DNA from: Deltaproteobacteria bacterium | Lineage (GTDB): Bacteria > Myxococcota_A > UBA796 > UBA9615 | DNA length: 54,064 nt | Assembly (NCBI GenBank): GCA_023954745.1 | Contig: JAGSHC010000011.1 | Location: forward strand, 1-54,064 | Direction: 5' to 3' | Part shown: positions 1 to 54,064 of the stretch, piece after piece | Numbering within the stretch: the stretch's first letter is position 1 | Layout of the letters: the number at the start of each line of letters is the position of its first letter | Position numbers and translations under genes: made by a program | The notes under the pieces: model-generated | Seen by the model: the letters and a program-made list of their open reading frames with translations, nothing else | What the model was told of the DNA's origin: nothing | Database searches by the model: none

Positions 1-1
1 C

Positions 2-865
2 CTCGTCATCGCCGCCCCGTGGCCTCGCCTACCTCGGAGCGAAGCCGCCGTCCGCGCCCTTCGCGCCCGCGGCGGCGTACAGTCCCTTCCCCGCGGACGC
101 GCCTCCCTCGAGACCGCGACGCGCCACCTCCGCGGAGGCGGGCTGGTGGTCGTGCTCGTGGACTCGCTCAACCCGAAGCGCGCTGGGCGCCGCGCCCTCC
201 CATTCGTAGACGAAGCGGTGGGGGCGCCGGATGGACTCGTCGCCTGGGCCGCGCGGCAGGGGGCCGCGCTCCATGTCGCCGTCGCGGGAGGGACCGAGTT
301 CCGCTTGAAGCGTCTTCGGGCAGGCGGAGAGGCGGAGCGGCTCCCACGCCACGAGACAGAGCAGCTCTCCAACATCGTCGTGGAGGCGCTGGCCACTCAG
401 TCACGGGAACGACCCTGGGAGTGGGCCTGGGTTCGTGCCCTCGCTTTGCTGACCCTCATGTGCGTCGCGGGAGGCTGCGGCACCAACGAACAGCTGCCCC
501 CGTTGCCGCTCGACGCCTCAGCTTGGCGGGCCGACGTCACCGACCTGCGATGGGAGGGGCACTCGCAGGGAGCGGCTCTGACGTTCGAGTCCGCCGCCGC
601 CCGTGTTCGCGTCGTCGACGGTGGCTGGGTGGGCGGCTTTGAGGACGTGCAGCTCGCCTGGGCTCGCGACGACAGCCCTGCGGTCACCCTGCGGGGCGCC
701 ACTGCATTCGGGACCTTTCCTGCCGGCCCGCTCACGGTCTCCAGCGCCACGTACGCCATCGATGGGGTCGAGGGCACCACGGATGAGCTCCGGTGGCGCG
801 GAGGGCGTGACCTCGTCTGCGGGGGCTGCCCCCTCGAGTCACTGGCCGAGGAGCTGCCCCCATGA
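2..865 (+). CDS. LpxL-like acyltransferase (partial) continuous with LptC-like lipoprotein domain
   Basis: The reading frame is open from the window edge, so the 5' end is missing. The first ~140 residues resemble the C-terminal half of LpxL/HtrB-type lipid A acyltransferases: a LVVVLVDS strand, a PFVDEA segment, a GLVAWAARQGA stretch, and a terminal RERPWEWAW like the family's P-x-W-x-W end. With no stop, the frame runs into a hydrophobic segment ending in a lipobox (AGGC, Cys codon at 476) and then ~125 residues of beta-rich sequence resembling LptC, the periplasmic part of the LPS exporter. Either this is a true fusion (cytoplasmic enzyme, one membrane pass, periplasmic LptC), or lptC starts internally at GTG 380 or ATG 458. 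The stop overlaps the lptB start (ATGA). Context with lptB supports the LptC reading; no lptA lies between. Confidence 0.6.
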   Translation, partial: LVIAAPWPRLPRSEAAVRALRARGGVQSLPRGRASLETATRHLRGGGLVVVLVDSLNPKRAGRRALPFVDEAVGAPDGLVAWAARQGAALHVAVAGGTEFRLKRLRAGGEAERLPRHETEQLSNIVVEALATQSRERPWEWAWVRALALLTLMCVAGGCGTNEQLPPLPLDASAWRADVTDLRWEGHSQGAALTFESAAARVRVVDGGWVGGFEDVQLAWARDDSPAVTLRGATAFGTFPAGPLTVSSATYAIDGVEGTTDELRWRGGRDLVCGGCPLESLAEELPP

Positions 866-1587
866 GCACGGCGGTCCTCGAAGCGCGCGGCGTCACCGCG
901 GGATGGGGCAAGCGTCCGCTTCTCCAGGGTCTCACCCTGCAGGTGGGCGCCGGGGAGAGGGTCGCGGTCCTCGGACCCAACGGTGCAGGGAAGACCACTC
1001 TCTTCGATGTGCTCGCCGGTCGGCTGCCTCCGCGGCAGGGCCACGTACTGCTCCTGGGCCAGGAGGTGACGAAGCAGCGGCTGCATCAGCGAGCCCGTCG
1101 TGGACTGGGCTATGTGCCCCAGGAGCCCACGGTCTTCGACAGTCTCACGGTCCAAGAGAACCTCGCCGCCGCCCTGCGGGCACCCGCTCGGCGCCCCGCG
1201 TCGTCCGACCTCGCGGACGCCGACATCCTCGAGGCGAGCCTGCGCCGCTTCTCGCTGTCGTCCGTGGCCACGCAGCCTGCGCGCACGCTGTCTGGCGGGG
1301 AGCGCCGGCGTGTTGAGGTCGCGCGGACACTTCTTCTCCGGCCCGGGGTGCTGCTGCTGGACGAGCCCTTCGCCGGGCTCGACCCCAGAGGGCGAAAGGC
1401 GCTCCAATCGGGCCTGGAGAGGCTGCCACCTCGCACCGCGCTGGTCATGACGGACCACGCCGCAGATGATCTGCTCGCCCTGTGCGAGAGGGTGGTTCTC
1501 TTGATCGACGGAGGCATCGTGTTCGATGGCCCACGCAGCGACTTCTCCCCCGCCTCTGAAGCCTGGGCTCGCTACTTCGGACCTTGA
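862..1587 (+). CDS. lptB: LPS export ABC transporter ATP-binding protein LptB
   Basis: This 241-residue ABC ATPase has every canonical motif: Walker A GPNGAGKTT, Q-loop YVPQEP, signature LSGGERRRVEVAR, Walker B VLLLDEPFAGLD and a switch His in MTDH. Length and the lptC-lptB-rpoN-hpf gene order match LptB, which powers extraction of LPS from the inner membrane with LptFG and LptC. It starts at an ATGA overlap with the preceding LptC-like frame, indicating translational coupling. It is slightly divergent from enterobacterial LptB (LAAALRAPARR after the Q-loop), but the context makes the assignment firm. Confidence 0.88.
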   Translation: MSTAVLEARGVTAGWGKRPLLQGLTLQVGAGERVAVLGPNGAGKTTLFDVLAGRLPPRQGHVLLLGQEVTKQRLHQRARRGLGYVPQEPTVFDSLTVQENLAAALRAPARRPASSDLADADILEASLRRFSLSSVATQPARTLSGGERRRVEVARTLLLRPGVLLLDEPFAGLDPRGRKALQSGLERLPPRTALVMTDHAADDLLALCERVVLLIDGGIVFDGPRSDFSPASEAWARYFGP

Positions 1588-1601
1588 CATGGTCGGCAGA
1601 T

Positions 1602-1616
1602 CCTGCCGTATGCAGG
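1602..1616 (+). other. Small inverted repeat after lptB
   Basis: CCTGC and GCAGG arms flank a 5-nt loop 15 bases after the lptB stop. GAT and ATC bases outside could extend the stem with one bulge. There is no T-tract, so it is not a convincing intrinsic terminator. It could be an attenuator or RNA-stability element between lptB and rpoN. Confidence 0.3.
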
Positions 1617-1642
1617 TATCGGGCCAACTGCCCCCGAGCGCA

Positions 1643-1671
1643 TTGACCACGTGAGATGCCGTTGCTAGCTT
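1643..1671 (+). promoter_or_regulatory. Candidate sigma-70 promoter for rpoN
   Basis: TTGACC (1643-1648) lies 17 bases before TAGCTT (1666-1671), about 75 nt upstream of the rpoN start. The same TTGACC-N17-TAGnnT pattern occurs before the pal operon (34937-34965), which raises confidence. It would give rpoN-hpf transcription independent of the Lpt genes. Confidence 0.42.
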
Positions 1672-1744
1672 CAGTAGCGAGGGAAGACTCCGCCAACGCT
1701 GGGGGTCGGTCGTACAGACGGGGCACGGAGGGGTAAGAGAGTCC

Positions 1745-3166
1745 ATGGCGCTCGAGCTGAAGCAGTCGCTCAAGATGAGCCAGCAGCTGGTGATGACTCC
1801 CCAGCTGCAGCAGGCGATCAAGCTCCTCCAGTTGAACCACCTGGAGCTCGCCGACCTGGTGAGCCAGGAGATGGTCGAAAACCCGGTCCTCGAAGAAGTC
1901 ATCGAGGAGCGCGAAGACCACATGGCCCCCGCGGCCGACAACAACTCCACCGAGACGACGAACGACCCCAACGCCGAGGGCCAGCGCGAGCAGGAGATCG
2001 ACTGGGAGAAGTACCTCGAGAACTACAGCTCCAGTCCCAAGACCGGAGCCGAGGTTCGCCGCGACGCCGACGACCTGCCCACCTACGACCAGACGCTCAC
2101 CCGCTCCGAGACCATGAGCGAGCACCTCATGTGGCAGCTCCACATGGCGGAAGCGGACGAGGTCACGCGCGCAGCGGCGGCGGCGGTCATCGGGAACCTC
2201 TCCGATGAGGGCTTCCTCAGCGGAACCCTCGAGGACATCGCAAACGAGGAGCTCATCCCCGTTGACGATGTCGAGGAGGGGTTGCTCCTGGTGCAGACCT
2301 TCGATCCTCTCGGCATCGGCGCTCGCGACCTTGCGGAGAGCCTGCTGATTCAGGCCCGGGTGGTGTTTCCCGACGACCGCGTGGTGCACCGCATCCTCAA
2401 GGAGCACGTCACGAACCTCGAGAAGCGCGACTACAAGCGGATCGCGCGTGCCCTTGGGGTGTCCCTTCCCCGCGTCCTGGAGGGCGTCCGCTCCATCGCC
2501 GAGCTCGAGCCCCGACCCGGGCGCGAGTTCACGAGCGAAGAGCCCCGCTACATCACCCCAGACATCTACGTCATCAAGAGTGAGGACGACTACGTCATCC
2601 AGCTCAACGAAGACGGCGTTCCGAAGCTGCGGGTGTCGAACTACTACCGACGCGTGCTGAGCGGCGCCCAGAAGGGCGACAAGGAGTACATCCAGGAGAA
2701 GCTCCGCTCGGCCCAGTGGCTGATCCGAAGCATCTATCAGCGCCAGCGCACCATCTACAAGGTGGTCGAGAGCATCGTGAAGCAGCAGCGCGGCTTCTTC
2801 GTCGAGGGCATCAGCAAGCTCAAGCCGATGATTCTGCGGGACGTGGCCGAGGACATCGGCATGCACGAGTCGACCGTATCCCGTGTGACGACCAACAAGT
2901 ACGTGCATACGCCGCACGGCACCTTCGAGCTGAAGTTCTTCTTCAACAGCGGGATCCAGAAGGGCGATGGCGACATCGCCTCGGAGATGGTCAAGCAGCG
3001 CATCAAGTCGATCATCTCCGAGGAGAACCCTCGGAAGCCCTACAGCGACCAGGCCATCGTGAAGATGCTGCTCGAAGAGGACATCAAGATCGCCCGCCGT
3101 ACCGTCGCCAAGTACCGAGACATGCTCGGCATCAGCTCGTCATCGCAGCGCAAGCGGCTGTTCTGA
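1745..3166 (+). CDS. rpoN: RNA polymerase sigma-54 factor RpoN
   Basis: This 473-residue protein is a full-length sigma-54, the factor for -24/-12 promoters needing AAA+ activators. The N-terminal activator-interacting region is Gln/Leu-rich (LKQSLKMSQQLVMTPQLQQA, residues 4-23). An acidic linker follows at about 50-85, then the core-binding domain and helix-turn-helix. The diagnostic RpoN box ARRTVAKYR lies at 450-458, near the C terminus. A GGGG-rich ribosome-binding site precedes ATG 1745. lptB upstream and hpf downstream reproduce the classical proteobacterial order. Its presence implies bacterial enhancer-binding proteins elsewhere in the genome. Confidence 0.97.
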   Translation: MALELKQSLKMSQQLVMTPQLQQAIKLLQLNHLELADLVSQEMVENPVLEEVIEEREDHMAPAADNNSTETTNDPNAEGQREQEIDWEKYLENYSSSPKTGAEVRRDADDLPTYDQTLTRSETMSEHLMWQLHMAEADEVTRAAAAAVIGNLSDEGFLSGTLEDIANEELIPVDDVEEGLLLVQTFDPLGIGARDLAESLLIQARVVFPDDRVVHRILKEHVTNLEKRDYKRIARALGVSLPRVLEGVRSIAELEPRPGREFTSEEPRYITPDIYVIKSEDDYVIQLNEDGVPKLRVSNYYRRVLSGAQKGDKEYIQEKLRSAQWLIRSIYQRQRTIYKVVESIVKQQRGFFVEGISKLKPMILRDVAEDIGMHESTVSRVTTNKYVHTPHGTFELKFFFNSGIQKGDGDIASEMVKQRIKSIISEENPRKPYSDQAIVKMLLEEDIKIARRTVAKYRDMLGISSSSQRKRLF

Positions 3167-3194
3167 CGGAGCCCCGGTCGCCGACGAGGAGCCC

Positions 3195-3560
3195 ATGCAG
3201 ATCGACGTGACCTTCCGACACATGGCGCCCAGCGCGGCCCTCCGCTCCTACGCCAGCGACAAGGTGGGCCGAATCACCCGAATCCTGGAGGACCCCATCT
3301 CCGCCCGGGTGAAGCTGAGCCTCGATGGGTTTCGCAACGTCGCGGAGGCCTCGGTCCACGGGAAAGGAACCGTGCTGACGGCCAGCGAGAGCTCGAAGGC
3401 AGACATGTACGCCGCCATCGACATCATCTCGGACAAGCTCGCCGCCCAGGCGCGGCGACACAAGAGTCGCGCGACGGCGCATCGCTCGAGCCCCACCGCG
3501 CAGCGGGCGGCGCAGATCGAGCTCGCCGACGCCGACGAAGACATCGAAGACGACGAGTGA
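3195..3560 (+). CDS. hpf: Ribosome hibernation promoting factor, short form (HPF/YfiA)
   Basis: This 121-residue protein has the HPF fold signature: an N-terminal beta strand MQIDVTFRHM, SYASDKVGRITRIL, a KADMYAAIDIISDKLAAQARRHK helix with basic residues, and an acidic C-terminal tail. It binds the ribosome decoding region and inactivates ribosomes in slow growth. It lacks the long C-terminal dimerisation domain of long HPF, so it is the short type, which normally works with RMF or forms 100S weakly. It follows rpoN by 28 nt and overlaps the next gene through GTGA, as expected for a co-transcribed rpoN operon. Confidence 0.92.
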   Translation: MQIDVTFRHMAPSAALRSYASDKVGRITRILEDPISARVKLSLDGFRNVAEASVHGKGTVLTASESSKADMYAAIDIISDKLAAQARRHKSRATAHRSSPTAQRAAQIELADADEDIEDDE

Positions 3561-4372
3561 GAGAGGCGCCCCACGCGCTCGCCTGGCTGTTCCTCCACCC
3601 CATGGCAGTGGCGCTCCTCGCCGGCGCACTCGCTGGGGACATGTCCATCGCCATCATCGTCGCGGTGGCTCTTACTCCGCTGATCTCCGAGCGGGACGAC
3701 CCCGAGCTCGCGGCGGGAGTGACCGTCGCGGCCATCTTCGTGGCCACGGACCTCAGCACGCGCCCCATGGGCGGCATCCTCAACGAGTCCTGGGTAGCGA
3801 GCACCCTCGCTCTGACCTGTCTGCTCGGAGCCGCCATGGCGATGGCCAGCGTGCACCTCACCGCCGCAGGGCGCACTCTGCGCACCGTGCTGACCATGGG
3901 AATCATCCTCGGCATTGGCTACACCGTGCGCCCCCCGGACGTGCTCAACGGCCTCGCTCCCTGGACCGCCGGGGCGCTCTTCCTCATCGGAACCGGGAGG
4001 CTTGCGGGCTCGAGTCCAGAGATGGACCGCAGCCCGCGTCGCCTGGCGACCGGCCTCGCACTCATCGCCACCAACGTCGCAGGGGGAGCCGCGGTGCTGG
4101 TGCTTCCCGTGGTGCTCGGGCTCACGAGCCTCGTCCGGGACAAGGACCTGCAAGGCAAGTTCATGCAGGTGCTGGCTGCCCTCGCGGCCCTGGCCGCCGC
4201 GGTCCTGTGCACCTGGCTCCCCTACCAGCTCCCGGCCTGGGACCAGCCCATGATCCAGCTCCCCACGGGAGACATCGTGGTGGACGTAAGCAAGACGGTC
4301 ATCGTCCTGCCCCTCATGGGGCTGGGGGCCGCGCTGTACTTCGGCTGGGGCCGGATGACCTCGGACGACTGA
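3557..4372 (+). CDS. Polytopic membrane protein, possible diverged PTS EIIC-like
   Basis: This 271-residue protein has about seven hydrophobic segments and no recognised catalytic motif. The start is GTG at 3557 (GTGA overlap with hpf) or ATG 3602. The opening LFLHPMAVALLAGALAGD resembles the first helix and the HPMVAGPLxGLLLGD motif of mannose-family PTS EIIC proteins. Those genes commonly follow rpoN-hpf with hprK/ptsN in Deltaproteobacteria, but no EIIA, EIIB, HPr or HprK genes are present here. An EIIC-derived protein is therefore a suggestion only; it may be an unrelated membrane protein. The last helix is followed by a short FGWGRMTSDD tail. Confidence 0.6.
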   Translation: MREAPHALAWLFLHPMAVALLAGALAGDMSIAIIVAVALTPLISERDDPELAAGVTVAAIFVATDLSTRPMGGILNESWVASTLALTCLLGAAMAMASVHLTAAGRTLRTVLTMGIILGIGYTVRPPDVLNGLAPWTAGALFLIGTGRLAGSSPEMDRSPRRLATGLALIATNVAGGAAVLVLPVVLGLTSLVRDKDLQGKFMQVLAALAALAAAVLCTWLPYQLPAWDQPMIQLPTGDIVVDVSKTVIVLPLMGLGAALYFGWGRMTSDD

Positions 4373-4423
4373 GCTGATTGCGCCGGGCAGAAGACCTGAG
4401 TGACGTTCTCGCCCACGGGCCAA

Positions 4424-6187
4424 TCAGGGGATGACGAAGTTCAGCGTGTAGGTGTAGTTGCAGTCCACCCAGGTGGCCGCCGGCGACACGGTGATCTTGT
4501 AGTCGATGTCGAACAGCTGGAGGATGTTCAGCTGGAACGGCAGCGAGCCGCTGGTGCCCGTCCCGCTGTACGTCGTGCCGTCGATGTCCGCGAACACCGT
4601 GATGGGGAGGGCCGAGGTCCACGAGATGGAGCCCGCCTGGCAGCTGGCTGGCAGCCCGCTTCCGCTCGCGATGAACGCGAGCCACGCTGCGAGGTTCGAG
4701 GTGAGGCCGGTGTCGAACTCGTAGATGTCCCACAGGTCGGTGGGATCGGAGAAGACGCCCGCCACGGAGCCGTTCCCCGCCTGGAGCTGCAAGATCCCGC
4801 TGATGGCGCAGGGCCCGGTCCCGAACACCAGCTGGGGTGACGTGTTGCTGAGCTCGTACCCGGGGCTGTTGGGACCCGTCTCCCACATCTCGAAGGGACC
4901 CGCCTGGGCCTCGTTGATGTAGCCATCGCAGTTGTCGTCGATGGTGTTGCAGATCTCGAGAGCGCCAGGGTTCACCGCGTTGTTGAGGTCGTTGCAGTCG
5001 CCTTCGCAGGTGGAGTAGCCGTCGGAGTCCTGGTCGAAGCCGTCGTCCACGAACCCGTTGCAGTCGTTGTCGATGTCGTCGCAGATCTCGGTGTTTCCGG
5101 GGAACGCGGCCGCCTCGTTGTCGTCGCAGTCGTCGCAGCTGCGGACATTGTCGCCGTCGTTGTCCGTCTCCCCGAGGGCGTCGAAGTTCGGCGCGCCAGA
5201 GCAGTCGTTGTCGAGGCCGTCGCAGATCTCCGGGTTGTTGGGGAAGTTCCAGGGGGCGCCGTCGTCGCAGTCGCCCTGGCACGGCGACCAACCGTCGGCG
5301 TCGAGGTCCTGGTCGTCTGGGTCCACCACTCCGTCGCAGTTGTTGTCGTCGAAGCCGTCGCAGATCTCGGGGCACCCGGGGCAGACGGTGGCGGCGTTGT
5401 CGTTGCAGTCCTGGCTGCCGACTCCCGTGAGCTCACCCTCTTCGCAGCGGCCGTCACCGTCGGCGTCGATTCCGTCGGGGCAGAAGCCGTCGCTGTCCTG
5501 GTCGAGTTGCCCCAGCGGGATGTTGTCCACCGTGATGGAGACCGTCGCCTGACCCGTCACCCCGAGGTTGTCGCTCGCGCGCAGGGTGATGAGGTGAGTG
5601 CCCTCGTCGAGCAGCGCGTCGAACTCGCTGACGCCTTGTCCGTTCGAGCTGCCGGAGAAGATGGGCCCCTGGATGTCCGAGCTCCACTCCACGACGTGCG
5701 GCCCAGCCACTCCTTCGTTCGAGAGCGTCAGCCCGTCGAACACCACAGCCGAGCCGCTGTAGTAGAGGAAGGTGGCCTGCGGCTCGTTGATGAAGACCTG
5801 CGGAGGGTCCGTCGCGATGGTGACGTCGATGCTCTCCGCGTCGCTCTGGCCGGCGGAGTCGGTGACCCGGAACTCGATCGTGTGAGTGCCCGCCACCAGG
5901 TTGGATGCGGTGAACTCGACGTACCCCGAAGAGTCGGGGTTGCCTTCGAAGAGGGGCTCCTCGTGCAGGGAAGAGGTCCAGACGACCGCCATCTCATCGA
6001 GGAAGTCGTTGTCGTCGACCGAACCGGCGAACTGCACCGTGGGAGTCTGGAAGACCGACTCGTGGTCCGGCGTGATGATGGAGACCTGAGGGGGCAGGTC
6101 GAAGGCTGCGATCTGCTGGGTGTTGCACGCCGGCCCCGCGACGAAGGCGAGCAAGCTGACGAGAACCATGGAACTGCGGCGAATCAT
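4424..6187 (-). CDS. MopE-type Cys/Asp-repeat surface lipoprotein
   Basis: This 587-residue protein starts with a basic, hydrophobic signal ending near AGPACN, a weak lipobox. Two Ig-like domains follow (PPQVSIITPD and PPQVFINEPQ, about residues 33-220). Then come four Cys/Asp repeats of the PEICDGxDxNCDG type (about 240-430), alternating with Ca-binding-like DxDxDG segments. These belong to the putative metal-binding MopE family common in Myxococcota. The C-terminal ~150 residues are beta-rich with a few Cys (TGPCAISG, WVDCNYTY). A GAGGAGG ribosome-binding site sits just before the start. It is probably an exported calcium- or copper-binding surface protein; the ligand is not determinable here. 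Confidence 0.82.
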   Translation of the reverse strand: MIRRSSMVLVSLLAFVAGPACNTQQIAAFDLPPQVSIITPDHESVFQTPTVQFAGSVDDNDFLDEMAVVWTSSLHEEPLFEGNPDSSGYVEFTASNLVAGTHTIEFRVTDSAGQSDAESIDVTIATDPPQVFINEPQATFLYYSGSAVVFDGLTLSNEGVAGPHVVEWSSDIQGPIFSGSSNGQGVSEFDALLDEGTHLITLRASDNLGVTGQATVSITVDNIPLGQLDQDSDGFCPDGIDADGDGRCEEGELTGVGSQDCNDNAATVCPGCPEICDGFDDNNCDGVVDPDDQDLDADGWSPCQGDCDDGAPWNFPNNPEICDGLDNDCSGAPNFDALGETDNDGDNVRSCDDCDDNEAAAFPGNTEICDDIDNDCNGFVDDGFDQDSDGYSTCEGDCNDLNNAVNPGALEICNTIDDNCDGYINEAQAGPFEMWETGPNSPGYELSNTSPQLVFGTGPCAISGILQLQAGNGSVAGVFSDPTDLWDIYEFDTGLTSNLAAWLAFIASGSGLPASCQAGSISWTSALPITVFADIDGTTYSGTGTSGSLPFQLNILQLFDIDYKITVSPAATWVDCNYTYTLNFVIP

Positions 6188-6322
6188 CGCGCCTCCTCTG
6201 TGGACCTGGAACGACCCACGACACGCCGCTTCTTGCAGGAAGTCAAGGCCTCGTCAAGGGATCGGGCAGCCCGGTCAGTCTAGTGACCATCTCTGATCGC
6301 GGGACGAAGTCCCCTCCCCCAG

Positions 6323-6982
6323 TCAGCGTCCGATGTAGCGGACACGACTCGAAGCCCGCAGTTCGCTGGCCCAAGACCCGTACGTCCGTTCGAACTTGAG
6401 CGCGTAGTACCGACGACTCACCATCGCTGCGACCTCTTCGTAGGGTCGTCCCCCAAAGATCGTGTCGGCGTTCTCGCCGTAGTACCGCCGCTCCTCCTCT
6501 TCGGAGACCTCCCGGACGAGCCGACCGACCGCCACCTCGATGGCCTGGTCGAGCCGCGCGACGTCGAGGAGGAACTCCCGAAAGTCCCCGGCACCCAGGC
6601 CCCAGCGCGCGAGAAACTGCCGCTTTCCGTCTCGGACGGGGAATGTGTGTTCAAAGGCGCCATCGGCCGTCTCCAGCGTGCCCAGTGAGACCTCGATGCC
6701 CTTGGCGAGGCCCGCCTGTCGAAGCGTCTCCCGGAAGATCAGTCGCTCCAGCGGAGCACGCTCCTCGCAAAGCAGCCTCCCAAAGGAAGGCGTGCAACCG
6801 TCGCCAGCGATGCGCTCCCCGACTTCGCGCTCGAACTGCACCTGAGATGCAGCGATCGGTGTGTTGCCCACCACGGCGACCACACGGTCGACCGCCACCG
6901 CAGCCGGAGCGGCTGGCGCAGCGAGAGCCACACCGGGGACCACGGCGACTCCGAGGAGGAGCACCAGCAGCATCCACCGCAT
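6323..6982 (-). CDS. SurA N-terminal-like periplasmic chaperone lacking a PPIase domain
   Basis: This 219-residue protein has a clear signal peptide (MRWMLLVLLLGVAVVPGVALA) followed by VDRVVAVVGNTPIAASQVQFE, the hallmark opening of SurA/PpiD N-terminal chaperone domains. The rest is helical, with a disulphide-capable Cys pair (GDGCTPSFGRLLCEE). No parvulin domain follows, unlike SurA (about 430 residues). It presumably binds unfolded outer-membrane protein segments without isomerising prolines. The ATG shares its A with the TGA of the upstream CPBP gene, so the two are translationally coupled. A longer upstream frame exists but lies inside that gene. Confidence 0.72.
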   Translation of the reverse strand: MRWMLLVLLLGVAVVPGVALAAPAAPAAVAVDRVVAVVGNTPIAASQVQFEREVGERIAGDGCTPSFGRLLCEERAPLERLIFRETLRQAGLAKGIEVSLGTLETADGAFEHTFPVRDGKRQFLARWGLGAGDFREFLLDVARLDQAIEVAVGRLVREVSEEEERRYYGENADTIFGGRPYEEVAAMVSRRYYALKFERTYGSWASELRASSRVRYIGR

Positions 6983-7722
6983 CACCGCACCCCGTAGATG
7001 CTGTCGAGGATGATCATCGCCAGGTTCGACCAGGCGTGGAACAACGTCCCAGCCAGGACGTTGCCCGTGCGGGCGCGCAACCACCCGAAGATGAACGCGG
7101 GGAAGATGATGAAGGGCTGCCACCACTGCCATGTCACCAAGGAGTGACCTGCAGTGAAGAGGATGGCGGTCACCGGGAGGCTCCAGCCGAACTCGGCGCC
7201 GAGGAACCGGAACCTGCGCCCGTCAAACACCTCGTTGAGCCGGGTCTGCATGTACCCCCGGTAGAAGTACTCCTCGGCGAAACCCACGCAGAGCAGCTGA
7301 TACGGAATCTGGAGCCAGAGGTCGTCCGGTAGTCCGTGCTTCGGGGTGTGCGGCGGGTACGGGTACTTCAGGTTGAGGATTTCGTCGGTGACGAAGGGCA
7401 GCCCGGTCGTCTGCCAGTAGTGATTCCCGAGGACGAACGCGGGATAGATCAGGGCGATGAGGAGCAGAAGCCACTTCGTCGCCTTCCACAACTCCCGGGC
7501 CAGGGGCTCGGGAAACTGAATGTCGTCGTCGACCCGGTAGTTGTTCCAGCGCTCGGCGATGGCCGGCGCGTAGATAAACACGATGGGCACCAACACGAGC
7601 CAGTTCTCACTGAGCCCGAAGCCATCACGCGCCACCCGGATCAAGCGAATGAGACCGCAGGTGCCGAGGTACAGGATCAGGATCTCGAGCCAAATCCGGC
7701 GTCGGCCGAGCGCTTCACTCAC
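6982..7722 (-). CDS. CPBP family intramembrane glutamic metalloprotease
   Basis: This is a 246-residue integral membrane protein with about six helices. It carries the CPBP (CAAX protease/bacteriocin-processing) motifs: EEYFYRG with the paired glutamates and Arg, FTAGHSL with the first His, and GTLFHAWSN with the second His and Asn. These residues form the active site in the Rce1-like family. The start is GTG 7722, which overlaps the larE stop as GTGA; the frame extends upstream but only antisense-like within larE. Its substrate is unknown. Coupling to the SurA-like gene suggests a role in envelope protein handling. Confidence 0.82.
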   Translation of the reverse strand: MSEALGRRRIWLEILILYLGTCGLIRLIRVARDGFGLSENWLVLVPIVFIYAPAIAERWNNYRVDDDIQFPEPLARELWKATKWLLLLIALIYPAFVLGNHYWQTTGLPFVTDEILNLKYPYPPHTPKHGLPDDLWLQIPYQLLCVGFAEEYFYRGYMQTRLNEVFDGRRFRFLGAEFGWSLPVTAILFTAGHSLVTWQWWQPFIIFPAFIFGWLRARTGNVLAGTLFHAWSNLAMIILDSIYGVR

Positions 7723-8591
7723 TCGACGAGCCCCGCGTTCATGGAGCCGGTGCGATACCCCTGCAGGTCCAGAGACACCCACAGGAACCCTGCGTCCGTC
7801 GCCACCTTGACGATGTCGCCGCGCAGGGGCTCGGCCGCGAGCCGCGCGATGTCCGACGGCAGCACCTCGATGCGGGCAGTCCTTCCGTCGGATCGCACCC
7901 GCACCTGGCGAATGCCTCGCGCCTTCAAGAACAGCTCCACCGCTCCCACCTGAGTGAGCTTCTCCTCGGTGATGCGCGTTCCGTAGGGGAAGCGCGACGA
8001 GAGACAGGCGAACGCGGGCTTGTCCCAGACTCCCAGCCCGAGCCCCCGCGCCGCTCCGCGCACATCCGCCTTGCTCATCCCGGCCTCGATGAGAGGGTGA
8101 ATGACGTCGTGCTCGCGGGCGGCAACCAGCCCGGGACGGTGGTCCCCGAGGTCGTCGACATTCACGCCGTCGGCGATCCAGTCCGTGCCGAGCTCCCGCG
8201 CCCGGTCCCGGGCAACGGAGTAGAGCTCCGTCTTGCAGTGGTAGCAGCGGTCCGAGCCGTTCGAGACAAAGGCCTCGCGGTCCATCTCCTCGCTCTCGGC
8301 AAGCTCGTGGCGCACCGCTGCTTCCTGCGCCAACCGCACACAAGTCAGCCGCTCCGGCTCCGGCAGGGTGGGCGAGACCGCTGTCAGCGCGACCACGTCC
8401 CGACCTCGCTCCTGGGCCGCCACCGCGAGCACGAGGGCCGAGTCGACGCCGCCGCTCAGGCAGACCACCCAACGCCCCGGTCGGCGGAAGACCGCCCGCA
8501 GCCGCTCCAGCTTCGGACCCCACACAGCCTCGTCCGACGCCGCGCGGGACGGGTCGGCGGAGGGAGTCAGCACAGGCAGGAGAGCGGACAC
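7719..8591 (-). CDS. larE: ATP-dependent sacrificial sulfur transferase LarE
   Basis: This 290-residue PP-loop protein has the SGGVDS nucleotide-binding motif at 46-51, NGSDRCYHCK (Cys116, Cys119) and PAFACLSSRFPYG (Cys196). This is the LarE layout; the last Cys aligns with the sacrificial Cys176 region of the Lactobacillus enzyme. Together, three cysteines could hold an iron-sulfur cluster as in other LarE types. LarE adenylates and sulfurates pyridinium-dicarboxylate mononucleotide for the nickel-pincer cofactor of lactate racemase-type enzymes. larB, larC and larA are not in this window. It lies first in a minus-strand run with the CPBP and SurA-like genes, probably for transcriptional rather than functional reasons. 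Confidence 0.85.
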   Translation of the reverse strand: MSALLPVLTPSADPSRAASDEAVWGPKLERLRAVFRRPGRWVVCLSGGVDSALVLAVAAQERGRDVVALTAVSPTLPEPERLTCVRLAQEAAVRHELAESEEMDREAFVSNGSDRCYHCKTELYSVARDRARELGTDWIADGVNVDDLGDHRPGLVAAREHDVIHPLIEAGMSKADVRGAARGLGLGVWDKPAFACLSSRFPYGTRITEEKLTQVGAVELFLKARGIRQVRVRSDGRTARIEVLPSDIARLAAEPLRGDIVKVATDAGFLWVSLDLQGYRTGSMNAGLVE

Positions 8592-8696
8592 GGCGGCGAT
8601 GATAGGGCCTCGATCCCGTCCCCGCCCCCGTGGACCCCCGCGAGGGGCCGAGGGCGCGCACGCTGTCGAATTGCTTAGAGAACTCGGGATCCGGTG

Positions 8697-8705
8697 TGCT
8701 AGAAA
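8697..8705 (+). promoter_or_regulatory. Candidate extended -10 promoter for the desaturase
   Basis: TGC directly precedes TAGAAA (4 of 6 matches to TATAAT), an extended -10 arrangement, 38 nt before the desaturase ATG. No -35 box is at canonical spacing; a TTGCTT at 8671 is 23 bases away. Confidence 0.3.
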
Positions 8706-8743
8706 CCGCGCGCTCGGAGCTATGGCTCCGTTGGAGGTGCTGC

Positions 8744-9742
8744 ATGCCCACGCTGAAGTACAAGGCCGACGACCGCGCGCTGGTCTACCTGGGGTGCCTG
8801 TTCGCCCTCGTCCTGCTGATGTGGAACACGGGCTTCAACGCCTTCGGATACTTCCTGCTGCTGTTCTTCTCGATGACGATGGCTGTGGTGGCCCACAACA
8901 CCAGCCACATGGGCATGTTCGAGGAGAAGTGGGCCAACAAGGTCATGGATTACGTCGTCAGCATGGCGTACGGCAACCCCATCTTCGCGTGGACGCCAAC
9001 CCACGCGAACAACCACCACATCTACGCGAACCGCGAAGGCGACGAGGCCATCTCGTGGCGCTGGACGAACAAGAACACGTGGTGGATGGCGCTCCTCTAC
9101 TACCCGATGTGCGCCTACTACCAGACGAAGCTGGTGAACCCGTACCTGGGCCGCCTCTGGCGGACGCGACGCAAGGACTTCTTCGTCACCATCAGTGAGC
9201 ACGTCGTGTTCTATGGCTACATGGCGGTCCTGTTCTACATCGACTGGCGCAAGGCACTTCTGTTCGCCCTCATCCCCCAGCAGTTCTCGCTCTGGTGCGT
9301 GCACTTCTTCAACTACGTGCAGCACGTGGACTGCGACCTCGACAGCAAGTGGAACCACAGCCGCAACTTCACGGGGAAGTGGCTCAACGCGTTCCTCTTC
9401 AACAACGGCTACCACTTCGTGCACCACTGGAAGCCGATGGCCCACTGGAGCGAGCTGGAGGACCTGCACGCGCAGGTGCAGCACCTCATCCACCCGGAGC
9501 TTCAGTTCAAGAACGTGTGGGCCCACCTCGGTCGGCAGTACGTCATCGGTGCCTTCGTCGAGAACCCCCCGCCGGACTTCACCGGGCACATCGGCAGCGA
9601 GGAACGCCAGAAGGCTCCTCCGGTCCCCGAGACCTGGAGCGGGTACACCAGTCGCTTCCCCGGAGAGGTGAAGCCCGCCGTCGTCGGGGCGCCGCCCCCG
9701 GTGGTACGCCGCGCGACCGCCAAGAAGAAGAAGGCAGCCTGA
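8744..9742 (+). CDS. Membrane fatty acid desaturase
   Basis: This 332-residue membrane di-iron desaturase has three His clusters: HNTSH (51-55), HANNHH (87-92) and GYHFVHH (His224, 227, 228). An additional NYVQHVD segment lies near 190-196. Hydrophobic pairs lie around 12-50 and 115-175. The His spacing is of the acyl-lipid/FA-desaturase type, introducing double bonds into fatty acyl chains and hence tuning membrane fluidity. ATG 8744 has a GGAGG ribosome-binding site 7 nt upstream; the longer upstream frame lacks one. The C terminus ends in Pro-rich then Lys-rich sequence (ATAKKKKAA), an unusual basic tail. The exact regiospecificity cannot be told. Confidence 0.85.
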   Translation: MPTLKYKADDRALVYLGCLFALVLLMWNTGFNAFGYFLLLFFSMTMAVVAHNTSHMGMFEEKWANKVMDYVVSMAYGNPIFAWTPTHANNHHIYANREGDEAISWRWTNKNTWWMALLYYPMCAYYQTKLVNPYLGRLWRTRRKDFFVTISEHVVFYGYMAVLFYIDWRKALLFALIPQQFSLWCVHFFNYVQHVDCDLDSKWNHSRNFTGKWLNAFLFNNGYHFVHHWKPMAHWSELEDLHAQVQHLIHPELQFKNVWAHLGRQYVIGAFVENPPPDFTGHIGSEERQKAPPVPETWSGYTSRFPGEVKPAVVGAPPPVVRRATAKKKKAA

Positions 9743-9750
9743 GCCGTTCG

Positions 9751-9770
9751 CCGTCCACCCGGACGGTTGT
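9751..9770 (+). terminator. Weak intrinsic terminator after the desaturase
   Basis: A perfect CCGTCC/GGACGG stem with an ACCC loop lies 9 nt past the desaturase stop, followed by TTGT. The short T-tract makes it weak. Confidence 0.4.
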
Positions 9771-9805
9771 CATGTGGGTCCCTTTCGCCCCCGGGGCAAG
9801 GGCTG

Positions 9806-9811
9806 TATACA
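9806..9811 (+). promoter_or_regulatory. -10 box abutting the SerA-like start (leaderless candidate)
   Basis: TATACA lies 7 nt before ATG 9819, and no Shine-Dalgarno fits in between. Transcription would begin at or next to the start codon. Confidence 0.35.
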
Positions 9812-9818
9812 CCCGGCC

Positions 9819-11141
9819 ATGTTCACGCCACGCATCCAGCGAGGGCGCCTGACAAGGGCCCTCGTCCTCGAAAATCCCGACCCCAGCCTCGATGATCAGC
9901 TGGAGCGCATTGGGTTCTCGGTCCATCGCGAAACCGAGACGCCCGACGAGGACCGTCTCCTTCAGCTCATCGCAGAGCACCGTCCGCAGCTGATCTTCAA
10001 GCGGTCCCGGGTGGAGATCACCGAGCGCGTCGTCGCGGCGGCGGATGACCTCTACGGCGTGATGCTGTGCTGCATCGGAGACGACTCTGTGGACAAGCAG
10101 GCGACTGCTGCGCGGGGCATCGTCGTCCTGAACGACCCCCGGTCCAACGGACGCTCCGTCGTCGAGATGGTGATCGGCCAGATGCTGGCCGGCGCGCGGC
10201 GCATTCCCGACGCTTGGGGCGAGACGAGCCGCAGCGAGTGGAAGAAGTCCGCCTCCGGCCGCTACGAAGTGAACGGCAAGGTGCTCGGCGTGCTGGGTCT
10301 GGGCAGCATCGGATCCCAGGTGGCGCGGGTCGCGAGCTCACTCGGGATGAGGATTCGCTTCTACGACAACAGCGACGTGGCTCAGGCTGTGGGCGCAACG
10401 ATGGACTGGGAGCCGGTTCACAGCATCGGGGAGTTGTTCGAAGCCTCGGATGTGCTGACGGTGCACCTCTCGGCCGAAGACCTGCGCGGGCGCTCGAACC
10501 GCAACGTCATCACTGGCGAGCACTTCATGGCTATGGGGCGGGCGCGGGCATCCGAGTCGCCCGGGGTCTTCATCAACATGGGCCGCGGAACCCTCTATGA
10601 GCCGACCGACCTGCTCGCCGCGGTCAAGGCGGGGCGGGTGAAGCAAGCCTTCGTCGACGTGTTCCCCGTGGAGCCGCGCAACGCCTCGGAGTCCTGGACC
10701 AACCCGTACGCCGAGGACCCCCGTATTCACACGACGCCTCACATCGGCGCCGCGACACGGGAGGCCCAGCCCCGCATCGCGAAGAAGATGGCGCGGGCTA
10801 CCCGACAGTTCAGTCACCAGGGGACCGTCGATGACTGCGTGTACGCGCCGAAGCGGCGCATCGATGTGGCGTCGACGGCAGAGGCGCCCCACATCCTGTC
10901 GGTGGTGCACGCGGACGTCCGCGGGACGAAGAAGGCGGTCGACGACGCCATTTACGCTGCAGGCGTCAACAACCTGCAGTCTGTACACCGAGATTTCCCT
11001 CGCTATGGAATTGCGTACGACCTGAGCGTGTTGGACCGGGCACTGACGGACGACGAGCTCCAGGCGCTCATCGGGGAGGCCCGCGAGCTCACCGGTCGGG
11101 AGGACGCGATTCGCGCCATCCGGCAGGTGGAAATCGAGTAG
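9819..11141 (+). CDS. serA: D-3-phosphoglycerate dehydrogenase-like D-2-hydroxyacid dehydrogenase
   Basis: This 440-residue D-isomer-specific 2-hydroxyacid dehydrogenase has the NAD-binding GLGSIGSQVARV Rossmann motif. The catalytic triad is recognisable: Arg in INMGRGTLYE (about 255), Glu in DVFPVEPR (about 285) and His in TTPHIGAATREAQ (about 308). A C-terminal ~70-residue extension ends in an ACT-like arrangement (ILSVVHADVRGTKKAVDDAIYAAGVNN), as in serine-regulated SerA, which oxidises 3-phosphoglycerate in serine synthesis. The N-terminal ~80 residues are divergent (FSVHRETETPDEDRLLQLIAEHRPQLIFKRSR). The start at ATG 9819 gives the family start; upstream in-frame sequence is promoter-like. 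A different hydroxyacid substrate cannot be excluded. Confidence 0.78.
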   Translation: MFTPRIQRGRLTRALVLENPDPSLDDQLERIGFSVHRETETPDEDRLLQLIAEHRPQLIFKRSRVEITERVVAAADDLYGVMLCCIGDDSVDKQATAARGIVVLNDPRSNGRSVVEMVIGQMLAGARRIPDAWGETSRSEWKKSASGRYEVNGKVLGVLGLGSIGSQVARVASSLGMRIRFYDNSDVAQAVGATMDWEPVHSIGELFEASDVLTVHLSAEDLRGRSNRNVITGEHFMAMGRARASESPGVFINMGRGTLYEPTDLLAAVKAGRVKQAFVDVFPVEPRNASESWTNPYAEDPRIHTTPHIGAATREAQPRIAKKMARATRQFSHQGTVDDCVYAPKRRIDVASTAEAPHILSVVHADVRGTKKAVDDAIYAAGVNNLQSVHRDFPRYGIAYDLSVLDRALTDDELQALIGEARELTGREDAIRAIRQVEIE

Positions 11142-11158
11142 GCGGGTACGGAGGGGAC

Positions 11159-12304
11159 ATGGATCGGCTGCTTCTCGGACTGTTGCTCGCGCTCCTGATG
11201 GGGGGCTGCGGGATGTTCGGAGGCGGCGACGAGTCCTCCAACGACGACGACTCGGCCAACGACGACGACTCGGCCGATGGTGACGCCGAAGACGACGAGC
11301 GTGTGCCCGTCCGGGTGCAGCCACTGGAGCGAGGGTCCATCGCCGAGCGCATCGCGACGTCCGCCACGGTGGACTCGGATCAGCGAGCCGACATCCTCGT
11401 CGAGGTGAGCGGCACCGTCGAGACGATCGCTGTGGAGGAGGGCGCGCGGGTCGAGGCCGGCAAGGTCCTCGCGCGTCTGCGCAATCCGACCCTCAAGGGC
11501 GAGTTCGACCGCGCAAAGGCGGAGTTCGACCGCTCGAAGGAGGAGTTCGACTCCATCAAGAGCCTGTTCGACAAGGGCTTTGTCGCCCGCAAGGACTACG
11601 ACACGGCCGCGTACACCTACGACACCGCCCGACTCAGCTTCGAGCAAGCGCGAGAGGGGTTCTCTGCCCGTGAACTGACCTCGCCCATTCGCGGGACCGT
11701 CAGCATGCGCGACCTGCGATACGGCGAGGCGGTGTCTCCGCCGAAGCTGGCCTTCCAGATCGTGGACCTCACCAGGCTCAAGGTCGATCTGTCCCTTCCG
11801 GAGCGCGACCTCGCTCGAGTGGCCGAAGGACAGGCGGCGCGCATTCGGACGGAGGTCCTCGAGGGCATCGAGGTAGGCGGCAAGGTGCTGCGCATCAGCC
11901 CTGTCGTCGATCCCCAGACGGGCACGGTGAAGGTGACCGTGGCCGTGGACCCTGGGCAGAAGAACCTCCGGCCCGGGATGTTCGTCAACGTGGACATCGT
12001 CGTGAACACGCACGACGATGCGGTTCTGCTGCCAAAGCGAGCGCTCGTCTACGCCGAGGGCAAGCCCTACGTGTTCGTGGTCGAAGAGAAGGACGGCGAG
12101 ACCGTCGGGGTGCGCAGGGCCGTAAAGCTCGGCTTCACCGAGGACGACTACACGGAGCTGCTCGAGGGAGCGACCTCGGGGGAGCGCGTGATTACCGTCG
12201 GCCAGTCCACGCTGCGCGATGGCGGCACCGTGAAAGTCCACGCTCCAAAGGGTGAGGAAGAGGCGAAGGCAGACGCTGCCGAGGGAGCAGGCGCCCCCGG
12301 CTGA
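11159..12304 (+). CDS. RND efflux periplasmic adaptor lipoprotein
   Basis: This 381-residue membrane-fusion protein links an RND pump to the outer-membrane channel. The lipobox LMGGC puts the lipid on Cys17, followed by an Asp/Ser-rich tether (24-48). The barrel-sandwich/lipoyl half motifs DILVEVSGTVETIAVEEGARVEAGKVLARL and SPIRGTVSMRDLRYGEAV flank a short helical hairpin rich in FDRAKAEFDRSKEEF. The beta-barrel and membrane-proximal domains follow, ending in VITVGQSTLRDGGTVKV. A GGAGGGG ribosome-binding site precedes ATG 11159. It is the first gene of an efflux locus with two RND pumps and a TolC protein, although a fusion phosphatase gene lies between. Confidence 0.92.
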   Translation: MDRLLLGLLLALLMGGCGMFGGGDESSNDDDSANDDDSADGDAEDDERVPVRVQPLERGSIAERIATSATVDSDQRADILVEVSGTVETIAVEEGARVEAGKVLARLRNPTLKGEFDRAKAEFDRSKEEFDSIKSLFDKGFVARKDYDTAAYTYDTARLSFEQAREGFSARELTSPIRGTVSMRDLRYGEAVSPPKLAFQIVDLTRLKVDLSLPERDLARVAEGQAARIRTEVLEGIEVGGKVLRISPVVDPQTGTVKVTVAVDPGQKNLRPGMFVNVDIVVNTHDDAVLLPKRALVYAEGKPYVFVVEEKDGETVGVRRAVKLGFTEDDYTELLEGATSGERVITVGQSTLRDGGTVKVHAPKGEEEAKADAAEGAGAPG

Positions 12305-12358
12305 GCAGAGTCGGCAAACCTTCGCGCTCCCAAGGACCCGTTCGGTCCGGCGCCCCGA

Positions 12359-12364
12359 TATACT
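12359..12364 (+). promoter_or_regulatory. -10 box abutting the PP2C fusion start (leaderless candidate)
   Basis: TATACT (5 of 6 matches) lies 6 nt before the GTG start at 12371, with no ribosome-binding site. No good -35 is seen 16-18 nt upstream. Confidence 0.38.
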
Positions 12365-12370
12365 CCCGCC

Positions 12371-14578
12371 GTGTCGGAAGAACCCGGATCGCCACCCGCC
12401 GGCGACGGCCCCGTCATCGACCAGGATGGTCAGCTCGACGCAGAATCACTTGGCGTTGTGTCGTGGATTACAGACGTAGGCCACGCACGCAAACGCAACG
12501 AAGACCGTCTCCTCGTGAAACGCGCCTTCGACGGACGATTTCTGCTGCTGGTCGTCGCGGACGGGGCTGGTGGTCACAACCGCGGGGACCTTGCTGCTAC
12601 CACGGTGGTGGAGACCCTCAATGAGGTCTTCGCAACGGAGGGCAGTGCTCCTGAGGGTCCGCCGGCCGACTGGCTGAACCGAGTCATCCTGGACATCCAC
12701 CAGCAGGTCCGCGACCTCGCCGAGGGGGAGAATCGGCCCCCCGCCGCGACCCTCGTGGGTCTTCTGGTCGAGGAAGAGACCCTGTGCGGCTGGCGTTTCC
12801 ACGTGGGCGACAGTCGGCTGTACGGGCGGCGCCCCGACCAGCCGATGATGACGTGGACCCGTGATCACAACATCACCAACGGGCTGATTGACCGGGGGTT
12901 GCCCGCCGCGCAGGCGCTCAAGATCGCCGAAGGCGGCAAGCTCACCCAGGTCATGGGGGGCGGCGCGGTGCCGGAGCCCGACATCCGCGGGCCCTTCCAA
13001 TTGGCGGGTGGCGACTCGTTCCTCATCTGCTCGGACGGGGTGTTCGGCTACAACGGCAACACTGACCCTCTGAGTCCGGCCATCGACCCCAGCAGCGGAG
13101 ACATCGTCGAGCGGGCGGCAGCACTGAAGGCGGCCGTGCTCGCCGGCGATGCCATGGACAACCTGACCGCAGTCCTCTGGGACGTGCCGCCGGGCGACGG
13201 CCCGAAGCGCCAGCGTCTGGGTCTCGTGGAGCCCTACGACACCCAGGACGTGAGCACGATGGTGAACCTGACGGCTCATCGGCCGGGCAGGGCGTCCATT
13301 GGACCTTCGGGGCCACCGCCCCCGCAGTCCATGCCCACGACCAAGGCCGTCTCGGACGCGGACATCGCGAACAACAGCCCCACTGACGAGGACCTGGCGC
13401 GAGCCAATGCCCGCCTCAGTTCGAACCGTGGCGCGAACGCCGGGCTGAAGCTCGGAGGTCTGCTGGTGGCCGCGCTGCTGATCCTCGCCGCCTTCGGCTA
13501 TGCCCGGCGGGACACCACCGGTGGCGCCAACATGACCGAGGCAGAAATGGAACGGCAACGGGCTGAGGCCCGCGCGCTGGCCGGCCTGCCCCCCGAAGGT
13601 GCTTCGACCGCCGCGGCTGAGCCCCCCGCAGACGACACGCCCCCGCCGAGCCCGGTCGAAGCAGCGACCCCCATGGACCCTGCTCTCGCACAGCTCATGG
13701 CCGGCTTCGAGCCCGGGTGGTGGCAGGGCCTCACAGAGGTGCAGCGGGACGAGCGTGCCGCGGTGCTGAAGGAGCTCCTGGGCACGAAGGCAGGCACTCC
13801 GATGGCTTTGAGCTGGGAAGTGGGGGAGCCGCCGATGGTGCGCGAAACCTCCCGTACGGACTGGCTCGCGCCCGGGGGCGCCAACGGCGAGCTGGCAGCG
13901 GCTGCCTGGTCTGCCCGGGGCCGAATTCTGGGACTTCACGGCGATCTCGCCGGCCAGCCCGGGGTTCCCGAGGCGATGCGCGTCGCAGCCTGCGATCAGG
14001 TCAAGCTCCGCTGGCCGCGGGGCCTCGACGCCAGCCCCGGCGACGCCGTGCAGCTCCCGAGCTGGCTCGGAGCGTGTTTGCCGGCCGAGGTAGATGGCGC
14101 CGAAGTCACCGTGCGCCTGGGCTCCTACCCCGACGCCGGCTGGACCGACGAAGACTGGAACGAGCTGGCCACTCTTGCCGGAAGTCCCGGCGGAGCAGCT
14201 TCAATCACCAAGTTCGATTTCGCCACCTGGAACCCACGGCTGGTCGAGCTGGGCCAGCTCACCGCTGCGCTCGCTCAGCCGAAGCTCCAGGACATCGAGA
14301 TCGAGGTCCGCGTCGCCCTCGCCGCCTCTGACTCCTTGCCCCTCGCCGAGCAGCGGGCCGAGCAGATCGCCGACCTCTTCCGGGATGGCAGCGCCGGCGT
14401 CTTGCAGGTCCAGTCCATGGGCGTGAACGACGATCCTCTCGTCGACCCCGACGACAACCTGCTGCCCGGTCAGGCCAGCAAGGTGGCGGGTCTCAACCGC
14501 CGCGTCGAGATCACCCTGTTCCGTTCCTCTGCGATTGAACTCGACGAGGACGAGGCGGTCTCACCCGAGCCGAAATAA
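12371..14578 (+). CDS. PP2C phosphatase - single TM - OmpA-like periplasmic fusion
   Basis: This 735-residue protein has three parts. Residues ~28-275 are a PP2C Ser/Thr phosphatase domain: KRNEDR with metal-binding Asp, VADGAGGH (62-69), HVGDSRLYG, CSDGVFGY and DAMDNLTAV. A linker follows, then one transmembrane helix at ~355-378 (GLKLGGLLVAALLILAAFGYA). The periplasmic part has a Pro/Ala-rich stretch and ends at ~620-725 in an OmpA-C-like domain: an LAEQRAEQIADLF helix and the terminal NRRVEITLF strand, which normally contact peptidoglycan. The family's canonical Asp/Arg DAP-binding pair is not obvious, so binding is inferred. The start is GTG with no ribosome-binding site. It sits between the adaptor and pump genes. 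Confidence 0.8.
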   Translation: MSEEPGSPPAGDGPVIDQDGQLDAESLGVVSWITDVGHARKRNEDRLLVKRAFDGRFLLLVVADGAGGHNRGDLAATTVVETLNEVFATEGSAPEGPPADWLNRVILDIHQQVRDLAEGENRPPAATLVGLLVEEETLCGWRFHVGDSRLYGRRPDQPMMTWTRDHNITNGLIDRGLPAAQALKIAEGGKLTQVMGGGAVPEPDIRGPFQLAGGDSFLICSDGVFGYNGNTDPLSPAIDPSSGDIVERAAALKAAVLAGDAMDNLTAVLWDVPPGDGPKRQRLGLVEPYDTQDVSTMVNLTAHRPGRASIGPSGPPPPQSMPTTKAVSDADIANNSPTDEDLARANARLSSNRGANAGLKLGGLLVAALLILAAFGYARRDTTGGANMTEAEMERQRAEARALAGLPPEGASTAAAEPPADDTPPPSPVEAATPMDPALAQLMAGFEPGWWQGLTEVQRDERAAVLKELLGTKAGTPMALSWEVGEPPMVRETSRTDWLAPGGANGELAAAAWSARGRILGLHGDLAGQPGVPEAMRVAACDQVKLRWPRGLDASPGDAVQLPSWLGACLPAEVDGAEVTVRLGSYPDAGWTDEDWNELATLAGSPGGAASITKFDFATWNPRLVELGQLTAALAQPKLQDIEIEVRVALAASDSLPLAEQRAEQIADLFRDGSAGVLQVQSMGVNDDPLVDPDDNLLPGQASKVAGLNRRVEITLFRSSAIELDEDEAVSPEPK

Positions 14579-14657
14579 GCTCCGGTCGTCAGGTGTTCGC
14601 GGGGTCCGGGCCATAGCAGTCGCGACACCCCCAATCTCCGCTGAGGACAGACCCCGC

Positions 14658-17600
14658 ATGAGCGAGCCGACCGGCAGCAGGTCGATCTACGAGGTGCTCG
14701 TGCAGCGCCCGGTGGCCACGATCATGGGCTTCCTCGCCGCGGTGGTGTTCGGCTTCGTCAGCTACCAGAGCCTGCCCCTCAACCTCATGCCGGACCTGGA
14801 CTACCCGACCCTCACGGTGCGCACCGAGTACCCGGGCGCTGCGCCGGGCGAGGTCGAGAGCCAGGTCTCACGCCCCATCGAGGAGTCGCTGTCGACGGTC
14901 CCCGGCCTTGCCTCGCTGGAGAGCATCTCCCGCGCCGGGATGTCCGACGTCATCCTCGAGTTCGACTGGGACTCGGACATGACCGACCTGTCCCAGGCGG
15001 TTCGCGAGCGCCTGGCCTTGCTGAACCTCGGCGAAGAGGTCGGGCGCCCCCTCGTCCTTCGCTACGACCCCGAACTGGACCCCATGCTGCGTATCGCTGT
15101 GGGGGGCAAGGGAGACGACGTCTCGGATCTCGTCGCGCTCCGGCGCCTCGCGGAGGAGGAGATCAAGCGAGCTGTCGAGACCCTCCCAGGAGTGGCCGCA
15201 GTGAAGGTTCTGGGCGGGCTGGAGCGCGAAGTCACCGTCGAGGTGAACGAGGGCATGCTCGCCGCCCGTGGCTTCACGGTCGAGCAGCTGGCGAGTCGCC
15301 TCCAGCAGGAGAACATCAACCTCGCTGGCGGCTCCCTCCTCGAAGGCCAGACCGAGTACCTGATTCGCACGCTGAACGAGTTCAAGGCCGCCGATGAGAT
15401 CGAGAGTCTCTACATGTTCGGCGACGGCGGCCGGTCGGTGCGCATCGGTGAGGTCGCGGACGTCATCGAGCGCACGAAGGAGCGAGAGGTCGTGGGCCGC
15501 CTCGGCGGCGCCGAAGCGGTGGAGATCGCGGTCTTCCGCGAGGCCGACGCGAACATCGTCGAGGTCAGTGGACGGGTACAGGACGCGATCTTCGGTACCG
15601 ACGTCCAGAAGGCCTGGGTCGCGCAGCAGGCCGAAGAGAAGAAGAAGGCCGAGGAGGAGAAGAAGCGCGCCAGCGAGGGCGGCGACGACGAGTCCGCCGC
15701 GAAGGGCGCAAAGGCCAAGGGCAAGCGGGCCAAGAAGGGCAGCAAGGGCAAGGGCGACAAGTCGAAGAAGGGCAAGAAGCGGAAGAAGCGGCCCAGCAAG
15801 CGGAACCCCACCGGGGGAATGGGCGGCGGACGCGGCGGCGACAAGGCGTTCCTCGCCAAGCAGATGACCGCGTATCTCGCCCACGACCTGCCCGAGGGCA
15901 CCGAGCTCAACGTGGTCTCCGACCAGGCCCGGTTCATCGAGTCGGCGATCAACGACGTGAGGAGCACGGCCCTGTTCGGCGCCTTCCTCGCGATCATCGT
16001 GCTCTTCGTGTTCCTGCGCCACGGGTGGTCGACCTTCCTGGTCGGCGTGGCCATTCCCATCTCCGTCATCGTGACTTTCGCGCCCATGTACCTCTTCGGG
16101 GTCTCGCTCAACCTCATGTCCCTCGGCGGCATGGCCCTGTGCATCGGCATGTTGGTGGACAACTCCATCGTCGTGCTGGAGTCGGTGGTGCGTTGCCAGG
16201 AAGAGGGAGATCCCCCGCTCCAAGCAGCCATCCGAGGCGCGTCGGAGGTCGCAGGGGCCGTGCTCGCCTCGACTCTCACCACCGTCGCGGTCTTCTTCCC
16301 CATCGCGTTCGTGAGCGGCGTCGCCGGCCAGCTCTTCGGTCACCTCGCCCTGACCGTGGTGTTCGGGCTGCTGGCCTCGCTCGCAGTCGCGCTCTTCCTC
16401 GTCCCCGTCCTGGCCGCCCTCCCAGCGAAGATCAACATCAGCCGAGGTGGGGAAGGCGCCGCCACCGCGCCGGGGGCAGGGGTTCGCTTCCAGCCAGACC
16501 CACGCGCCTTCTTCGTCGGCATTCGCGACGACTTCCGAGGCATCCCTCAGATTCTCCGCGGGGGCCGCTGGTGGGGAAAGCCGGCGCGCTTGCTCGGCGT
16601 GCTGTTCGTGGTCGCCCTCGCCCTCGTGCGTTTCTTCATCTTGCTCCCTGTCGTCGCGGTGATTTGGGTCGTATTCAAGGTGGCTCGGGGCATCTCCACC
16701 GTGCTCGGCACCGTCGTGGGCCCTCTGCTGCGACGTCGAGATCCCGACAAGCTCGGGTTCTTCGACCGCGCCTTCGCTTCCTTCGGCGCGACCTACGCAA
16801 GGGCTCTGAGGGGGGCTCTGCGCCGGCCCTCCTTCGTGCTCATCCCGTCGGTTCTGCTCCTCATCGGCGCGCTCCGGGTGGGCGGCACCATCGGCAGTGA
16901 GCTCCTCCCCGAAGTCCACCAGGGCGTCTTTCTCGCTCGGGTCGCCCTCCCGGTCGGAAGTCCCCTCGACCGCACACTCGACCTCGTGACTCGCCTCGAG
17001 AAGGGCATCGCTCGAGTGGACGGAGTGCAGTCGGTCTACACCTCAGCCGGCGCCGAGCAGGACCTGGGCAGCTCATCGGATCGTGGCTCGAACACGGCCG
17101 AGATGACCGTTCGGCTGGACCCCTCGGACGACCCCGAGGCCACGGAGGAGCGCGTTCGCGAGGACGTGCGGACCTACATCGAGTCCGAGTTCGATGGCGT
17201 CGAGCTGGAGCTCACCGCTCCCACGCTCTTCTCCCTCCGCACCCCGCTGGAGGTGGAGGTCCGGGGGAACGATCTCGATGCGATGCGGACGGCCGCGGAC
17301 GCCGCCGTGGTCACTCTGACCGACCTCCCTGGGCTGCGTGACGTGCGGAGCAACCTGCAGGCGGGCTACCCGGAGATCCAGATCCGCTACGACCGGGAGC
17401 GCCTGTCCCGCTACGGATTGGACGTCGGAACAGTGGCCCGCGCGGTGCGGAACAAGGTGCAGGGCAACGTCGCCACGTTCCTTCGCGGGGGGACCAAGAA
17501 GACGGACATCCGCGTCATCCTCCGGGAGGACGACCGGCAAACCACCGACGATCTGGCGGCCCTCAACGTGAACCCCGCCGGAGTTCCCGCCATCCGACTC

Positions 17601-18326
17601 GACTCGGTCGCCGACCTGATTCGCGCCACGGGCCCTTCGGAGATCCGCCGCTCCGATCAGGAGCGCGCCGCCCTCATCGGCGCCGACCTCATCGGCTTCG
17701 ATCTCGGGTCGGCAGCGCTCGACGTCGAGAAGGCTCTCCGCAAGGTCCCCACCGAGCGCGACGTGCGCTTCGAGGTCGGGGGCCAGAGTCGCGAGATGGA
17801 GGAGTCCCTCGGCTCGCTCCAGTTCGCCCTGCTCCTCGCTGTGTTCCTCGTCTACATCATCATGGCGAGTCAGTTCGAGTCGGTGGTGCAGCCCCTCGTC
17901 ATCCTCTTCGCGCTGCCTCTGGCGATCATCGGCGTGGTGCCGGCCCTCATGGTGATGGACGTCGCCGTCTCGGTCATCGTGCTCATCGGTGGGATCGTCC
18001 TCGCCGGCGTGGTGGTGAACAACGCGATCGTGCTCGTGGACTACGCCAACCACCTCAGACAAGGAGGCATGTCCACCACCGATGCTGTGGTCCAGGCGGG
18101 CCGGGTGCGCCTGCGTCCCATCATCATCAGCACGCTGACCACGGTGCTCGGCCTGATGCCCATGGTCGTTGGCATGGGAGAAGGCAGCGAGATTCGCCGT
18201 CCTCTGGCACTCACCATCATCGCGGGGCTCTCCAGCTCGACGCTGCTCACCCTCGGTGTCATCCCCGTGCTCTACCACCTCGTGCTCCGCGGGGGCCGCT
18301 CCGACACAGACGACGGGGTCCCATGA
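14658..18326 (+). CDS. RND efflux pump with Lys-rich periplasmic insert
   Basis: This 1222-residue RND transporter is longer than the usual ~1040. TM1 is preceded by SIYEVLVQRPVATIMGF; TM4 carries the proton-relay Asp (CIGMLVDNSIVVLESV); the second half has IGGIVLAGVVVNNAIVLVDY. Two additions explain the length. Residues ~324-395, in the first periplasmic domain just before TM2, are a Lys/Glu then Lys/Arg/Gly-rich low-complexity tract. The loop between TM6 and TM7 (~590-710) contains two extra hydrophobic helices (RLLGVLFVVALALVRFFILLPVVAVIWVV). The start is ATG 14658; upstream frame overlaps the fusion phosphatase. The stop overlaps the next pump gene (ATGA). Substrate is unknown. Confidence 0.9.
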   Translation: MSEPTGSRSIYEVLVQRPVATIMGFLAAVVFGFVSYQSLPLNLMPDLDYPTLTVRTEYPGAAPGEVESQVSRPIEESLSTVPGLASLESISRAGMSDVILEFDWDSDMTDLSQAVRERLALLNLGEEVGRPLVLRYDPELDPMLRIAVGGKGDDVSDLVALRRLAEEEIKRAVETLPGVAAVKVLGGLEREVTVEVNEGMLAARGFTVEQLASRLQQENINLAGGSLLEGQTEYLIRTLNEFKAADEIESLYMFGDGGRSVRIGEVADVIERTKEREVVGRLGGAEAVEIAVFREADANIVEVSGRVQDAIFGTDVQKAWVAQQAEEKKKAEEEKKRASEGGDDESAAKGAKAKGKRAKKGSKGKGDKSKKGKKRKKRPSKRNPTGGMGGGRGGDKAFLAKQMTAYLAHDLPEGTELNVVSDQARFIESAINDVRSTALFGAFLAIIVLFVFLRHGWSTFLVGVAIPISVIVTFAPMYLFGVSLNLMSLGGMALCIGMLVDNSIVVLESVVRCQEEGDPPLQAAIRGASEVAGAVLASTLTTVAVFFPIAFVSGVAGQLFGHLALTVVFGLLASLAVALFLVPVLAALPAKINISRGGEGAATAPGAGVRFQPDPRAFFVGIRDDFRGIPQILRGGRWWGKPARLLGVLFVVALALVRFFILLPVVAVIWVVFKVARGISTVLGTVVGPLLRRRDPDKLGFFDRAFASFGATYARALRGALRRPSFVLIPSVLLLIGALRVGGTIGSELLPEVHQGVFLARVALPVGSPLDRTLDLVTRLEKGIARVDGVQSVYTSAGAEQDLGSSSDRGSNTAEMTVRLDPSDDPEATEERVREDVRTYIESEFDGVELELTAPTLFSLRTPLEVEVRGNDLDAMRTAADAAVVTLTDLPGLRDVRSNLQAGYPEIQIRYDRERLSRYGLDVGTVARAVRNKVQGNVATFLRGGTKKTDIRVILREDDRQTTDDLAALNVNPAGVPAIRLDSVADLIRATGPSEIRRSDQERAALIGADLIGFDLGSAALDVEKALRKVPTERDVRFEVGGQSREMEESLGSLQFALLLAVFLVYIIMASQFESVVQPLVILFALPLAIIGVVPALMVMDVAVSVIVLIGGIVLAGVVVNNAIVLVDYANHLRQGGMSTTDAVVQAGRVRLRPIIISTLTTVLGLMPMVVGMGEGSEIRRPLALTIIAGLSSSTLLTLGVIPVLYHLVLRGGRSDTDDGVP

Positions 18327-21300
18327 GGGGCTCCTCCATCGCATCCATCGCCCTGCGCCGCCCCGTCACGGTGAGCATGGGGCTGCTCGCGCTCCTCGTG
18401 CTCGGGGCCATCTCCTACGCGCGCATCCCGGTGCAGCTGATGCCGACGGGCTACGACTTCCCGTTCATCTGGATGTGGGCGCCGTACCGCAACGCATCCC
18501 CCCAGGAGGTAGAGCGGCAGATCGTGCAGCCCGTGGAAGACGCGCTCGGGACGATGCCGGGGCTGCGTCGCGTGGAGTCCAGGGCCGGCTCGGACTACGC
18601 CAACTGGCGCATGGAGTTTGCGCAGGACACGTCCATGGACGAGGCGTGGTCCAACCTCGTCGACCGCATGGAACGCACCATGCCGGAGCTCCCCGAGGAC
18701 TTTGAGCAGTACTACATCTGGAAGTACAACCCCGAGGACGACCCCATCATGTGGATGGCGGTCTCGTTGCCCGACGACGAGCAAGACCCCGCCTACGTCG
18801 TCGAGACGCGCATCGTCAAAGCCCTGGAGCGTGTCCCGGGGGTGGCGCGGGTGGAGTTCAACGGGGCGGCGCGGGCCCGGATCTACATCGACTTCAACCG
18901 CGAGGAGGTCGACCGGCACAACGTCTCGCTGTACCAGGTCATGAACCAGCTCCAGGCCGACAACTTCACGATGCCCTCGGGCGACGTGACGGCCAACGGC
19001 TCCACCGTGCTCGTGCGCTCCATCGCCACCTTCGACGAGGTGGAGACCATCCGGAAGCTGCCCATAGGCAAAGGCCTGGTCCTCGACGACATCGCCGAGG
19101 TCATCCACGCGCGACCGCTCGACACCACAGTGCATCGCGTCAACGGCCTCGAAGCCGCTGCGATGGACATCTACAAGGAGTCTGGGGCGAACACGCTCGA
19201 GGTCACCCAGGCCTTGGGAGAGACCCTCGATGCCCTCGGGGAGCAGCCAGAGCTGGCGGGCTTCCAGTTCCACCGGTTCTTCGACCAGGGGGAGCTGATC
19301 CAGGAGAGCATCGACAACCTGCGAAACACCGCCGTCCAGGGCGGCTTTCTCGCGGTGTTCGTGCTGTTCCTCTTCCTGCGGAGGACCCGGATCACCCTGC
19401 TCATCGCCGCGACGATCCCGATGTCGATGCTGATGACGCTGGTGTTGATGTACGCCCAGGGCGAGACCATCAACCTCCTCTCGATGATGGGGATGATGCT
19501 GAGCGTCGGCATGGTGGTCGACAACAGCATCGTGGTGGTGGAGTCGATCTACAGCCGGCGCGAGCGGGGGGACCCTCCGCTGAGGGCCGCCCTCGAGGGA
19601 ACCGCAGAGGTCTCCCTCGCCATCCTGGCCGGCACGCTGACCACGATCGTGGTGTTCCTCCCCCTGATCACCATGAGCGACGATGCGCGGTTCAGCTTCT
19701 TCATGGGACGCCTCGGCATGCCCGTGTGCTTCGCCCTGCTCAGCTCGCTGGTGGTCGCCCTGGTGGTGGTCCCGCTGGCGACCACGGTGGTCGCAGGGGG
19801 AGAGCCCGCTCCGCCGTCGCGCCCCATTCTGTGGCTGACCCGCAGCTACGAGCGCACACTGGACGTCCTCCTGCGGCGGCGCGCTGACGCCGTGATCATC
19901 TCCCTCCTGCTCATGGGCTCCGGAGCCTGGGCGGCAGACAACCTCGGCCGCGCCGACGAAGTCTCCGGCGGCATGGTGGACGTGGTCGTGCGCATGGGCT
20001 TCCCCGCGAGCTTCAGCACCGCCGAGATGGACGAGGCCCTTACGGAGGTGGAGGACCTGCTCCTCAGCCACAGCGAGGACTGGAACATCAAGGCAGTACG
20101 AACGCGGCGCTGGCGCGGCTCCACCCGGGGCTTTGTCATGGCGTTCCTCAACAAGCGGGAGTCGGAGGACCTCACCAAGGAGGACATCGCGAAGGTTCTC
20201 GAGGAGGAACTGCCGGAGATCCCCGGGGTCAAGGTGGGCCTGGGTTGGGGGGGCGGAGGCCGCGGCGGGGGCGGGAACGAGCTCAACATCTCGCTCAACG
20301 GCCCCGACTCGGAGAAGCTCGTGGAGTTGGCCGAAGGGATCGCCGACCGGCTGCGCGGTGTGCAGGGAGTGATCGACGTGGAGCCGGAGTTGGATGAACG
20401 CGGGACGGATGAGCTGGTCCTGCGCGTCGACCGCACCCGGGCGGCGCGGTACGGCGTGGACCCTTCCGTGCTCGCGCGCTCCGTCGCGTTCGGGTTCCGC
20501 GGAGGGACCCTCAGGCCGGTGCACATCGCGGGACGAGACGTCCCCGTGCAGACAGGGTTCCGGTTGCAGGACCGCGCGGACATCGAGCGCCTGGACGCCT
20601 TCTCTGTGTGGTCGCCCACCGGCCCCGTCGCTCTCTCGACCGTCGCCGACAAGAGCTTCAAGAAGGGCTATGGCCAAATCCGCCGGGTGAATCGGCGTAC
20701 GTCGCTCAAGGTGAAGGTCCTGCTGGAGGGCGAGGACATGATGGCCGCCCGCGGGAAGATCAGCAGCGCCCTCTCCAAGGTAGAGCTCCCGCGCGGCTAC
20801 ACGTGGAACACCGGACGTCGCTTCGAGCAGATGGCGGAGCAAGACCGGGCCCGCAACCTCGCCATGCTTCTGTCCATCGCCTACGTCTTCCTGCTGATGG
20901 GCATGCTGTTCGAGAGCTTCTGGCTCCCCATGAGCGTGCTGCTCTCCATCCCGTTCGCGTTCTTCGGCGTGTACTGGATGCTCTACGTCACAGGGACGAC
21001 GTTCGAAATGATGGCTGGGATCGGCCTCGTCATCCTCGTCGGCATCGTCGTGAACAACGCCATCGTGTTGGTGGACCGCGTACAGCAACATCGCGACAAC
21101 GGCCTGACACGCAACGAGGCCATCCTCGCCGGCGGTCGGGACCGGATCCGGCCCATCTTGATGACCGCCGCCACGACGATCGTGGGGCTGCTCCCCATGG
21201 CCCTCGGGAAGTCCGGCCTCGTGGGAATCCCCTACTACCCGCTGGGACGCGCCGTCATCGGCGGGCTGCTCGCATCGACCCTGCTGAGCCTGCTCCTGGT

Positions 21301-21397
21301 GCCGCTGTTCTACACATTCCTCGACGACCTCAAGGGCCTGCTCCTCCGCCTCATGGGCTGGAGAGCGAAGCCTCTCCCCGGAGAGCAGACCGCATGA
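18323..21397 (+). CDS. RND efflux pump, second subunit
   Basis: This 1024-residue protein is a complete RND pump of the usual length: TM1 at about residues 12-33, PN/PC periplasmic domains, TM2 entry TAVQGGFLAVFVLFLFLR, TM4 LSVGMVVDNSIVVVESI with the relay Asp, and the second repeat with LVGIVVNNAIVLVDRV. A Gly-rich loop (GWGGGGRGGGGNE) occurs in the second periplasmic domain. Tandem placement with another full RND gene, coupled by ATGA, resembles mdtBC, where two different RND proteins form one heterotrimer. That is an analogy rather than proof. It is followed by an ATGA-coupled outer-membrane factor. Confidence 0.93.
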   Translation: MRGSSIASIALRRPVTVSMGLLALLVLGAISYARIPVQLMPTGYDFPFIWMWAPYRNASPQEVERQIVQPVEDALGTMPGLRRVESRAGSDYANWRMEFAQDTSMDEAWSNLVDRMERTMPELPEDFEQYYIWKYNPEDDPIMWMAVSLPDDEQDPAYVVETRIVKALERVPGVARVEFNGAARARIYIDFNREEVDRHNVSLYQVMNQLQADNFTMPSGDVTANGSTVLVRSIATFDEVETIRKLPIGKGLVLDDIAEVIHARPLDTTVHRVNGLEAAAMDIYKESGANTLEVTQALGETLDALGEQPELAGFQFHRFFDQGELIQESIDNLRNTAVQGGFLAVFVLFLFLRRTRITLLIAATIPMSMLMTLVLMYAQGETINLLSMMGMMLSVGMVVDNSIVVVESIYSRRERGDPPLRAALEGTAEVSLAILAGTLTTIVVFLPLITMSDDARFSFFMGRLGMPVCFALLSSLVVALVVVPLATTVVAGGEPAPPSRPILWLTRSYERTLDVLLRRRADAVIISLLLMGSGAWAADNLGRADEVSGGMVDVVVRMGFPASFSTAEMDEALTEVEDLLLSHSEDWNIKAVRTRRWRGSTRGFVMAFLNKRESEDLTKEDIAKVLEEELPEIPGVKVGLGWGGGGRGGGGNELNISLNGPDSEKLVELAEGIADRLRGVQGVIDVEPELDERGTDELVLRVDRTRAARYGVDPSVLARSVAFGFRGGTLRPVHIAGRDVPVQTGFRLQDRADIERLDAFSVWSPTGPVALSTVADKSFKKGYGQIRRVNRRTSLKVKVLLEGEDMMAARGKISSALSKVELPRGYTWNTGRRFEQMAEQDRARNLAMLLSIAYVFLLMGMLFESFWLPMSVLLSIPFAFFGVYWMLYVTGTTFEMMAGIGLVILVGIVVNNAIVLVDRVQQHRDNGLTRNEAILAGGRDRIRPILMTAATTIVGLLPMALGKSGLVGIPYYPLGRAVIGGLLASTLLSLLLVPLFYTFLDDLKGLLLRLMGWRAKPLPGEQTA

Positions 21398-22974
21398 CCC
21401 TGCTTCGTAGCCTCCTGCTCGCCACGATCACCGCCCTCGCCGTTCCTGAGGGGGCCTCCGCGCAGTCCGCTTCTGCCTCCTCGGAGCAGCTGCAGGCGGC
21501 GCTGGCCCGCTCCGGTGAGCGCACCCCCACGCCACTCACGATGGAGGACGCGCTCCAGAGGGCCCTTCGCGACAACCTCGGACTCCTGGCGAAGGTGCGG
21601 GAGCTCGAAGCTGCGAGCTTCCGAGCCAAGGCGGCCATCGCGCCGTTCATCCCCGTCCTGAAGGCCGGGTTCAACGTCACCCCGGACCGCCGGCGAAACT
21701 TCAGCAACGACTGGCAGCGCTGGTTCGTCCTGGGCGGCACGTCGGGCGGATACGACGTCGGTCTCGCCTTCGCCACACCTGTCGGGACGGCGTTCACTGC
21801 CAACTGGAACCAGGGGCTCAGCGACTTTGCCCTCGCCTGGGAGCTCGAAGATGGCGACATCTTCGAATCGGTCCTGCCGGACCAGGAGTTCAAGACCCGC
21901 TCAGCGAATCTCTCCTTCGGGCTGAACCAGTCTCTGCTGCGTGGGATCTCGCCGGTGCACCACCTGAGCGGCCTGTGGCAAGCCGAGCTTGCGGTGGACA
22001 GCGCCGACATCCAGCAGGAGAAGGAGATGACTACAGTCATCGGCGATCTCCTCAAGTCCTACTGGGACCTCGTTGCTGCGCGCGAGAACCTCACCATCGC
22101 CACCCAGAGCCGCGACCTCGCCGAGCAACAGCGTGAGGTGACGCAGGCCCGGATCGCGGCCGGCGACCTCGCGCCCATCGAACTGCTCAGGATTGATGAG
22201 ACGGCCGCCACCCGCAGCTCGGAGGTGCTCGACGCCGAGCGGGGCGTCGAGGAGGCGGATGGCCGGCTGAAGATGGTGCTCGGCGTCTCCCTTGGCGACG
22301 ACCTGGCCTATGCGCAGCTCGTCCCGACGGACGGAGTGAGCATGGCGCTCCCGGCGCGTACCCGCGAGGGCTCACTACGCATCGCGCTGGACCAGAACCC
22401 GGACCTGCGCCTCGCGAAGACCAACCTCGAGAGCAAGAACATCCAGTGGACGGCGGACAAGCATCGTCAGCTGCCCACCCTCGACTTCAACGCATCGCTG
22501 GGGCTCAACGGCAGCGGCAACACCGACGAGGAGGTCTTCCGTGACCTTGGCGCCGCGACGTTCCCCAACGCCACCGTCGGCCTGCAGTTGACCATGCCCA
22601 TCCCCGATGTGGCCTCCCTGCATCAAGCGCGGGCGACGGGCGCGGACGTCGAGGCGGCGCTGCTCCAGCTCCAGCAGTCTGAGCGCGAGGTCCTCTCGGG
22701 GATCGAGGCGGCGCTGCTCTCCATTCGGTCATTCGACAAGCAGGTGGAGGTGGCAGGAGTCAGGATCGAGCTCGCGGCGCGCCAGGCCGAGGCCGCCGAG
22801 GCGACGTACGCGGTCGGCCGAAACACGCTGCGGGACGTGCTGGAAGCGCAGCAAGCGCTGAAGTCGGCGCAACAGGCCAAGATCGCAGCCGAGGTGCAGG
22901 CGCTGAAGGCCCGGGTGGATCTCGAAGTCCTCCGCGGGTCCCTCGTGGACACCCTCGGAGTCGAGCTTCAGTAG
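21394..22974 (+). CDS. TolC-family outer-membrane efflux protein
   Basis: This 526-residue protein has a Sec signal peptide (MTLLRSLLLATITALAVPEGASAQ) and two TolC/OEP repeats. The first begins at LTMEDALQRALRDNLGLLAKVRELEAA. The second begins at REGSLRIALDQNPDLRLAKTNLESKNIQW and ends with ATYAVGRNTLRDVLEAQQALKSAQ, the typical helical tunnel segments. It forms the trimeric exit duct across outer membrane and periplasm. The start codon overlaps the stop of the second RND pump (ATGA); the longer frame extending back to 20608 is antisense-like sequence inside that pump. It completes an adaptor, pump, pump, channel set in one direction. Confidence 0.93.
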   Translation: MTLLRSLLLATITALAVPEGASAQSASASSEQLQAALARSGERTPTPLTMEDALQRALRDNLGLLAKVRELEAASFRAKAAIAPFIPVLKAGFNVTPDRRRNFSNDWQRWFVLGGTSGGYDVGLAFATPVGTAFTANWNQGLSDFALAWELEDGDIFESVLPDQEFKTRSANLSFGLNQSLLRGISPVHHLSGLWQAELAVDSADIQQEKEMTTVIGDLLKSYWDLVAARENLTIATQSRDLAEQQREVTQARIAAGDLAPIELLRIDETAATRSSEVLDAERGVEEADGRLKMVLGVSLGDDLAYAQLVPTDGVSMALPARTREGSLRIALDQNPDLRLAKTNLESKNIQWTADKHRQLPTLDFNASLGLNGSGNTDEEVFRDLGAATFPNATVGLQLTMPIPDVASLHQARATGADVEAALLQLQQSEREVLSGIEAALLSIRSFDKQVEVAGVRIELAARQAEAAEATYAVGRNTLRDVLEAQQALKSAQQAKIAAEVQALKARVDLEVLRGSLVDTLGVELQ

Positions 22975-23031
22975 AGCCCCGTGGGCGTTTCCCGGGCATT
23001 TGGACGGGGTGCGTCTCGACCCCTCGGAAGG

Positions 23032-23037
23032 TAGAAT
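23032..23037 (+). promoter_or_regulatory. -10 box abutting the zinc-ribbon/YbjQ gene (leaderless candidate)
   Basis: TAGAAT (5 of 6 matches) lies 8 nt before the GTG start at 23046, in the 71-nt gap after the TolC gene. No ribosome-binding site lies between. Confidence 0.35.
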
Positions 23038-23045
23038 GAGGCTTC

Positions 23046-24452
23046 GTGCGCACGATTGACTGCCCCAAGTGCTCCTCCAAAGTACCAATCCCCGTCGAAG
23101 ACGCCGACAGCCGCGGTCGTGTTCGATTGGTGTGCGATTCGTGCGGCGCCCGGGTGTTGGTCAAGGTGAATCCCCGGGACCTGAAGCTCAGCCCCACCAT
23201 CCCCCTGACCACGGCCAACCCCGACCTCGTCCCCGACAATCGGGAGTACTCGGGCATGTGGGGCGTTCTCGTGTACAAACTCGACCGCTCCGTGCAGGCC
23301 GCGTTCCGCCGCACCCTCCTGGCCATGCCGCGCTACCGGGGCAACCCGAACAAGCTGCACGACGCCACGGCGGAGCTCCCCTACGTATTCCACGGCCTCA
23401 AGCGCGGTGAGGGAACCTTCCTCGAAGAGGAGCTGAGCAGGCTCAAGTCGGGCTTCGAGAGCGGGCCGGAGGAGTGGCTCCTCGACGAGGCGATGATTCC
23501 GCGTCCGCGGGACCTGCGGGGTCCGAAGCCGAGCCTCGGAGGGGAGAACTCGGACATCGAGGTGCTCAGCGCCGTCCCGGGCAGCTCCTGGGAGATTCAC
23601 TTCGACGGCGGTCGCCCCTCCCGTTCGGACCTGCAGGTCTCGAACGAGCTCGACCCCAGCCGCCCGAACGGGGGCTTCGGGACCCACCCCCCGCTGCGTC
23701 CGATTCAACGGCTCATGCAGTCGCAGGACGAAGCCCGGCTCACGACACCGACCCCGCTGTCCGCGACCGCGCCACGTCGCTCCCCGCGCCCGGCGGGGTT
23801 CCCGTCGAAGGCCCCTGCGGCTCGTCCCCCGACACCTGCTCCGGCCGCACGCCCGCCAACTCCACAACCTCCGGCGGCCGTCGCGCCGACGCCCAGGCCT
23901 CCCACGGAGCCGGAGATGCGGCCTCTGGCCAGCAACGACGACCATCTCTGGGGAGAGTTCGCCGACGAGCTGTCCGACGGAGCCATCGCCGCCGTGCCTG
24001 GCAACCCCATGGCCGAAGCAGGGACGCTCGATCCCACAGACCTCTCCGCCATGGCGGATGCAGCGTCCCGAATCGCAGCCAAGAGCAAGGAAGAGGAGGG
24101 TCGTGCCCTCGCTCAGACCGCCTCGGTGGCCCCCGGCGATCAGTCCATGGCTGTGGAGATCGACGAGGACTACGACGATGCCTTCGCCATCGTCTCGATC
24201 AACGAACTGCCGGGGAAGAAGTTCCACATCGGAGCCCTGCACACGACCATCTCGGTTTCGGCCAACGAGCTAGACGTCGGCTCCCAGACCTCCGTCGACG
24301 TCGCCCTCGAGCAAGCGCACGGGATTCTGCAGCAACGCGCTCAGGAGCTGGGTGGAACCGGCATCGTCGGGCTACGAGTGACCCAGAGCGCGATCCCGAC
24401 CAAAGCCGGCTGGATGTTGATATTCGTCGTCTCCGGCACCGCCGTCGCCTGA
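23046..24452 (+). CDS. N-terminal zinc ribbon plus C-terminal YbjQ-like domain protein
   Basis: This 468-residue soluble protein opens with an MJ0042-like zinc ribbon: Cys6-x2-Cys9 and Cys30-x2-Cys33. An uncharacterised region follows, then a long Pro/Ala/Thr-rich linker (~215-300) and the C-terminal ~85 residues (VSINELPGKKFHIGAL ... GIVGLRVTQSAIPTKAGWMLIFVVSGTAV). The C-terminal block matches the YbjQ/UPF0145 heavy-metal-binding-like fold. The zinc ribbon-linker layout is common in myxobacterial regulatory or motility proteins of unknown function. No role can be assigned. It starts at GTG 23046 and stands alone after the efflux locus. Confidence 0.7.
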   Translation: MRTIDCPKCSSKVPIPVEDADSRGRVRLVCDSCGARVLVKVNPRDLKLSPTIPLTTANPDLVPDNREYSGMWGVLVYKLDRSVQAAFRRTLLAMPRYRGNPNKLHDATAELPYVFHGLKRGEGTFLEEELSRLKSGFESGPEEWLLDEAMIPRPRDLRGPKPSLGGENSDIEVLSAVPGSSWEIHFDGGRPSRSDLQVSNELDPSRPNGGFGTHPPLRPIQRLMQSQDEARLTTPTPLSATAPRRSPRPAGFPSKAPAARPPTPAPAARPPTPQPPAAVAPTPRPPTEPEMRPLASNDDHLWGEFADELSDGAIAAVPGNPMAEAGTLDPTDLSAMADAASRIAAKSKEEEGRALAQTASVAPGDQSMAVEIDEDYDDAFAIVSINELPGKKFHIGALHTTISVSANELDVGSQTSVDVALEQAHGILQQRAQELGGTGIVGLRVTQSAIPTKAGWMLIFVVSGTAVA

Positions 24453-24511
24453 TTGGGCGGGAGGGGGCGGAGTAACCGAGCCGCTGCCCCGGTTGCGTAC
24501 GGCTCCGAGAG

Positions 24512-25462
24512 CTAGTCGGTCTCTAGAAACCGGAGGGGATTCACCGCCACGCCATCCTGATGGATCTCGAAGTGGAGGTGAGGCCCGGTAGACCGGCCCG
24601 TGCTGCCGACGCGTCCCAGGAGGTTGCCGGCGGCGATGCGCTGGCCAACCCGCACGTGGAGGCGGGAGAGGTGCGCGTACTTGCTCGACAAGCCGTAGCC
24701 GTGGTCGATGATGACGAGGTTGCCGTAGGCCGTGTGATAGCCAGCGAAGACCACGTGCCCGTCGGACGGAGCGACCACCGGAGTGCCTCGCGGCGCCGCG
24801 ATGTCGATGCCCGCATGCAGACGCCGACCCTCACCGTGGGGGCTGTTGCGGTAGCCGTACCGGCTCGTAAGCCAACCCCGCACCGGCCATACGGACGGAT
24901 GGGAGTTCACCAGGGAGCTGCGGTCATCGAGGTACGTGCGCACCTCGTAGAGCGAGGCCTCCTCATCGATGAGGCTGCCTTCCAGCTCGCGCGTGCGGGC
25001 CTCGAGCGCCTCCAGGGAGCCCGTGATGCCCTCCGAGGCGATGGGGCCGAGGTCACTCCCCTGGACCGGTGCGATGTCGTTGAGACCCTGTCGTTCGGCC
25101 GCCGCAAGCTCCAACTCAGTCAGCGGCTCCAGCCCGTAGGCCCTGGCGGACGCGTCCTCCGCCGACAACGTCCGAATCTTCGCGTCCTGCGCCATGACCC
25201 GCTCGAGGGCCTGGTCGACGCGGCTCACCCGTGCCTCGATGGCCTGCAGGCGTCCGCGGAGAACCGCGTTCTCGGCCTGGGCGGTGGGGCCGTTTCCAAC
25301 CCGCTGGCTGAACTCCCAGGTCGCAAACGAGGCGGCTGCGAGGAGGAGGAACGCGAAGGTAGCGCCGAGCACGAGGCCGGCCTTGAGCTTGCCGCCGCCG
25401 AGCACGAACTGACGCTGTGTACGTCCTTCGTCCTCGACCTGGATGACAATCTTGTTGCTCAA
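24512..25462 (-). CDS. Membrane-anchored M23 (LytM) peptidase
   Basis: This 316-residue protein has a short cytoplasmic N terminus, one membrane helix (~28-48), a coiled-coil region (~60-170) and a C-terminal LytM/M23 domain. The zinc motifs HAGIDIAAPRGTPV and GPHLHFEIHQDG are intact, so it should cleave peptidoglycan cross-bridges, unlike EnvC-type activators. It probably acts in cell-wall remodelling in the periplasm. The start is TTG at 25462, supported by an AAGGAG ribosome-binding site just upstream. The gene follows the PP2C gene after a 158-nt gap that holds a candidate promoter. Confidence 0.9.
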   Translation of the reverse strand: MSNKIVIQVEDEGRTQRQFVLGGGKLKAGLVLGATFAFLLLAAASFATWEFSQRVGNGPTAQAENAVLRGRLQAIEARVSRVDQALERVMAQDAKIRTLSAEDASARAYGLEPLTELELAAAERQGLNDIAPVQGSDLGPIASEGITGSLEALEARTRELEGSLIDEEASLYEVRTYLDDRSSLVNSHPSVWPVRGWLTSRYGYRNSPHGEGRRLHAGIDIAAPRGTPVVAPSDGHVVFAGYHTAYGNLVIIDHGYGLSSKYAHLSRLHVRVGQRIAAGNLLGRVGSTGRSTGPHLHFEIHQDGVAVNPLRFLETD

Positions 25463-25539
25463 ACTACTCCTTGATCCCGACGTCGGTTCGAAGGCCGAGG
25501 CCCTCGCTCAGATCCAATGCCCCTTGGGAGCGGGCCGGC

Positions 25540-25568
25540 ATGTGACACCGGCGCGGAACGTGAGTCAA
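25540..25568 (-). promoter_or_regulatory. Candidate promoter for the M23 peptidase gene
   Basis: Reading the minus strand, TTGACT (25568-25563) is 17 bases from TCACAT (25545-25540), about 78 nt upstream of the start. The -10 is weak (3 of 6), the -35 good (5 of 6). Confidence 0.38.
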
Positions 25569-25620
25569 CCCTTGATCGGGCCCACATGTTCCCGATCCAG
25601 CGCCGCAAGCGACAGATCGG

Positions 25621-26373
25621 TCATACCCCGTCGACCCGCGCGATGACCAGAGTGATGTTGTCGTCACCGCCGCGCGAGTTGGCGAGATCGATCAGGTCGC
25701 GAGCCACTTCCTGGAAGGACTTCTCCTCCAGCATCTCCACGATCTCCTTGTCCTCGACGAGGTTCGAGAGACCGTCGGAGCACATCATGTAGAGGTCACC
25801 GGGCTCGGCCCGCAGCACCTGCGTGTCGATCTCGACCTCCTCCTGGAAGCCCAACGACCGGGTGATGATGTTGCGGAAGCGATGGTGCTTCGCCGTCTCG
25901 GCGGTAATGAGCCCCGCCTTGATTTGCTCGTTGACCCACGAGTGGTCCTCGGTCCGCTGGGTGATCTCCCCAGCCCGGATGAGGTATCCCCGAGAGTCGC
26001 CGACGTGCGCCAGATAGGCCATGCCCTTCCGGAACAACAGGATGACCGCAGTGGTCCCCATGCCCCGGAACTCAGGGTCTGCCTGAGCCCGCTCGTAGAT
26101 CCGCTTCCCGGCGAGCCGGACCGCGTACTTGATCTTCTCCTGGGTGATTTGCTCGTCGGTCGTCTCGTCCACATCCAGGGTCTCGTCCCGAATGTTGGCG
26201 AGCACTTCCTCGACTGTGGTGACGGCGATCTGGCTGGCGTACTCGCCGCCGGCGTGACCACCCATCCCGTCGCAAACGACGTAGACCCCCAACTCATCAT
26301 TGATGAGGTAGTTGTCCTCGTTGTTCTGGCGCTTCATGCCGACATTCGTGATGCCAGCCGAAGTGATCCGCAT
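25621..26373 (-). CDS. PP2C-type Ser/Thr protein phosphatase (Stp/PrpC-like)
   Basis: This compact 250-residue single-domain PP2C has all metal and core motifs in order: NVGMKRQNNEDN, VVCDGMGGHAGGE, GMGTTAVILLF, HVGDSRGYLIR, DHSWV, MMCSDGLSN and GGDDNITLVIARV. It dephosphorylates Ser/Thr and possibly Tyr residues placed by Hanks-type kinases. No kinase gene is adjacent. A GGAGGAAG ribosome-binding site precedes ATG 26373. A strong hairpin lies in the short leader after recN. It is unfused, unlike the PP2C at 12371. Confidence 0.95.
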   Translation of the reverse strand: MRITSAGITNVGMKRQNNEDNYLINDELGVYVVCDGMGGHAGGEYASQIAVTTVEEVLANIRDETLDVDETTDEQITQEKIKYAVRLAGKRIYERAQADPEFRGMGTTAVILLFRKGMAYLAHVGDSRGYLIRAGEITQRTEDHSWVNEQIKAGLITAETAKHHRFRNIITRSLGFQEEVEIDTQVLRAEPGDLYMMCSDGLSNLVEDKEIVEMLEEKSFQEVARDLIDLANSRGGDDNITLVIARVDGV

Positions 26374-26390
26374 GGGCTTCCTCCGCCGTT

Positions 26391-26408
26391 CCTCCCCTTC
26401 GGGGGAGG
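26391..26408 (-). other. Leader hairpin between recN and the PP2C gene
   Basis: Perfect 7-bp arms CCTCCCC and GGGGAGG enclose a 4-base loop (CGAA on the transcribed minus strand, TTCG on plus). It lies 18-35 nt upstream of the PP2C start, just before its GGAGGAAG site. No T-tract follows, so a structural or processing role is more likely than termination. Confidence 0.5.
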
Positions 26409-26418
26409 CTGTCGTAAC

Positions 26419-28149
26419 CTACAGTCTACCAGGGGAGTCGCTGATGCTCGCGTGGGGCCTGAGGAGCTCGCGCGCAAAGGACTCCGCGGCGGCCGTGGAG
26501 CCAGTCCCCGCAACCATTCGCACCAGCTCCGCCACCCGCTCCTCCGTGGCGAGGGCCCGCACCTCGGTGCGCGTCCGCCCATCCGCGACCTGCTTCTCCA
26601 CGCGGAAGTGAGCCGCGCCAGCCGCCGCGATGTGGGGCAAGTGGGTGATGACCAGCACCTGGCTCTCCGACGCAATGGCCACGAGCTTGTCAGCCACTGC
26701 CTCAGCCGTGGCCCCCCCCAGACCAGCGTCGACCTCGTCGAAGACGCAGACCTGCACATGCACCGAGCGCGTCCCCGCGAGGGCCCGCCTGATCGAGAGC
26801 AGGATGCGGGAGAGCTCACCTCCCGATGCCACGCGCGCGAGCGGCCTGGGATCTTCCCCCGGGTTCGCGGAGAGCAGGAGCGCCACGGCGTCGGCCCCAT
26901 GAGACGCCGCAAAGGGCCCGCCATCCGCCATGGGCACGCCCTCCCCTGCAGCCAGGGGGACGACCTCCACGAGAAGACGGGCCTTCTTCATCGCCAGCGA
27001 CGTCAGTTCGCCCTCGACTCGCTGCCCGAGGGCCACCCCGGCCGCACGCCGCTTCCTCGTGAGCTTCTCGCACGCCGAGCGCGCCGAGACCCGCGAGACC
27101 TCGATCGCGCGGTCGAGTTCGTCGAGCCTCAGGTCGAGGGTGCCCAGCTCGTGACACTCCGCCTGCAGCTTCTGCTGCAACGCCACCAGGCCGTCCGGAG
27201 TCGTCCGATGCTTGCGAGCCAGTTGATGCATGAGAGCCAGGCGGTCCTCGAGTTCTTGCAGGCGCCCTGGGTTCTGACGGGTCCGGCTGGCGTAGCCGGA
27301 CAGCTCCCGCGCGACGTCCTCGACGCCGTACAAGGCCTCGGTGATCGTCTCCAGCAGTGGCTTCAGGGTCTCGTCCGTGGCCGCCAGATCCCGTAAGGCC
27401 TTGCTCGCATCCCCCAACCGCTCCACCGCTGCCGCCGACCCGCTGTACAACGCGCGCTCCGCAGCCCGCGCCTGCTCCGCGAGCTGCGCCGCGCTGTGCA
27501 GGACCAGCCGCTCCTGCGCGAGGCCGTCCTCCTCGTGGAGAACCGGACCGAAGTCGTCGAGCTCGGTGAGCTGGAACTCGAGGAACTCGAGGCGGGCTCG
27601 CTGATCATCCTCCTTGGTCCGCAGCCGTGTCCTCTCCTGGTCGAGGGCCCGCAGGGCCCCCACGCTCTCGGCCACCTCGTCGAGCAGGCCTTGATGGTCC
27701 CCGAACTGGTCGACAATGGTCCGGTGCCTCGCCTCGTCCAACAGGACGCGATGCTCGTGCTGGGACGCGTAGTCCACCAGGACTGTGGCCAGCTCCCGCA
27801 GGGTCGACGTGGGCACCACCTGACCGGCCACGTATGCGCGCGAGCGCCCTGCGGCGCTGACGACCCTGCGGATCAAGAGCTCGTCCTCGGCGTCGACCTT
27901 GAGCTCCAGGCGATCAACCACGGCCTGGGCCGGCTCGTCGAGATCGAAGCGAGCGACCACCTCGGCAGATGACTGCCCCGTGCGCACCATCTCTGCGCGG
28001 GCCCTCGCCCCGAGGACCAACCCCAAAGCGCCCAAGATGATGGACTTGCCGGCCCCGGTCTCACCCGAGAGCACGTTGAGTCCTGGCCCGAAGGCCACCG
28101 TCACGTCCTCGATGATCGCGACGTTCCTGATCCGTAGTTCGCGCAGCAT
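26419..28149 (-). CDS. recN: DNA repair protein RecN
   Basis: This 576-residue SMC-like ATPase has Walker A GETGAGKS (29-36) after the RecN opening MLRELRIRNVAIIEDVTVAFGPGLNVLSG. A long coiled-coil middle follows. The C-terminal signature RVASGGELSRILLSIRRAL and Walker B VCVFDEVDAGLGG complete the head domain. RecN binds DNA ends and holds sister chromatids during double-strand break repair. It follows nadK by 18 nt on the same strand, a common nadK-recN pairing, and is followed by the PP2C gene after 45 nt. No SOS box was recognised upstream. Confidence 0.95.
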   Translation of the reverse strand: MLRELRIRNVAIIEDVTVAFGPGLNVLSGETGAGKSIILGALGLVLGARARAEMVRTGQSSAEVVARFDLDEPAQAVVDRLELKVDAEDELLIRRVVSAAGRSRAYVAGQVVPTSTLRELATVLVDYASQHEHRVLLDEARHRTIVDQFGDHQGLLDEVAESVGALRALDQERTRLRTKEDDQRARLEFLEFQLTELDDFGPVLHEEDGLAQERLVLHSAAQLAEQARAAERALYSGSAAAVERLGDASKALRDLAATDETLKPLLETITEALYGVEDVARELSGYASRTRQNPGRLQELEDRLALMHQLARKHRTTPDGLVALQQKLQAECHELGTLDLRLDELDRAIEVSRVSARSACEKLTRKRRAAGVALGQRVEGELTSLAMKKARLLVEVVPLAAGEGVPMADGGPFAASHGADAVALLLSANPGEDPRPLARVASGGELSRILLSIRRALAGTRSVHVQVCVFDEVDAGLGGATAEAVADKLVAIASESQVLVITHLPHIAAAGAAHFRVEKQVADGRTRTEVRALATEERVAELVRMVAGTGSTAAAESFARELLRPHASISDSPGRL

Positions 28150-28167
28150 GGCCTTGTCGAAGCGCGC

Positions 28168-29022
28168 TCAGGCGCCGCCCCACCCCATCTTCGTGCGGAG
28201 GATGGAGAAGAAGTCCTGGGAGGCCACCTTCACCAGCTTCGCTTTGTGGGCCGCACGCCGCACGCGCACTCCGTCGCCAGGGAAGAGCGGGAATCCCTCC
28301 TGGCCATCGATGGTCAGGTAGACGTCGCCGCGAGCCTCCATCAACCGACACTCCACAGTAGACGCCGCCGGCACGATGATCGGCCGGTTCGTCAGCATGT
28401 GAGGGCAGATGGGAGCGACGAGAAACACCTCGGTTGTGGGGACGATGATGGGACCACCGACGGCGAGCCCGTAGGCGGTCGACCCCGTCGGGCTCGCGAT
28501 GATCAGGCCATCCGCGAGGAAATTGGAGACGAAGTTCCCGTCCACCCGGTTCTCGAGCCGGATGACCTGAGCGAGAGCCCCCTTGTTCACGACGATGTCG
28601 TTGAACGCGAGAAACGGCCCCTCGCTGGTGTCGTCGGGACGGGTGACCTCCGCGGAGAGCATCAACCTCTCTTCGACCGCGTACTCCCCAGCGAGCACGC
28701 TCTCGACGACATCGTCCATGCCGTCGACACCCACGTCGGTGAGGAAGCCGAGCCGCCCCATGTTCACGCCGAGAATGGGCACGCCCTTCGGACCAAAGGT
28801 CCGGGCTCCCAGCAACAGCGTCCCGTCACCGCCGAGCACGACCGCAAGGTCCGCGTCCTCACCGAGTTCATCGCGGTGGACGCCACCCTCCACCCCGGCG
28901 AGGCGTGCGGCGGACTCCTCGAGCTGGGTCTCGTGCCCGCGACCACGCAGCGCGGCCGCCACTTCGGCGGCCTTCTTGGCGGCCTTCTGGCTCTGGGGCT
29001 TGGCGAGGAGAGCGATACGCAA
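28168..29022 (-). CDS. nadK: NAD kinase
   Basis: This 284-residue ATP-NAD kinase has GGDGTLL (64-70), the NMGRLGFLTDV segment, the NDIVVNKG motif and the SPTGSTAYGLAVGGPIIVPTT substrate-binding signature. It phosphorylates NAD to NADP. The length is that of bacterial NadK. The start is a TTG at 29022 with a GGAGG ribosome-binding site 7 nt upstream. It sits between rsmA and recN in one minus-strand run. Confidence 0.95.
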   Translation of the reverse strand: MRIALLAKPQSQKAAKKAAEVAAALRGRGHETQLEESAARLAGVEGGVHRDELGEDADLAVVLGGDGTLLLGARTFGPKGVPILGVNMGRLGFLTDVGVDGMDDVVESVLAGEYAVEERLMLSAEVTRPDDTSEGPFLAFNDIVVNKGALAQVIRLENRVDGNFVSNFLADGLIIASPTGSTAYGLAVGGPIIVPTTEVFLVAPICPHMLTNRPIIVPAASTVECRLMEARGDVYLTIDGQEGFPLFPGDGVRVRRAAHKAKLVKVASQDFFSILRTKMGWGGA

Positions 29023-29067
29023 TGGAGAGCCTCCGCGCGGGACGTTAGCAGCGGCCTCGGCGGACGG

Positions 29068-29889
29068 TCACTCGACGGGCTCCAGAGCCGCGGCCAGGGC
29101 GACGAACTGGGTCGGCGTGACGGCGTCTGCCCGCACCCCCTCGGCGATGCCGGCGGTGGCCAACGCCGCATGGAGAGTCGCCGGGTCCGACGTCACCGTG
29201 GGGGCGAGCTTGAGCGAGTTCACGAGGGTCTTGCGGCGACTCTGGAAGCCAGCACGCGCCACCTTCCGCAGCCACTGGTAGTCGACTCCCTGGTCTTCGC
29301 ACAGGGTGGTGGGCCGACGCCGCAGCCGGACCACCGCGGACAGCACCTTCGGGACGGGTCGGAACGCTCCGCCCGGCACGCTGAACAACCGCCACCCCTC
29401 GCAGAAGTTGGCCACCTGGACCGACAAGCTGCCGTACGCCTTGGTGTTCGGCTGGCCCACGATGCGGTCCGCGACCTCCGCCTGGAACATCAGGGTGAGC
29501 GACGAGAGGTCGTTCCCCCAGTTCTCGAGCAAGTGCAGGGTGATGCGCGCCGCCATGTTGTACGGCAGGTTCGCGACGACCCGGTAGGGAGCGTCGAAGG
29601 GCAGCTCCGCGGGCAGGACCTTGAGGGCGTCCCCATGCACGACGGACACGCCATCGTCGTCTGCGAAGTGGGCTGCGTGCTCCGCAGCGAGGGAGTCGTC
29701 CTTCTCGATGCAGACGAACCGGTCGGCCCGAGCCCGAAGCTGGCTCGTGAGCGCCCCACGGCCGGGACCGATCTCGACCACGGTCTCGCCCGCGATGACC
29801 CCCGCCGCTTCGACGATCCGCCGGATGACCGTCTGATCCACCAGGAAGTTCTGCCCGAGAGAACGCTTCGCTCGCTGCCGACCCGTCAT
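29068..29889 (-). CDS. rsmA: 16S rRNA dimethyladenosine transferase RsmA/KsgA
   Basis: This 273-residue enzyme begins with the family motif RSLGQNFLVD. The SAM-binding motif VVEIGPGRGALT and the catalytic NLPYNM follow, with VPPGGAFRPVPKVLSAVV-like sequence beyond. It dimethylates two adenosines near the 3' end of 16S rRNA. ATG 29889 overlaps the stop of the upstream DUF2062 gene (ATGA); the frame extends to 30018 but that part lies within DUF2062. It belongs to a tsaD-DUF2062-rsmA coupled operon. Confidence 0.95.
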   Translation of the reverse strand: MTGRQRAKRSLGQNFLVDQTVIRRIVEAAGVIAGETVVEIGPGRGALTSQLRARADRFVCIEKDDSLAAEHAAHFADDDGVSVVHGDALKVLPAELPFDAPYRVVANLPYNMAARITLHLLENWGNDLSSLTLMFQAEVADRIVGQPNTKAYGSLSVQVANFCEGWRLFSVPGGAFRPVPKVLSAVVRLRRRPTTLCEDQGVDYQWLRKVARAGFQSRRKTLVNSLKLAPTVTSDPATLHAALATAGIAEGVRADAVTPTQFVALAAALEPVE

Positions 29890-30416
29890 CCGTCTGCCCT
29901 CGCGCTTCTCGCCATGTGCCTTCGATGCCGGCGCCGATGCACTCCCCACGCCCATCGCCGCGCCACGGCCCACACGACCAGCGACGCGACGGTGCCCGTC
30001 ACCAGAGACCCCAGACACAGCGTGAAGTAGTCATGGAGGTCGAGGCTGAAGATCGACAGTGGGTCCGACACGAGCTGGCTCGGGTTCCGAAGAGGAGAGT
30101 CGGGGTTGCTCCCAGGAGTGAGAGTGACCCCCACCAACAGGTTCGTCAGCTGAATCGGCGCCACGGTGACGGGGTTGCTCAAGCAGACCATCGCCACCGC
30201 CGCGAGCTTGCTCACCCGAGACCAACTCGCAGTGACCAACGCCGCCGGGAAGTGGAGGAGCCAGATCGGCGTCCAGAGCCAGAACGCCCCCAGAGCGAGT
30301 CCTCCGGCCAGGTAGTCCGCACCCTGCTTGGAACGGAAGGCCCGGTACAAGTTCAGCTTCGCCGGGGCGAAGAGCTTGCTCATGCACGAGCGCGGCTCCC
30401 GACGGGTCCGGTTCAT
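29886..30416 (-). CDS. DUF2062 membrane protein
   Basis: This 176-residue protein has the DUF2062 layout: a short basic N terminus, ALGAFWLWTPIWLLHFPAALV, a Pro-containing second helix (CLSNPVTVAPIQLTNLLVG), and a final helix near FTLCLGSLVTGTVASLVVWAVARRW. A basic Arg/His-rich tail follows. The function is unknown. ATG 30416 overlaps the tsaD stop (ATGA) and its own stop overlaps the rsmA start, so it is translated in series. ATG 30383 is an alternative start. Confidence 0.82.
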   Translation of the reverse strand: MNRTRREPRSCMSKLFAPAKLNLYRAFRSKQGADYLAGGLALGAFWLWTPIWLLHFPAALVTASWSRVSKLAAVAMVCLSNPVTVAPIQLTNLLVGVTLTPGSNPDSPLRNPSQLVSDPLSIFSLDLHDYFTLCLGSLVTGTVASLVVWAVARRWAWGVHRRRHRRHMARSARADG

Positions 30417-31441
30417 GCCCGGACCCCCAGCGCCAATCCGGGAGCGACGTCGACATTGAGGTCCGAGCGCTCGCCCCTCGCCAGGCGCAGCCAGGCCGCA
30501 TAACCGATCATCCCGGCATTGTCGGTGCAGAACCTCATCTCGGGCCGGTGGACCTCCCAGCCTTCTTTGTCCGCCATCTCCGCGATGGCCGAGCGAAGCC
30601 GGGAGTTCGCGGCCACCCCGCCCGTCGCCACCACACGAGTCACCCCGAGCTCGCGGGCGGCCTTGCGCGTCTTGAGGAGGAGCGCATCGACAATGGCTTC
30701 CTGAAGCGAGGCGCAGAAGTCCGCCAGAGCTTGTCCTTCGGGAACACCGTGTTCGTTGATGTGCTTCCAGACGGCAGTCTTCAACCCCGAGAAGGAGAAG
30801 TTGTAGCCGGGCTTCTTGCTCATTCCCCGAGGCAGCGCAACGGCATGGGGGTTCCCCGTCTGAGCCAGCCGGTCCACGTGGACCCCTCCGGGATACGGCA
30901 GACCGAGCAAGCGCGCGCTCTTGTCGAACGCCTCGCCCGCGGCGTCGTCCAGAGTGGAGCCGAGCACCTCGTACTCCCCCACTCCATGGCAATGGACGAG
31001 GGAGGTGTGCCCTCCGCTCACCGTCAGCGCCAAAAAGGGAAACGGTGGCGTCTCCTGGCCGACAAATGATGCGAGGAGGTGTCCCTCGAGGTGATTCACC
31101 CCCAGGAGAGGGATGCCGCGCCCGACCACGAGCCCCTGAGCCCACGCGAGGCCTACGAGCAGGCAGCCCACGAGGCCTGGCCCGCGGGTCACTCCAACCG
31201 ACTTCAGGTCGTCGAGCCTGACGTCGGCCTGGGTCAAGGCCTCTGCGACCACCGCGTCGATCCACTCGATATGGCGCCGCGACGCGAGCTCGGGAACGAC
31301 GCCCCCGAACTCCATGTGATCTTCGATCTGGGATCGAACGACGCAGGAGAGAACGACACCACCGTCGCCGATCACGGCCGCTGACGTCTCGTCGCAGGAC
31401 GTCTCGATGGCGAGTAGCGGGGTGATCGGGGCGTCCGACAT
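30413..31441 (-). CDS. tsaD: tRNA N6-adenosine threonylcarbamoyltransferase TsaD
   Basis: This 342-residue Kae1/TsaD has the ETSCDETSAAV opening, GGVVPELASRRH, the metal-binding HxxxH in NHLEGHLLA, and FPFLALTVSGGHTSLV. It transfers the threonylcarbamoyl group to A37 of ANN-decoding tRNAs with TsaB, TsaC and TsaE. It heads the DUF2062-rsmA operon. A TACACT -10 box 8 nt before ATG suggests its own leaderless promoter within the short gap after the selenoprotein gene. Confidence 0.96.
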   Translation of the reverse strand: MSDAPITPLLAIETSCDETSAAVIGDGGVVLSCVVRSQIEDHMEFGGVVPELASRRHIEWIDAVVAEALTQADVRLDDLKSVGVTRGPGLVGCLLVGLAWAQGLVVGRGIPLLGVNHLEGHLLASFVGQETPPFPFLALTVSGGHTSLVHCHGVGEYEVLGSTLDDAAGEAFDKSARLLGLPYPGGVHVDRLAQTGNPHAVALPRGMSKKPGYNFSFSGLKTAVWKHINEHGVPEGQALADFCASLQEAIVDALLLKTRKAARELGVTRVVATGGVAANSRLRSAIAEMADKEGWEVHRPEMRFCTDNAGMIGYAAWLRLARGERSDLNVDVAPGLALGVRA

Positions 31442-31449
31442 GGAGCCGG

Positions 31450-31455
31450 AGTGTA
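31450..31455 (-). promoter_or_regulatory. -10-like box just before tsaD
   Basis: TACACT on the minus strand (4 of 6) lies 8 nt before the tsaD ATG, within the 19-nt gap after the selenoprotein stop. It fits the leaderless pattern seen at four other genes in this window. Confidence 0.28.
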
Positions 31456-31460
31456 GGGAC

Positions 31461-33170
31461 TCAGTCCTTGTGATCCACCTTGGGGAGATACTCGGCGTGC
31501 ACGAAGCGCCCCTCCGTCTGCTCCTCGGTGTGGCAGGCGAGGCAAACGGCCTCGGTCGGAGCGAGCACGATGTTCTCCTTCGTCGGGGCGGCGGCGTGCG
31601 CCTTCCCGGGACCGTGGCATGACTCGCACTGGACGTTCTTCAGGGGGCCCACCTCGGTAGGCACCTCGGGTCCACCAGGCTGGTTGGCTCCAGTCACGTG
31701 GCAGGACCAGCAGTCGAGATCGTATTGGCGCTGGTCCTTGACCAGACCCGCCCATGCTCGGGAGTGCGGAGTACCCATCCAGTCGGTGTGCTGCTCCTTG
31801 TGGCAGCCCATGCACGCCCGCGCGGTGACGAAGTCGCCGTAGTCCGCCTTCGCCGCGACCTGCGGCTGCCGCACCGTGGCCTTCGCCAGAGCGTCCTTGA
31901 GCTTGTTCCCCGAGTTTCCAGGGCCGAGGAGCAAGAGGTAGCCATCCACCATCTTCGCGATCTCTGGGTCATCAGGCACGTCCCGGCTCATGGGGATGCG
32001 CTTGCCGCGTAGGAGATGGCCCGTCCCACTGTCCTCGGGAGGAATGACGAGGGCCTCGAGCTTCTTCGTCGTGAACGTCCGCACCCGCTCGATCCGCGTC
32101 TTCGCGGAGGGGTTCGTCTCTTGCTCGATCTGCGCGTCGTAGCGCGCCAACTGTTTCTCCAGTTGCGCCTTCTGCCCGAGAAGACGCGCCCGCCCGTCGG
32201 GATCGGCCCAGCCGCTGCCCCCGGGCCGAAGGTCGAGCCGCAGCTCACCGACGTACTTGCTCCGCGACCCAGCCTCGAGCAGCGCGGTGGAGCCCACGAT
32301 GATCGGGTCCTCCTGATGCCGTTTGCTGTGGCCCGTGAACATCAAGTCGATGCCCTCGACCTGCTCTGCCACCTTCTGGGCGTCATCGAAGTTGGTGTGC
32401 ATCAGCACGACCACGAAGTCGACGTTCTGGCTCCGGAGCTCAGCGACCGAGGAGGTCAAGGCGGCGATTGGGTCGTCGAACCGCCCCTCGAGCACCGAGA
32501 GGGTGTCCAGGGTCGCTGCGGTGAGGCCAATTCTGTACTCCCCCTTGGTGACGATGCGGCTCGCGGGGAAGACAAGGTCTCCCGTCTCGGGGTCGCGGAG
32601 GTTGGCGCTGATGTACGGCGCTCCGTGCTTCCGCGCGATCTTGCGCAGCCAGGGGAGGCCGAAGGCGACATCCGACTCCCCGATGCCGAGAGCGTCCATG
32701 CCCATGGCCGTCGTCGCTTCGATGAGCAGCTCGGCCTTGATCTTGCGCTGCTGCTCCTCCTTGGCGGAGACCACCGCGCGCGGCGCGAGCATGTCCCCTG
32801 CGTCCACCTGCAAGATGGGGACGTTCAGAGCGCGGATGGTGTCGAGATACGTTGCTTTCCTGGCGAGACCGCCGAGGGGGTTCTTCGGTCAGCCGCAGGG
32901 TTCGATCTCGCCGTCCACGTTGTTCGTGAACACGACGAGAAGGTCTCCCGGTGGGTCGTCCAGCGCCTTTGCGAGGGGGTCGTTTCCGCCCTTCGTCTTG
33001 GTCTTGTCGCCCGGCTTGAGGGTCTTCACCGTCGAAGGCCGCGTGGCCTCGGGGGTGTCCGCCTGGACTGCGGAGGCCTTCGATGTGGAGACTGAAGGGG
33101 TCAGGGGCTCCTCGGGGGAGCCGCAGCCCACCGCGACGAGGAGCACAACAAGAGCAAAGAACCTAGTCAC
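31461..33170 (-). CDS. UshA-like tetrahaem selenoprotein (UGA = Sec94)
   Basis: One frame runs from GTG 33170 to the stop at 31461, interrupted only by an in-frame TGA at 32891-32889, read here as selenocysteine. The resulting 569-residue protein has a lipoprotein signal (lipobox AVGC, Cys16). A metallophosphatase region resembles UshA/5'-nucleotidase (FTNNVDGEIEPCG-Sec94-PKNPLGGLARK, LQVDAGDML, IGESDVAFG, LMFTGHSKRH). The C-terminal part carries four CxxCH haem sites at residues 453, 487, 515 and 543. Residues 91-94 read P-C-G-Sec; I recall homologs with EPCGC, so Sec replaces a Cys. Several catalytic nucleotidase positions are altered, so a redox role is likelier than nucleotidase. The start overlaps the CpoB-like stop by 8 nt. 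ORF callers would split it at the TGA. Confidence 0.86.
32859..32888 (-). promoter_or_regulatory. Bacterial SECIS element directing UGA recoding
   Basis: Immediately after the UGA (minus strand), CCU-C-GGC pairs with GCC-AGG (32877-32871 with 32864-32859, one bulged C), leaving loop GGUCUC (32870-32865). The loop begins exactly 18 nt after the UGA and opens GGUCU, as I recall for the E. coli fdhF SECIS bound by SelB. This supports Sec insertion rather than a sequencing error. Confidence 0.78.
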
Positions 33171-34140
33171 CGAGGGCCTCCAGCTTCCGCTTCGCGCGTT
33201 CGGCGTCGTCGGAGTTGGGATAGAGACGGACGAGCTCCGCGAAGAAGACCTTCGCAGCCTCGAGGTCGTCGGGGGTGCCCAACTCCTCGAATGCGAGGGC
33301 CTGCATGAACATCGATCGAGGGGCGAAGGGCCCATCCTCGTCGAGCTTGATCGCCTTCTCGTAGGTCGTGATGGATGCCTTGAACCGACCCAGTTCGTAC
33401 AGACACTGTCCCGTGAGGTACTGCGCCTCCACGGCCCGGGTGCTGTCTGGGTAGTTCCGGGTGAACTTCTGAAGACGCGAGCCCGCCTTCTCCCAGTCCT
33501 TCTTCTTCATCAGCAGGAGCGCCTGCTGAAAGAGGACGTCCTCCTCGGAAGGCTCGGCGGACGAGACCACGACCTCGTCGTCGGTGGCCCTGCCAAGGGA
33601 CGCGACAGCGGTCTCCCCCTCGCCAGCTTCGATCTCCGCCTCACCCTCGCCGGCGGTGTCCCCGCTGGCCTCGCCCGCCTCAGCGTCGTCGGCTTCATCG
33701 GACGGGGGCTCATCATCCTGCGGCTCCATGGGAGGCAGGATGAGTGGAGGAGTGATGTCGAGCTCCTTCTCGAGGTGCGTCAGCCGTGCCTCGAGCGCAG
33801 CGAGCCGGAACTCCACCGCCCCCATGGCGCCCTTGTTGTCTTCGAGGCTGTCGTTGAGCTCGGCCGCCTCACCCCGCAGGGCCTGCATCTCCTCGAGGAA
33901 GGTCTCCAGGGTCGCGCCAGAGTCCGCGAGCCTCTGGCGCGAGGTGGCCGCTCGGTCCGCCATGTCGTCGAGACGAGTGACCTGGATCGCGAGGTCCTTT
34001 TCCAGGGTATGTACGCGGAGTCGATTGGAGTCGACCCGGTCCTGGAGGATGTAGCTAGCGCTCTTGCCCGTACGGTCCACGACGCACCCACCGAGGAGTG
34101 CGAGAGCCGCCAGGGCGACCAGGAAACGTGACGCGCTCAT
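33163..34140 (-). CDS. CpoB/YbgF-like TPR lipoprotein of the Tol-Pal system
   Basis: This 325-residue lipoprotein (LLGGC, Cys19) has an N-terminal coiled-coil (about 30-140: LRVHTLEKDLAIQVTRLDDM to LEARLTHLEKEL). A Pro/Asp/Glu/Ala-rich linker follows (about 145-205). The C-terminal TPR repeats (EEDVLFQQALLLMKKKDWEKA to YPNSDDAERAKRKLEAL) match the CpoB/YbgF C-terminal domain. CpoB coordinates outer-membrane constriction with septal peptidoglycan synthesis. ATG 34140 overlaps the Pal stop (ATGA). No tolQRAB genes lie in this window. It differs from E. coli CpoB in being a lipoprotein, as in many Deltaproteobacteria. Confidence 0.82.
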   Translation of the reverse strand: MSASRFLVALAALALLGGCVVDRTGKSASYILQDRVDSNRLRVHTLEKDLAIQVTRLDDMADRAATSRQRLADSGATLETFLEEMQALRGEAAELNDSLEDNKGAMGAVEFRLAALEARLTHLEKELDITPPLILPPMEPQDDEPPSDEADDAEAGEASGDTAGEGEAEIEAGEGETAVASLGRATDDEVVVSSAEPSEEDVLFQQALLLMKKKDWEKAGSRLQKFTRNYPDSTRAVEAQYLTGQCLYELGRFKASITTYEKAIKLDEDGPFAPRSMFMQALAFEELGTPDDLEAAKVFFAELVRLYPNSDDAERAKRKLEALGD

Positions 34141-34874
34141 GGAACGGCGAACTCCACCCGACGGTTCTTGCCCCACACCGACTCGCCGCTGCCCAACACG
34201 GCGGGACGCTCCTCCCCGTAGGAGAGAGTGGTGAGGTTCGCGCTGCCGACACCGACATTGAGCAGGTAGGAGCGCACAGACTCGGCCCGCCGCTGCCCCA
34301 AGGAGAGGTTGTAGATCGTGGACCCGCGCTCGTCGGCGTGGCCCTCGAGGCGCACGGTGCTGTAGCCCCTCTTCTCGATGCATCGGGCGTTCTCCGCCAG
34401 CAACTTGCGAGACTCCGGCAAGAGCGACGACTCGTTGAACGCGAAGAGCACCGTGACGAGGCGGCAGTCCCCATCGGCATCCGCCTTCGCGTTCACGGTG
34501 AACGCGTCGCGGGCCAGGGCCTGCTCGCCATCGGCGCGGACGACGCGGACGTCGTAGGACCCAGCAGCGAGGGTCTCGCTGGCGCGGAAGGTGAACTCGC
34601 TGTCGGACTGCACGTCGAGACCGAGAGCCGGCTCCTTCCCGACGAGCACATCCATTCCCTCCTGGAAGCCTCGCCCCTGCACCGTCACGGTCACCGCACG
34701 TCCCTCGTTGGTTCGGTCGGGGACCAGATCGTCGATGGCGACGGGAGCCTCGACCTCGGAGGGCGTCGGATCAGGAGGCGGCGGAGGTGGCTTCGCCTTG
34801 GGGCAACCCGCGATGAAGAGCACGGCGGCAGCGAGCAGCACGGGTGGCAGTGCGAAACGGCGAGAGGCAATCAC
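34137..34874 (-). CDS. Pal-like peptidoglycan-associated lipoprotein with IPT-like domain
   Basis: This 245-residue lipoprotein (FIAGC, Cys24) has a Pro-rich tether and an IPT/TIG-like beta domain (about 40-125: GRAVTVTVQGRGFQEGMDVLVG). It ends in an OmpA/Pal peptidoglycan-binding domain: FAFNESSLLPESRKLL, LEGHADERGSTIYNLSLGQRRAESV, and terminal KNRRVEFAV. The insertion of an IPT-like domain between tether and Pal domain is unusual. The GTG start at 34874 has a GGAG site 8 nt upstream; an ATG at 34940 would overlap the predicted -10 box. It leads the pal-cpoB-selenoprotein transcription unit. Confidence 0.87.
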   Translation of the reverse strand: MIASRRFALPPVLLAAAVLFIAGCPKAKPPPPPPDPTPSEVEAPVAIDDLVPDRTNEGRAVTVTVQGRGFQEGMDVLVGKEPALGLDVQSDSEFTFRASETLAAGSYDVRVVRADGEQALARDAFTVNAKADADGDCRLVTVLFAFNESSLLPESRKLLAENARCIEKRGYSTVRLEGHADERGSTIYNLSLGQRRAESVRSYLLNVGVGSANLTTLSYGEERPAVLGSGESVWGKNRRVEFAVP

Positions 34875-34936
34875 GAGGGTCACTCCGTCAGCGGGGCACG
34901 AACGGCGCAGGAAGTAAGCGCCCACGGGACGAGGGG

Positions 34937-34965
34937 ACACTAGAGCCCGTGCCCTCGCAGGTCAA
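34937..34965 (-). promoter_or_regulatory. Sigma-70 promoter candidate for the pal-cpoB-selenoprotein operon
   Basis: On the minus strand TTGACC (34965-34960) is 17 bases from TAGTGT (34942-34937), about 60 nt before GTG 34874. It shares TTGACC-N17-TAGnnT with the rpoN promoter candidate and overlaps the alternative ATG 34940, arguing against that start. Confidence 0.5.
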
Positions 34966-35013
34966 CGGGACCCGGGGGGTCTACGGGAGGTCGATGCGAC
35001 CGACGTCCAGTGT

Positions 35014-35400
35014 TCAGTCGTCCTTGCGCGCCTGATCGAGGTACGCCTCGATGACACGAGCATCCGAGGCGGACACCTCCTCAAAGCGCACGCCGACCTC
35101 CCAATCCCCGAACTGCTCGACCGCCTCACCCACGACCACACCGAGCACGACGACCGGGGTGTCGCTGCCTGGAAGGTTGATGCGAAGCCGAGCCTGGGAG
35201 CCGGCGAGGATCTTCTCCGGCAGAAGCAGCGCCGCGCCTCCAACCGAGAGGTCCGTCGCTACGACCACGTCCGCGGAGTGCTCACCCGAACCCGTGACGT
35301 CGAGATGCACACGCACGCGCGGGTGGGCGCGTCGACCGCCTCCCTCCCCGCGTCGCTCGGGAAACGCCGCGGGATCCCACACCTTCCGTCGATCGGTCAT
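35014..35400 (-). CDS. PilZ domain protein
   Basis: This 128-residue protein is a lone PilZ domain. It carries the RRAHPRVRV (RxxxR) motif at about 23-31 and TDLSVGGAALLL (D/NxSxxG) at about 49-60, the two parts that bind cyclic di-GMP. The remainder is the expected beta barrel (LRINLPGSD, VVLGVVV, WEVGVRFEEV) and a short C-terminal helix. A GAGG ribosome-binding site precedes ATG 35400. The target is unknown. Confidence 0.93.
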   Translation of the reverse strand: MTDRRKVWDPAAFPERRGEGGGRRAHPRVRVHLDVTGSGEHSADVVVATDLSVGGAALLLPEKILAGSQARLRINLPGSDTPVVVLGVVVGEAVEQFGDWEVGVRFEEVSASDARVIEAYLDQARKDD

Positions 35401-35453
35401 CGCTTCGCCTCACTCGTTTCAAGGGTCTCGGCGCAGCCTACACCGGTGAGTCC

Positions 35454-35483
35454 TTGCACCTCGTGGCACACCGGGCTTATATG
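35454..35483 (+). promoter_or_regulatory. Candidate promoter for the TPR protein gene
   Basis: TTGCAC (35454-35459) followed after 18 bases by TATATG (35478-35483, 4 of 6). It lies 117 nt before ATG 35600 and 222 nt before ATG 35705, in the PilZ/TPR divergent gap, which is relatively AT-rich for this window. Confidence 0.35.
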
Positions 35484-35704
35484 GAAGGGAAGGAAAACCC
35501 TGCGCGGTACGAGTTCGAGCCAAAAAGGCATGTGCCCTAATTACCCCTCCGGGATTCGGCCCTGGTCGTGGTGAGTGTCCCTTCTGTCAGGGACACCTGA
35601 TGCGACTACTTTCTGAAGCCCACTTTTCCATGGAGGGTGCAGCCTACGTGCCGACACGGCCGATGCGGGGCCCTTCACTGTGGACCTTGAGTCCCGAAAC
35701 GAGG

Positions 35705-36811
35705 ATGTGGCGAGGTGACCGGCGACGGCCCTCGCCACAGCCCTTCCGGATACTCCTCATCCTGCTTCTCCTCGTCGTATGGGGACCAGAGGCCCGAGCC
35801 GAGGAGCCCCTGGAGACCCCAGATCCGAGTCGTCTGCCCCGCCTTCTCGACGAGGCCGCGTCCCTGAAAGACGCGGGCGCGTGCGAGGAGGCTCTCACCG
35901 TCTACGAGGAACTGATCGCGTGGTCCGCCTCGTGGGTTGGCCAGGACTTCTGGGTGCACTCCACGGCCCACTACGACGCGGCGATCTGTGCGGAGAGCCT
36001 CGGCGCTCCCGACAAGGCCCGCTCCCACTACGACGCGATCGTCGCGCTGAACGACAGGCTTCCGCCCCAACTCCTCAGCGACACCCTGTTTCGCCGAGCG
36101 TTGCTCGATGTAATCCCAGGTGCGCCCACTCGCGCAGCGCGCAAGGACTTGATGCGGGTCAGGCGCCTCGAGAGGGCTGCGCTGCCTCGCGCCCTCGTAG
36201 ACCTTCAACTCGCCCGGCTCGACAGCCTCGACCGACGGCCCCGCGCCGCCCTGAGGCGTCTCCTCGTTGCGGGGACTGCCCTCGACAGCGCTGGCGATGA
36301 CGCCGACCGCGACCGCCGGGGTGCGCCTCTGGACTGGTATCGGGCCGAAGCATCCCTGGTACGGGGCACCCTGTGGAGTGCCCGCGCTGCAGCCATCACC
36401 CTGAAACTCCGCCCTCAGCGCACGGTGGTCGATCGCATCGAGGCAAGAGCGTCAGCCCTGGCTCAAGTCGAGGCCCACTACGCCGTCGCCGCGGGGTACC
36501 CCCAGCCTTGGGCTCCGCGGGCTCTTCACGATCTCGGACTCGCCTGGCTCGCAGCATCGGAGGCGCTCAGCGGCTTGCTCGCCGAGGCGCGCGCCCATCT
36601 GGAGAAGAAGAACGACCCCGCCGTGACCGCGCTGGTGACCTGGCTGGAGCCCCGCATACCCGCGCAGTTCCGCAAAGCCGCCGAGTCGTGGCAGCTCTGC
36701 GTGGAGAGCAGCCGCGTGCTCGGGATGGCGCCGGGGGTGAGCGCGCAGTGTCAGTCGCTCCTTGATTCACTCCTGACCCGACCCGAGCTCAGCCCGACGA
36801 TGTCTCGCTGA
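35705..36811 (+). CDS. Secreted TPR-like helical protein of unknown function
   Basis: This 368-residue protein has a signal peptide (FRILLILLLLVVWGPEARA) followed by alpha-helical TPR-like repeats: LLDEAASLKDAGACEEALTVYEELI, HYDAAICAESLGAPDKARSHYDAIV and further degenerate helices. It is probably a periplasmic scaffold; no family name is recognised. Start choice is uncertain. Codon usage becomes coding-like only from about ATG 35705, but ATG 35600 has an AGGGA site 6 nt upstream and is the alternative. Its 3' end overlaps the convergent phosphofructokinase gene by 23 bp. Confidence 0.7.
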   Translation: MWRGDRRRPSPQPFRILLILLLLVVWGPEARAEEPLETPDPSRLPRLLDEAASLKDAGACEEALTVYEELIAWSASWVGQDFWVHSTAHYDAAICAESLGAPDKARSHYDAIVALNDRLPPQLLSDTLFRRALLDVIPGAPTRAARKDLMRVRRLERAALPRALVDLQLARLDSLDRRPRAALRRLLVAGTALDSAGDDADRDRRGAPLDWYRAEASLVRGTLWSARAAAITLKLRPQRTVVDRIEARASALAQVEAHYAVAAGYPQPWAPRALHDLGLAWLAASEALSGLLAEARAHLEKKNDPAVTALVTWLEPRIPAQFRKAAESWQLCVESSRVLGMAPGVSAQCQSLLDSLLTRPELSPTMSR

Positions 36812-37922
36812 GCTCGTCCCCGAAGCGCACTCCGGTAGCCCTCGCCACAGAAACCATCTCCCCGTGGGGGTCCACGAGGCGCTGATCGCCCGCGGCGTCC
36901 GACAGTGGGACCGGGACCACGGCGTTCCCACGCAAGGCCGCGAGAGTCCCCCAACGACCGGCGATGGCTTCACGCGCTGCGCAGACGCCGAAGCGGCTGG
37001 CCAGGACACGGTCGTAGGCGCTCGGGGTCCCACCTCGCTGCACGTGGCCGAGGATGGTGGTCCGTGACTCGAGCCCCGTCAGGCGCTCGACCTCCTCAGC
37101 GACGATGCGAGCGATCCCGCCTAGCGACTTCCGCTGGGTCCCATCCGCAGCGATCCGATAGACGGGATCTCCCCCCTGGGGGACGGCTCCCTCGGCCACG
37201 ACCACGATCGAGAAGCCCTTGCCCCGCGCACGGCGCGCCTCCACCGCTGCGGCGACGGAGGCCACCGAGAAGGGAATCTCGGGGATGAGAATGACGTCGC
37301 CCCCCGCGGCGAGACCCGCGTGCAGCGCGATCCAGCCCGCATGACGGCCCATGACCTCGACGAACATGACGCGGTGATGAGACTCCGCAGTGGTGTGGAT
37401 TCGGTCGATGGCCTCGCTACAGATACCGACGGCGGTGTCGAAGCCGAAGGTGCGGTCCGTCGCCATCAGGTCGTTGTCGATCGTCTTCGGGACGCCAATC
37501 GCCCCGAGCCCAGGCCCCACCTCGCGGGACCGCAGAGAGAGGCGGTGTCCGATGTCCTGGGTGCCGTCTCCGCCGATGACGATCACCCCTTCGAGCCCGC
37601 GTCGAGCGGCGTTCTCCAGCACCCGGTCGGCGATGTCGCCCTCCAGGGTCTCGCCGTGTACGACCCCCTTGAAGTCGAAGGGGTTGTCGCGATTCGACGA
37701 GCCGAGAATCGTCCCGCCGCGAGGCAGAATCCCCGAGACGTGGGCCGGCCCCAGCGGGTCCACGACGTCAGCGATGAGCCCCCAGAACCCGTTGCGGATC
37801 CCGAACAGCTCGATGCCCTCCCCTTCGGACTCCACCGTGCGGACCACGGCCCGGATGACCGCATTCAGACCGGGGCAATCGCCCCCGCCCGTGAGAATCC
37901 CAATGCGTCGCCTGTCACTCAT
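36789..37922 (-). CDS. pfkA: 6-phosphofructokinase
   Basis: This 377-residue PfkA-family enzyme has GILTGGGDCPGLNAVIR, GGDGT (117-121), PKTIDND (145-151), MGRHAGWIALHAGLAAGGD and LGHVQRGG. The Gly in GGDGT favours ATP as donor, since PPi enzymes have Asp there. The Lys in PKTIDND is found in PPi-PFKs and in clade X ATP enzymes instead of the PGTIDND of E. coli PfkA. This mixed signature suggests an ATP-dependent clade X enzyme, though PPi use is not fully excluded. A GGAGAG site precedes ATG 37922. The 3' end overlaps the convergent TPR gene. Confidence 0.93.
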   Translation of the reverse strand: MSDRRRIGILTGGGDCPGLNAVIRAVVRTVESEGEGIELFGIRNGFWGLIADVVDPLGPAHVSGILPRGGTILGSSNRDNPFDFKGVVHGETLEGDIADRVLENAARRGLEGVIVIGGDGTQDIGHRLSLRSREVGPGLGAIGVPKTIDNDLMATDRTFGFDTAVGICSEAIDRIHTTAESHHRVMFVEVMGRHAGWIALHAGLAAGGDVILIPEIPFSVASVAAAVEARRARGKGFSIVVVAEGAVPQGGDPVYRIAADGTQRKSLGGIARIVAEEVERLTGLESRTTILGHVQRGGTPSAYDRVLASRFGVCAAREAIAGRWGTLAALRGNAVVPVPLSDAAGDQRLVDPHGEMVSVARATGVRFGDELSETSSG

Positions 37923-38002
37923 CGTCTCTCCAAGAGGGGGAACTGCCTCGCCCGTGGCCGTCCAGGGACCTTAGTGTAGGCTCCGAGACCACGGAGAAGC
38001 GC

Positions 38003-38884
38003 ATGCACAGGACCTTTGCCGCCGCAGCCCGCCTCGGGCTCGTTCTCGCTGTCGCGCTGTTCGCAGCCTGTCCCACCGGGGACGACGACGACGACTCCAC
38101 ACCGCTCATCGAGCCGCCGGAGGGCTGCGCGAACTTCTCACTCTCGGGAGTCACCTTCGACTTCTTCCTGCGTTTCGGGGGCATGGACTACCCCATGGAC
38201 TCCTTGGAGGACCTCCTCGAGGCAAATGGGGGTGGAACCCTTCAGCTGCCCATCGAGGGCGAGGTCACCAAGCTCGAGCCCGACCCGGACGATGACGACA
38301 AGCAGATCCTGCGAGTGACCGAGCTGCCTCCAGACGACCCCCCGGACGACTGGGAGCCCAACTGGATTGAGATTGCCGCCGAACTGCCCGATGGCTACGT
38401 CTTGCCCGCTGCCCTGGGCGAAGAGATGGCAGTCTTCTTCAGAATGAGTCTGGTCCAGTCGGGACTCATCAGCGGCTTCGCCCTGCTCGACAGCACGGAC
38501 GACGGGGGCGGCCTCCGCTTCCTGGCAGAGCCGAGCACCCTGGGGTTCGCGTTCCCGCCCGGCGGGGCGAATCCCTTCTTCGAAGCGGTCGATCCGGTAG
38601 ACCGGCAGTGCCCGAACCTCACCGAGTTCCAGTGCGCAAAGCTCTACAACCTGGCGATTCGATTCCGGCTGGTGCCGGCCGAGCCGGACGGTCCCCCGGG
38701 GGAGTCCTTCGAGCTGTGGCCAACGGAGTCCTACGACTTCATGGCGGGTGGCTTGGAGTACCGCGTCGTCGACGTCTTCTCGTACACCCACCGCGAGATC
38801 AGCGACGCATGTACGGGGTTCGACTGGTCCGCCGACCGCATGTCGTACTTCGTGACGCGAGTGGATTCAGCGCCTTCGCGCTGA
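38003..38884 (+). CDS. Acidic lipoprotein, unknown function
   Basis: This 293-residue lipoprotein (ALFAAC, Cys23) has an Asp-rich tether directly after the lipidated Cys (PTGDDDDDST), similar in style to the efflux adaptor at 11159. The remainder is mixed beta-rich with three further Cys and no recognised domain. The single gene is flanked by pfkA (divergent) and the small DUF4177-like gene (convergent). An ACGGAG ribosome-binding site precedes ATG 38003. It is clearly exported; its function is unknown. Confidence 0.7.
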   Translation: MHRTFAAAARLGLVLAVALFAACPTGDDDDDSTPLIEPPEGCANFSLSGVTFDFFLRFGGMDYPMDSLEDLLEANGGGTLQLPIEGEVTKLEPDPDDDDKQILRVTELPPDDPPDDWEPNWIEIAAELPDGYVLPAALGEEMAVFFRMSLVQSGLISGFALLDSTDDGGGLRFLAEPSTLGFAFPPGGANPFFEAVDPVDRQCPNLTEFQCAKLYNLAIRFRLVPAEPDGPPGESFELWPTESYDFMAGGLEYRVVDVFSYTHREISDACTGFDWSADRMSYFVTRVDSAPSR

Positions 38885-38957
38885 GCGCTCCGCGGCCATT
38901 GCGGCTGGGAGCCTCTGCCTCGGGCGCCCGCCACCGAAGAAGGGGCGCCCGAGAGAG

Positions 38958-39242
38958 CTACTGCATCGGTCCGATGTGGTGACCTGAGCCGCCGCCCTGC
39001 TGGCCGCCTCCGCCGCCCTTGTTGGGACGACGACGCCTGCGACGACCGCCTCCTCCACCACCGCCGCCGCTGCCGCCCTGCTGGCCGCCTCCGCCGAGCG
39101 GACGCTTCGCGAACGCGTTGAGGATTTCACCCTCGTCATCGAACTCGACCGTGACGAAGTCCCAGCCTTCGAGGCCGAGGGGGTTCAGTTCTGGAGCCGT
39201 CAGATCGTGAAAGATCCGGTACTCCCACTTGGGGGCCGCCAT
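38958..39242 (-). CDS. DUF4177-like small protein with Gly/Arg-rich tail
   Basis: This 94-residue protein has an N-terminal DUF4177-like domain (KWEYRIFHDLTAPELNPLGLEGWDFVTVEF, about 5-35). A Gly/Gln-rich stretch follows with a run of six Arg (about 67-72) and a Gly/Gln/His-rich end (GHHIGPMQ). The Arg-Gly tail resembles nucleic-acid-binding RGG-like segments. It is divergently paired with the RNase E/G gene, sharing a 352-nt regulatory gap. The Gly-rich codons are low-complexity GC-rich sequence, so the exact length of the tail deserves checking, but the domain is real. Confidence 0.72.
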   Translation of the reverse strand: MAAPKWEYRIFHDLTAPELNPLGLEGWDFVTVEFDDEGEILNAFAKRPLGGGGQQGGSGGGGGGGGRRRRRRPNKGGGGGQQGGGSGHHIGPMQ

Positions 39243-39312
39243 AGGGGTCCGCCTTCCGTCTTTGCTGTGTGGGGGTCGGGAGCAGCAAATCGCACGCGCT
39301 CACCGATGCAGC

Positions 39313-39341
39313 AAGGTATCGGTCTCCACGCTGGAGGACAA
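39313..39341 (-). promoter_or_regulatory. Candidate promoter for the DUF4177-like gene
   Basis: On the minus strand TTGTCC (39341-39336) is 17 bases from TACCTT (39318-39313), about 70 nt upstream of the start. Confidence 0.33.
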
Positions 39342-39377
39342 GGGCATCTGTAGTCCGAGCTTGACATTCCGGCTTGC

Positions 39378-39393
39378 GAGGACGAGAGTCCTC
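39378..39393 (+). other. GNRA-loop hairpin in the RNase E/G leader
   Basis: Perfect GAGGAC and GTCCTC arms enclose GAGA, a GNRA tetraloop. It lies about 200 nt before the RNase start. rne genes are known to be autoregulated through leader hairpins, so this is a candidate element. Confidence 0.4.
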
Positions 39394-39594
39394 CTGATCT
39401 GATCCGGGTTGCCACGCCGTCGCCTCGTTCCTGAAGCCGGCCCCTGCGACCTCGATCCCCGCCTAGACAGGCGGACTTCGAAAGACCTTCCATGACCATC
39501 GACGCCGAGGCATCGCTACGGTTCGAGACGAAGACAGGCACCTCGCAGTGCCTCACCGTCGCGACATGCCCGCGTCCCAACCCCAGGGTTCCCC

Positions 39595-41739
39595 TTGTCC
39601 AAGCTCATGCTCATCAACGCGACGCGTACCGAAGAGGTCCGCGCCGCCATTCTGAATAACGGCAAACTCGAACAGTTCGAGATCGAGGTCCAGGATGCTG
39701 GCCTCCTCAAAGGCAACGTCTACCGAGGTGTAGTAGCCAACGTCGAAGCAAGCCTCAACGCGTGCTTCGTGGATATCGGCGCCGACAAGCAGGGCTTCCT
39801 GCCGATCGACGAGATCCATCCGAGCTGCTTCCACGAGAAGCCAAAGAAGAAGGACGGCAAGCCGCGCATCGAAGAGGTGATGCGGAAGGGCCGCGAGATC
39901 GTGGTCCAGGTCGTCAAGGACGCCGTGGGCAACAAGGGCGCCGCCCTCACCAGCCACTGCTCCCTCGCTGGCCGATACATCGTGCTCATGCCCCTGGATG
40001 ACTCCCGCGGAGTCTCCCGGCGCATCGGGGACGAAGGCCGCCGCAAGAAGATCAAGGAGATCGCCGCCGGTCTCAAGATCCCGGAGGAGTACGGCTTCAT
40101 CGTCCGTACCGCCGGAACCAACCGCACCAAGACCGACCTGAACCGGGACGCCGCGCACCTCGTGCGGACCTGGAAGGAGATCTTGAAGACGGCGGAGTCC
40201 GGCCCGAAGCAGAAGCGGAACCGCGGACGTCGCGGTGGTCGCAAGGGGCGCGGTCCGGCGCTGCTGTTCGAGGACCGCGACCTCGTCGTGCGGATGATTC
40301 GGGACTACTACGAGCCCGAGATCGAAGAGATCCTCGTCGACAACGCGACGCCCTACAACAAGGCGCGCGAGTACATCCGCACCGTCATGCCGCGGAGCCA
40401 CAAGGCCATCACCCTCTACGAGGACAAGATCCCCCTGTTCACGCGGTACCGCGTCGAAGAGCAGATCGAGGCCGTGTTCGCCCGACGGGTCGACCTCCCT
40501 TCCGGTGGCTACATCCTCATTGACCCGACCGAGGCGCTGACCTCCATCGACGTCAACTCGGGGCGCAGCACCAAGGCCAAGAGCCAGGAAGAGACCGCGC
40601 TCAACACGAACATGGAGGCTGCCGTCGAGGTGGCTCGCCAGCTTCGCTTGCGCGACATCGGGGGCTTGATCGTCGTCGACTTCATCGACATGTCGACCAA
40701 CAAGCAGAACCGCTCGGTCGAGAAGGCGACGAAGGACACGCTGAAGCAGGACAAGGCGCGCAGCTACGTCAGCAAGATCAGCGACAACGGTCTCATGGAG
40801 ATCAACCGGCAGCGCATCAAGCAGGCGCTTCAGTTCCAGACGCACCAGCCCTGCGCCGTGTGCGAGGGGACCGGCACCGTGCCGACGTCGGAGTTCCTGT
40901 CGCTGGGCCTGCTGCGCAAGCTCGAGGCGAAGGCGGCGACTGGCCTCATCGACAAGGCGACGGTCACCCTGCACCAGGACATCGCGACCTACGTGCTCAA
41001 CAGCCGCCGCCGCGACCTCGTGGCCCTCGAGGACCGGTTCGGAATCATCATCAACATCGAGGCGCGCCCTGGCGTGCACCGGAACCAGATCGGTATCGCA
41101 CCGCAGTCCATGAGCCAGCTCACCGAGGCGGAGCGCAGCGAGCTGCTCGCCCGTCGTGAGGCGTTGGCCGCGGTCCTGGACCGGGAAGCGGCGGAGCGCC
41201 GCGAGGCGGCCCTCTTCTCGGATGAGGAGGACTCCGAGATCGAGGCGATGCTCGCGGCGGAGGACGCCGCCGAAGCAGCAGAACACGCGGCCGTGGAGGC
41301 CTTGAAGGCTGAGGACCGGGAGCGCAACAGCCCCGCGGGCCGCAGCGATCGCCGCCGGCAGCTCCGGCGCGAGCGGCGCAACGCACAGTTGGCCGGTCAG
41401 CACATCGTCCTCGAGGTCGTCGAGTTCCCGCCAGAGGACGACCGCACCGACAAGAAGTCGGCGAAGGACGACTCCGAGGGCGGCGAGCGCGGCGAGCGCG
41501 GCAAGCGCAAGCGCAAGCGCCGTCGTCGCGGTCGTGGCGAGGGCCGCGGCGAGCGCTCCACCGAGACCACGAAGGAAGCTGCGAGCGACAACGAAGCCCA
41601 GAACGGTTCTGAGAGCGGCAAGGCCAAGAAGGCCCCGAAGCCGGAGGAGGCTCCTCCCCCGGTGGCCGTGGCTGAGGTGGCGCACGACGCGCCGGGCTCG
41701 GTCCTCGTGCCGCCGCCAACCGACGGCATGTTCAGCTGA
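39595..41739 (+). CDS. rng: Ribonuclease E/G
   Basis: This 714-residue RNase E/G-family endoribonuclease has the S1 region (GNVYRGVVANVEASLNACFVDIGADKQGFLP, about 40-70), the 5' sensor and the catalytic DNase I-like domain with metal-binding Asp residues in IDVNSG and VVDFIDM. The Zn-link is CAVCEGTG. It processes rRNA and degrades mRNA from 5'-monophosphate ends. A ~200-residue C-terminal extension, acidic then Lys/Arg-rich (KRKRKRRRRGRG), is a probable RNA-binding or scaffold tail. It is intermediate between RNase G (~490) and E. coli RNase E (~1060). The start is TTG 39595 with an AGGG site, or ATG 39604. It overlaps the convergent phosphoesterase gene by 8 bp. Confidence 0.93.
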   Translation: MSKLMLINATRTEEVRAAILNNGKLEQFEIEVQDAGLLKGNVYRGVVANVEASLNACFVDIGADKQGFLPIDEIHPSCFHEKPKKKDGKPRIEEVMRKGREIVVQVVKDAVGNKGAALTSHCSLAGRYIVLMPLDDSRGVSRRIGDEGRRKKIKEIAAGLKIPEEYGFIVRTAGTNRTKTDLNRDAAHLVRTWKEILKTAESGPKQKRNRGRRGGRKGRGPALLFEDRDLVVRMIRDYYEPEIEEILVDNATPYNKAREYIRTVMPRSHKAITLYEDKIPLFTRYRVEEQIEAVFARRVDLPSGGYILIDPTEALTSIDVNSGRSTKAKSQEETALNTNMEAAVEVARQLRLRDIGGLIVVDFIDMSTNKQNRSVEKATKDTLKQDKARSYVSKISDNGLMEINRQRIKQALQFQTHQPCAVCEGTGTVPTSEFLSLGLLRKLEAKAATGLIDKATVTLHQDIATYVLNSRRRDLVALEDRFGIIINIEARPGVHRNQIGIAPQSMSQLTEAERSELLARREALAAVLDREAAERREAALFSDEEDSEIEAMLAAEDAAEAAEHAAVEALKAEDRERNSPAGRSDRRRQLRRERRNAQLAGQHIVLEVVEFPPEDDRTDKKSAKDDSEGGERGERGKRKRKRRRRGRGEGRGERSTETTKEAASDNEAQNGSESGKAKKAPKPEEAPPPVAVAEVAHDAPGSVLVPPPTDGMFS

Positions 41740-42523
41740 GGTGAGTGCGCCGGCCTTCGGTGAGCTCAATCGCGCCGACTGGCGCGCTCGCGACCCTCTC
41801 GTCCTCGTCGGTGGCATAGCGCCACAGTGAGAGGCCGCCGGCGTCGAGCCGGGCGTAACTCGACCACCGAAGCCAGTCTCCCAGGCACACCAAGCCGGGC
41901 CACCAGCCGAACCAGTGGCCGTGCCCGAGGATGGTGATCTGGGCGCCGCTGGAGGCGGCGTAGCTCTTCGCCGCCTTGAGCCACGGCTGGCTCAGGCCGT
42001 CGTAGCCGTCTACTCCTCCTTGGGCCTGGCGGCTCCCGGTGGCTGCGAGCGCCCCGATCTCTCGAGTCAGTCCTGGCCCAACGACGGCCGCGGCGAGTCG
42101 GCCCGGCACTCCGCGAAGCAGCGCACGAAAGATGCGGTAGCCCCTCTCCGACGGGTCGACGAGGTCGCCGTGCGCCACATGGAGTCTCCGGCCGAAGCGC
42201 TCCAACTCGACAGGCTCCGCGGTGGTTCCGACGGGACTCGCCTCGTGAAGACCGCGACCCACGAACACGTCGTGGTTCCCCTCCATCCAGAGAACGGAGC
42301 CTGGGAGGCCCTCCAGCGCCCGGACCACCCGCCTGACATCGGGCGGAGCGGGACTCGAACCAAACCACCAGTCGAAGAGGTCGCCGGCGATGATCAGATC
42401 GGCGCCGCTCGGTGCGACACGGGACTCGAGGAATGCGAGGAACTGCTCGGTGCGCGCCGGGCGGTCAGGAGTCAGGTGCACATCGGAGACAAGCCAGAGT
42501 GGTCGTACCCCGGGCTCAGCCAT
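41732..42523 (-). CDS. LpxH-like metallophosphoesterase
   Basis: This 263-residue calcineurin-like phosphoesterase has LVSDVHL, IIAGDLFDWWFG, MEGNHD, VAHGDLVD and ILGHGHWFGWW in the order expected for UDP-2,3-diacylglucosamine diphosphatase (LpxH), which makes lipid X in lipid A synthesis. E. coli LpxH has GNRD where this has GNHD, and the final motif is GHGH rather than GHTH. A related UDP-sugar-lipid or other phosphodiesterase is therefore possible. It is last in a five-gene minus-strand cluster with ABC exporters, and its start overlaps the preceding four-helix protein gene by 8 bp. Confidence 0.75.
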   Translation of the reverse strand: MAEPGVRPLWLVSDVHLTPDRPARTEQFLAFLESRVAPSGADLIIAGDLFDWWFGSSPAPPDVRRVVRALEGLPGSVLWMEGNHDVFVGRGLHEASPVGTTAEPVELERFGRRLHVAHGDLVDPSERGYRIFRALLRGVPGRLAAAVVGPGLTREIGALAATGSRQAQGGVDGYDGLSQPWLKAAKSYAASSGAQITILGHGHWFGWWPGLVCLGDWLRWSSYARLDAGGLSLWRYATDEDERVASAPVGAIELTEGRRTHLS

Positions 42524-43028
42524 GCGTGAGGCGCCAGGTCCACCGCACCACGGCCCCCTCGATCTCCTGGACGAACTCGAACGTCATCCACGACCACAGC
42601 AGCAAGTACGCGAGCACGACCATCGCCGCCGGAGCGAACGCAAACGACGCGAGCCCCGACTCCTTTCGCGACCGCCAAAGCGCCACGACCCCGGCAACCG
42701 ACGCGATGGCGCCGGCCCAGAACAGCGCTGCGAAGTGATAGGCGTCCCAGTAGTTCTGACGCTCGGCACCCACGGCGAAGCCGATGGCGGTGATGCAACC
42801 GACGCCGCACAGCGCGCCCCCGAGACCCACGAGGGCAGAGAGCCGAGCGGTGACGTCGGCGGCTCGCACGGCGAGGGCCACGCCCACCACGATGCCAAGG
42901 GCCCCCGCCCAGCCAAGGTTGGCGACGAGGGAGGGATCGCTGCCCTTGGGGTCATCCCCCATCATCGCTGCGGCCGAGACCACAGCGACGAGAGCGAGAG
43001 CAGTGAACAGGCCGCTGACCCACTTCAT
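42516..43028 (-). CDS. Four-helix membrane protein, unknown
   Basis: This 170-residue protein has four membrane helices: GLFTALALVAVVSAAAMM, AGALGIVVGVALAV, LVGLGGALCGVGCITAIGFAV with YHFAALFWAGAIASVAGVVAL, and MVVLAYLLLWSWM. Loops are short. No recognised family. It is ATGA-coupled to the toroid-enzyme gene upstream and overlaps the LpxH-like gene downstream, so its function is probably tied to that envelope cluster. Confidence 0.68.
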   Translation of the reverse strand: MKWVSGLFTALALVAVVSAAAMMGDDPKGSDPSLVANLGWAGALGIVVGVALAVRAADVTARLSALVGLGGALCGVGCITAIGFAVGAERQNYWDAYHFAALFWAGAIASVAGVVALWRSRKESGLASFAFAPAAMVVLAYLLLWSWMTFEFVQEIEGAVVRWTWRLTHG

Positions 43029-45103
43029 CGTGCAGCCTCCATGGCCGCGACCAGCGACGGGTGCCGCTCCTCAGGCCCCACGACGAGGCCGATGTTCGGT
43101 GCCGTCGGGTCCATGAACTGGAGCACTCCGACGAGGCCAGAGATGTTGTGCTGCACGACGTCGTTCCCAATCTCATGGTCGTTCGGCCGGAACCGGAAGC
43201 CTCCCCGCGCCCGGGCGGGGTTCGGCAGGAACCAGTCGTTCGCCTCCACGAACTGATTGCGCAACTGCATCGTGAGGTTCGTCAGCGCGTCGTCCTGGTG
43301 CTTCGTCTCGCCGGGACGCAACCGCACCTCGAGTCGAGCTCCAGCGGTCAGCGCTTCTCCGTACGAACCGGAGTTCGCCGCGAGGGGCAAGGACCCCATC
43401 CCGGAGACGTCCCCCCCCACCATGTCGGCGGGGGTGGTCTCCGGGTCCATCAGCTTGTGGCGAGCGATGGAGTCCGCCACCGCGAACGCGTAGTTCTGCC
43501 GACGCGCGTTCGGACGAGCGCGGTCCAGCTCTTCGAGAGCCTGGATTCCCCAAGCGTCGGGCGGCACGTAGATCCGAAGACCCAGCGAGACCCAGCGCCG
43601 GTCCACGTAGTAGTCCGCTGCCCGTTCGGCGACGTCGAGCCATCGCTCATCGCCGGTGAGCTGGTGCAAGCGCACGAGGGCGAGAGTGGCCTCGCCCGGG
43701 TAGAAGGTGCTCTTGCGGGTGCTCCGCTCCTCGCCGTCCCAGTTGTAGAACGAGAGAAACGAACCATCGGGCTGCTGCATGCGTTCGATGTGGCGCGCGA
43801 GACCGAACATCGCCTCGTAGTCCGAGGAGCCTGGCCGCGCCTTCTCCATCTCCACCAGAGCGAGCAGTCCCAAACCCGCCCCGCCGAGCTTCGCCCGCTT
43901 GCGCCGCCCACCCCCGTCGAGAATGAACCACTCACCGGGGTGCTTGTCGTCCTCGCGCATGCGCTTGCGGAAGTACCGGTTGGCGCGAGTGGCGGCCTCG
44001 AAGACCTCCTCCTCGCCGGTGAATCGGTACACCTGGAACATGGAGTAGGTCGTGCCCGCGTGACGCAGCATGTTGTAGCTGGGGCCATTCTCATCCTCGT
44101 GGGCGAGGTAGCGGTAGGTGAACTTGCCGCGGCTGTCGGTCTCCCGGACGAGATAGGCGCCGGCCTGCTGGATGGACCAACGCACTTCCTCGATGGTGGG
44201 TTCACGCCCCACGGTGTTGCCGCGAGCCGTGGGCCGAGCCGGCGCTCCCCCATCGGCAGCCTCGACCCAGGCACGGGACCGGAACAGGTACACCCGCGCC
44301 TGATTTGTTCGGGCCTTGGGCCAACCGTCGGCCCGGGCCGCCTTCCTCGCTGAGGACAGAATGCGGCGCCTCTTGATGGCCCGCTCCGCGCTCCAGCTGG
44401 GCAGATAGCGCCATGCCGCCCCTGCGTCGGGATGCACGAGCTCAATCCCGTCGAGGCCGGGGTCGATGGCCACCCCCCTCGGCCCGCTCCCGTCGGTGAG
44501 CTCCCGGCGCCCGGGGAGAATCTGGTCGACCTTCCAGGTCCCTTCGGTGAGCAGTGCAGCGGTGAGGTGCTTGCGGTCCAGCCCTGCGATGAGGCTTCGG
44601 GCGACCTCCCGCACATTGGCGTCGGTCACCTCGCCCACATGAGGCCCGCGCAGGTCCTCGCGGGGAGTGGGCAAGTAGAGGGACAGGACCCAGGGGTCCA
44701 CGCCAAGCTCCGCCAGCTGCGGGTACTTCTCCAGGTCGTCAGCGGCAGTGCGCGGCGGAGGAGCGGGGGGTTCCGGCGTTGCCTCCGCTGTAGGGTCCAC
44801 GACCGGCTGCTCTGACGCCTCTCCTGCGAGCTCGTCACTGTCCGCCGCGAGGTCCTGTTTCGGCGCGCGCTCCGTCAGTAGCGCCGCGGCCTCCGCCTGG
44901 AGCGTCTGCCGAGCGACGTCGAGGACCGCATCGGCCAGGGCCGAGGGAGCAGGGTAGAAGGGCTCGTCCTCGAGACCGGGAATGATGCCCCTGTCGAGGG
45001 CTGCAGAGAGCGGGGCGCCAATCCACATCCAGATGCCAATCCCAAGGATGACCAGGACAGAGAAAGCGGTGGCGAACACGTTGTTGGGGGGGGAATCGGA
45101 CAC
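43025..45103 (-). CDS. Membrane-anchored alpha/alpha-toroid glycan-active enzyme (predicted)
   Basis: This 692-residue protein has an N-terminal membrane anchor (about 10-35) and a Pro/Ala/Glu-rich linker. An uncharacterised domain follows (about 125-290), then a C-terminal region with helical repeats typical of (alpha/alpha)6 glycan-active enzymes: RHAGTTYSMFQVYRFTGEEEVFEAATRA, GGAGLGLLALVEMEKA, YPGEATLALVRLHQLTGDERWLDVAERAADYYV. Such folds occur in glycosidases, lyases and epimerases acting on polysaccharides; the activity is not assignable here. The start is GTG 45103. It is ATGA-coupled with the four-helix protein, and the ABC exporter genes lie 65 nt upstream. Periplasmic orientation is predicted. 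Confidence 0.6.
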   Translation of the reverse strand: MSDSPPNNVFATAFSVLVILGIGIWMWIGAPLSAALDRGIIPGLEDEPFYPAPSALADAVLDVARQTLQAEAAALLTERAPKQDLAADSDELAGEASEQPVVDPTAEATPEPPAPPPRTAADDLEKYPQLAELGVDPWVLSLYLPTPREDLRGPHVGEVTDANVREVARSLIAGLDRKHLTAALLTEGTWKVDQILPGRRELTDGSGPRGVAIDPGLDGIELVHPDAGAAWRYLPSWSAERAIKRRRILSSARKAARADGWPKARTNQARVYLFRSRAWVEAADGGAPARPTARGNTVGREPTIEEVRWSIQQAGAYLVRETDSRGKFTYRYLAHEDENGPSYNMLRHAGTTYSMFQVYRFTGEEEVFEAATRANRYFRKRMREDDKHPGEWFILDGGGRRKRAKLGGAGLGLLALVEMEKARPGSSDYEAMFGLARHIERMQQPDGSFLSFYNWDGEERSTRKSTFYPGEATLALVRLHQLTGDERWLDVAERAADYYVDRRWVSLGLRIYVPPDAWGIQALEELDRARPNARRQNYAFAVADSIARHKLMDPETTPADMVGGDVSGMGSLPLAANSGSYGEALTAGARLEVRLRPGETKHQDDALTNLTMQLRNQFVEANDWFLPNPARARGGFRFRPNDHEIGNDVVQHNISGLVGVLQFMDPTAPNIGLVVGPEERHPSLVAAMEAAR

Positions 45104-45168
45104 GACAAGTCGATAGCCGCCACGCCCATGGGACGCAAGCCAGCGTAAGCCCGAGCAGCACCGAGAGT

Positions 45169-46926
45169 TCAGGCCGCGTCTGAGCCCGAGTAGTAGTTCT
45201 CGTAGAGCTTTCGATAGAGCCCGCCGAGCTCCATCAGCTCGCTGTGGGTGCCCTGCTCGGCGACCCGCCCACCCTTGAGAACGACGATGCGGTCCACCTG
45301 TTGGATGGTGCTCAGGCGATGGGCCACCACGATGGAGGTACGTCCCTCCATCGCCTCCGACACCGCTCCTTGGATTCGCTCCTCGCTGAAGGTGTCGACG
45401 TTCGAGGTCGCCTCGTCGAGGACCAGCACGCGGGGGTCGTATACGAGCACTCGTGCGAACGCGAGCAGCTGTCGTTCGCCCGCGGAGAGGTTGCGGCCGC
45501 CTTCGTTCAGCTCCCCCTCCAGCCCGCCAATGCGCTCGACGATGGCGCGAGCGCCGACTCGGTCGAGGGCCAGCCAGATCGACTCGTCGTCGATGTGCTC
45601 GGCTCCGAGCGTGAGGTTGCTACGCACCGACCCCTTGAAGAGAACGACGTCCTGCAGCACCACGCCGATGGCTCGACGTAACTCCGTGGGCACGAGCTGA
45701 CGCACATCGATCCCATCGAGCAGCACCGCCCCGCTGTTCACCTCGTACGTGCGGTTGATCAAGCGGAGCGCCGTGGACTTCCCGGCGCCGGTCACGCCGA
45801 GCAAGGCGACCTTCTCGCCGGCCTGGACATCGAGGGTGAGGCCCCGGAGCACAGGTTCATCGGCGACGTAGGCGAAGCGCACATCGTCGAAACGGACGTG
45901 CCCGCGAATCGAGTCGAGGTGCACCGGGGAGTCTGCGACGACGATCTGCTCGGTCTCATCGAGCAGCTCAAAGACCCGCTCCGCTGATGCCAGCCCGGAC
46001 TGGAGGATGGCGAACTTCTGACTCAAGTCGCGAATCGGCTGGAAGAACCGACGGACGTAGTCGGTAAACGCCACCAGCGCTCCCAGGGTCAACGCGTCGT
46101 CGACGATGGGCCCCGCGGCCCACCAAAGCAGCAACGCGGTCACGAGGTAGGACGTGCCGTCTACGAAGGCAAACAGGGACGCATCGAGCTTGATGCTTCG
46201 CAGGTGGGTGTTCATGAGCTCGAGACTGCGCCCGCGGAACTCCGCCATCGCCTTCTCCTCACGCGCGAAGAGCTGGATGACCTGGATGCCCGAGATGCGC
46301 TCCTGGAGGTAGGCGTTCAACACCGACACCCGCGCCCGAATCTCCCGGTACGCGCCACGCAGAGCCACCTGAAACCACCGGGACACCATGAAGAGCGCCG
46401 GCATCACAGCGAAGGTGACGAGCGCCAGCTTCCAGTTCAGCAGCACCAACGCCACGCAGATGCCCGCCAGCAAGAGCAGATCTGCGAAGAGCGTCAGGAA
46501 ACCCGAGGCAAACATCTCTCCGATGCCCTCGACGTCGTTCGTACACCGAGTCAGGAGTCGACCCGCGGGGTTCTTGCGGAAGTAGCGGTCGTGCAGGGTC
46601 AGAAGATGACCGTGCACCGCGACCCGAAGGTCATGCACGATCCCCTGACCGCCCAGGTGCATCGCATACGACTGAACAAATTGCAGCGTGTACTGCGTCA
46701 CGAGGGCGCCGAGGAGCAGCAGAGCAATGGGCCCCAGGCCGCTGCCATCCCCCGACGCGATGGGCCCGTCGATGGCCTGCTTGATCACGTAAGGGGGAAC
46801 CAGCTGCATCCCTGCGGTCAGGGGCAGAAGCAGGAGAGCCAGGCCCAATGGCTTGCGATGCACCCACGCAAACGGCGCGATGCGCCGGAGCAGCGGGAAA
46901 TCCAGGATGCGGGTCGACTCGGTCAC
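45169..46926 (-). CDS. Heterodimeric ABC exporter, catalytic-site half
   Basis: This 585-residue half-transporter has six transmembrane helices then a nucleotide-binding domain: Walker A LLGVTGAGKST, signature NLSAGERQLLAFAR and Walker B VLVLDEATSNVD with the catalytic Glu. The switch His is in VVAHRLST. The signature is LSAGE instead of LSGGQ. The start is GTG 46926, which overlaps the stop of the partner half (GTGA). Together with the partner it fits a heterodimeric type IV (MsbA-like) exporter with one consensus and one degenerate ATP site. The substrate may be a lipid or glycolipid given its neighbours. Confidence 0.9.
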   Translation of the reverse strand: MTESTRILDFPLLRRIAPFAWVHRKPLGLALLLLPLTAGMQLVPPYVIKQAIDGPIASGDGSGLGPIALLLLGALVTQYTLQFVQSYAMHLGGQGIVHDLRVAVHGHLLTLHDRYFRKNPAGRLLTRCTNDVEGIGEMFASGFLTLFADLLLLAGICVALVLLNWKLALVTFAVMPALFMVSRWFQVALRGAYREIRARVSVLNAYLQERISGIQVIQLFAREEKAMAEFRGRSLELMNTHLRSIKLDASLFAFVDGTSYLVTALLLWWAAGPIVDDALTLGALVAFTDYVRRFFQPIRDLSQKFAILQSGLASAERVFELLDETEQIVVADSPVHLDSIRGHVRFDDVRFAYVADEPVLRGLTLDVQAGEKVALLGVTGAGKSTALRLINRTYEVNSGAVLLDGIDVRQLVPTELRRAIGVVLQDVVLFKGSVRSNLTLGAEHIDDESIWLALDRVGARAIVERIGGLEGELNEGGRNLSAGERQLLAFARVLVYDPRVLVLDEATSNVDTFSEERIQGAVSEAMEGRTSIVVAHRLSTIQQVDRIVVLKGGRVAEQGTHSELMELGGLYRKLYENYYSGSDAA

Positions 46927-48740
46927 GCCACGTCCTCGTCGGGACTGGAAAGCTCGAGGTCGAGACACTGCTTCCGATACAGGCGCGAGTACCACCCCCC
47001 GGACGCGAGCAACTCCTCGTGAGTTCCGGTCTCAGCCACCCGGCCTTCGAGCAGAACCACGACACGGTCGACGCCCTCGAAACCGAGGAGGCGATGGGTG
47101 ACGAAGAGGGCCGTGGCACCGCCGGTCACCTGTCGGAGACCTCGGATGATGGTCTGCTCCGTCTCGGCGTCCACGGAGCTGAGGCAATCGTCGAAGACCC
47201 AGATGGCAGGCTCGAGGACTGCCGCACGGGCGATGGTCATCCGCTGACGCTGCCCACCAGAGAGGGTCACGCCCCGCTCCCCCACCATGGTCTCCCACCC
47301 CTTCGGGAACCGCTCGATGTCGCCGGTGAGGGCGGCCAGCGAGGCAGCGCGGCGCACCGCCGCAGGGTCGGGGGCCTCGCTCCCAAACCCCACGTTCTCC
47401 TCCACGGTCATGGAGAACAGGAACGGTTCCTGCGGAACGAAGGCGATGCGGCGCCGCAGCCAGGAAAGCGGGTATTCGCAGACGTCGCGTCCTCCAACGA
47501 AGACTCCCTCGGCCGGAAGCTCGAAGAGGTGGGGCAGGAGGGACACGAGCGTGGACTTGCCAGCTCCGCTCGGACCGACGATCAGCACGTGCTCGCCTGG
47601 CTCGACCTGGAATGAGACGTTGTGCAACACGTCCGTCCGCACGCCGTCCGCATCGGGCCATCCGAAGCTCAGGTCACGGAAGATGATCGAGCCCTCGAGC
47701 TGCTCAGGAAGATCAGGCGGGGTCGAGGGTGAGGACACCTCCGGCGTCGTCACGAGAATCTCACCGATGCGATCGGCCGCCGCGAGCCCGCGCTGCCACA
47801 GGGAGATCATCCATCCCAGAGCCACCGTGGGCCACATGAGCATCGCGAGATAGCCCATGAAGGCGACGAAGTCGCCGAGAGTGAGGGCGCCGTCGATGAC
47901 CGCGTTTCCACCGAAGTAGAGGATGGTCAGGGTCCCCATGCCACCCATCCCAGCAAGGATGGGGAGGAGGACGGACCTCAGCAGGACCCAATCCAGGTAG
48001 CGCTTTCGATAGGCGTCCGACGCGGACGCGAACATCTCCTGGCGGGGGGCCTCCCGCGCGTAGGCCTGGAGAACCTGGATCCCCGTGATCGACTCGTTCG
48101 CGACCGCAGACACTCGGGACAGCTCGCCCTGCATCGCGTAGCTGACCTCGTAAATGCGACGCCCCACGACACGGGTCGACGCGAAGACGAACACCAGCGG
48201 CGCCAACGCCCACACCGTCAAAGTCGGGCTGATCACCACCATGGGGGTGACGGCAGTGACATAGACGAGCGCGGTGTTGGCGATGTTCAACACCCCGGGA
48301 CCGCCGAGCAGCCGCAGGGCTGTGATGTCATTGGTCACCCGCGAGATGAGGTCGCCGACGGGCATCCGGCCGAAGAAGGTCGGGGACAGCGTCTGGAGGT
48401 GCTCGTAGAGCTCGTTGCGGACGCGGTACTCGATCTCGCGCCCGCCATCGAAGATCTGGACCCGCGAGACGACCCGGAAGATCGCCATCACCACCGCGAG
48501 CGCAACGATGCCCAGGGCGTAGCGGGTGACGGCGGCCACGACGAGGTCCGGCGCCATCGCGTCCGGCTCGAAGGCATCGAAGACCTTCTTGGTGAAGAAC
48601 GGGATGCCGGCGAGACACAGGTTCGTCACCAAGAGGGCCACGATCCCCACTGCGTAGCGACGCGATTGGGAGCGGAGATAGCCAAGGACCCGGCTCGTGC
48701 CAGTTGGTGCGGGCGTGCTCATGAAGTGCGGCGCACTCAT
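46923..48740 (-). CDS. Heterodimeric ABC exporter, degenerate-site half
   Basis: This 605-residue half-transporter has six helices and a nucleotide-binding domain with Walker A IVGPSGAGKST, signature TLSGGQRQRMTIARA and Walker B WVFDDCLSSVD. Here the catalytic Glu is replaced by Asp. The switch His is in FVTHRLLG. In heterodimeric exporters such as TM287/288 the half with Asp forms the degenerate site with its partner's altered signature, exactly what the LSAGE of the downstream gene provides. The start is ATG 48740 (or ATG 48722). It is first in the five-gene minus-strand cluster and divergent from rarA. Confidence 0.9.
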   Translation of the reverse strand: MSAPHFMSTPAPTGTSRVLGYLRSQSRRYAVGIVALLVTNLCLAGIPFFTKKVFDAFEPDAMAPDLVVAAVTRYALGIVALAVVMAIFRVVSRVQIFDGGREIEYRVRNELYEHLQTLSPTFFGRMPVGDLISRVTNDITALRLLGGPGVLNIANTALVYVTAVTPMVVISPTLTVWALAPLVFVFASTRVVGRRIYEVSYAMQGELSRVSAVANESITGIQVLQAYAREAPRQEMFASASDAYRKRYLDWVLLRSVLLPILAGMGGMGTLTILYFGGNAVIDGALTLGDFVAFMGYLAMLMWPTVALGWMISLWQRGLAAADRIGEILVTTPEVSSPSTPPDLPEQLEGSIIFRDLSFGWPDADGVRTDVLHNVSFQVEPGEHVLIVGPSGAGKSTLVSLLPHLFELPAEGVFVGGRDVCEYPLSWLRRRIAFVPQEPFLFSMTVEENVGFGSEAPDPAAVRRAASLAALTGDIERFPKGWETMVGERGVTLSGGQRQRMTIARAAVLEPAIWVFDDCLSSVDAETEQTIIRGLRQVTGGATALFVTHRLLGFEGVDRVVVLLEGRVAETGTHEELLASGGWYSRLYRKQCLDLELSSPDEDVA

Positions 48741-48785
48741 AGCACCCAGGGATGGCTGTGGCCGTTGGCCGAACGGCCAGCCTCC

Positions 48786-48791
48786 TATACT
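48786..48791 (+). promoter_or_regulatory. -10 box abutting rarA (leaderless candidate)
   Basis: TATACT (5 of 6) lies 9 nt before GTG 48801, in a 60-nt divergent gap with the ABC exporter. No ribosome-binding site is visible. Confidence 0.35.
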
Positions 48792-48800
48792 TTCCGGCCG

Positions 48801-50141
48801 GTGTCCGACTCCCCACTACCGCAGCTGTTCACCACCCCTCTCGCCGAGCGCATGCGCCCGCGCACGCTCGACGAGGTCGTGGGGCAGGATCACCTGCTGG
48901 GACCAGGCAAGCCGCTGCGTCGCTCCATCGAGGCAGACCGGGTCGGGTCCATGATTCTCTGGGGCCCGCCGGGCTGCGGAAAGACCACCATCGCAAGGCT
49001 GCTGGCGAGCCACACGGCTGCAACCTTCGAGCCCTTCTCTGCCGTGCTCGGCGGAGTCAAGGAGCTCCGGGCCCTGATTGCGCTCGCCCAGACACGGCGC
49101 CGCTCCGACCCGCTGAGCCGCACGCTGCTGTTCGTCGATGAGATTCATCGGTTCAACAAGGCTCAACAGGACGCGTTCCTCCCCCACGTGGAGTCAGGGC
49201 TCATCACCTTGGTGGGCGCGACCACCGAGAACCCCTCGTTCCAGGTGAACGGAGCGCTGCTCAGCCGTTGTGCGGTCCATGTGCTCCAGCCCATCGCCAC
49301 GCCCTCGCTCGTCACCCTGCTTCACGAAGCCCTCTCCGATGTCGACCGAGGCCTGGGAAGCCTGGGGCTCTCGATGACGGATGAGGGGATGAATCAGCTG
49401 GTCCTCGCGTCAGGCGGGGATGCGAGACGGTCTCTGGGGGCGCTCGAACGAGTTGGCCTCCACTTCAGGACCCGCGCTCTGGACGCGCCTCCGCTGACTG
49501 TCGAGGAGCTGGCCGATGCCTTGGGCGAGTCCTCACTCCTCTACGACCGCAGCGGAGAGGAGCACTACAACGTGGTCTCCGCCTTCATCAAGTCGATGCG
49601 CGGAAGTGACCCCGATGCATCGCTGTACTGGCTCGCCCGCATGGTCGAGGCAGGGGAGGACCCGATGTTCATCGCGAGGAGGCTGGTGATCTTCGCCTCC
49701 GAGGATGTTGGGATGGCCGATCCGCGCGCGCTGCAGATGGCGATGGCGTGCAAGGACGCCTTGCACTTCCTCGGGCTCCCCGAAGGCAAGTTCCCTCTGG
49801 CCCAGGCGACGCTGTATCTCGCCACCGCTCCCAAGTCAGGCTCCACAAAGGACTACTTCATCGCCGCTAAGGCCGTGAAGCAACAGGGGGCCCTGCCCGT
49901 ACCGCTCCACCTCCGCAACGCCGCCACGCCCCTGATGAAGAAGCTCGGGTATGGCTCGGGGTACAAGAACCCCCACGGCTACGTCGGGGACTTCGTCGCT
50001 GAGCAGTACCTGCCGGACGAACTCGTGGGGACGGCCTTCTACGAGCCAGGCGATCAGGGCTACGAGAAGATGGTCCGAGACCGGCTGGAGATCTGGGGAA
50101 AGCGTCGCGACGCGGGAGACCGACGCCGGAAGAAGCGCTAG
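48801..50141 (+). CDS. rarA: Replication-associated recombination protein RarA/MgsA
   Basis: This 446-residue AAA+ ATPase has the RarA/MgsA/WRNIP1 motifs: [24 protein letters not shown], Walker [12 protein letters not shown], Walker [17 protein letters not shown], sensor 1 GATTENPSF and SGGDARRSL. The C-terminal SIKS-like segment [33 protein letters not shown] is diagnostic. RarA acts at stalled replication forks. GTG 48801 starts just before [17 protein letters not shown]; the longer frame back to 48399 overlaps the ABC exporter antisense. It is monocistronic as far as can be seen. Confidence 0.95.
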
Positions 50142-50217
50142 CTACCTCCCATCCGGACACGCCGGGCGGGGAAAGCTGCAGTTCCAGGGCGGGTGCGTCG
50201 TTCGTTGCTCCTGTCGA

Positions 50218-51285
50218 TTACTCGACGGGAGGGGAACCACCGACGTCTTCGACGAGCTCGTAGGTCGCCTTCAAGATCGAGAGCTCCGGCGGGATCTCCT
50301 CGATGGGGAAGGTCAGGGAGTTCGTGATCCGGTCGTAGGCGTAGGTACTCGGGTCGGCGACGACATCGTCGATGGTCACGACGAGCGTCCCTTCCTTGGG
50401 AATTCGTCGCAGGTAGAAGGTCCGTTTCATCCCCGCCGCCTCGAGCCCGAGCTCCGTGAGGAAGGTCGACCAGTCCTGGGAGCAGATCGAGAGGAAGTTG
50501 CCGCCGACGTTGTCGATGACGTCCCAGTAGCCTTCTCCCTCGCTGGCGCTGTTGTCGCTCGTCTCACAACCACCTGGACGGTCGCCAATGATCCCCGTGA
50601 AGAAGAGCTTGTCTCCGCCGGTCGGACCCTTGAGGTCGTAGAGGAACCAGGGGATGTACTCGTTGGGGGTCATCCCTCCACAGATGTCGAAGGGGCCTCC
50701 GCCCGAGTAGCGGTCCGGCTCGTCCGTCACGACGATGATCGAGAGCAGGGCATCCTCGCGGTAGAACCCCTCATTGGGACCGCCAATCCCGCTCTGGTAG
50801 GTCAGCGCAGCGTGGCTCGCGGAGAGCCCCATCTCGCAGCTGCCGTCCCCCGAGTCCCCCACGTCCGCCATCGAGTTGAAGGCGTCGATCTTGTTTGGAG
50901 TGTCGGGGTCGATCCACCGCTCGCCCTGATACTCCCGGAGAATTCCCCAGTTGCTTGGGGTGTTCGGGGTGAGGTCTCCCTCCACGACACCAATGTGATA
51001 GTCGAGAGTGGTGTTGACGAAGCTCTGGATGAAGGCGTCGAAGTTGGATGCCAGCAGCTCCTGCTCATCGCTCATGGAACAGGAGTTGTCCACGACGAAG
51101 AGGATGTCCGACTGCGGCACGGTCCTCTGCTGGAACTCATCGACCCACTCGGTGGGTCCGAGGGTGTCCGGCTGGTCGAAGAACTGCGGCTCCTCAAAGA
51201 CGGTGCGTAGTTGGCTCTCGGAGCAGCCGACCAGCGCGACAGTCATGATCAGGGCAGGCAGGATCTTCAGGGTCTGCGCAGTCAA
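50218..51285 (-). CDS. VWA-domain lipoprotein
   Basis: This 355-residue lipoprotein (ALVGC, Cys21) has a von Willebrand A-type domain with the MIDAS motif DILFVVDNSCSMSDEQ and the later LSIIVVTDEPDRYSGGG segment. Between them is a Gly/Asp-rich region. Four further Cys (CEMG, CGG, CETS, CSQD) suggest disulphides. The C-terminal ~80 residues form a beta-rich tail of the type seen in Myxococcota surface lipoproteins. The start is TTG 51285 with a GGAG site 6 nt upstream; GTG 51297 and ATG 51339 are alternatives, but the latter overlaps murJ. Ligand unknown. Confidence 0.82.
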   Translation of the reverse strand: MTAQTLKILPALIMTVALVGCSESQLRTVFEEPQFFDQPDTLGPTEWVDEFQQRTVPQSDILFVVDNSCSMSDEQELLASNFDAFIQSFVNTTLDYHIGVVEGDLTPNTPSNWGILREYQGERWIDPDTPNKIDAFNSMADVGDSGDGSCEMGLSASHAALTYQSGIGGPNEGFYREDALLSIIVVTDEPDRYSGGGPFDICGGMTPNEYIPWFLYDLKGPTGGDKLFFTGIIGDRPGGCETSDNSASEGEGYWDVIDNVGGNFLSICSQDWSTFLTELGLEAAGMKRTFYLRRIPKEGTLVVTIDDVVADPSTYAYDRITNSLTFPIEEIPPELSILKATYELVEDVGGSPPVE

Positions 51286-51333
51286 TGGAGTCTCCACGAG
51301 GTTGGCGCGACCATAACGACCGGAAGAAGGCGG

Positions 51334-52917
51334 ATGCAAGCAGACAAACGGGCGAGCAAACGGGCGGGGCTACTTCGCTCCGCGGCGGTGATGAGTGTCA
51401 TCACGATCGGCTCGCGCGTCCTTGGGCTTGTGCGCGAACAGGTACGCGCCCACTACCTCGGCACGAGCATGGCGTCCGACGCCTTTGGACTCGCCTTTCA
51501 GATCCCGAATCTGCTCCGTCGCCTGGTCGCGGAAGGGGCGATGAGTGCCGGGTTCATCCCCGTCCTGAGCGAAGTCGAAGAGCAGGAGGGGACGGAGGCC
51601 GCGATGGCGTTCGCCAACCGGTACTTCAACCTCGTGATGTTGGCGCTGACGCTGATCTCGGGCCTGGGAATGCTGGGGGCGTCGGTGATCGTCGGCGTCT
51701 TCGCGCTGCTCAGTGGACGCGAGATCTCCCCCGCAGCCATGGCGCTCACCACCAACCTGACCCAGTGGATGTTTCCGTACATCGGGTTCATGGCCCTGGC
51801 CGCTGTCGCACAGGGAGTCTTGAACACCTACCGAGTCTTCTGGGTGAGTGCCGCCTCGTCGATCGCGATGAACGTCGCCATCATCGCCGCCGCGATTGGT
51901 CTCTCCGGCCACATGAACGAGAGCGCGTACGCCTTCGCGATCGGTGTGCTCATTGGAGGAGTCCTCCAATTCGGGGTGCAGATCCCTTCGGTTGTGCGAC
52001 TGGGATATCGCTGGAGCCCGGACTTCAAGCCCGGACCTCGAGTGAAGAAGGCTCTGTGGTTGCTCGTCCCCACTCTCTTCGGCGCGGGCGTCTACCAGGT
52101 GAACGTCATGGTCAGCCAGGCCATCGCGTGGGGCCTCGGCGGAGGCGCAGTTTCGTCCCTCCAGTACTCGTCACGACTGCTCGAGCTCACACTCGGGGTT
52201 TTCGCCGTCGCCATCTCCACCGTGGTGTTGCCGACACTCTCTCGAGACGCGGCCGGAGGCCGACTGGACGAAGTCAGGGACACGGTGCTCTACGCAGTCC
52301 GTCTGTGCTGCTTCGTCTGCTTCCCCATGTTGGCTGGTCTATTCCTCCTCCGAGCTGAGACGGCCTCGCTGCTCTTCGAGCGCGGCGCATACGGGAGTGA
52401 GTCGACCCGCATGACCTCCTATGCACTGGCGTTCCACCTGATGGGGCTCGTGCACATCGCGCTCGCGCGCATCTACGTCCCCGTGTTCTATGCGTTCAAG
52501 GACACCCGCACCCCAGTCCTCGTCGCCTTCGTCGCGATGTTCGTGAACGTCGGGCTTTGCTACGCGCTCGATGGACCTTTCGGTCACGGCGGGATTGCCC
52601 TCGCCAACACGGCGAGCGCGTTCACACAGGCCTTCGCGCTGAGTTGGTTTCTCCGCCGGCACACCGGTCCCCTCGAGGACAAGGTCACGGGGCCTTCCGT
52701 CCTTCGGTCGGCGGCCGGGACCCTCGCGATGGGGGCGGTGGTGCTCTGGCTTTCTCCCATGCTCATTGAGGCCGGCAGCAGGGGGGGCGAGCTCCTCCTC
52801 CCCTACGTCCTCCTCGTAGCGGCCGCGGTGGTGACCTACGTGGCCACCGCCCTCGCCACCCGACATCCCGAGCTCACCGAGGTGATCGGAATCGTCCGGC
52901 GCCGAGTCGGCCGGTAG
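51334..52917 (+). CDS. murJ: Lipid II flippase MurJ (MviN)
   Basis: This 527-residue protein has 14 membrane helices and the MurJ signatures: the SAAVMSVITIGSRVLGLVREQV start, SDAFGLAFQIPNLLRRLVAEGAMSAGFIPVL, and the two-fold repeat. It flips lipid II during peptidoglycan synthesis. ATG 51334 is preceded by AAGAAGG. The divergent VWA lipoprotein gene starts only 48 nt away, so the two share one short control region. The stop lies in an 18-bp palindrome. Confidence 0.94.
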   Translation: MQADKRASKRAGLLRSAAVMSVITIGSRVLGLVREQVRAHYLGTSMASDAFGLAFQIPNLLRRLVAEGAMSAGFIPVLSEVEEQEGTEAAMAFANRYFNLVMLALTLISGLGMLGASVIVGVFALLSGREISPAAMALTTNLTQWMFPYIGFMALAAVAQGVLNTYRVFWVSAASSIAMNVAIIAAAIGLSGHMNESAYAFAIGVLIGGVLQFGVQIPSVVRLGYRWSPDFKPGPRVKKALWLLVPTLFGAGVYQVNVMVSQAIAWGLGGGAVSSLQYSSRLLELTLGVFAVAISTVVLPTLSRDAAGGRLDEVRDTVLYAVRLCCFVCFPMLAGLFLLRAETASLLFERGAYGSESTRMTSYALAFHLMGLVHIALARIYVPVFYAFKDTRTPVLVAFVAMFVNVGLCYALDGPFGHGGIALANTASAFTQAFALSWFLRRHTGPLEDKVTGPSVLRSAAGTLAMGAVVLWLSPMLIEAGSRGGELLLPYVLLVAAAVVTYVATALATRHPELTEVIGIVRRRVGR

Positions 52918-52930
52918 CTAGCTAGCTACC
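52913..52930. repeat. 18-bp perfect palindrome over the murJ stop codon
   Basis: GGTAGCTAGCTAGCTACC is its own reverse complement and overlaps the TAG stop (52915-52917). A GCTAGCTACCTC 12-mer from it also follows rarA (50138-50149), directly over that gene's TAG. It is too short and T-poor for a terminator; a protein-binding or structural role is possible. Confidence 0.45.
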
Positions 52931-53323
52931 TCTTATCAGAGACCCCGGCGAAGAAGCTGGAGCTTCGAGGCCCGGGGCGCCCCGGGTGCGGGTACCCGGA
53001 CTTCCGGGGCCCTGGGCGCCGCGGGTGCGGGTACCCGGAGTTCCGAGTCCGGAGGCACACGAGGTCGAGGAGCGCAGGGACTGCGCCGGGGCGTAGTCCC
53101 CGTCGCCGCCCAAGTCGGGCCGAAAGCTCGCCGCAGAGAGCGGTCGGACGGCCAGGCGCGGGTAGCCCAGGACCGCCGTTGCCCCTTCGGCACCGAGCAT
53201 GGGTCCAGAGCTCTCGCCCGAGTGCCCCCGGTAGTGGGCCGCTAGCGCCAGGTCCTCCAGCTGCCTGCGCCACACCCAACGGCGCCAAGGGTGGCTTTCG
53301 AGGGGCGGCAAACGCCGCCACAC
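52922..53323 (-). CDS. Possible small ORF with internal repeat, uncertain
   Basis: A 133-codon frame with a GTG start at 53323, next to the terminator array, shows partly coding-like third-position GC bias in its first 90 codons (WRRQLEDLALAAHYRGH). The C-terminal part contains a 39-bp in-frame tandem repeat encoding PGTRTRGA twice. It has no ribosome-binding site and no recognised domain, and two other frames are also open. It could be a pseudogene remnant or non-coding. Treat as unproven. Confidence 0.22.
   Translation of the reverse strand: MWRRLPPLESHPWRRWVWRRQLEDLALAAHYRGHSGESSGPMLGAEGATAVLGYPRLAVRPLSAASFRPDLGGDGDYAPAQSLRSSTSCASGLGTPGTRTRGAQGPGSPGTRTRGAPGLEAPASSPGSLIRGS
52976..53045. 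repeat. Two 31-bp direct repeats, 39-bp period
   Basis: Copies at 52976-53006 and 53015-53045 differ at two positions and share GGCGCC then GGGTGCGGGTACCCGGA and TTCCG. Together they occupy the gap after murJ. They are not in the ORF-free consensus of the terminator array and probably arose by local duplication. Confidence 0.6.
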
Positions 53324-53330
53324 CAGGAGC

Positions 53331-53530
53331 GACGAAAGCCCCAGCAGCGGACTACTGGGGCCTCCGGAACGACGAAAGCCCCAGCAGCGGACTACTGGGG
53401 CCTCCGGAACGACGAAAGCCCCAGTAGCGGACTACTGGGGCTTCCGGAACGACGAAAGCCCCAGTAGCGGACTACTGGGGCTTCCGGAACGACGAAAGCC
53501 CCAGTAGCGGACTACTGGGGCTTTCGTAAA
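53331..53530 (-). terminator. Array of five tandem intrinsic terminators after the rRNA operon
   Basis: Five consecutive 40-bp units (53331, 53371, 53411, 53451, 53491) each encode, on the minus strand, arms GCCCCAGTAG and CTACTGGGGC with a TCCG loop, followed by TTTCGTC. The unit nearest the 5S has the longest A/T flanks. In the two distal units one arm reads CTGCTGGGGC, a G-U pair in the minus-strand RNA but a C/A mismatch on plus, so the minus strand is the functional RNA. The array lies just after the 5S rRNA and should terminate the rRNA operon. Confidence 0.9.
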
Positions 53531-53533
53531 TTA

Positions 53534-53653
<120 letters not shown>

Positions 53654-53721
53654 ACTCTAAAGAGCTAACTGCATGACGTGTGATTGATTGTATGAGTGCT
53701 GGAACGTCTCACGGGATGAAA

Positions 53722-54064
<343 letters not shown>

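Follow-up and report, generated by a model that had tools for sequence, protein, structure and literature searches.

Known relatives of the protein

UshA-like selenoproteins with a CxU motif (COG0737) were listed from Global Ocean Sampling data (Zhang and Gladyshev, 2008; PMC2398784). The family also appears in a 2022 review (PMC9312934) and, as NF041198 with the motif CxU, in a 2026 review (PMC13188914). NCBIfam describes NF041198 (UshA_like_PCGU) as ‘UshA-like (seleno)protein’, with a curated cut-off of 275 bits. The first-pass annotation of this DNA had named such a family, which is indeed real and curated. Our literature search found no functional study of it.

The window analysed here is a stretch of 54,064 nucleotides from a Deltaproteobacteria genome (contig JAGSHC010000011.1), and it contains a gene of this type on the minus strand at 31461–33170. 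The joined protein matches NF041198 with 356.6 bits (E = 2.1e-106; residues 73–553 against positions 20–514 of the 519 in the profile), a score above the cut-off. It has PCG followed by Sec (EPCG-TGA-P) and a tetrahaem C-terminus, a region which is present in nearly all of the NF041198-type members that we read. The full-length match, the PCGU motif, the tetrahaem C-terminus and the exchange of Sec and Cys are all shared with the family, and nothing sets the window protein apart; it is almost certainly an additional member of an already catalogued selenoprotein family. With this genome the family gains a class whose genomes nearly all carry the Sec form. What is new here is only the class-wide use of Sec, the conservation of the SECIS, and the argument for a redox rather than a phosphatase role.

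A related UshA-like domain occurs in NF049981 (UshA-like selenoprotein family 2), but the window protein matches it weakly (36.9 bits, against a cut-off of 140 bits), and that family is 262 residues long and carries CxxU where the window protein has CxU. The fold of the N-terminal domain is common to the SoxB thiosulfohydrolase and to the 5′-nucleotidases UshA and CD73 (Z 31–33); in contrast to these, the window protein has neither conserved metal ligands nor a C-terminal substrate domain, and has haems and the CxU motif in addition. The C-terminus matches the cytochrome c554-type tetrahaem domain (PF13435, 3.8e-13 in Pfam), and the match to cytochrome c554 itself (1bvb) is by profile. Cytochrome c554 has no UshA-like domain and no Sec, whereas in the window protein the tetrahaem part is fused to the UshA-like domain. 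The combination of a multihaem cytochrome with selenocysteine is also found in ExtKL (NF040886) and in MccSep (PDB 9wt8), on which our literature search found no published paper. Both differ in architecture from the window protein, and the match to 9wt8 is weak and limited to the haem region (E 0.002).

One reading frame, one in-frame UGA

The gene is a single frame running from GTG at 33170 to a terminal TGA at 31463–31461, and its sole interruption is the TGA at 32891–32889. Under translation table 11 this gives two ORFs in place of one gene. Read through, the frame encodes 569 amino acids including Sec94, where codon 94 is counted from GTG 33170. The N-terminus (VTRFFALVVLLVAVGCGS; VTRFFALVVLLVAVGC) resembles a lipoprotein signal by eye, with a putative signal peptide (33123–33170, minus strand) whose lipobox ends at Cys16 (VAVG-C). 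A low-complexity linker follows, and then the sequence GEIEPCG-U-PKNPLGGLARK around the UGA, in which the predicted Sec (32889–32891, minus strand) forms a CxU motif with Cys92; LQVDAGDML lies further downstream. The metallophosphatase-like domain (COG0737, UshA N-terminal type) covers approximately residues 78–350 (32121–32939), and four haem-binding sites follow on the same strand: CMGCH (residues 453–457, 31800–31814), CWSCH (487–491, 31698–31712), CESCH (515–519, 31614–31628) and CLACH (543–547, 31530–31544). The first-pass annotation had described a frame split by one TGA, with a lipoprotein signal before it, LQVDAGDML and four CxxCH sites after it, and a domain sequence running straight through; the coordinates and the description are exact, and the NF041198 match is indeed one continuous match across the UGA.

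The genome (7.13 Mb in 481 contigs, 100% complete) carries the whole apparatus for selenocysteine that had been suggested as a check on this gene: selA (471 bits), a full-length selB of 651 amino acids with the GTPase domain and winged-helix domains 2 and 3, one tRNA-Sec with anticodon UCA, and two selD genes. One of the latter (L010:1477-2532, G000:C52) is itself a selenoprotein gene with an in-frame TGA at VQCAGU, and the other (L011) lacks such a codon. Among the related genomes, those with selA more often have a Sec gene (46/51, against 3/7 of those without; P 0.008, relatedness not corrected). We found no selA in G033 (95% complete, 610 contigs), though it has the UGA gene (L039).

The NF041198 profile was searched over 58 related genomes and the best-hit loci were then read. 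All 58 have a match, and most best hits contain a single in-frame TGA with no TAA or TAG. The UGA is at the EPCGU-type position in 49 of the 58; the relatives that lack it have Cys wherever position 94 was read, and paralogues and distant relatives have EPCGC, ACGC or PCAC. The EPCGC homologues for which the first-pass annotation proposed to look are present. The window's own genome holds two Cys paralogues, one with EACGC and four haems (L022) and one with EPCAC and no haems (L023). In a named genome collection, 303 of the candidate stretches encode relatives, and we read 83 fragments from 80 kept loci. Among these fragments the pattern used gave 35 U and 34 C, the remainder being mostly of VCGC or NCGC type or missing the region. 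The relatives come from Myxococcota, Desulfobacterota-type bacteria, Acidobacteriota, Planctomycetota, Krumholzibacteriota, Eisenbacteria and others. For 48 of these relatives, the best tree needs three or more switches between Sec and Cys, though the branches forcing more than one switch are weakly supported. One Planctomycetia genome has a tandem pair of tetrahaem UshA-like genes, the first with EPCGU (L112:7395-10121).

Downstream of the UGA, at +15 to +34 (32858–32877, minus strand; the U of UGA is 1), the window gene has a hairpin resembling a bacterial SECIS, with a GGCG/CGCC stem (+19–22 and +27–30), a GUCU loop (+23–26) and a predicted energy of −10.2 kcal/mol for GGCG-GUCU-CGCC. Across the Sec genes, a short hairpin carries G22, G23, U24, C25 and U26 in its loop. 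Of 50 Sec genes, 49 have GGU as the glycine codon at +22–24, whereas 2 of 9 Cys genes do (Fisher P 8e-7), and U24 of this codon is a synonymous third base; the one exception among the Sec genes is a relative with GGA (L031). As GGU makes up 14% of glycine codons in these genes, the excess has a binomial P of 2e-41, relatedness being ignored. Of the 50 Sec genes, 47 have a complete four-pair stem in one of two neighbouring registers, as do 3 of the 9 Cys genes, and the stem bases covary (GGGC/GUCC, GGGC/GCCC, GGCG/CGCC). Compared with controls in which synonymous codons were shuffled, the hairpins are modestly more stable (mean z −0.9; p 0.06 for the window gene), so that the case for a SECIS rests on conservation and not on energy. 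A scan of 32600–33200 against Rfam gave no match, which is uninformative because Rfam has no fitting model for the bacterial SECIS. E. coli fdhF has GGUCU at the same positions. Given that the GGUCU hairpin is kept in the Sec genes and not in the Cys genes, it is very likely a bacterial SECIS, and Sec94 is almost certainly real.

The two ORFs of table 11 might be two separate genes, or a gene broken by a nonsense mutation, producing a short secreted peptide and a second protein from TTG 32813. We consider this highly improbable. The second ORF would have no export signal, though its haems need to be attached outside the cytoplasm. The same TGA recurs in dozens of genomes, down to approximately 30% identity, and the sequence on either side of it is under purifying conservation; every relative read at position 94 has either UGA or Cys there. 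A pseudogene was rejected because of this conserved exchange and the bias towards GGU. The first-pass annotation had also raised an error in the reads, which is untenable since the same TGA stands at the same place in independently assembled genomes. Read-through alone does not specify the residue inserted, and UGA might instead be decoded as another amino acid, by reassignment to Trp or by near-cognate read-through to Trp or Cys. The chance of this is equally slight: TGA is an ordinary terminator in this genome, including at the end of this gene, and relatives replace the codon only by Cys and never by Trp (reassignment to Trp was rejected on these grounds), while the full Sec machinery and the SECIS-like hairpin are both present. 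The two apparent ORFs are thus, almost certainly, parts of a single gene in which the internal stop codon is read as selenocysteine, as the first-pass annotation proposed, and its translation as a whole protein is strongly supported by the comparison of sequences.

A probable redox motif on a metallophosphatase fold

The structure was predicted with ColabFold from 48 relatives (pLDDT 89.1, pTM 0.86). In this confident model, the N-terminal domain has the metallophosphatase fold and matches known structures over approximately 275 residues, with Z values of 33 for 3ivd (an E. coli nucleotidase), about 32 for CD73 and UshA, and 31 for SoxB. The label ‘UshA-like’ given in the first-pass annotation describes the fold only, as the family does not conserve the metal ligands that UshA and SoxB have. 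In the alignments, the TND-L-H positions of 3ivd are mostly T/S-x-D/N-x-R/K in the family and GNHE becomes G-E-x-D. At the positions of UshA D41/H43, N116/H117 and H254 the family shows no conservation: H43 is replaced by R, K, D and others, N116 by E, P or A, and H117 by R, A or Q. Of the dinuclear ligand set (D-x-H, D, N-H, H, H-x-H/Q) only a part is found. The UshA C-terminal substrate domain is absent, and a coiled coil and the tetrahaem domain stand in its place.

The proposed redox residues behave otherwise. Cys92, Gly93 and Sec/Cys94 are invariant in all 48 aligned relatives, a count that is partly selected because one of the two search patterns contained CGC; at the D-x-H, GNHD and GHxH positions, by contrast, residues change freely. 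The unbiased NF041198 profile search agrees, with a single exception at Cys92 and none at position 94; the exception is L081, in which the first Cys is Thr (EPTGU) and Sec is kept without a Cys partner. The cysteines and histidines of the CxxCH sites are also invariant across the 48. Three UshA-like Sec forms (L075, L077 and L081) have no CxxCH at all. Thus neither Cys92 nor the haems are strictly needed by every Sec form.

It could be argued that the protein acts as UshA or SoxB do, as a metal-dependent hydrolase of phosphoesters or sulfur esters, and that Sec and the haems have a secondary role. The similarity of fold and sequence to 5′-nucleotidases and SoxB is consistent with this, as is the retention in the window protein and many relatives of AGD (D123–D126 region), H258 and G280–H281, of which H258 and H281 are found in only about half of the relatives. 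The lost UshA ligands and the replaced substrate domain speak against it, and we regard such an activity as unlikely; neither phosphatase nor nucleotidase activity should be taken for granted. The loss of the metal ligands together with the retention of Cys-Gly-Sec/Cys and four haem sites points to a redox protein built on a phosphatase fold rather than to a nucleotidase.

We therefore favour, with a probability of about 0.93, a single gene with SECIS-directed insertion of Sec94 by SelB, encoding an exported tetrahaem protein with the UshA fold that is likely an oxidoreductase. The product would be an exported and probably lipid-anchored tetrahaem c-type cytochrome, fused to a metallophosphatase-fold domain of the UshA/SoxB type. 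SelB and tRNA-Sec would decode codon 94 as selenocysteine, directed by the hairpin that begins about 18 nt after the UGA. Sec94 and Cys92 would form a CxU redox pair in a loop next to the position of the D-x-H metal site of UshA, and this pair may exchange electrons with the haems. On this evidence the protein is most likely an oxidoreductase of the periplasmic side rather than a phosphoesterase, and its substrate is probably a thiol or other sulfur species, for which kinship with SoxB offers a first guess and no more.

Gene neighbourhood and significance

On one side the gene is flanked by a CpoB/YbgF-like TPR gene and Pal, and on the other by tsaD, ksgA, NAD kinase and recN. The CpoB/YbgF-like ORF directly upstream (33163–34383, minus strand) overlaps the start by 8 bp and is a conserved neighbour in close relatives, and a Pal-like lipoprotein of the OmpA family is encoded further upstream (34137–34940, minus strand). 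Directly downstream, 19 bp after the stop, is tsaD (30413–31441, minus strand), which is conserved as a neighbour in the class: with flanks of only 1.3–1.5 kb inspected, 30 of the 49 Sec genomes (the window's included) have it downstream at a distance of up to approximately 1.1 kb. The order Pal, CpoB/TPR, UshA-like selenoprotein, tsaD and ksgA (30413–34940 in the window) is kept across the class, and a Cys form from Bdellovibrionales (L145) shows that order too for Pal, UshA-like, TsaD and KsgA. This neighbourhood may reflect an old chromosomal order rather than a shared function. Across phyla we found no neighbours conserved beyond clades, and the only hint is the presence of DUF1573 proteins next to some of the relatives. 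Immediately upstream of the UshA-like gene, anammox and other bacteria have genes for related proteins (L120:6798-7850, L128:5938-6927, L135:567-1886 and L149:6066-7100); the two that were scanned, in L120 and L135, are DUF1573 (HYDIN-like Ig) proteins.

We tentatively suggest, at somewhat less than even odds, that the whole PCGU/PCGC family consists of proteins that are not phosphoesterases, in which the CxU/C pair replaced the dinuclear metal centre and became wired to the tetrahaem domain, serving electron transfer in the outer envelope with a genetic link to the Pal-CpoB/tsaD region in this class.

Gene calling with table 11 cuts this gene in half and loses its active-site residue. Given that almost every genome of the class carries the Sec form, annotations there are systematically wrong. 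With the metal ligands lost but Cys-Gly-Sec/Cys and the haems retained, the vague ‘nucleotidase-like’ label can give way to a redox hypothesis that is testable on the natural Cys forms, without the selenium machinery.
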